From a virus: a stretch of 22,165 bases of DNA. Both the position numbers and the translations under genes were made by a program. The stretch covers positions 1-22,165 of IMG/VR virus record IMGVR_UViG_3300044655_001105; one strand, 5' to 3'. Below are positions 1-22,165 of this stretch, piece by piece (the first letter of the stretch is position 1; the number at the start of each line of letters is the position of its first letter). Under the pieces are notes generated by a model. The model worked only from the letters and a program-made list of their open reading frames with translations. It was not told where the DNA came from and did no database searches.

Positions 1-282
1 AAGGTACATCGTTACGAGCCAAGGTCTATGATTACGACGATGTGCCACGATAAGAGTGCGATCATTGCAGTCGCGCAGTGCTTGATCCATGGCAGCATCC
101 ACGTTTAGGCGCTCTACTCGTTTGCATTCGATATGATAATTCGCCAATTCGCTGCACACTACGTCAGAATCTCCGGCGGCACCGCAGAATTGTTGAGTAC
201 GTCTAGCCGTATAGCCATGCTCGCGTAGTTTGGCGGCTAGTTCTCGTTCGCCTGCTGATCCTTTGGCCTTTGAGTTTGTCAT
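1..282 (-). CDS. Hjc-like PDDEXK Holliday junction resolvase (3' part missing)
   Basis: The gene starts at ATG 282 and runs off the left edge, leaving 94 residues. The visible protein has the layout of the small archaeal-type Hjc/phage PDDEXK nucleases: an N-terminal helix with GERE (E12), a basic stretch, then GDSDVV (D40), then the ECK element (E52, K54), which together supply the metal-binding and catalytic residues. It continues with a helix ending in DQAL and a strand with VAHRRN and PWLVTM (about 79-92), as expected for the end of the fold. Such enzymes cut branched DNA made by recombination and replication before packaging. Its ATG overlaps the stop of the upstream gene by one base (TAATG), so the two are probably translationally coupled. 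It is the last visible gene of an operon that begins with an annealing protein, which fits a recombination role. The family call is fairly sure; branched-DNA specificity is inferred. Confidence 0.8.
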   Translation of the reverse strand, partial: MTNSKAKGSAGERELAAKLREHGYTARRTQQFCGAAGDSDVVCSELANYHIECKRVERLNVDAAMDQALRDCNDRTLIVAHRRNHRPWLVTMYL

Positions 283-791
283 TATAATTGTTGCAACTCT
301 TTTAGTCTTTTCAATCCCAATTCGTCAGCGTTGGCCCAACATTCACTTTCAATTTTTCGAGCTTCTTCTAAAAAACAAGAGTAGAAACAGAAATAAAATT
401 TAGAGCGCGGCCAGTTTGCGTTATTCGGCCAATGTTCCTGTGACAAAAATACTTTGCGAACCCATGGTTCGTGATTCAACCATCTTTGATTCATGTTTTT
501 AGTAATGCCAACATAAACAAATGATTTATCAGTTACCCATTGCGTTTTAACGTGCGGTTTTTCGACATATAACGCATACAATCCTTCCAACTGATTTTTG
601 CGTATGTAAGTTGATCTAGTTAATAGCCATATTTCCAAAGGCAAAACGCGACCGTTTTCTTTGAAATGATTGAGTAACCACCCTACAGTATTGTTACTGC
701 CATACAAGGCGCTAAATGATTCAACCTCATTTACTACTTCCTGCAGATTTTCTAATTTTGATGTTAGTTCTTCAGTGATCATTGTATTCAC
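282..791 (-). CDS. GIY-YIG nuclease-like protein
   Basis: A 169-residue protein; the start is GTG directly after the stop of the upstream gene, with a second possible start at ATG 782. Residues 1-65 are a helical region I do not recognise. From residue 70 the sequence reads GLYALYV, then VYVGITKNMNQRWLNH (92-107). This matches the GIY and YIG elements with the conserved arginine (R103) and histidine (H107), and a Glu-rich helix (EEARKIESE, about 143-151) could supply the metal-binding glutamate. The motifs support a GIY-YIG-fold nuclease. Whether it acts as a free-standing homing endonuclease, a repair enzyme or a structural variant cannot be told. It sits between a conserved phage protein and the Hjc-like resolvase in the same operon. 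Its codons look more A/T-rich than those of its neighbours, which would fit recent acquisition. Confidence 0.6.
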   Translation of the reverse strand: MNTMITEELTSKLENLQEVVNEVESFSALYGSNNTVGWLLNHFKENGRVLPLEIWLLTRSTYIRKNQLEGLYALYVEKPHVKTQWVTDKSFVYVGITKNMNQRWLNHEPWVRKVFLSQEHWPNNANWPRSKFYFCFYSCFLEEARKIESECWANADELGLKRLKELQQL

Positions 792-1400
792 TTAATAGAA
801 AACCTCGTCTTTATCTGCAACCGACCACCGTTTAGAATCCTCAGCCGTCCAGATAGTTTCAATGGTGCGGTAGCCTTTTGTTTCGGGGCGGCTAGTGTTG
901 CCAATAAAAAACCCGTCTTGAAACGCTAGCCGGTTGGTTGGTAACGCCGCGATCTGGCCATTGTCAAGAAGCACAATGTGAGCACACTTGTTTTGATCGG
1001 GTTGGAGCACGTAGCCAGCTTTGTCGTCGCTGTCAGGTAACCAGTCAACGGTGCAGTAGTATTTTCCCGGCACTTCTGTTTTATCTTTTAGAATTGCTCG
1101 CACTTCATAGTCTCGCAAGAAGTCTAGAACGCTCACCACGGGCTTGTAGCTGTAACAGTCCCATAGCTGCAATCGTTCTAAATCATAGCACTCAGAGCCG
1201 CCTGGAGCGTGTAGTAGCCAGTGCAAAGGAACATGCCGAAAGTGCGCTCCGCTTTGAAGCAGCACGTGAAATTGTAATGCCCGTCCCCGATAACTTTGCA
1301 GCGCAAACAAATAGCCTGGTTCGTAACCGCTTGCCTCATCGTTCTGAGTCAAATGGCGATTGTGTATCCAGACTTTTAACGGTGGCAGATCAGCGTTCAC
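792..1400 (-). CDS. Conserved phage protein of unknown function
   Basis: A 202-residue protein starting at GTG 1400, which overlaps the stop of the upstream gene as GTGA. It is rich in aromatic residues and Trp (VPLHWLLHAP, LQLWDCYSY, TVDWLPDSDD) and looks mainly beta-stranded. I recognise the general pattern (a short basic N-terminus, a WDC.SY.PVV segment, then a TVDWLPDS...LQPDQNKCAHI segment and a PTNR...FIG segment) from uncharacterised phage proteins found in early/DNA-metabolism operons, but know no established function. No nuclease or nucleotide-binding motif is visible. It lies between a 49-residue basic protein and two nuclease-like genes, so a role linked to DNA processing is possible by association only. 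Confidence 0.75.
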   Translation of the reverse strand: MNADLPPLKVWIHNRHLTQNDEASGYEPGYLFALQSYRGRALQFHVLLQSGAHFRHVPLHWLLHAPGGSECYDLERLQLWDCYSYKPVVSVLDFLRDYEVRAILKDKTEVPGKYYCTVDWLPDSDDKAGYVLQPDQNKCAHIVLLDNGQIAALPTNRLAFQDGFFIGNTSRPETKGYRTIETIWTAEDSKRWSVADKDEVFY

Positions 1401-1546
1401 TCAGAAGCAGTGTCCTTTTTTTTTTTGGTAACACCTTTAATGTTACCCTTGTTTTCGGATGCGTAGAAAACTTCCTTACCTTTATCTTTTCCGTAATACT
1501 TCATCATCGCTTGACGGATTTTCAGACCCTTTTTCGTTAGTGGCAT
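1397..1546 (-). CDS. Small basic phage protein (49 aa)
   Basis: The open frame extends further upstream, but ATG 1546 is preceded by a strong ribosome binding site (AGGAGG, about 7-8 bases before), which fixes the start. The product is Lys-rich and begins MPLTKKGLKIRQAMMKYYG, followed by KVFYASENKGNIKGV. This pattern is common among tiny phage proteins; I know no function for it. The C-terminal lysines are coded by an unbroken run of 11 A residues (1416-1426). The stop overlaps the start of the next gene as GTGA, and its first 65 bases overlap the end of the preceding gene in another frame, an unusually deep overlap. High charge and small size suggest nucleic acid binding, which is only an inference. 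Confidence 0.65.
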   Translation of the reverse strand: MPLTKKGLKIRQAMMKYYGKDKGKEVFYASENKGNIKGVTKKKKDTASE

Positions 1547-1739
1547 ACGCTCCTCCTGGTAGACATTTCGCGTCATAATACCACCATCTGTTACCGACAG
1601 GCACCGGCCAAGTAAGTACGATATCAGTTTGTGCTTGCTGATACCCGTCAAGGTAGGCCGCAGCGATATCGGCCTGTAGGTCGCCAGTTTTTAGACACCG
1701 TTCAGCGTATACTTTGGCTATCTCGTTAAGAGTCGGCAT
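1482..1739 (-). CDS. Small phage protein with an FxxGY-like motif
   Basis: An 85-residue frame from ATG 1739, the best of three candidate starts (TTG 1757 and ATG 1751 are alternatives; none has a strong SD). The N-terminal half is helical (LNEIAKVYAERC) and holds AAAYLDGYQQAQ. That is the hydrophobic-xxGYxxA element seen in several other small proteins of this window. A Trp-rich segment (VGNRWWYYDAKCLPGG) and a polar tail follow. The last 65 bases overlap the well-supported 49-residue gene in a different frame, so either the tail is genuinely dual-coded or the real protein is shorter. Function unknown. Confidence 0.5.
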   Translation of the reverse strand: MPTLNEIAKVYAERCLKTGDLQADIAAAYLDGYQQAQTDIVLTWPVPVGNRWWYYDAKCLPGGAYATNEKGSENPSSDDEVLRKR

Positions 1740-1923
1740 CTTCAGGCTCATAGTCAATCAAGACGTCTAATCCTCGGTTGGCTTGATGTATTTCCCCGGC
1801 TCGAAAGCCTGTTATAAAAGCCCTAACAACATCGTTGCGCGTAATAGGTCCAAAGTTGAGGCGCAACAAATCGCAGTATTCTTCGGCGTATTCTTCTGCA
1901 GGATCAGGCTTACTTTTCGACAT
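1726..1923 (-). CDS. Small acidic phage protein (65 aa)
   Basis: Starts at ATG 1923, with a weak SD (GGAA) upstream. It overlaps the upstream gene by 14 bases and the next one by 14 bases if that gene starts at 1739. The sequence is a predicted helix pair: AEEYAEEYCDLLR, then ITRNDVVRAFITGFRAGEIHQAN, then an acidic tail. The AFITGFRAGE element is another copy of the FxxG[YF]xAG motif that recurs in this phage. No enzymatic or DNA-binding motif is visible. It is probably an accessory early protein of unknown role. Confidence 0.6.
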   Translation of the reverse strand: MSKSKPDPAEEYAEEYCDLLRLNFGPITRNDVVRAFITGFRAGEIHQANRGLDVLIDYEPEDADS

Positions 1924-2179
1924 AAATTCCGTTGCCGGACAAGTCTTTAATCTCTACGCGCTCGCAGTGCAGCACGTTTGAAAGAATCAGTTTGGCTAAA
2001 TCAATGGGTTCGCTTGAGTAATTGTCGGCTATTAGTTTGCGTAGGTCCGGGCAGTCAGGCTTGCGGCCAGTAAAATCCTCTTGTTCATAAATCCAGATAG
2101 TAACTTCCCATTTGCCGTCGATGACCCGGTGCGTGCTGTAGAATTGCTGCATGTAGAATAAGTACAGGACCACGGGCAT
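1910..2179 (-). CDS. Hypothetical protein (89 aa)
   Basis: The frame opens at ATG 2179, directly downstream of the palindrome CTGTATACAG. There is no convincing SD, and ATG 2152 (MQQFYSTHRV) is an alternative start. The protein has alternating hydrophobic strands (KWEVTIWIYEQ), a short Cys-containing stretch (KPDCPDLRKLIADN) and a C-terminal strand (VLHCERVEIKDLSGNGIYVEK). I recognise no family. Its end overlaps the next gene by 14 bases, as usual in this operon. The palindrome touching its start codon could control this part of the operon. Confidence 0.5.
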   Translation of the reverse strand: MPVVLYLFYMQQFYSTHRVIDGKWEVTIWIYEQEDFTGRKPDCPDLRKLIADNYSSEPIDLAKLILSNVLHCERVEIKDLSGNGIYVEK

Positions 2180-2180
2180 C

Positions 2181-2190
2181 CTGTATACAG
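2181..2190. promoter_or_regulatory. CTGTATACAG palindrome, copy 1
   Basis: A perfect 10-bp palindrome, extendable to 12 bp (CCTGTATACAGG, 2180-2191), immediately upstream of the ATG at 2179. The identical 10-mer occurs at 4738-4747 in the leader of the same leftward operon. Two copies of a specific 10-mer in 22 kb, both next to starts in one operon, suggest a protein binding site. The ends resemble the CTG...CAG of SOS boxes but the spacing is too short for LexA. Confidence 0.4.
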
Positions 2191-2196
2191 GGAAAA

Positions 2197-2424
2197 TTAA
2201 AACGGTACTTTATCGTCGCCTGATTTCTCGCCAAGTTTTTTCAGATGCGTTGCAACCCACTTCAGTTCGCTTCGCAAAAGTCTAAGCTCATGCGCGAGCA
2301 AAAGAACTTGTCCTGCTGTTGAAGCTGCTACGGCCTTGTACTGCTCGCTGTATCCAACTAGACTTTCGGCTTCGCGCAACAAGGCTTCTGCCTCCCATTC
2401 TTCCCTACTCTTTTTCTTGAACAT
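2197..2424 (-). CDS. Hypothetical helical protein (75 aa)
   Basis: ATG 2424 is preceded by AAGGAT at a suitable distance and is chosen over the upstream TTG. The protein is basic at the N-terminus (MFKKKSREEWEAEA), then strongly helical with heptad-like leucines (LLLAHELRLLRSELKWVATHLKKL), suggesting a coiled coil or small oligomer. It overlaps the end of the helicase-loader-like gene by 20 bases. Its position right after that gene hints at a replication accessory role, but nothing in the sequence proves it. Confidence 0.55.
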   Translation of the reverse strand: MFKKKSREEWEAEALLREAESLVGYSEQYKAVAASTAGQVLLLAHELRLLRSELKWVATHLKKLGEKSGDDKVPF

Positions 2425-2932
2425 GACCAATCCTTTTTGTCATTAAGTTATCGATTAACACCTGCACATTCTCTTGGTTTGCGTTGCCTCTGTCCATCAC
2501 TTGCTTGCTTTCCAAACGCTGCCGAAATTGAGCGCGGACAATGGCTATTTTGTCAGGGTCGCAAGCCGCTAATTCTTTAAGCCCTACAACACCACCAACA
2601 GCTGCCAATGCCGCTGGTGGTAGTTTTTTAGCCTCTTCGTCGGCATAGTAGGTACTTCTTTGTGCGGCTATCATGACCCGCTCCCACAACTTGCCCCAAT
2701 CTTCTTTAAAACCAGCACGAGCCGTCAAAACCGCTTGATTGACTTCGCCTACCGTAGGAGGGAACTGCCTATTTTCGCCCAACAGCGCGATTACGGCGGC
2801 TTGTACTTCGTCGTAAGAGGCATGATGTAGGACCATCTGCCATACCTTATACCGATCCCTACTGAACAAGACTTTGTTCCCAAACTCAGCAGCTAACACC
2901 TTGAATATCTGTCGGACCTGTTCATCAGTCAT
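2405..2932 (-). CDS. Replicative helicase loader/inhibitor, G39P-like
   Basis: A 175-residue protein. Residues 1-70 follow the pattern of the G39P/helicase-loader N-terminal domain: an amphipathic helix (DEQVRQIFKVLAAEF), a second helix (RYKVWQMVLHH), a Tyr-Asp turn leading into a helix with AAVIALL, then FPPTVGEV (about 57-64) before another helix. The C-terminal half is Ala-rich and ends in a helix with FRQRLE and a flexible polar tail, as in loader proteins that contact DnaB through a disordered tail. Such proteins deliver or hold the host or phage DnaB-type helicase at the phage origin. The start overlaps the upstream frame as ATGA; the nearest SD-like GAGG is about 12 bases upstream. No helicase gene lies in the window. 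The domain call rests on pattern only. Confidence 0.55.
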   Translation of the reverse strand: MTDEQVRQIFKVLAAEFGNKVLFSRDRYKVWQMVLHHASYDEVQAAVIALLGENRQFPPTVGEVNQAVLTARAGFKEDWGKLWERVMIAAQRSTYYADEEAKKLPPAALAAVGGVVGLKELAACDPDKIAIVRAQFRQRLESKQVMDRGNANQENVQVLIDNLMTKRIGHVQEKE

Positions 2933-3294
2933 TGTATATATCCCTCATAACAAAAAATTAACTTGACACACTCCCAATTCTCCCCCCTAATACCCCTGAC
3001 CCCAAAACACCCCCCTATCCGTTCGCTTCGCTCACTCTGTTGTTTCCCGCAATGCATCGCATCTGTAATGCTCTTGCATTGCCAATTTCTTCTGTTATTG
3101 AAATTAAACCCTACGGGTTTAATATGATCAGTTCGAGTTTGAATGCTGTAGGGTTGCATCTCAATGATGCACAAGACGTATTCTGATCTGCTTGAGTCAC
3201 AGCATCGGTTGTCTTGCACCTCAATGGTGCACAATACTGTTGGGCTACTTAGCTGTGTTGGTGATTTGCATTTCTTGTGATATATTTTTCTCAT
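2929..3294 (-). CDS. Doubtful Cys-rich ORF opposite a structured region
   Basis: From ATG 3294 this frame encodes 121 residues. It has a good SD (GGAG about 5 bases upstream) and ends with ATGA overlap on the helicase-loader gene, both arguing that it is translated. Against this, the product is unlike a normal fold: Cys-rich, with a 20-residue imperfect repeat (VLCTIEVQ... and VLCIIEMQ...) that is simply the translation of two DNA palindromes, and a low-complexity Ser/Arg/Gly stretch. It also covers exactly the stretch that on the other strand has a promoter-like element, stem-loops and a terminator. I regard real coding and accidental reading of a structured nucleic acid element as about equally likely. 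Confidence 0.4.
   Translation of the reverse strand: MRKIYHKKCKSPTQLSSPTVLCTIEVQDNRCCDSSRSEYVLCIIEMQPYSIQTRTDHIKPVGFNFNNRRNWQCKSITDAMHCGKQQSERSERIGGCFGVRGIRGENWECVKLIFCYEGYIQ
2963..2991 (+). promoter_or_regulatory. Plus-strand sigma70-like promoter
   Basis: A consensus -35 TTGACA (2963-2968) is followed by a 17-bp spacer and CCTAAT (2986-2991, four of six matches to TATAAT). Transcription would start near 2998 and run toward the terminator at 3325-3359, giving an RNA of about 360 bases that crosses no plus-strand gene. A second possible start is TTGGTG (3258-3263), 17 bp, TATATT (3281-3286), which would give an RNA of about 67 bases. Confidence 0.4.
3154..3234. repeat. Two palindromic 21-bp repeats, 60 bp apart
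   Basis: Copies at 3154-3174 and 3214-3234 match at 19 of 21 positions. Each has the core TGCAYC-TCAAT-GRTGCA. The two differences (T to C and A to G) are at paired positions 6 and 14, so the palindrome is kept. The core of copy 2, TGCACC, five bases, GGTGCA, has the half-sites and spacing of an NtrC binding site; no -24/-12 sigma54 promoter was seen nearby. Confidence 0.7.
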
Positions 3295-3324
3295 GTGTCT
3301 CCCCCGTCTTGTCAACGGGACTTG

Positions 3325-3359
3325 CCCATCGATAGCCTCATACTATCGGTGGGTTTTTT
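3325..3359 (+). terminator. Rho-independent terminator, plus strand
   Basis: An 11-bp stem (CCCATCGATAG 3325-3335 with CTATCGGTGGG 3343-3353, one G-T wobble), a 7-base loop and six T residues (3354-3359). On the minus strand the stem is followed by GCAAGTCC, not a T run, so it should stop plus-strand transcription only. No protein gene lies upstream on that strand, which is why a non-coding transcript is proposed. It ends three bases from the CCA end of the tRNA gene. Confidence 0.75.
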
Positions 3360-3361
3360 AT

Positions 3362-3437
3362 TGGCTGAGGCGGTAGGGATCGAACCTACGACATGGCGAT
3401 TAACAGTCGCCTGTTCTACCAACTGAACTACGCCTCA
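3362..3437 (-). tRNA. tRNA-Asn (anticodon GUU), CCA encoded
   Basis: Read on the minus strand this is a complete 76-base cloverleaf. It has a 7-bp acceptor stem (TGAGGCG with CGCCTCA), a D-arm GTTC...GAAC with an AGTTGGTA loop, an anticodon stem GGCGA/TCGCC with loop CTGTTAA (anticodon GTT), a 5-base variable loop, a T-arm GTAGG-TTCGATC-CCTAC, discriminator G and encoded CCA (3362-3364). It lies inside the leftward operon between two protein genes, so it is probably co-transcribed and cut out by host RNases. All arms pair without mismatches, which argues for a working tRNA rather than an attachment-site remnant. Its job is probably to supply Asn-tRNA during phage translation. Confidence 0.95.
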
Positions 3438-3443
3438 GTTTGC

Positions 3444-3698
3444 TTATTCTTGGTTGAAAAGTTCATCGATGCATGACTGCAACCACAAAATCCCGTCTTG
3501 CTGACCCTTTTCGAAATCACTCTTACCAGGATTGATTAGCCCAATTAACCGTTCTGTTTCTTTGTCCAAATGCGCTTTAAGGGCCCTAGCACCGTTTAGG
3601 TAAGCCCTTTCAAGCTTCCTCCTATCCGTAGGGCTACTCAGCGGTGTTTCGGGCCGTAGCGTTGATTGTGAGGCTTCTGCTTCAATTTTACTTTTCAT
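3444..3698 (-). CDS. Small helical phage protein (84 aa)
   Basis: The start is ATG 3698, with a GAG SD-like stretch about 10 bases upstream and an 11-base overlap with the end of the ribbon-helix-helix gene. A polar N-terminal stretch is followed by helices (RKLERAYLNGARALKAHLDKETERLIGLI) and a C-terminal helix (FEKGQQDGILWLQSCIDEL). Both helices contain a weak form of the FxxGxxxG/A element found in other small proteins of this phage. No known family was recognised. The tRNA-Asn lies just downstream in the same transcript. Confidence 0.6.
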   Translation of the reverse strand: MKSKIEAEASQSTLRPETPLSSPTDRRKLERAYLNGARALKAHLDKETERLIGLINPGKSDFEKGQQDGILWLQSCIDELFNQE

Positions 3699-3897
3699 TT
3701 GGTGTCTCAAAGTTAGTCCAGTTCTCCAATGCCTCTTGGAGGGCTACGATCAGTGTCTTGTTTTCTGATTTTGCTACATCCTTGAATTTTTGGAGTAGTT
3801 CAATCCGAACGTGGCACGTCCACCGATCGAAGCCCTCTCTGGGCTTGTCGTAGTTCAAAGCGCGAGGGTACTGCTTTCGTTTCTTGCGCTTTTCCAC
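3688..3897 (-). CDS. Ribbon-helix-helix DNA-binding protein
   Basis: GTG 3897 follows the bet stop by two bases; TTG 3915 is an alternative start. The 69-residue product has a very basic N-terminal arm (EKRKKRKQYPR) and then an Arc/CopG-type layout: a short strand (WTCHVRIEL, about 26-34), a helix (LQKFKDVAKSENK) and, after a short turn with T and L, a second helix (VALQEALENWTN). Proteins of this fold dimerise through the strand and insert it in the DNA major groove, usually acting as repressors. Placed directly after the annealing protein, it may autoregulate this operon; the CTGTATACAG palindromes are possible targets. Fold call moderate, regulatory role inferred. Confidence 0.65.
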   Translation of the reverse strand: MEKRKKRKQYPRALNYDKPREGFDRWTCHVRIELLQKFKDVAKSENKTLIVALQEALENWTNFETPNEK

Positions 3898-3899
3898 AA

Positions 3900-4691
3900 T
3901 TAATCCACGATGCAAGTTGTTAGTTTCTCAAGCCTTATGGGACATTCCCACAGGCCATCACCGATCTGCTTGCAGCTTGAAGAAGTAAGGTAGGCTTCAG
4001 CTATTTCTAACTTGTTACCTTCCAAGCCCGAGACGTCGTAGCGGGTTTTAATTGCCTTAGTTTTCTTGGGCGATTCCTTTAATGGAGCACTCTCCCAAGG
4101 CAATTCATCGCTCGATGCCTTAACTTCACCTGTTTCCCGATCACATGAAACTTCTTGAGTCTCAGATACAGGTAAAGAAACAACAGACTTAACATTGTGA
4201 CTAGCGTACTCACTTGGCATTTCCTCTTGTGTATATAAACCGCCTAGTTCTTGAATAAATGCTTCCCTTATGGCGAGACTTTTCGCGCACTTTGAGAGCA
4301 TAACTGTAGGCATCGTTTTCCACACCGGACTTGGCTTGTTGTACTCATTCCAATAAGCCGTAGCTATTGACGGGAATTTTCTATCCTTGCGGTGTACTTT
4401 TACAGTACAGCTAACAAGCGTTTTACCATCCCACTCAAAAGACACTTCCATGCCATCGAATTGGGAATGACTGTTAGCGATACGAAGGAATCCGTTGATT
4501 CCAGTCATAAGCTGCAAACGACCGTTAGCCTTAATGGCCCACATCTCTTTGGTCAGTGGGTTTAGCCCGGTTGTTTTGCAAATCTCAACAAAAAGTTGAA
4601 ACTCCGCATCCGTCAGTTCTTTGGCAATGCTGTTGCGCAGGGCGTGCAACATCTCGATTACGCTTGGTGCTATCAAAACATCTTTGCTCAT
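3900..4691 (-). CDS. bet: Bet/RecT-family single-strand annealing protein
   Basis: A 263-residue protein whose N-terminal 165 residues carry the hallmarks of the lambda Bet branch of RecT recombinases. These are LTDAEFQLFVEICKTTGLNP (26-45), KEMWAIKANGRLQLMTGINGF, a central strand region with WDG and KVHRKD, and MLSKCAKSLAIREAFIQELGG.YTQEEM. It would anneal complementary single strands, normally with an exonuclease partner that is not in the window. The C-terminal part is a polar linker, then a short domain with two Cys (SSSCKQIGDGLWECP) that could be a host-SSB or partner contact; this is a guess. ATG 4691 has an excellent SD (AAGGAG). It is the first gene of the long leftward operon, which also holds a resolvase and helicase loader. 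Confidence 0.9.
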   Translation of the reverse strand: MSKDVLIAPSVIEMLHALRNSIAKELTDAEFQLFVEICKTTGLNPLTKEMWAIKANGRLQLMTGINGFLRIANSHSQFDGMEVSFEWDGKTLVSCTVKVHRKDRKFPSIATAYWNEYNKPSPVWKTMPTVMLSKCAKSLAIREAFIQELGGLYTQEEMPSEYASHNVKSVVSLPVSETQEVSCDRETGEVKASSDELPWESAPLKESPKKTKAIKTRYDVSGLEGNKLEIAEAYLTSSSCKQIGDGLWECPIRLEKLTTCIVD

Positions 4692-4737
4692 ATTGTCTCC
4701 TTATTGTTTAGCCCGAAGGCTTTTCACGCACCTTACT

Positions 4738-4747
4738 CTGTATACAG
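4738..4747. promoter_or_regulatory. CTGTATACAG palindrome, copy 2
   Basis: Identical to the 10-mer at 2181-2190. It lies about 47 bases before the bet ATG and about 80 bases downstream of the inferred start of the leftward transcript, a position suited to an operator or roadblock. The ribbon-helix-helix protein coded in this operon is one candidate binder; this is inference. Confidence 0.4.
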
Positions 4748-4833
4748 CGGCATCGCAAGGTGGTTCCTAAATGATTTTGAAAATGATTCGAGTTGTCAGA
4801 ATTTTTTTAAAAACCCGATCACTTTGGTCCAAT

Positions 4834-4890
4834 TTTATACTTAGGCTACACCGACATTTACACGACAGTTTGCCGACAGTATCTCGACAA
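4834..4890 (-). promoter_or_regulatory. Pho-box-like activator array and -10 for the bet operon
   Basis: On the minus strand four 7-bp units TTGTCGA, CTGTCGG, CTGTCGT and ATGTCGG are each separated by 4 bp (GATA, CAAA, GTAA), giving an exact 11-bp period (TGTCG cores at 4889, 4878, 4867 and 4856 downward). Eleven bases after the last unit comes TATAAA (4839-4834). This is the layout of PhoB-type promoters, where tandem CTGTCAT units with A/T-rich 4-bp spacers replace the -35 element about 10-11 bp before the -10. No TTGACA-like -35 fits this -10. The fifth base of the core (G instead of A in CTGTCAT) departs from the E. coli consensus. Confidence 0.55.
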
Positions 4891-5016
4891 TCAGCCGAAG
4901 GATGATGGCAGAATGCCACCATGCCGACCTAATTCAGCCCGTGATACACCTCTCCTGTTGGCAGGATTAACCTACCCCATAATCACCCCCCTTTATCGTG
5001 CTACGATTGCCGCTGC

Positions 5017-5388
5017 TTACGGCAAAAAGTTAAGACTCGGACCCTGCATTGGTTGTCCCAATGCGTCATTCGGCAGAATGCTAGTCACCGTTCGCTTATA
5101 GGTATGGTTGGGATCTCCAAGACTCTTTCTAAGCCAATCTGTCGATTCCCTCTCGGTAGTCACAACGCTATACCCCGTACCCCACGGACCAGCATAACGC
5201 CCTTGCGGGATAGGTATTGCAGGACCGAAGGGAGGCGCAACCGGCACTACTTCAGATGGGTAGAGATTGCCAAAACCGGCAGCACCCGCAAGATTGCCGA
5301 CACCGTTTGCAACTAGGTATTCAGCAGCGGTCTGAGCATGTGCAGTGGTCGCACAGGCAAGTAATATAGTGAGTGTAATGTATCGCAT
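5017..5388 (-). CDS. Secreted protein with Sec signal peptide
   Basis: ATG 5388 has a GGAG about 9 bases upstream and gives a perfect signal peptide: MRY, a hydrophobic core (ITLTILLACATTA), and the AHA-Q cleavage motif after residue 18. The mature part of about 105 residues is Gly/Pro-rich (a PVAPPFGPAIPIPQGRY stretch) and ends with a TVTSILPNDALGQPMQGPS segment. There is no lipobox, so it should be soluble in the periplasm or outside. I recognise no family. It is the last gene of the second leftward operon, preceded by a 32-residue membrane peptide. Early secreted phage proteins sometimes change the cell envelope or block superinfection; here that is inference. The 73-base gap before it can fold into two hairpins (5406-5429 and 5429-5447). 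Confidence 0.75.
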   Translation of the reverse strand: MRYITLTILLACATTAHAQTAAEYLVANGVGNLAGAAGFGNLYPSEVVPVAPPFGPAIPIPQGRYAGPWGTGYSVVTTERESTDWLRKSLGDPNHTYKRTVTSILPNDALGQPMQGPSLNFLP

Positions 5389-5461
5389 GTAAGTATCTCC
5401 GATATGCATCGGCACCATGCCGACCATGCACACCCCCGAAGAGTGTGCCGGGTCTACACGG

Positions 5462-5560
5462 TTACAATGCAAACACGAGGATCAATGCGGGGTAGGCTAG
5501 GACTACTAGCACTAGCAGGCCGATAGCATCTTCGATACATTCGCGGGTTGTGGGTGTCAT
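5462..5560 (-). CDS. 32-residue single-pass membrane peptide
   Basis: A short gene. ATG 5560 overlaps the upstream stop as ATGA and is preceded by AGGAGG about 10 bases before, lying within the Glu-repeat coding of the upstream gene. The product has a polar N-terminus (MTPTTRECIEDA) and then an uninterrupted hydrophobic helix (IGLLVLVVLAYPALILVFAL) to the stop. With so few residues it can only be a membrane peptide. Possible roles include inhibition of a host membrane protein, superinfection exclusion or holin-like activity; the sequence does not choose between them. It is co-transcribed with the secreted protein downstream. Confidence 0.7.
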   Translation of the reverse strand: MTPTTRECIEDAIGLLVLVVLAYPALILVFAL

Positions 5561-5751
5561 ATGCTTGCCGCCTCCTCTTCTTCTTCCTCTTCTTCTTCCT
5601 CTTCTTCTTCCCATCCGTAATCATGTGCCATATCGGCTATGTCATCCTCCGACATATATCGCAGTGCCGCTAACGCTATAGCCTCCCACGTAATTACGCC
5701 GTTTTCTGCTAGTTCGATAAGATAGTTGGTTGATTGTCTTACGTTGCTCAT
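5557..5751 (-). CDS. Small acidic phage protein with poly-Glu tail
   Basis: ATG 5751 (SD AGGGGA) gives 64 residues. The core (YLIELAENGVITWEAIALAALRYMSEDDIADMAHDYGW) follows a pattern I have seen in small uncharacterised phage proteins, with WE.IA..AL.YMSEDD.ADM as its signature. It ends in 13 consecutive Glu and AASI. The Glu run is coded by about three copies of a 12-base unit, a microsatellite (5570-5608) that may vary in length. The same repeat supplies the SD for the membrane peptide gene that overlaps its stop (ATGA). Function unknown; the tail could mimic DNA charge, which is speculation. Confidence 0.65.
   Translation of the reverse strand: MSNVRQSTNYLIELAENGVITWEAIALAALRYMSEDDIADMAHDYGWEEEEEEEEEEEEEAASI
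5570..5608 (-). repeat. 12-bp microsatellite coding poly-Glu
   Basis: Three near-perfect copies of CCTCTTCTTCTT (plus-strand reading) give 13 Glu codons in the 64-residue protein. Length change by slippage in steps of 12 or 3 would alter the Glu tract without shifting the frame. The same bases hold the AGGAGG that serves the overlapping membrane peptide gene. Confidence 0.7.
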
Positions 5752-5782
5752 AATGTGTCCCCTGTTTACCATTGTTAGTCAT

Positions 5783-6013
5783 TTATTGTTTAGCGAAACG
5801 CGCAAGTTTGGCAGGGTTTTGATTGTACGGATCGTGAAGACCCACGTCATCAGCCCAAGTGTCAAACTGTGCACGCGGTACTAGTTTCACCGTGCGCCAC
5901 GTTGCGCCCTGGTTACTTTGCTGAATTGCTACAGCTGACTCATTCGCGAGCACGCGATAGCTGTAACCGCCGAAAGCTGATTGATTGCGAAAGATTTCTG
6001 TTTTGCGTGTCAT
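5783..6013 (-). CDS. Hypothetical protein (76 aa)
   Basis: ATG 6013 has a clear SD (GAGGAAA about 7 bases upstream). The product begins with a basic segment (MTRKTEIFRNQ) and a beta-rich part (GGYSYRVLANESAVAIQQS, TWRTVKLVPRAQFD), followed by a polar, Asn-rich C-terminus. It resembles no family I can name. It is the second gene of the leftward operon driven from about 6350, separated by only 29 bases from the first. Confidence 0.6.
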   Translation of the reverse strand: MTRKTEIFRNQSAFGGYSYRVLANESAVAIQQSNQGATWRTVKLVPRAQFDTWADDVGLHDPYNQNPAKLARFAKQ

Positions 6014-6042
6014 GTGTGTTTCCTCGTTAGTCGGTTAGTCGG

Positions 6043-6309
6043 TTACAGTTGAACGGGTGTTAATCCCGTGTTGTGTGCGTTTTCAATTACATACTGAGGA
6101 GCGGTCACTACGTTGAACGTATGTCCCTCTTTTATTAGCGTGTCGATGTAGAACGTTATATGTTTGCTAGTTGTAACGCTGAACTTGCGCTCAGTGCGGT
6201 ATAGTGTTGAGCCGGTAAATACCGCTACCGGGGTTTCATATGAGACAAGGATGCGTAATCCGTTGTTGTCTATCTCTGTGAGTTGTTTAGCTCCGAACTT
6301 GCGTATCAT
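6043..6309 (-). CDS. Small phage protein, SYxTPVA / TTSKHI type
   Basis: ATG 6309 with SD AGGAGA about 6 bases upstream; first gene of the second leftward operon. The 88 residues contain LRILVSYETPVAVF, then YRTERKFSVTTSKHITFYI. That arrangement (a strand ending in SY.TPVA, then YRT..K.S.TTSKHI) recurs in small uncharacterised phage proteins, possibly those now called DUF8033, though I cannot confirm the family number. No function is known to me. The inverted repeat at 6330-6349 sits just upstream in its leader. Confidence 0.65.
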   Translation of the reverse strand: MIRKFGAKQLTEIDNNGLRILVSYETPVAVFTGSTLYRTERKFSVTTSKHITFYIDTLIKEGHTFNVVTAPQYVIENAHNTGLTPVQL

Positions 6310-6329
6310 GTGTATCTCCTATGTTTGAT

Positions 6330-6349
6330 CTCAGCTAGTCAGTGCTGAG
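6330..6349. promoter_or_regulatory. Operator-like inverted repeat
   Basis: CTCAGC (6330-6335), eight bases, GCTGAG (6344-6349). It lies just downstream of the leftward -10 at 6357-6362, about where transcription would begin, so a bound repressor would block the leftward operon. The XRE-type gene next to it is the obvious candidate binder. The nominal GTG start of that gene (6342) lies inside the repeat. Confidence 0.5.
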
Positions 6350-6728
6350 TAGGTACAGGATACATGAGGGAGGATTCACTGTAAACGGAGAAAATAGAAA
6401 ATTATGGGTTGGAGAGGCAATCAGCAGCTTATACGGTAAATCAGTGGACACTGAACGGATGGTAGGAAGACGAGTACAAACAGGGCTGACAGCGTCTAGG
6501 ATACGCGAGGAGCGACGAACGACCGGCGTACTATACAAACTGGTACGGTCAAGGCTCGGCATCTCTCAGGAGGCTATGGGCCGTTTGCTAGGGTGTAGCC
6601 GTTATTGCATCCTGCATCGCGAGCGTACAAAGCACGTATACTCGCTTGAGGAGTTAGTGGCGTTGCAAGAATTGACAGGTATCGATGGTCCGGAGTGGTG
6701 GGCACTCATCAAAGAGGTAGCCAAGTAG
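6342..6728 (+). CDS. XRE-type helix-turn-helix regulator
   Basis: The C-terminal half (residues about 64-113 from the GTG at 6342) is a helix-turn-helix of the Cro/CI (XRE) type: VLYKLVRSRLGISQEAMGRL, then LGCSRYCILHRE, then a long helix with LEELVALQELTG. ISQEAMGRLLG is the helix 2 and recognition-helix entry typical of the family. The start is uncertain: GTG 6342 has no SD and lies inside the leftward operator, so GTG 6444 or ATG 6459 (89 residues) may be the true start. The first 40 residues do not look like a folded domain. It is divergent from the leftward operon whose promoter it overlaps, the classic position for a local repressor. Confidence 0.7.
   Translation: MLSRYRIHEGGFTVNGENRKLWVGEAISSLYGKSVDTERMVGRRVQTGLTASRIREERRTTGVLYKLVRSRLGISQEAMGRLLGCSRYCILHRERTKHVYSLEELVALQELTGIDGPEWWALIKEVAK
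6357..6385 (-). promoter_or_regulatory. Leftward sigma70-like promoter
   Basis: On the minus strand: TTTACA (6385-6380, five of six matches to TTGACA), an exact 17-bp spacer, then TATCCT (6362-6357, four of six). Transcription would start near 6350 and give a leader of about 40 bases before the ATG at 6309. This is the best promoter candidate for the operon 6309 to 5017. Confidence 0.55.
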
Positions 6729-6741
6729 GTGATATCATTAC

Positions 6742-7017
6742 ATGCCAACACCTAACCCCGCAGAATCACAGAAGATAATTTACTTAACGAGAAATAGAAA
6801 ACTATTAAGCAACCTAGCCTCCCTCCGCCCCAACGGAATCAATAGGTTAGGCAGGGCAAGGGGTAATCTGATTCCAATGGGATACGCGCTAACTACCAGT
6901 CCCGGCAGGGTTTTCGCTTTTGGTTTCAATTTGAAAACGGAGGGTCGAGGACAAGCGGCGGCATCTACCTACCCACAAAAAATTCCAAATATCCCATTCA
7001 AACACAGTTATGTCTGA
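6742..7017 (+). CDS. Doubtful ORF upstream of the small terminase
   Basis: ATG 6742 has an AGGTGA about 10 bases upstream and the frame ends overlapping the next gene by 8 bases, so translational coupling is possible and would explain why that gene has no SD of its own. The 91-residue product is basic and rich in Asn, Arg, Pro and Gly, with no clear secondary structure and no recognisable family. Inside it is a possible stem (CCTAGCCT 6813-6820 with AGGTTAGG 6844-6851, one wobble). The stretch may instead be a leader, promoter or packaging site upstream of the terminase. Confidence 0.35.
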   Translation: MPTPNPAESQKIIYLTRNRKLLSNLASLRPNGINRLGRARGNLIPMGYALTTSPGRVFAFGFNLKTEGRGQAAASTYPQKIPNIPFKHSYV

Positions 7018-7522
7018 CGAAACTGATAAGCCATCCCAGGAAAGTGATTCTGCCATTGAACCAGAGGTTGTAGTTGAGACTGACGGCGAGGAAAAAAATT
7101 TATCCCCCAAGTTTGTCATGCCACCACCGAGGGCGCAGCGTAGGAAGGACTACAGTGATCAGATAGTGCCCAAGGATGCTGAGATTGCGGGAGCGGTTGA
7201 GAGGCTAGGTAGGCTAGGGCTTAGCAAGCAGGCGGTATCGATTGCGTGTAGGGTTACGCTTGAGCAGTTAAATCGCTTGTATATTGAGGAATATGAGGTT
7301 GGCCGGGCTAACATGCAGGAGGTTGTGGCCAGGGGTTTAATGGAGCAAGCGTTAGCTGGTAATCCGCAGATATTGATGTACTTGGGTAAGAGTAAGTTGG
7401 GATGGACCGAGGCTAACGTAGTGGAGCATGTAGGTGAGATTAGGGCGGTAGTGAGTGCCAAGCCGCTTAGTCGGGATGAGTTTGTGGCTAAGTATTTGGA
7501 AAAGGATACTACTGATGACTAG
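7010..7522 (+). CDS. Terminase small subunit-like protein
   Basis: A 170-residue protein. The first 55 residues are acidic and probably disordered; from about residue 60 it is helical: AEIAGAVERLGRLGLSKQAV, then a second element SIACRVTLEQLNRLY, reading as a helix-turn-helix. Next comes a helix ALAGNPQILMYLGKSKLGWTE that matches the common end of phage small terminases (a helix that places a short AG/GDP turn before a hydrophobic helix and GW.E). Small terminases bind the packaging site and load the large subunit. The large subunit lies 1.8 kb downstream with seven small genes between, an expanded spacing. Alternatives such as another HTH phage protein cannot be ruled out. Confidence 0.6.
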   Translation: MSDETDKPSQESDSAIEPEVVVETDGEEKNLSPKFVMPPPRAQRRKDYSDQIVPKDAEIAGAVERLGRLGLSKQAVSIACRVTLEQLNRLYIEEYEVGRANMQEVVARGLMEQALAGNPQILMYLGKSKLGWTEANVVEHVGEIRAVVSAKPLSRDEFVAKYLEKDTTDD

Positions 7523-7784
7523 CTATGATCATGAGCATTTAAGGCAGGAGTTTTTCAAAAGTCTTAGTTTACCGGCTATTATGCCGTGGTTGAAGGTGAC
7601 TGAGTTTGCGCCTACGCCGTTCACTGAGGTGTTAGTTACGGGGCCGACCTATAAGCATCAGGTGGGGTATTTGGATTGTGCTGCCGGGTGTTGGATTGTT
7701 GGTGATCGGGCGGTAGGGTTTGACGTGTATCCGCATTGGATGCCATTACCTACTCCACCCTTTTATGACCAAAAAGAAGCGTAA
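7515..7784 (+). CDS. DUF551-like protein
   Basis: The start is ATG 7515 (MTSYDHEHLRQEFF), overlapping the upstream stop by 8 bases. The 89-residue protein has the DUF551 pattern: an entry with a Trp (PWLKVTE, W25), a P.P...EVLVTG strand, a middle strand (HQVGYLDCAAGCWIV) and the signature end HWMPLPTPP (residues 74-82). DUF551 proteins are frequent in phages and prophages and have no established function. A second copy occurs at 8248-8610 as the C-terminal part of another protein. Confidence 0.7.
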   Translation: MTSYDHEHLRQEFFKSLSLPAIMPWLKVTEFAPTPFTEVLVTGPTYKHQVGYLDCAAGCWIVGDRAVGFDVYPHWMPLPTPPFYDQKEA

Positions 7785-7968
7785 GGCTACTAGGCTGAAT
7801 TCGCCGGTTGATGTCTTTTATCGATGTCCCAAGTGTGACTGGATAGGGTATTGTGTGACTGACAGATATTACCTTCAGTGTGCTCAATGCAAGCGAGTAT
7901 TTGGCTGGAAGGGTAAGGGTAGGAATGTGACTAGGGAGATATATGACAGAAGATTTGAAAACACCTGA
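7765..7968 (+). CDS. Small zinc-ribbon protein
   Basis: ATG 7765 begins a 67-residue basic protein inside the last 20 bases of the previous gene. After a Lys/Arg-rich start, residues 18-48 form a zinc ribbon: CPKC (C21, C24) and CAQC (C39, C42), with an aromatic-rich hairpin between. It ends with a basic stretch (KGKGRNVTREIYDRRF). Such ribbons bind nucleic acids or partner proteins. No specific family was recognised; a role in transcription control or DNA packaging is possible but unproven. A good SD for the next gene lies in its last codons. Confidence 0.65.
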   Translation: MTKKKRKATRLNSPVDVFYRCPKCDWIGYCVTDRYYLQCAQCKRVFGWKGKGRNVTREIYDRRFENT

Positions 7969-8251
7969 GCAGGAGAATATGAACGATTTAGACAAAAATT
8001 ATAAAAAATTAAGGCAATTTGCGCTTACATATATTGTTAGAAATATAGAGCCACACGGTGATGTTCTTGTTCTTAGAAATTTACAAAACTGCTTTATTGC
8101 CGGTTACAATTACGGTCGGTTGCTGACAACGCAAGAAATTACCCAATGTGCAGAAATGGCAGCGTGGTCTAATCCACGTTTTTCTTTGGAAACGTTACTA
8201 TTTCCGCTTGGCTCATTCTTATTGGGTATGCTCATTCGGGGGTGGTTATGA
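7943..8251 (+). CDS. Small protein with C-terminal membrane segment
   Basis: ATG 7943 is preceded by AGGGAG about 6 bases upstream. The 102-residue product has a charged, helical N-terminal half, the motif NCFIAGYNYGR (FxxGYxxG type, about 50-60) and a C-terminal hydrophobic segment (LETLLFPLGSFLLGMLIRGWL) that could be one membrane span ending at the stop. It would sit in the inner membrane with most of the chain on one side. Codons here and in the next two genes look more A/T-rich than in the flanking structural genes, consistent with accessory cargo. Function unknown. Confidence 0.6.
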   Translation: MTEDLKTPEQENMNDLDKNYKKLRQFALTYIVRNIEPHGDVLVLRNLQNCFIAGYNYGRLLTTQEITQCAEMAAWSNPRFSLETLLFPLGSFLLGMLIRGWL

Positions 8252-8610
8252 CTAAAACGCCTGAGCAGTTAGCCGTTGAATGGCTAAAAGAAGAATATGG
8301 CGACACTTCAAATTGGACCTACATGGGACAAGAAATGTCGCTTGATGCTTTTTATGCTGGCTACCAAGCCGCGAAGCCTCAATGGATCAGCGTTAAGGAG
8401 CGGCTGCCGGAAATTCCAGACAATGACTACAGCAATCGTGTTTTATTGCTCAGAGCAGATAGATTTATAGTAATTGCCAGAATAGAAAAATGTGTTCGAT
8501 TTGTGCGTCCTTTTCAGGAAGCCTTCTTTATTGAAACTGAGGACGGGGACCAAATTGAAGAGTTTACCCACTGGATGCCGCTGCCTAAGCCACCGGAGGG
8601 GGAAAAATGA
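8248..8610 (+). CDS. FxxGYxAA plus DUF551 protein
   Basis: The start is ATG 8248, overlapping the previous stop as ATGA, with a G-rich SD; GTG 8242 is less likely. The 120-residue protein has two parts. Residues 1-45 form a helical region with LDAFYAGYQAAK. Residues 46-118 are DUF551: QWISVKERLPEIPDND, a VLLLRADRFIVIARI strand, EAFFIE, and THWMPLPKPP at the end. This shows physically that the FxxGYxAA element and DUF551 are modules of one small-protein toolkit. No function is established for either. Confidence 0.75.
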   Translation: MTKTPEQLAVEWLKEEYGDTSNWTYMGQEMSLDAFYAGYQAAKPQWISVKERLPEIPDNDYSNRVLLLRADRFIVIARIEKCVRFVRPFQEAFFIETEDGDQIEEFTHWMPLPKPPEGEK

Positions 8611-8954
8611 TCTTTATAGACGATGTTGATAGCGATGAATTGTCTTTAAAAGCATGTGTTTATGCTAACGATGCTGGCTGGAAACGATATGGTGGTGAAC
8701 CTTCTTATGAAGTTAATAGTGCATTTATTGAAGGCTATATGGCCGGATACCGGGCTGCAATAGCAGATGAAAAAACGAGGTACGCAGAGGCTAAACAGCT
8801 AATTGAAGAAACGCACAAAAAAGAACGAGAGTTATATTTAGCTACCATTTATAAAGGAACAAAAGAGGAAGCCATTAAGTTGCTAGAAAACAAGTTAACG
8901 GAGCAAGGCAAACTATTGTTGGACAAGATGAGGGCAGAAAAGTTCAAGGATTAG
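8607..8954 (+). CDS. Small FxxGYxAG helical protein (115 aa)
   Basis: ATG 8607 overlaps the previous stop as ATGA and has a strong SD (GGAGGGGG). The N-terminal part is acidic (MIFIDDVDSDEL) and leads to NSAFIEGYMAGYRAAIADEK, the fullest version of the recurring FxxGYxAG motif. The remainder is a long charged helix (TRYAEAKQLIEETHKKEREL and LENKLTEQGKLLLDKMRAEK), probably a coiled coil. No known domain was recognised. The same layout, a short acidic lead then FxxGYxAG then helix, suggests descent from a common small protein shared with its neighbours. Confidence 0.6.
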   Translation: MIFIDDVDSDELSLKACVYANDAGWKRYGGEPSYEVNSAFIEGYMAGYRAAIADEKTRYAEAKQLIEETHKKERELYLATIYKGTKEEAIKLLENKLTEQGKLLLDKMRAEKFKD

Positions 8955-8956
8955 CC

Positions 8957-9208
8957 ATGTTAAAGCATGTAGCAGTAGAGGCGCATGATTGGGTGTTTAT
9001 TGATTACGATGGACCAGACTTTCCGCGTCATTTACCTTTGTTCATTGGGCGCGTTTTAGCGGTTAGTAAAAAAGGAAGGCAATTTATTACATGGTTTGAC
9101 CATGAAACTGATGAGTGGGACTTGTCATATCAACTACCTTTAGCGCCCGATGATCAAATAATTGCGTGGACGCAAGTTTCTAATCCCGTTATTGATGATA
9201 TGAAGTAG
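8957..9208 (+). CDS. Hypothetical small beta-rich protein
   Basis: ATG 8957 lies two bases after the previous stop. The 83 residues alternate strands and turns: HDWVFIDYDGPDFPRHLPLF, IGRVLAVSKKGRQFITWFDH, DEWDLSYQLPLAPDDQIIAW. The order (a proline-containing opening, a hydrophobic strand, a WFDH...W segment and a final IIAWTQV) is loosely like DUF551 proteins but lacks the HWMPLP ending. It is the last gene before the structured gap upstream of the large terminase. Confidence 0.5.
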   Translation: MLKHVAVEAHDWVFIDYDGPDFPRHLPLFIGRVLAVSKKGRQFITWFDHETDEWDLSYQLPLAPDDQIIAWTQVSNPVIDDMK

Positions 9209-9209
9209 T

Positions 9210-9310
9210 TGCGGCTGGTTGTCTAATGGTGGGCGTTTTTACTGTTTCCTGCTCCGGTAGGCATTTACTGAGAACCGAAGATTAACAGTGTCAGGTATCG
9301 GACAGCCGCA
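9210..9310 (+). other. Nested stem structure upstream of the large terminase
   Basis: An 8-bp perfect stem, TGCGGCTG (9210-9217) with CAGCCGCA (9303-9310), closes a 101-base element. Inside it ACTGTT (9241-9246) pairs with AACAGT (9284-9289), and CTCCGGT (9252-9258) with ACCGAAG (9274-9280, one mismatch). The last paired base is the A of the terL ATG, and terL has no good SD. It could be a translation-control element, a packaging site or a small RNA. It is not a tRNA: no T-loop consensus and no anticodon arm could be placed. Confidence 0.4.
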
Positions 9311-10713
9311 TGAGCGTTAGTGAGCGGATAGTTTGGAGTCCCCAGCCTGGTCCACAGGAAATGTTGGTTAATTGCCCTATAACACTTATTGGGTATGGTG
9401 GCGCTAGAGGCGGGGGAAAGACCGACGGGGTGTTAGGCAAGATTGCCGTAGACCAGGAGCGTTACGGGAGCGACTTTAACGCTATTTTCTTTCGTAAAGA
9501 GTTACCCCAGGCTGATGACCTTATTGAACGGGCTAAACAGATTTACCTACCTTTACATGCTCATTGGCAGGACCAGAAGAAGCAGTTTACTTTTCCAAAT
9601 GGGGCAAGACTTAGGTTTAGACCGTTAGGCGATGATGGTGATGCTGAGAAGTATCAGGGGCAAAACCTGTCGATGGCTTGCGTAGAAGAGGCGGGAAACT
9701 TTGCCGACCCTAGCCCGATTTACAAGCTATTCGGTGCGCTCCGAGGTAAGGGTAATCCACAGATTATTCTAACCTTTAACCCTGGCGGCGTAGGGCATCA
9801 CTGGCTGAAAGAATTGTTTATACGGCCAGCGCCAAAGGGGAAGAAGGTACTAACTAAGAAACTAGGGAATGGATCTAGCTTTGAGTTCATTTATATCCCT
9901 TCAAGGATCGGTGACAACCAGATACTTTTAGCGCAGGATCCCGGTTACGTTGATCGGCTTCATTTGGTTGGTAGTCCTGAACTAGTCAGGGCATGGCTAG
10001 AGGGCGATTGGGAGATCCATGAAGGTAGCTATTTTCCAGAATTTAGTTCACGGCATATTGTCCCTGCTTTTAACATCCCTAAGCATTGGCCTCGTTATCT
10101 CGGTTATGATTGGGGCTACCGTAGTCCTTTTGCCGCTGTGTGGGGCGCTGTTAGTTCTGGACGCGATGACGCGGGTAATGAGGTCCCATACCCCAAAGGT
10201 GCCATTGTCATTTACCGAGAAATGTGGGGAAAAGGGGTCGATAACGTTGAGCAAGCAAACAGAATTGCAGCGGCTTCCGTTGGCGAAAGTGTCCATGCTG
10301 CAGCGGACCCCTCTATATTCAATACCCAGGGTGGACCCTCAATAGCTGACCAGTTTCATGCGGTGTTTGCCAAATACAAACATCCTTCGTTTCGCATGGC
10401 CGATAATGACAGGCAGAGCGGCTGGTCGCAGATCAGACAACGCTTGGTAGCCAAGCCAGCCCTACTGTATATTACGACCCAGTGTCCGTACTTGTTAGAA
10501 ACATTACCGGCACTTGCTATCGACAAGCGGCACCCCGAAGATGCAGACAGTACCGGAGAGGATCATGCTTGTGATGCTTTACGGTATCTGTGTAAAGAAC
10601 GGTTGATAGACAGTAAATGGGAACAACCGACAGAAGTGTTGAACAAGGGCATGGTTAAGTTACAAGCCTACATTGCGCAAGTTAGAGCGCAGCAAAACAG
10701 AGCAAGGATATGA
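9310..10713 (+). CDS. terL: Terminase large subunit (ATPase and nuclease)
   Basis: A 467-residue protein with both engine domains. The ATPase part has a Walker A GGARGGGKT (30-38), an R62 arginine after a hydrophobic strand, and a Walker B ending MACVEEAG (122-129), with the coupling motif region around LTFNPGG. The nuclease part has the RNase H-like acids: GYDWGY (D267), AAADPSIF (D333) and GEDHACDALRYL (D418, D422). It would pump DNA into the prohead and cut it. Length is normal for the family. Its stop overlaps the portal start (ATGA), tying the two in one operon. The start has no clear SD and is enclosed by the structure at 9210-9310. Confidence 0.95.
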   Translation: MSVSERIVWSPQPGPQEMLVNCPITLIGYGGARGGGKTDGVLGKIAVDQERYGSDFNAIFFRKELPQADDLIERAKQIYLPLHAHWQDQKKQFTFPNGARLRFRPLGDDGDAEKYQGQNLSMACVEEAGNFADPSPIYKLFGALRGKGNPQIILTFNPGGVGHHWLKELFIRPAPKGKKVLTKKLGNGSSFEFIYIPSRIGDNQILLAQDPGYVDRLHLVGSPELVRAWLEGDWEIHEGSYFPEFSSRHIVPAFNIPKHWPRYLGYDWGYRSPFAAVWGAVSSGRDDAGNEVPYPKGAIVIYREMWGKGVDNVEQANRIAAASVGESVHAAADPSIFNTQGGPSIADQFHAVFAKYKHPSFRMADNDRQSGWSQIRQRLVAKPALLYITTQCPYLLETLPALAIDKRHPEDADSTGEDHACDALRYLCKERLIDSKWEQPTEVLNKGMVKLQAYIAQVRAQQNRARI

Positions 10714-13262
10714 AGATAAAGCCGTTGGTCGAAAAGTTTAGCGGGGCGTACTGGAAGAGTGAGATCGGCAAGGCTGAGGATAGAAGCAGACAGTTTGTAG
10801 AGTTAGCAGAAGAATCCGTTAGGGTTTACAACGCACAAAAGCAAGTAGGTATTCTAAATGACACCGAACGAAGGCTTAATAGTTGGTGGTATTGCATTAA
10901 TACTTTGCTCCCTGCTTACTATTCCAGCACACCTAAGGCGGAAGTAACCCTTCGCAAACGTGCCGGCGGTGTTATTGAAGAGATGAGCGCCGTCATTCTT
11001 GAGCGCAATATCCAATACTCGATGGATATGGACTGTTCATTTGACTTGGTTGGTTACAACGCAGCTTTACAGTTTTTGCTCACTGGTCGTGCTGTTTTGT
11101 GGGCTAGGTATGAAGCTGAGATCGAAGAGGATGAAGTAGAGATTGCTTTATTCCAGGGGCCGGATGGTGTCTTAGTTGATGACAAGGGCCAGCCTTTTGA
11201 GGGTAATACCAGCAAGAGTAGACCTGGTCCCGGCGGGTTGGTGTTAGTCAAAGTACCGCAGGAAACTAAGGAAGAAGAATACGCGATCCTCGATGCAGTT
11301 CAATATAACGATTACCTTTGTTCTGATGCTAGGAATGAGACAGAGGTAGAGTGGCGCGGTCGTCGTGCATATTTAACACGTACCCAAGCTGAAAAGATGT
11401 TTGGGACTGAGATAGCTGATGACCTCAACTACGATTCTTTTCCTGATAAAGATAAGAAATATAAGTATCAGGATCAAACTAAGTATGAGGGCAAAGCTGA
11501 ACTATACGAGATATGGTGCGAAGAGACAGAGCGCGTTTATTGGGTTCACAAGAACAGCGACAAAGGCATCATATACGAGTCAGAACCACCGATAGACTTT
11601 GAAAACTTTTATCCGTGTAGTGTTATCTCTCAAAGCGTAGACCCTGATAGCGTTATCCCTGTTTCTGATTACGCGCATGTAAAGGATCAGATCCTTGAGG
11701 TTGAACGCCTCACCACCCGCATTCATGCTGTTACTCAGGCTATTCGCACCAATACCTTGTATGACGCAACCCTTGGCAATTCTGTAGAGCAGTTAATGCA
11801 GGGTGATCTCAAGATGATCCCTGTCATGAATTGGCCGTCATATAAAAGCCGTGGCGGTTTGCAAGCTGGCGTAGAGACGATGGACATCACTGCTTATGTA
11901 AATGCACTGCAGACTTTGCAAGCTGCACGACAAGCAGCACTTGAGCAGTTGTATGAAACGTTAAAGGTTAGCGATCTTCTTCGCGGCACAAGCGAGCAAT
12001 ACAAGAGTGCCACGGCTAATCGCCTAGAGAATGCCTGGTCGTCGCTTGGCTTAGTAGTTCGGCAAAACATGTTTGCCAAGTTTATCTCTGATGGTATTGA
12101 GCGACTTGGTACAATCATTGCTACTCTGTTTGAACCAGAGCAGATATTTCAAGTTGGTGACGCCGATAGGTTGTTAGCGCCAATACTTCCAGAACTACAA
12201 CCTCCGCCACCACCTATGCCACCGGATGAGACAGGTGGTGAGATGATGCCGCCAGCGCCTCCGCCTCCACCACCTCCATCGCCAGAGATGATGATGGCAC
12301 CTTTAAAGATGCAGATCCTTAACCTGCTTCGTAGTGATGATAGGTTAAGCTACCGCATTAAAATTGCTTCTGATTCGATGGTAGCCGTTGATCAAATGCA
12401 AGAGCAGCAAGAGGGTGCGCAACTCATGAGCACTTGCGGCGAGTTTTTTAATCAGATGCGGTCGTTGATTGAGCAGTATCCTCCGTTGTTAGGGTTTAGC
12501 ATTGAACTATTCCAGAACGTCATTAAACGCTTTAAGAGCGGAAAGGAGTTAGATGGCATCTTCACGAAAGCCCTTAACCAAATTGGCGAGATTGCAAAAG
12601 CTAAAGAAGAAGCAGCCAAGCAACCCCCGCCCCCAGATCCAGTGCAACAAGAAATGCAAGCAAGAATGCAGATCGCCCAGATGGAGTCTCAAGCGCGCAT
12701 TCAAGCAACTCAAATGCAAATGCAAGATGCTGCTCAAAAGAATCAGCTTACGGCGGCAGAGCAACAAATAAAGATGCAGCGTGAGCAACTTGATGCGCAA
12801 CTAGCTGTCGATAAGCAACAGTTTGAACAATACATAGCGCAACAGGAATTGCAGATTGCACAGCAGGAATTGCAGATCAAAGCCAGCGGTGTGCAGGCTG
12901 ATATGCTTAAGATTCAGGCTAATACGGAATCTGATGCTATTAAGCATAACATCAGCCAAGAGTCTAACCGTATGGCTCAGATCATTGAGTTACAGAAGTT
13001 AGAACTTGAGCAGATGCGGATCAGGTTAAGCGAGTCAGAGAAGCTAATGGAAGAAAGGCGACTTGCTTCTGAACAGCAGATTGAAAAGCTATTCATGAGC
13101 ATGGAGTCACTCCGCACTATGACTCAAGCGCCAACACAAACACAGCAACCTATCGTTATTAACAACGTGATTCCTAAGCGAGCAAAACGTGTCGGCAAAG
13201 TTACTCTCGATGAACTTGGTAATCCAAGCATTGAGTTAAATGACATGGAAGATGAGGATTAA
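10710..13262 (+). CDS. Portal protein with extended Gln-rich C-terminus
   Basis: An 850-residue protein directly following terL. The first 480 residues follow the portal layout of podovirus-type phages: an N-terminal helical part (KSEIGKAEDRSRQFVELAEE), a wing region with WWYCINTLLPAYYSSTPKAEV, the stem/crown helices with DQILEVERLTTRIHAVTQAI (around 330), and a helix-rich region with SLGLVVRQNMFAKFI. Residues about 490-530 are a polyproline linker. From about 635 to 795 the sequence is a long Gln/Glu-rich coiled coil, comparable to the barrel extension of large portals or a scaffold-like tail. It would form the dodecameric gate at one head vertex. The polyproline and coiled-coil extension is longer than in most portals. 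The assignment rests on position, size and general pattern. Confidence 0.85.
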   Translation: MKIKPLVEKFSGAYWKSEIGKAEDRSRQFVELAEESVRVYNAQKQVGILNDTERRLNSWWYCINTLLPAYYSSTPKAEVTLRKRAGGVIEEMSAVILERNIQYSMDMDCSFDLVGYNAALQFLLTGRAVLWARYEAEIEEDEVEIALFQGPDGVLVDDKGQPFEGNTSKSRPGPGGLVLVKVPQETKEEEYAILDAVQYNDYLCSDARNETEVEWRGRRAYLTRTQAEKMFGTEIADDLNYDSFPDKDKKYKYQDQTKYEGKAELYEIWCEETERVYWVHKNSDKGIIYESEPPIDFENFYPCSVISQSVDPDSVIPVSDYAHVKDQILEVERLTTRIHAVTQAIRTNTLYDATLGNSVEQLMQGDLKMIPVMNWPSYKSRGGLQAGVETMDITAYVNALQTLQAARQAALEQLYETLKVSDLLRGTSEQYKSATANRLENAWSSLGLVVRQNMFAKFISDGIERLGTIIATLFEPEQIFQVGDADRLLAPILPELQPPPPPMPPDETGGEMMPPAPPPPPPPSPEMMMAPLKMQILNLLRSDDRLSYRIKIASDSMVAVDQMQEQQEGAQLMSTCGEFFNQMRSLIEQYPPLLGFSIELFQNVIKRFKSGKELDGIFTKALNQIGEIAKAKEEAAKQPPPPDPVQQEMQARMQIAQMESQARIQATQMQMQDAAQKNQLTAAEQQIKMQREQLDAQLAVDKQQFEQYIAQQELQIAQQELQIKASGVQADMLKIQANTESDAIKHNISQESNRMAQIIELQKLELEQMRIRLSESEKLMEERRLASEQQIEKLFMSMESLRTMTQAPTQTQQPIVINNVIPKRAKRVGKVTLDELGNPSIELNDMEDED

Positions 13263-13264
13263 GC

Positions 13265-15013
13265 GTGTCAGACAACGTAACGGTTAGTAACTCGCCTACC
13301 AGTGTCAATACTGATATTCCTGTACGCACGATAGACAAGAGCGGCGAGCAGGTTCAGGTTGTTGCTATTGATTACGGTGGGGCTGGTACAGAAGATTTAA
13401 CCGTTCCAGATTTTGCTACTGAAACAACTCTAAACGCAGTCAAAAACGAGTTAGCAAGTGGTCTAAATGTCAACAATATCGTTAGTGCTGACATCCTTGG
13501 TGTTGCAGTTACCGGGCGTAGAAATAACGAAATTGAATTAAGTTTTTTTGATTCGTTCGACACTAACCTTATAACCAATACAACTAGTTCGGGCGGATCT
13601 GCTTCTATTACTGGCGGCCATGCCAGATATCAAACGGGCAGTAACACAAACGGCGGCGCTAAAGGTGTTAGCGTTTACAATAGTTCGTATCGTCCCGCTC
13701 ATGAAGAATACGCATTTTTTACCGCTGCATTTACTGCAGGAATCGCTAATAGCTATCAACGTATTGGACTGTACGATACTAACAATGGCGCTTTTATCGG
13801 GTATGAAGACACGTCTTTCGGTGTAACACTTCGTAGTGGTGGTGCAAATACTACTATTGCACGCGCATCATGGAATGGAGATCCGTTAGATGGTTCTGCG
13901 GGATCAATTTTTACGCGAGCAGGTACACCAGAAGCAATTAACCTTACATATAGCAATTTGTACCGTATCAGGTTTGCATGGTTGGGATCAGCTTCTTTCA
14001 TTTTTGAAGTATTTAGTCCTGATGGAAAGTGGATAACGTTTCACACCATTCGAATACCCAATAGTCAATTAGCCCCGTCAATTGAAACGCCAAATCTGCC
14101 AATGACTTTAGATGTCAAAAAAAATGGCGGTGGAGCAACAAACTTATCAATTTACACAGCGTGTTGGGCGGCAGGTACAACAAGTGATTACCTACCTATA
14201 ACTTCTACCCTAACTGATTATACCCTTGCTAACGTAACACGTTCAGTAATAGCCGGACGATCTGCTAGTGGTGGCGGCACGTATTATAACGTAAAAGTTA
14301 ATCCTTCTGGTTCTCTCATTACGGCAATCGGCGACATTACGGGTGTTGTTGGTCAAGCAACAATGGCAAATAGTTTGCCGGTAGTTATTGCCAGCGATCA
14401 AAGTGCTATTCCCGTTACTCAGAGCGGTACTTGGAATATCAATAATATAAGCGGCACTGTCAGCTTACCAACTGGCGCTGCAGCAGAAGCTACGCTTAGT
14501 AGTCTGAACGGAAAGGTAACGGCATGTAACACGGGCGCTGTTACTATCAGTGCATCCTTGCCGGCTGGCGGTAATAATATCGGAGATGTTGATGTTTTAA
14601 CGTTGCCTAATGTTACCCTGGCAAGTCAGGGCAATCCATTTACTTCGGCGGTGCCTGTTAGTGATAACGGTGGAAGTATCACGGTTGATGGTACAATAGC
14701 AGCGACGCAAAGCGGGACCTGGACCGTTACGAATGCAACGTATTCATCCAGCACGTTAAGCAATGTTACCGCAGCCGCTTCCAACACAACACTTTTGGCA
14801 TCCAACGCTTCGCGTCGCCAAGCGATACTTTATAACGATGCTGACACTGCCGTATACGTTAAGTTTGGTGCGACAGCTAGTGCAACTAGTTTTAGTTACA
14901 AGTTGTTGCCAGCGCAGACGCTAGAACTACCATTTCCCGTATACACCGGCATTATTGATGGCATTTGGGCGAATACTCCAACGGGAGCAATGCGAATTAC
15001 TGAGGTAAGCTAA
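13265..15013 (+). CDS. Virion surface/adhesion protein with SGTW repeats
   Basis: GTG 13265 with SD GAGGA. The 582-residue protein has three parts. An N-terminal beta-rich lead comes first. The middle domain (about 85-310) contains ENRIGLYD-like strands, GYEDTSFGVTLRSGG and YRIRFAWLGSASFIFEVFSP. It then has HTIRIPNSQLAPSIETPNLP, a pattern I associate with phage decoration or baseplate-like beta-sandwich proteins. The C-terminal part has VVIASDQSAIPVTQSGTW (about 374-391) and a second QSGTWTV (about 483), repeats common in phage structural proteins, ending in a beta domain. It probably sits on the virion surface. It overlaps the tail-collar gene by one base. Confidence 0.65.
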   Translation: MSDNVTVSNSPTSVNTDIPVRTIDKSGEQVQVVAIDYGGAGTEDLTVPDFATETTLNAVKNELASGLNVNNIVSADILGVAVTGRRNNEIELSFFDSFDTNLITNTTSSGGSASITGGHARYQTGSNTNGGAKGVSVYNSSYRPAHEEYAFFTAAFTAGIANSYQRIGLYDTNNGAFIGYEDTSFGVTLRSGGANTTIARASWNGDPLDGSAGSIFTRAGTPEAINLTYSNLYRIRFAWLGSASFIFEVFSPDGKWITFHTIRIPNSQLAPSIETPNLPMTLDVKKNGGGATNLSIYTACWAAGTTSDYLPITSTLTDYTLANVTRSVIAGRSASGGGTYYNVKVNPSGSLITAIGDITGVVGQATMANSLPVVIASDQSAIPVTQSGTWNINNISGTVSLPTGAAAEATLSSLNGKVTACNTGAVTISASLPAGGNNIGDVDVLTLPNVTLASQGNPFTSAVPVSDNGGSITVDGTIAATQSGTWTVTNATYSSSTLSNVTAAASNTTLLASNASRRQAILYNDADTAVYVKFGATASATSFSYKLLPAQTLELPFPVYTGIIDGIWANTPTGAMRITEVS

Positions 15014-15588
15014 TGCCTGTTTTTGGTGGCGAGTTACCTATTGGCGCTGGTTTGTTGTGGTACTCCGGCACCGCGCCCGATTCGTTTTTAATCTGTGACG
15101 GCACAAGTCTTTCGAGGACAACGTATGCAAAACTGTTTGCCATCATTGGCACAACTTATGGCAGCGTGGATGCAAGTAGTTTTAGCTTACCAGATTTACG
15201 GCAGCGATTCCCTCTCGGTAAAGCGGCGTCAGGGACGGGCAATGCGCTTGCGGGTACAGGGGGAACAATAGACCATACGCATACCTCAGCCGCCCATACC
15301 CATAGTGTGCCAGCGCATTATCACGGTATGGGAACTGGAGCAGATTTAGCTGTTACCAACTCGCCAAGCGGCTACAGCGCGTGGGGAGGATCAGTCACAA
15401 CTACCGCACCAAAAGGCGATACCTCAGCCGGTAGTTATACAGCCCCGACGATTAGCGGTCGTATCGGATTAGTCACGGGGGGTGTTGACGGTAACGCAGC
15501 AATGACAAGCGGCAGCACTACTCCCGGCGCAACAGGGGGAAACAATCCTCCGTACTTGGTCGTTAATTACATTATCAAATACCAATGA
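15013..15588 (+). CDS. Tail-collar domain fibre protein
   Basis: ATG 15013, SD GAGG. The 191 residues match the phage tail collar domain: PIGAGLLWYSGTAPDSFLIC, DGTSLSRTTYAKLFAIIGTT, then DASSFSLPDLRQRFPLGK. These are followed by a His-rich stretch (DHTHTSAAHTHSVPAHYH), which in T4-type fibres binds metal along the trimer axis, and the ending NNPPYLVVNYIIKYQ. Such proteins form trimeric fibres or appendages that touch the host. It lies between the portal and scaffold genes, not with tail genes, so it may be a head- or neck-attached fibre. Family call sure, location inferred. Confidence 0.9.
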   Translation: MPVFGGELPIGAGLLWYSGTAPDSFLICDGTSLSRTTYAKLFAIIGTTYGSVDASSFSLPDLRQRFPLGKAASGTGNALAGTGGTIDHTHTSAAHTHSVPAHYHGMGTGADLAVTNSPSGYSAWGGSVTTTAPKGDTSAGSYTAPTISGRIGLVTGGVDGNAAMTSGSTTPGATGGNNPPYLVVNYIIKYQ

Positions 15589-15902
15589 GTCTAATACTGC
15601 TCCTTAATCCCAAGCAGTACGGTGGAACCCCTGTAACGCCTGATACAAGTGATATCTTGGATCGTTACGCCAAGCGACGAAAACGGCATGACGATCTGCT
15701 TGAGGAAGAAGTAGCAGCCCAAATCCTTAAGAGTCGCCAAAAAGAGATAGAACTACCGACGACTGTAGACAGAGAGAATTTAGCTGATAAGCTAAAAGCA
15801 GCATTGCATGCTAGGGCTAAACCAGGGGAACTAACTGGCGAAGAACGCAAAAAGCGAATCAAAATGGTCTTAATGCTATTGGCACTAGACGATGACGACT
15901 AA
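15585..15902 (+). CDS. Small phage protein with charged helical body
   Basis: ATG overlaps the collar stop (ATGA). A short hydrophobic start (MSLILLLNPKQYGG) is followed by a strongly charged helical region (DILDRYAKRRKRHDDLLEEE) and a Lys/Arg-rich helix (EERKKRIKMVLMLL) ending in acidic DDDD. The MxLILLLNPxxY opening is a pattern I have seen in uncharacterised phage proteins near structural genes. No function known. It overlaps the next gene by 11 bases. Confidence 0.65.
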   Translation: MSLILLLNPKQYGGTPVTPDTSDILDRYAKRRKRHDDLLEEEVAAQILKSRQKEIELPTTVDRENLADKLKAALHARAKPGELTGEERKKRIKMVLMLLALDDDD

Positions 15903-16206
15903 ATACAAACTGTATCAATACTGCAAAGTGCAAAAGAAGGTAGTGCCGATTGAAAATGTGCAGGTGCGCGTTCCAGAGACGCATTACATCATTACCGACG
16001 AGATGGCACCCGTTAGAAACCCTCTTAATTCTAAGGAAATTTACACAAGCAAGCGAAAGCTACGAGAGGCTTATAAAGCCGCTGGCGCAATAGAAGTTGG
16101 GGATGCTTACGAGCGCGGATACGACCCACAAAAGTCAGATCCTGGTCGGCAAAAAGAATTAGTGTCTAGGGTAATGCAACAAATTAGGGAGCGACTAAAT
16201 GGATAA
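15892..16206 (+). CDS. Conserved small phage protein, TSKxxLR / EVGDAYE type
   Basis: A 104-residue protein. It opens YKLYQYCKVQKKVVPIENV, then HYIITDEM.PVRNPLNSKEIYTSKRKLREAYKAAGAIEVGDAYE. The order (DE...P..NP..G/SK.Y.SK..LR..YK..G..EVG) is shared by uncharacterised phage proteins that usually sit next to scaffold and capsid genes. Residues 85-104 are a basic helix. One Cys only, so no zinc ribbon. It overlaps the scaffold gene by 8 bases, suggesting stoichiometric coupling with head assembly. Confidence 0.65.
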   Translation: MTTKYKLYQYCKVQKKVVPIENVQVRVPETHYIITDEMAPVRNPLNSKEIYTSKRKLREAYKAAGAIEVGDAYERGYDPQKSDPGRQKELVSRVMQQIRERLNG

Positions 16207-17266
16207 TGTAGAGCAAGAAACAGGAACGACAGCAGCGGATACCGAAGTTACTGTTGAGCGGCAATCAGAACCCGTAAGCATTCGTGACGCTCTCAAACGC
16301 AGTTTTAAGGCAGAAGATGATCCGATTGTTGTAGAGACTAAAGAAGATCCTGATGCGGTAGCTAAAGCACCTCAATCTGTTACAGAGCAACAAACGCAGC
16401 AAACAACGCCAGCGGTTGAGAAAATTCCGCTTGTACCACCCGCTGACATGAACAAAGCCGAAAAGGAGGCTTTTCTTAATCCTACGCCTGATAACGCGCA
16501 TGTTTTGCAGCAGTACATGAACCGTAGGGCGTATGAAACACGCTCCGATTATCAGCGTAAAATGGTGGAAGTTGAAGAACTTAAAAAGCAAACTTCTAGC
16601 ATTTATGATGCAGTCAAACAGTACGAAAACGACTACGCAAAAGAAGGTATCAGCATTGCAGACCTGACCAGGCGCTCTATTGCTTGGGACAAGGCAATGA
16701 TGACGAACCCGGTTGAAACGGCTTTGGAATGGTTAGACGCTTACGGCATTAAGCCTGAACAACTGTTTCAAGGTTATGATCAGCAGGGTTACTATCCACA
16801 GCAGCAGCCAGCGCAATACCTCACAATGGCTGATGCAGAACGCATTGCCGAAGAGAAGATTGCCGCAATGCAGCAGCAACAGGAACAAAAAGCCGTTGCT
16901 TATTATAATGAGCGGGTCGTAGAATCTTTTGTAGCGAATAAACCGTTATTCAAAGATGCCGAGACAGCAGCGCAGTTAGAGGCTGAAATGGCACCGATTG
17001 TGGCGGCATTAACGCAGACCGGCAAGTACAGCGGCCCAGAGCAAATCCTCGAAACCGCTTACAACTATGTAGTAGCCGGCAATCCGACCTTTTCCAGTAT
17101 CGCCAATGCGATTACTGCAAAGGCGCAGGTAGAACAAACATCCGCAAGTGTGCAAAAAGCTAAAGCCGCTTCGCGTTCGATCACTGGCTCCGCCGGTTCG
17201 GGGACTCCCAGAGTACAAGCTAAAAACATACGTGATAACCTACGGGCTAGAATGACCGGCGATTAG
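16199..17266 (+). CDS. Scaffolding protein
   Basis: A 355-residue acidic, Gln-rich, mostly helical protein directly before the capsid gene, the standard scaffold position. It opens with a disordered stretch (TTAADTEVTVERQ), has VSIRDALKRSFKAEDD (26-41), and a proline-containing linker. It then has a conserved segment with DMNKAEKEAFLNPTPDN and a helix DYQRKMVEVEELKKQ, followed by MMTNPVETALEWLDAYGI. The Q-rich central region (about 195-235) leads to a C-terminal basic tail (SRSITGSAGSGTPRVQ) that would bind the coat. It would guide prohead assembly and leave or be cut before packaging. Confidence 0.8.
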   Translation: MDNVEQETGTTAADTEVTVERQSEPVSIRDALKRSFKAEDDPIVVETKEDPDAVAKAPQSVTEQQTQQTTPAVEKIPLVPPADMNKAEKEAFLNPTPDNAHVLQQYMNRRAYETRSDYQRKMVEVEELKKQTSSIYDAVKQYENDYAKEGISIADLTRRSIAWDKAMMTNPVETALEWLDAYGIKPEQLFQGYDQQGYYPQQQPAQYLTMADAERIAEEKIAAMQQQQEQKAVAYYNERVVESFVANKPLFKDAETAAQLEAEMAPIVAALTQTGKYSGPEQILETAYNYVVAGNPTFSSIANAITAKAQVEQTSASVQKAKAASRSITGSAGSGTPRVQAKNIRDNLRARMTGD

Positions 17267-17284
17267 CTGCTTCATTTAGCCGGG

Positions 17285-17308
17285 GTTATCTTAACTTTAT
17301 AGGATAAC
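17285..17308 (+). promoter_or_regulatory. Stem-loop at the capsid gene SD
   Basis: GTTATC (17285-17290) and GATAAC (17303-17308) flank a 12-base loop. The capsid gene SD (AGGA, 17301-17304) is at the edge of the right arm, so the stem could modulate initiation at ATG 17313. The stem is short and its importance uncertain. Confidence 0.3.
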
Positions 17309-17312
17309 AACA

Positions 17313-18269
17313 ATGGCTAATCTTGAAGAAGCAATCGTTGCAACCCTCTTCGATCAGAGCGATCAGATCGCAGATGAGGTTTTGCATCACAATCCGCTCC
17401 TGAAATCGCTTGACGATCAGGGCCTCATTCGTAAGTTTTCCGGTGGATACGAACTACGCAAGCCAATTATGTATAATGATTCGGCTGTAGGTGGTTTCTA
17501 TTCGGGATTCTCATCTTTTAACCTTGATTCAATCGATGATGCTACGGCATTTCGATTCGCAATTAAGCAGTGCTACGAGCCTGTAGCTATTGCAGGCCGT
17601 GACCGACGCGCTAACCGCGATCAGGCACAGCTTCTTGATCTCGCTGAGATGAAGATGAACGCGGCAATCGCTCGCCTTAAGAATACTGTTTCTACCTCAC
17701 TTCGCGGTGATGGGACTGGAAGCGGTGGACTTGAGTTTGACGGTATTAAGAAGGCTGTATCAACTTCACCGTCATCTGGAACGTATGGACAGATTGATCG
17801 TACTTCTAACACCTGGGCACGTAACCTAGCTGTTAATACGACTCTCTCTGCTTCAAACGTTCAGGAGACTGTAACGGACACTATTTCGCAGATCACTCGT
17901 GGTGACGAAACCCCAGACCTCGGTTTGATGGATCGCACTGCTTGGAAGTACCTCCATAGTTCGCTCACGGCAATTCAGCGCATTCAGCTTCCTGTAAAGA
18001 AGGCTACCGCTGGTTTCCGCGCTCTCAGCTATGACGGATGCGATTTTGTGTTTGATGGTGGATTTGGTTCAAGCGTACTTGAGACCAATTCTTGCCGATT
18101 GCTTAACACAAAGTATTGGACTTTTGACATGGTACGTGGTGCTGACTTTAAGCCCCTCGCTCCAGAGATGAACCGTCCGATTGATCAGGATGCTTTCTTC
18201 ACGGTTATTATCGTTGAAGGAAACCTCTGTTGTTCAGCCCCGGCACTTCAAGCTGTTATTTACGCTTAA
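17313..18269 (+). CDS. Major capsid protein
   Basis: A 318-residue protein following the scaffold and preceding a decoration protein. It begins LEEAIVATLFDQSDQIADEV, then a region with KFSGGYELRKPIMYNDS and FSSFNLDS. The central part has GDGTGSGGLEFDGIKKAVST and SGTYGQIDRTSNTWARN, a pattern common in phage capsid proteins (a GDGTG..G.ELDG..A.V and GT.GGIDR...W.RN series) and typical of HK97-type folds. The C-terminal part has the late strands (CDFVFDGGFGSS, YWTFDMVRGADFKPLAPEMN). It is shorter than coat proteins with an N-terminal delta domain, consistent with a separate scaffold. The codons look more uniform than those of neighbours, as expected for a highly expressed gene. Confidence 0.9.
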   Translation: MANLEEAIVATLFDQSDQIADEVLHHNPLLKSLDDQGLIRKFSGGYELRKPIMYNDSAVGGFYSGFSSFNLDSIDDATAFRFAIKQCYEPVAIAGRDRRANRDQAQLLDLAEMKMNAAIARLKNTVSTSLRGDGTGSGGLEFDGIKKAVSTSPSSGTYGQIDRTSNTWARNLAVNTTLSASNVQETVTDTISQITRGDETPDLGLMDRTAWKYLHSSLTAIQRIQLPVKKATAGFRALSYDGCDFVFDGGFGSSVLETNSCRLLNTKYWTFDMVRGADFKPLAPEMNRPIDQDAFFTVIIVEGNLCCSAPALQAVIYA

Positions 18270-18287
18270 CTGTAGGAGGATTGAACT

Positions 18288-18773
18288 ATGTCACGTTCTG
18301 GATCATTCGGTGTTAATTACAAAAAAGTATGGGATGGAACTACCATTCCGCTTCCGGCAAAAGTTACTGATGTTGGTAGCTGCCCGGAGGGTGAGTTTTT
18401 GTTTGTTCAGGCAGATGGTGCGCTTGCACAGTATGCGTTCGTCAAAATATCTGACGATGGACAAGCTGTAGAACTTACAACCACAAACGCTGGTTCTAAC
18501 AACCTTCAGATCGGTGTAGCGCAAGTCGCTGCAGCCGATAACGAGTACCTTTGGGTATGGGTTGGCGGCGTAGGTGGCGGTGGAGTAGGAACAGGTATTA
18601 AGGGTAAGTGCGCTGCATCGTATGCTGCAGATGCTAACCTTAATACGACTGCAACCGCTGGCGTAGCTGATGATGCTTCAACAACTAAGATTGCTAACGT
18701 GGTAGGTCTTACGACCCTTACCGGCGCTGGCACTGTTGAACTAAAATCAACTGGCTACCTCACAGTGAACTAA
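18288..18773 (+). CDS. Head decoration-type protein
   Basis: ATG 18288, strong SD (AGGAGG). The 161 residues are beta-rich and Gly/Ala-rich: a short N-terminal segment, CPEGEFLFVQADGALAQYAF, SNNLQIGVAQVAAADNEYLW, a loop of glycines (GGVGGGGVGTG), then CAASYAADANLNTTATAG and a final strand set. This resembles capsid-stabilising or decoration proteins that follow the coat gene, with the "Q(A/G)Y...QIGVAQ...NEY.WV" pattern. It would sit on the shell. A stem-loop (18781-18804) separates it from the next gene. Confidence 0.65.
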   Translation: MSRSGSFGVNYKKVWDGTTIPLPAKVTDVGSCPEGEFLFVQADGALAQYAFVKISDDGQAVELTTTNAGSNNLQIGVAQVAAADNEYLWVWVGGVGGGGVGTGIKGKCAASYAADANLNTTATAGVADDASTTKIANVVGLTTLTGAGTVELKSTGYLTVN

Positions 18774-18780
18774 GGCTATA

Positions 18781-18804
18781 GGGGCTGGCTTGTGTAGCAG
18801 CCCC
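18781..18804 (+). other. Intercistronic stem-loop
   Basis: GGGGCTG (18781-18787) with CAGCCCC (18798-18804) and a 10-base loop. No T run follows (GCCTTCT), so it is not a standard terminator. It may protect the 3' end of the capsid/decoration mRNA from decay or serve as a processing site. Confidence 0.4.
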
Positions 18805-18823
18805 GCCTTCTAAAAGGATTTAT

Positions 18824-19147
18824 ATGGCAGGAACAACTACTTTGATGGGGCTTGGAATGCCCGGAGAACTTGCGGCAGCGGTAGCTGACGGAGTTTTTAC
18901 CGGCACCGTAACGCCAACAGGTCAGGTTGTTGCAACTGCAGCAGGTATTCGCACCAAGCAGAATACCGACAACGTTACTGACGCTTTGCCAACTCAGGCT
19001 GAGATGGTTACGGCGTTTGGTGCTGCAGCTACAACTGGATCAGGTTTTATTGGCGTTATTAAAGATGCTAATGCAGATACAAACTTTTTCATTTGTGCAA
19101 GTAACGGAACAAGTTACTACGCACTTAAGATGACTAAGGGTGCATAA
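18824..19147 (+). CDS. Small surface/decoration protein (107 aa)
   Basis: ATG 18824 with AAGGAT upstream. The protein is Thr/Ala/Gly-rich: MAGTTTLMGLGMPGELAAAV, a beta hairpin with TGTVTPTGQVVATAAG, then TKQNTDNVTDALPTQAEMVTAFGAAA. It ends with a conserved segment GFIGVIKDANADTNFFICASNGTSYYAL. That terminal pattern (AFG..A..G.GF.GVI.D....TN.....S.G..YY) recurs in small phage surface proteins. It probably trims the capsid or a spike. It is followed closely by a strong terminator, closing the capsid gene cluster. Confidence 0.6.
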   Translation: MAGTTTLMGLGMPGELAAAVADGVFTGTVTPTGQVVATAAGIRTKQNTDNVTDALPTQAEMVTAFGAAATTGSGFIGVIKDANADTNFFICASNGTSYYALKMTKGA

Positions 19148-19151
19148 TTAA

Positions 19152-19176
19152 GGGGGGAGCAATCCCCCCGTTTTTT
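19152..19176 (+). terminator. Rho-independent terminator after capsid cluster
   Basis: Perfect 7-bp stem GGGGGGA (19152-19158) and TCCCCCC (19163-19169), GCAA tetraloop, then G and six T (19171-19176). It lies between structural genes on the same strand, so it probably reduces read-through from the highly expressed capsid genes into the spike and tail genes. Confidence 0.85.
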
Positions 19177-19185
19177 AGGATTGCT

Positions 19186-19443
19186 ATGCCAGATTTTACC
19201 CCTTCTAATCCCACCGCTTTGTTTAGCGCACGCCGCCTTGCAACAGTTACACCATCCGATTCTACCGACCTTACTGGCGTTAGAGCACTTTGGGTAGGTG
19301 GAACAGGAAACCTTAGCATTAAGTGTGTTGATGACAGCGCCGCCGTTACTATCGCCATTCCAAACGCCGGGGTTCTTCTGCCGCTGTTTGTGTCGCGTGT
19401 AATGGCAGCTACCACAGCAACCTCTATTGTTGCATTGTACTAA
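19186..19443 (+). CDS. Spike base protein, RCAP_Rcc01079-like
   Basis: ATG 19186, directly after the terminator. The 85 residues fit the pattern of small spike-base proteins found in gene transfer agents and phages: LATVTPSDSTDLTGVRALWV, GGTGNLSIKCVDDSAAVTIA, then IPNAGVLLPLFVSRVMAATT and an end IVALY. The ending (LLP.....V.A..T.T.IVALY) is the clearest part. In gene transfer agents such proteins form the base of head spikes. It lies directly before the LamG-like gene, which could form the rest of the spike. Confidence 0.7.
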   Translation: MPDFTPSNPTALFSARRLATVTPSDSTDLTGVRALWVGGTGNLSIKCVDDSAAVTIAIPNAGVLLPLFVSRVMAATTATSIVALY

Positions 19444-19444
19444 T

Positions 19445-20167
19445 ATGGGAATTGGCGTTGGTATTGGTTTGGTTGTTCCTTTTCAAGGCATAGCTGGATT
19501 CAATCCGAGCAGTATTTCAGGCTTACTTACTTGGTATAAAGCTGATGCCGGAGTGCTGGACGCCAGTAATAATCCCATTACGAGTGATGGAACTGCCGTA
19601 AAAACTTGGCAGGACCAAAGTGGCAATTCTAATCACCTTGTTCAAAGCACAAGTACTAAACAACCTTTGTATAAGGTGAGTCAGCAAAATGGACTACCTG
19701 GCATTCTGTTTGATGGTACTGATGACTTTTTTACTACCACAAGCAGACTTTCCACCGTTCGGACTGTGTTTGTAATTCACAAGTGGACTGCTACAACAGG
19801 CGACTATCGCCCGCTGATCGGTGATTCTATAACCTATAACTTTCATGGTGGTGCAGCCGGAGGTGCCTTATTTTACGACGGCGCTGGCGCAGATACATTA
19901 GAAACACGTTTTGTGTATCTTGGTAAAAAGTACGTTAATAGTGTTGAAACCGCTCATTCTAGTGTCGTGCGATACACAACGTATAAGTTAGTTGCGGTGA
20001 CAACGACTGCTAATACATACATTGACCAGATATCGTTTGATCGTAATGACACACCAAGACAATTTTATGGTCAGATGGGCGAAATTCTAGCTTATGATTC
20101 TGTACTTTCGGCAACAGATCGCGGAAAGGTAGAAACGTATTTGATGAGTAAATGGGGACTTTCGTAG
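19445..20167 (+). CDS. LamG/concanavalin-like spike protein
   Basis: ATG 19445, two bases after the previous stop. The 240-residue protein begins with a hydrophobic Gly-rich stretch (GIGVGIGLVVPFQG), then a concanavalin-like sandwich: GLLTWYKADAGV, then GTAVKTWQDQSGNSNHLVQS, GLPGILFDGTDDFF, a series of strands (RTVFVIHKW, YKLVAVTTT), and the characteristic end GQMGEILAYDSVLSATDRGKVETYL. Such domains bind carbohydrates. With the spike-base gene just upstream it probably forms a host-binding spike. No SD was seen, so translation may be coupled to the upstream gene. Confidence 0.75.
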   Translation: MGIGVGIGLVVPFQGIAGFNPSSISGLLTWYKADAGVLDASNNPITSDGTAVKTWQDQSGNSNHLVQSTSTKQPLYKVSQQNGLPGILFDGTDDFFTTTSRLSTVRTVFVIHKWTATTGDYRPLIGDSITYNFHGGAAGGALFYDGAGADTLETRFVYLGKKYVNSVETAHSSVVRYTTYKLVAVTTTANTYIDQISFDRNDTPRQFYGQMGEILAYDSVLSATDRGKVETYLMSKWGLS

Positions 20168-20191
20168 AACTAGGTAATTAACTGTGTAGCC

Positions 20192-20207
20192 TTAACTAGG
20201 GAGTTAA
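20192..20207 (+). promoter_or_regulatory. RBS hairpin before the AT-hook gene
   Basis: TTAACT (20192-20197) and AGTTAA (20202-20207) form a 6-bp stem with loop AGGG. The SD of the next gene (AGGGAG) lies in the loop and the first bases of the right arm. The start ATG 20210 is three bases after the stem. It may tune translation of this gene. Confidence 0.4.
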
Positions 20208-20209
20208 AT

Positions 20210-20896
20210 ATGGCACAAGTAGATTGGAACGCGATAATGGGAGTAGGGCAACCAAAGCGACGTTATGCAGGGGCTAACGTTAAGTTTTTTAATGCCTATA
20301 ACGAAAACAAAGAAAAGACACTAGCGCAAGGTCGCCCGATCTTTGATGAGATTCCGTCTATCTCGATACAGTGGCCGGGTGGAGATGAGACGGTTAGGCG
20401 CATCGAACCCCACGATATTGCAGAGTACTCAGAACTATACGCCGCTTTTACTGCCGGCAATCAACCTGTTGAGAGTGGGACACCATTAGCAGAATGGCCG
20501 TTAATGAATGGGTCAGCAATGCGCGAGTTTCAGCATATTGGTTTTCGCACCGTTGAGCAGGTAGCGAGCGCCAATGATGAGGTTAAACGCAAACTCGGTC
20601 CTTTGGGTAAGTTTATCAAATTGGCACAAGACTGGCTTGCAGCCGCTAACAGCGATCAAGCACAGGTGACAGCACTCAAACAACAATTAGACCGAGAACA
20701 GCTTCGTACTGCGAGACTAGAGGAGCAGTTAGAACTTATGATGCAGCGTATCGAAGGTTTGGAAGGTACTGATTTACGGCCACAGCGTCGTAAAGTGTTT
20801 CAGCCAGAACCGGATATTGAAGATAATGAAGACGATTTTGTTAATGAGGAAGTCGTCGAAACTCCCAAAAGAAGGGGTAGACCAAGAAAAGTATGA
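20210..20896 (+). CDS. Structural-region protein with AT-hook tail
   Basis: A 228-residue protein. The N-terminal part includes IFDEIPSISIQWPGGDETVR, then a helical region SELYAAFTAGNQPVESGTPL followed by a short helix, FRTVEQVASANDEVKRKLG, reminiscent of a helix-hairpin element found in uncharacterised phage proteins (the GTPL..WP motif). Residues about 140-185 are a coiled coil (ALKQQLDREQLRTARLEEQL). An acidic linker (EPDIEDNEDDF) leads to the C-terminal KRRGRPRKV, an exact AT-hook core (GRP flanked by basic residues) that binds A/T-rich DNA in the minor groove. Its role is unknown; the tail suggests contact with DNA in the virion or at the neck. Confidence 0.65.
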   Translation: MAQVDWNAIMGVGQPKRRYAGANVKFFNAYNENKEKTLAQGRPIFDEIPSISIQWPGGDETVRRIEPHDIAEYSELYAAFTAGNQPVESGTPLAEWPLMNGSAMREFQHIGFRTVEQVASANDEVKRKLGPLGKFIKLAQDWLAAANSDQAQVTALKQQLDREQLRTARLEEQLELMMQRIEGLEGTDLRPQRRKVFQPEPDIEDNEDDFVNEEVVETPKRRGRPRKV

Positions 20897-21756
20897 CACT
20901 TGCAACGGTTGTTACAAACGTCGCTAACGAAGCTGGCTATTCTGTAGAGTCAAACATAATGACTTCTACGGAGACGACTACCAAGCAGCTACGCACCATT
21001 GCGAATCGTATCAACCATGAGATGTCAGAAGCGTATCCCTGGCCGGTGATGTATGCGAGCGGGTCCTTCTCCCTAGTCGCAGGGCAAGCATCGTATGCAT
21101 TGCCGGCCTCTTTTTCTTATTACCATTACGAATCGTTTTGGAATAGCAGCACTCGCTGGCGCATCCTTGGACCGATGAGCGAGCAAGAGTATGCAGAGAT
21201 TAGGGGTTATGGACTTAATACAACCGTTTATCAGCGGTTCCAAATTCGCGGTATTTCCAATACCGAACTTTTGATTAGTCCGACTCCTACAGCTTCTAAC
21301 GCTGGAAACATAGTAATTTTTGAGTATATCGCCGACAGAAGTGTAAAACCGGCAACGTGGGTAACTGCGACAGTTTACGCTGCAGGTGCATACACATTTT
21401 ACAACGGCAACTATTACACCACAACAGCAGGCGGTACTTCCGGTGCAACTGCACCGACGCACACTAGCGGTAGTGTTTCGGACGGTGGCGTAACTTGGGA
21501 CTACTATTCAGGTCCCTATAAGGAATTTTTGAAAGATACTGACGTTTCAATCTTTAATGAAAAAACGTTAGAGCAGGGAATGATGGAGCGATTCTCTGAG
21601 ATTCACGGTTTAGATAACATTAAACCTCGTTTTGATGCGCAACTTAACGAAGATTTTTCCAAGCAAAACCCTGGCAAGATTATTTATGCAGGCGGCCATA
21701 CACGAGCAGAATTGTTTGCGCGTAGTGGCACTGCAGTTTTTGGAACGTGGATCTGA
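20893..21756 (+). CDS. Head-tail adaptor with inserted module
   Basis: ATG overlaps the upstream stop (ATGA). The 287-residue protein begins LATVVTNVANEAGYSVESNI, then LRTIANRINHEMSEAYPWPV, then SFSLVAGQASYALPASFSYY, a pattern shared by head-tail adaptor (gp4-type/tail tubular-like) proteins of podovirus-like phages. Between residues about 152 and 204 it carries a foreign-looking beta module (TWVTATVYAAGAYTFYNGNY, then GGTSGATAPTHTSGSVSDGG and VTWDYY). That module is common in phage tail and adhesion proteins and resembles carbohydrate-binding CBM5/12-type repeats. The chain then returns to adaptor-type sequence (FNEKTLEQGMMERFSEIHGL). It would join the portal to the tail. Confidence 0.7.
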   Translation: MTLATVVTNVANEAGYSVESNIMTSTETTTKQLRTIANRINHEMSEAYPWPVMYASGSFSLVAGQASYALPASFSYYHYESFWNSSTRWRILGPMSEQEYAEIRGYGLNTTVYQRFQIRGISNTELLISPTPTASNAGNIVIFEYIADRSVKPATWVTATVYAAGAYTFYNGNYYTTTAGGTSGATAPTHTSGSVSDGGVTWDYYSGPYKEFLKDTDVSIFNEKTLEQGMMERFSEIHGLDNIKPRFDAQLNEDFSKQNPGKIIYAGGHTRAELFARSGTAVFGTWI

Positions 21757-22165
21757 TGGCACAGCAACCAATGCAAGCACCACCACCCGCAAAAGGCATG
21801 ACGCCGCAACAGTATTACATGGCGCTTATCTCGCAGGGTATGCGCAGTCAAGATGCTTATGCCGCTTTACAGCAAGCGTATGGACCTCCTAAGAGCCCAG
21901 AGCAGTTACGACAGGAGCAACAGAGCGCAGAGTCAAATGCTGCATTAGCACAGACTGGAGGGCAATTAGCTGGCTTGGCAGGCGCTGGTTATTTATATTC
22001 GCAACTTGGTGGCACTGCAGCTACAGCCGGCAGTCAAGCCGTACTCGGTTCTACTTTAGCAGGCGGTGCTGGCGCTAGTGGTAGCATGGCTACGGCTGGC
22101 GGTGGTGCAGTCATGGGTAGTGGTGCCGTCGGTACTGGTACTGCAGCCGGTGCTACGGGAGGCGT
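21756..22165 (+). CDS. Gly/Ala-rich virion protein, 3' end outside window
   Basis: ATG 21756 overlaps the adaptor stop by one base (TGATG); 136 residues are visible and the frame stays open at the window end. It begins with a proline/Gln lead, MTPQQYYMALISQGMRSQDA and a helix YAALQQAYG, then a Gln/Glu-rich coil. From about residue 68 it is strongly Gly/Ala/Ser/Thr-rich (GLAGAGYLYSQLGGTAATAG and on), a composition found in internal virion or ejection proteins that cross membranes. Position next to the adaptor fits. No enzymatic domain is visible in the part shown. Confidence 0.55.
   Translation, partial: MAQQPMQAPPPAKGMTPQQYYMALISQGMRSQDAYAALQQAYGPPKSPEQLRQEQQSAESNAALAQTGGQLAGLAGAGYLYSQLGGTAATAGSQAVLGSTLAGGAGASGSMATAGGGAVMGSGAVGTGTAAGATGG

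What the first reader, a model, noticed from the sequence alone, without database searches (positions are those of the whole stretch)
4834..4890. Pho-box-like four-unit array in front of the recombination operon
Four 7-bp TGTCG-type units spaced exactly 11 bp apart on the minus strand end 11 bases before TATAAA, and no -35 is visible. This is the promoter layout activated by PhoB-family response regulators (tandem CTGTCAT units with 4-bp A/T-rich spacers). If real, the phage bet/resolvase/helicase-loader operon would respond to host phosphate state or to a phage regulator with the same mode of binding. The G in CTGTCG is off the E. coli consensus, so another OmpR/PhoB-type protein is possible. 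The tandem repeats could alternatively be replication iterons.
Basis: partly seen in the sequence, partly recalled or inferred. Interest (0 to 1): 0.72.

Follow-up and report, generated by a model that had tools for sequence, protein, structure and literature searches.

The report
Origin-type repeat array before phage bet
A phage fragment carries four copies of a short DNA word exactly one helix turn apart beside its recombination gene; they look like the binding sites from which phages such as SPP1 start copying their DNA, not like a phosphate switch, and no protein that would be expected to read them was found in the phage.

Summary
The array is real: TGTCG four times on the minus strand at exact 11-bp spacing (4889-4852); 1 of 200 shuffles of the window holds a comparable array. 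It looks selected: a close relative (G007) has five TGTCG units while spacers differ (core 20/20 identical, spacers 11/24). The Pho-box reading fails: the best Pho-box match has three mismatches, 79 of 100 shuffles do as well, and TATAAA is lost in G007. The same unit and period lie inside genes for G38P-type phage replication initiators, in 48 of 120 viral stretches scanned. SPP1 gene 38, which contains oriL, has it with two of four units reading TGTCT. The window encodes a G39P-like helicase loader, and an AT-rich stretch adjoins the array. Among 17 records (window included), nine have a winged-helix initiator, six this loader, none both; the four loader records that cover the gap before bet have repeats in it. 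Best reading: an SPP1-like origin (iterons plus unwinding element). The gap is that no initiator was found in this phage; an operator for a phage regulator, such as the probable ribbon-helix-helix protein two genes down, remains the main rival.

The parts
4852..4889 (-). array of four TGTCG units, 11-bp period
   Evidence: unit conserved and spacers different in G007
4769..4843 (.). AT-rich stretch (73% A+T over 75 bp) on the bet side of the array; candidate DNA unwinding element
   Evidence: 0.09% of 75-bp stretches of the window are as AT-rich; a stretch at about 7937-8056, in a small gene, is richer (77%); in G007 the slot is the richest place of the record (72%)
4834..4839 (-).
4730..4758 (-). 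alternative promoter candidate TTGCGA-17-TAAGGT, read by eye; same hexamers in window, G007 and G003; not found by the consensus scan
   Evidence: sequences; the scan lists only CTGACA-17-AATCAT at 4799-4771, a chance-level count
3900..4691 (-). bet/RecT-type single-strand annealing protein gene, first gene after the array
   Evidence: phrog_252 3.4e-41, PF03837 1.6e-27
3688..3915 (-). probable ribbon-helix-helix DNA-binding protein, second gene after the array; candidate binder
   Evidence: look of the sequence; low-confidence model of residues 11-75 with two helices; weak PDB hit 2k9i E 0.39 among chance hits
3362..3437 (-). tRNA-Asn (GTT)
2405..2932 (-). helicase loader related to SPP1 G39P
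   Evidence: PF11417 22.5 bits, cut-off 22; phrog_9804 4.9e-14 and phrog_2289 1.2e-5, the two families that SPP1 G39P hits best; hhalign prob 86, E 5e-6 over 78 columns
2197..2430 (-). small gene found with the loader in four relatives; protein ends in DDKVPF
   Evidence: presence table
1..282 (-). RusA-like/PDDEXK resolvase (cut by window end)
   Evidence: phrog_244 9.3e-18
5017..5472 (-). gene on the other side of the slot; a signal-peptide-like stretch seen by eye
   Evidence: conserved in relatives
6342..6728 (+). HTH_31-type regulator, divergent; a less likely binder
   Evidence: PF13560 4.9e-5, 24 bits, below the cut-off of 27; present in records with and without the array

Best explanation
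The array is the initiator-binding part of the phage's replication origin: iterons of the SPP1 oriL/oriR kind in the noncoding gap before bet, with the adjoining AT-rich DNA as unwinding element. An initiator protein would bind the TGTCG units cooperatively along one face of the helix, open the AT-rich stretch and recruit the phage's G39P-like helicase loader, which brings in a DnaB-type helicase. Shown here: the array, its conservation as units rather than as sequence, the same unit and period inside SPP1 gene 38 and other G38P-type genes, the loader, the AT-rich stretch, and the exclusion between winged-helix initiator and loader in the records compared. Inferred: that it works as an origin, that the SPP1 array is the set of repeats which gp38 binds, which protein binds here, and the order of events. 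No initiator gene was found in the phage, so the binder is either an unrecognised phage protein or one supplied by the host or another element. It works like an SPP1 origin; it is not filed as a member.
For: (1) 48 of 120 viral stretches with a 4-unit TGTCGN6 array have it inside an initiator gene of the A1 profile; the one compared with phage records (L016) matches SPP1 gene 38 at 53.7% identity over its residues 6-137. (2) SPP1 gene 38 holds TGTCT,TGTCT,TGTCG,TGTCG at 11-bp period; gp38 is reported to bind direct repeats of oriL, inside gene 38, and of oriR, beside an AT-rich unwinding element (PMC6316719, passages; the repeat sequences are not given there). (3) SPP1-like phages have further TGTC units in the late region: 000TH010 has TGTCG x3 at 11 bp plus TGTCT 12 bp on, at 5253-5291 within a short annotated hypothetical gene; 049ML003 has two groups of three TGTCT/TGTCG units, 11-12 bp apart, in the gap 4469-4803. 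(4) The window's loader hits the same two PHROG families as SPP1 G39P and aligns with it. (5) The slot beside the array is the second most AT-rich place of the window and the first of G007. (6) Of 17 records, 9 have a winged-helix initiator, 6 the loader, 0 both; the 5 initiator genes inspected hold repeated 10-mers (no control run), while the 4 loader records that cover the slot (G000, G002, G009, G010) have repeats in it. (7) Core 20/20 against spacer 11/24 identity, Fisher p 5e-5; array-to-bet distance 160 and 159 bp.
Against: No winged-helix initiator in the window, G002 or G007 by three searches, although SPP1 needs G38P. 72 of 120 viral TGTCG arrays are not in such genes. Neither control pattern was clean: GCTGT and CTTGG arrays also lie in these initiators (38 of 82, 10 of 120), so the 11-bp period with varying units marks the family more than TGTCG itself. 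The A1 profile was built from 29 array-bearing genes, so count (1) is partly circular. TGTCG arrays also stand before chromosomal XRE-type genes, where they look like operators (8 of 119). G003 and the L360/L361 phages have other repeats in the slot. The richest AT stretch of the window lies elsewhere, near 7970, and that of the G003 slot is unremarkable (7% of stretches reach it). In 000TH010 the second array is not strictly intergenic. Cumulative GC skew has its minimum at 5700, towards the divergent genes, and does not single out the array. The loader's structure search gave no significant hit.
Confidence: 0.47

Rival explanations
1. Operator for a phage-encoded regulator, most likely the probable ribbon-helix-helix protein encoded second in the same operon: dimers line up on the 11-bp direct repeats and control the bet operon, as ParR does on parC or omega on its heptads (comparison recalled).
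For: The RHH candidate is 95% identical in G008, which may be the other half of the G007 phage with five units (same metagenome, inference), and 55% in L360/L361 which have palindromes instead. The array stands upstream of the operon that encodes it. TGTCG arrays stand before XRE genes in 8 of 119 chromosomal stretches.
Against: The RHH assignment rests on eye and a low-confidence model. The other early genes also diverge in that order, so the correlation is weak. A protein with 32% identity occurs in G006, which has no array. It does not explain the shared unit with SPP1 gene 38 or the loader exchange.
Confidence: 0.28
2. Promoter activated by host PhoB or another OmpR/PhoB-family response regulator.
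For: 11-bp direct repeats are the usual geometry of this family (recalled); TATAAA lies 11 bp from the last unit in the window.
Against: Match to the Pho box no better than chance; G instead of A in 9 of 9 units, spacers not A/T-rich in G007, TATAAA lost in G007. Host unknown, so a family member of other specificity cannot be excluded.
Confidence: 0.06
3. Binding array of a host regulator of another family (for example the XRE genes with TGTCG arrays), captured by the phage to time expression of bet.
For: 8 of 119 chromosomal stretches have the array between 120 bp inside and 200 bp before the start of an XRE gene, on the gene's strand in all 12 counted gene-array pairs.
Against: Host unknown; none of the 120 viral stretches shows this arrangement by the same rule.
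Confidence: 0.08
4. Packaging or recombination site (arm-type sites, pac or cos) rather than an origin.
For: In a separate group of up to 38 viral stretches the arrays lie mostly 0.5-1 kb from a terminase small-subunit-like gene (family checked on L059 alone).
Against: No integrase among the window proteins scanned; the terminase large-subunit gene lies 4.4 kb away in the divergent operon.
Confidence: 0.05

Closest known systems
SPP1 oriL and oriR with G38P/G39P (Bacillus phage SPP1)
   Same: TGTC(G) units at 11-bp period in gene 38, where oriL lies; AT-rich neighbour reported; loader of the G39P family, RecT-type annealing protein and resolvase genes in the same phage; oriR reported in an intergenic region (PMC6316719, passages)
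   Different: No G38P-type initiator found here; array beside bet; loader is 49 residues longer and only its first 80 residues align
TP901-1 and Tuc2009 replisome organizer/ori (PMC8965321, passages)
   Same: Origin reported as a region rich in direct repeats bound by a phage replisome organizer
   Different: There the repeats lie inside the organizer gene; here they are noncoding. Their sequences were not compared
Pho box / OmpR-PhoB tandem repeats
   Same: 11-bp direct repeats, TGTC core
   Different: G at the fifth position, spacers and -10 not conserved, match no better than chance
ParR/parC and other ribbon-helix-helix direct-repeat sites (recalled)
   Same: short direct repeats, probable RHH gene in the operon
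   Different: no ParM among the window proteins scanned; RHH assignment weak

Membership tests
SPP1-type origin (G38P boxes) | direct repeats TGTC(G) at 11-bp period | tested here: met
   that these are the repeats gp38 binds in SPP1 is inferred from their place
SPP1-type origin (G38P boxes) | adjacent AT-rich unwinding region | tested here: met
   0.09% (window) and 0.01% (G007) of 75-bp stretches reach it; second-richest place in the window, first in G007; weak in G003; unwinding itself not testable
SPP1-type origin (G38P boxes) | cognate G38P-type initiator encoded by the phage | tested here: not met
   no match in G000, G002, G007; the records are fragments, but by comparison with G005 and L354 the early region of the window lacks little
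SPP1-type origin (G38P boxes) | G39P-type helicase loader encoded by the phage | tested here: met
   Pfam hit just above cut-off; structure search without significant hit
SPP1-type origin (G38P boxes) | initiator binding and replication from the site | not testable with these tools
   needs binding and replication assays
PhoB box | CTGTCAT units | tested here: not met
   3 mismatches at best; 79 of 100 shuffles have a match within that limit
PhoB box | A/T-rich 4-bp spacers | tested here: not met
   12 of 16 A/T in window but 10 of 20 in G007, counted from the spacers
PhoB box | -10 hexamer about 11 bp downstream, no -35 | tested here: inconclusive
   TATAAA in window, TTAAGA in G007
Ribbon-helix-helix operator | RHH protein encoded nearby | tested here: inconclusive
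Ribbon-helix-helix operator | binding of that protein to the repeats | not testable with these tools
   needs gel shift

The most novel reading that the evidence does not exclude
A lineage of phages has exchanged the usual origin module (winged-helix initiator with iterons inside its gene) for a noncoding iteron slot plus a G39P-like loader, and starts replication with an initiator that is not of the G38P kind: either a new small phage initiator (perhaps the ribbon-helix-helix protein) or one borrowed from the host or a co-resident element. The slot has switched repeat type (TGTCG array, or 21-bp-spaced palindromes) between relatives while the loader stayed.
Probability: 0.25. Interest if true: 0.66.

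Novelty: new variant of a known kind. Interest (0 to 1): 0.42.

Why it matters
If it is an origin, such repeats could be recognised in uncultured phages from unit and period, also where no initiator gene is found, and the exclusion between initiator and loader in the records compared points to a replaceable replication module. It raises a testable question: how does a G39P-type loader find an origin without G38P? If it is instead an operator, the finding warns that TGTCG arrays at 11 bp serve both replication and regulation.

Tried and rejected
Pho box: rejected. Host DnaA origin: no DnaA-type box (TTWTNCACA) within 500 bp of the array in the window. Decayed initiator gene on the opposite strand: the array is in the right orientation, but bet and the 5017-5472 gene leave too little room (inference); a weak hit in G007 at 528-695 (E 0.087) covers the array itself, so I read it as the linker-like peptide that the array would encode. 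Binder among the small genes at 5557, 5783 and 6043: no homologs in G007 at E 0.01, which has five units. HTH_31 gene as binder: no TGTCG between 6240 and 6420 of the window, and it occurs in relatives without the array. RNA element: only the tRNA found. GC skew: not informative. Reversed-unit and permuted-unit controls: not clean, see evidence against. Phage DNA search with window 3600-6800: no match. Loader structure search: no hit with E <= 0.001; a DnaB-phage lambda P loader entry at E 0.74. Host: terminase relatives with at most 42% identity in many hosts, so the host stays unknown.

A1 holds 29 members chosen from the 44-locus cluster. Searches covered 17 records; G001 and the records of L005, L363, L369 and L370 were not included. 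One search inspected 5 of the 9 initiator genes and had no control. Two of the six loader records (G008, G011) do not reach the slot before bet.

Full report
On the minus strand TGTCG occurs four times at exact 11-bp spacing between 4889 and 4852, followed by TATAAA at 4839-4834. One of 200 dinucleotide shuffles of the window contains any 5-mer four times at any period from 9 to 13. The same phage in two other records (G001, G002) has the identical array, and two-unit matches occur nowhere else in them.

The array is conserved as units, not as sequence. In G007, a relative whose bet is 89% identical over the part it covers, there are five TGTCG units. In the four aligned units all 20 core positions agree but only 11 of 24 spacer positions do (Fisher p 5e-5; 7 of 24 in the other register), and the distance to bet is 159 bp against 160. 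G003 (bet 83%) keeps two units, followed by palindromic repeats. G004, G005 and G006 (bet 54-57%) have none, nor has L005 in the 500 bp before bet. Two further relatives, L360 and L361, have two palindromes TAYGCAA-N3-TTGCRTA exactly 21 bp apart in the same gap; G003 has one perfect and one degenerate copy, also 21 bp apart. The gap before bet is thus a slot that holds alternative repeat types.

The Pho-box reading was tested and fails. The one match to CTGTCATN4CTGTCAT in the window within 3 mismatches is the array, but 79 of 100 shuffles contain such a match. The fifth base is G in all nine units of window and G007; the 4-bp spacers are A/T-rich in the window and not in G007. TATAAA reads TTAAGA in G007. 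A by-eye promoter candidate, TTGCGA-17-TAAGGT at 4758-4730, has the same hexamers in window, G007 and G003 (sequences); the consensus scan does not list it and finds one site, about what shuffles give.

What else carries such arrays? In 48 of 120 viral stretches the array lies inside a gene matched by a profile of initiator-like proteins; by eye it encodes a linker after an HTH-like N-terminal part, and in 49 of 50 cases, viral and chromosomal together, CGACA is on the coding strand. The profile was built from 29 such genes, so this count is partly circular; independent support is that the two proteins tested (L016, L056) hit PHROG replication-initiation and DnaD-like families, as SPP1 gp38 does, and that L016 matches SPP1 gene 38. 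Two intended control units were not clean: 38 of 82 GCTGT arrays and 10 of 120 CTTGG arrays also lie in such genes, because the initiators' repeats come with different units, such as TGTTC and TGTCC, at the same period. The association is stronger for TGTCG than for CTTGG (48 against 10 of 120). Up to 38 other viral stretches belong to a group with arrays beside an exonuclease and a terminase small-subunit-like gene (families checked on L018 and L059).

SPP1 supplies the functional anchor. Its gene 38 holds TGTCT, TGTCT, TGTCG, TGTCG at 11-bp period. The review of its genome states that gp38 binds the direct repeats of oriL, within gene 38, and of oriR, each with an AT-rich unwinding element, and that the loader gp39 and helicase gp40 act with it (PMC6316719, passages; PMC3485210, abstract and passages). 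The passages give no repeat sequences, and the binding studies cited there were not read; that the array is the bound repeat set is inferred from its place. In the SPP1-like phage 000TH010 three exact TGTCG units and a TGTCT 12 bp on lie at 5253-5291 in the late region, within a short annotated hypothetical gene (5113-5304); in 049ML003 the gap 4469-4803 of that region holds two groups of three TGTCT/TGTCG units 11-12 bp apart. I take both as oriR-like. Lactococcal phages TP901-1 and Tuc2009 likewise have their origin in direct repeats within the organizer gene (PMC8965321, passages).

The window phage has the partner loader. The protein of 2405-2932 hits Pfam's G39P family just above cut-off and the same two PHROG families as SPP1 G39P; hhalign aligns its first 80 residues with G39P at probability 86. 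Its predicted structure is of modest quality and found no significant relative. The DNA between array and bet is AT-rich: 0.09% of 75-bp stretches in the window and 0.01% in G007 reach its value; it is 0.4% in the locus L360, 0.9% in L361, and unremarkable (7%) in G003. It is the richest place of G007 but the second of the window, after one near 7970.

The initiator is missing. Profiles of array-bearing initiators and PHROG 270 find nothing in G000, G002 or G007. Among 17 records, the window's included, 9 have a winged-helix initiator by PHROG 270 (G004-G006, G012-G017), 6 have the loader (G000, G002, G008-G011), none has both, and 2 (G003, G007) have neither but end inside bet. The records are not independent: G000/G002 are one phage, G008/G011 and G004/G005 look near-identical. 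PHROG 270 is permissive, ringing in 12 of 14 control genomes. The five initiator genes inspected hold repeated 10-mers, in G005, L362 and L364 at 21-22 bp spacing (no control). Of the six loader records four cover the slot, and these have repeats in it. So relatives seem to exchange an initiator gene with inside repeats for a loader plus a noncoding repeat slot.

The most economical mechanism is an origin of the SPP1 kind whose binder is unknown. What is shown is anatomy and kinship of the parts; origin function, binding and the order of events are inference. The main rival is an operator for a phage regulator. The gene after bet encodes a probable ribbon-helix-helix protein, but this rests on its look, a low-confidence model and a weak PDB hit. 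Chromosomal TGTCG arrays directly before XRE-type genes in 8 of 119 stretches show that the motif can sit where operators sit. A combined role, origin and control of bet, is possible.

Literature: searches for the motif as text and for phage iterons, initiators and loaders listed no paper whose title or abstract start, or the passages I opened, describes this array or the 11-bp TGTCG period; the listings were not read in full, and the library lacks most subscription journals, so this is no proof of novelty.

Noticed in passing
L135, L169, L196, L203, L209, L222, L228, L236: Chromosomal TGTCGN6 arrays at the start of genes with an RTIQR(I/L/M)E-type HTH motif, several of them small XRE-like proteins (Salinivibrio, Glutamicibacter, Azoarcus, Rheinheimera among the named ones); probable autoregulatory operators.
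   Followed up: partly
L137, L160, L165, L176, L177, L189, L191, L224, L243: TGTCGN6 arrays in or beside genes of one protein cluster that looks like AlbA_2/RecG-like regulators (name recalled) with a winged-helix tail.
   Followed up: no
L011, L017, L018, L059 and up to 34 other viral loci: TGTCG arrays beside an exonuclease (phrog_298) and a terminase small-subunit-like gene; L059 has two arrays in opposite orientation about 100 bp apart.
   Followed up: partly
L360 5563-5600, L361 3053-3090, L266 777-814: Two palindromes TAYGCAA-N3-TTGCRTA 21 bp apart in the slot before bet (one copy degenerate in L266); elsewhere in these sequences only matches with 3 mismatches.
   Followed up: partly
window 2197-2430: Small protein encoded with the loader ends in DDKVPF, like the C-terminal tip of SSB (recalled); the G005 winged-helix protein ends in DDFCPFD.
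   Followed up: no
window 2933-3330: Probably noncoding stretch between tRNA-Asn and the loader with two copies of TTGTGCAYCATTGAGRTGCAA, each holding an inverted repeat; no Rfam match beside the tRNA.
   Followed up: partly
genome contig OY282365.1 (L138, L141, L152 and others): One Dehalococcoidia chromosome supplies 12 of the 80 listed rows of the chromosomal scan, so the motif is multi-copy there.
   Followed up: no
window 5573-5611: 12-bp tandem repeat of CTT type that encodes a run of glutamates near the end of a 71-aa protein.
   Followed up: no
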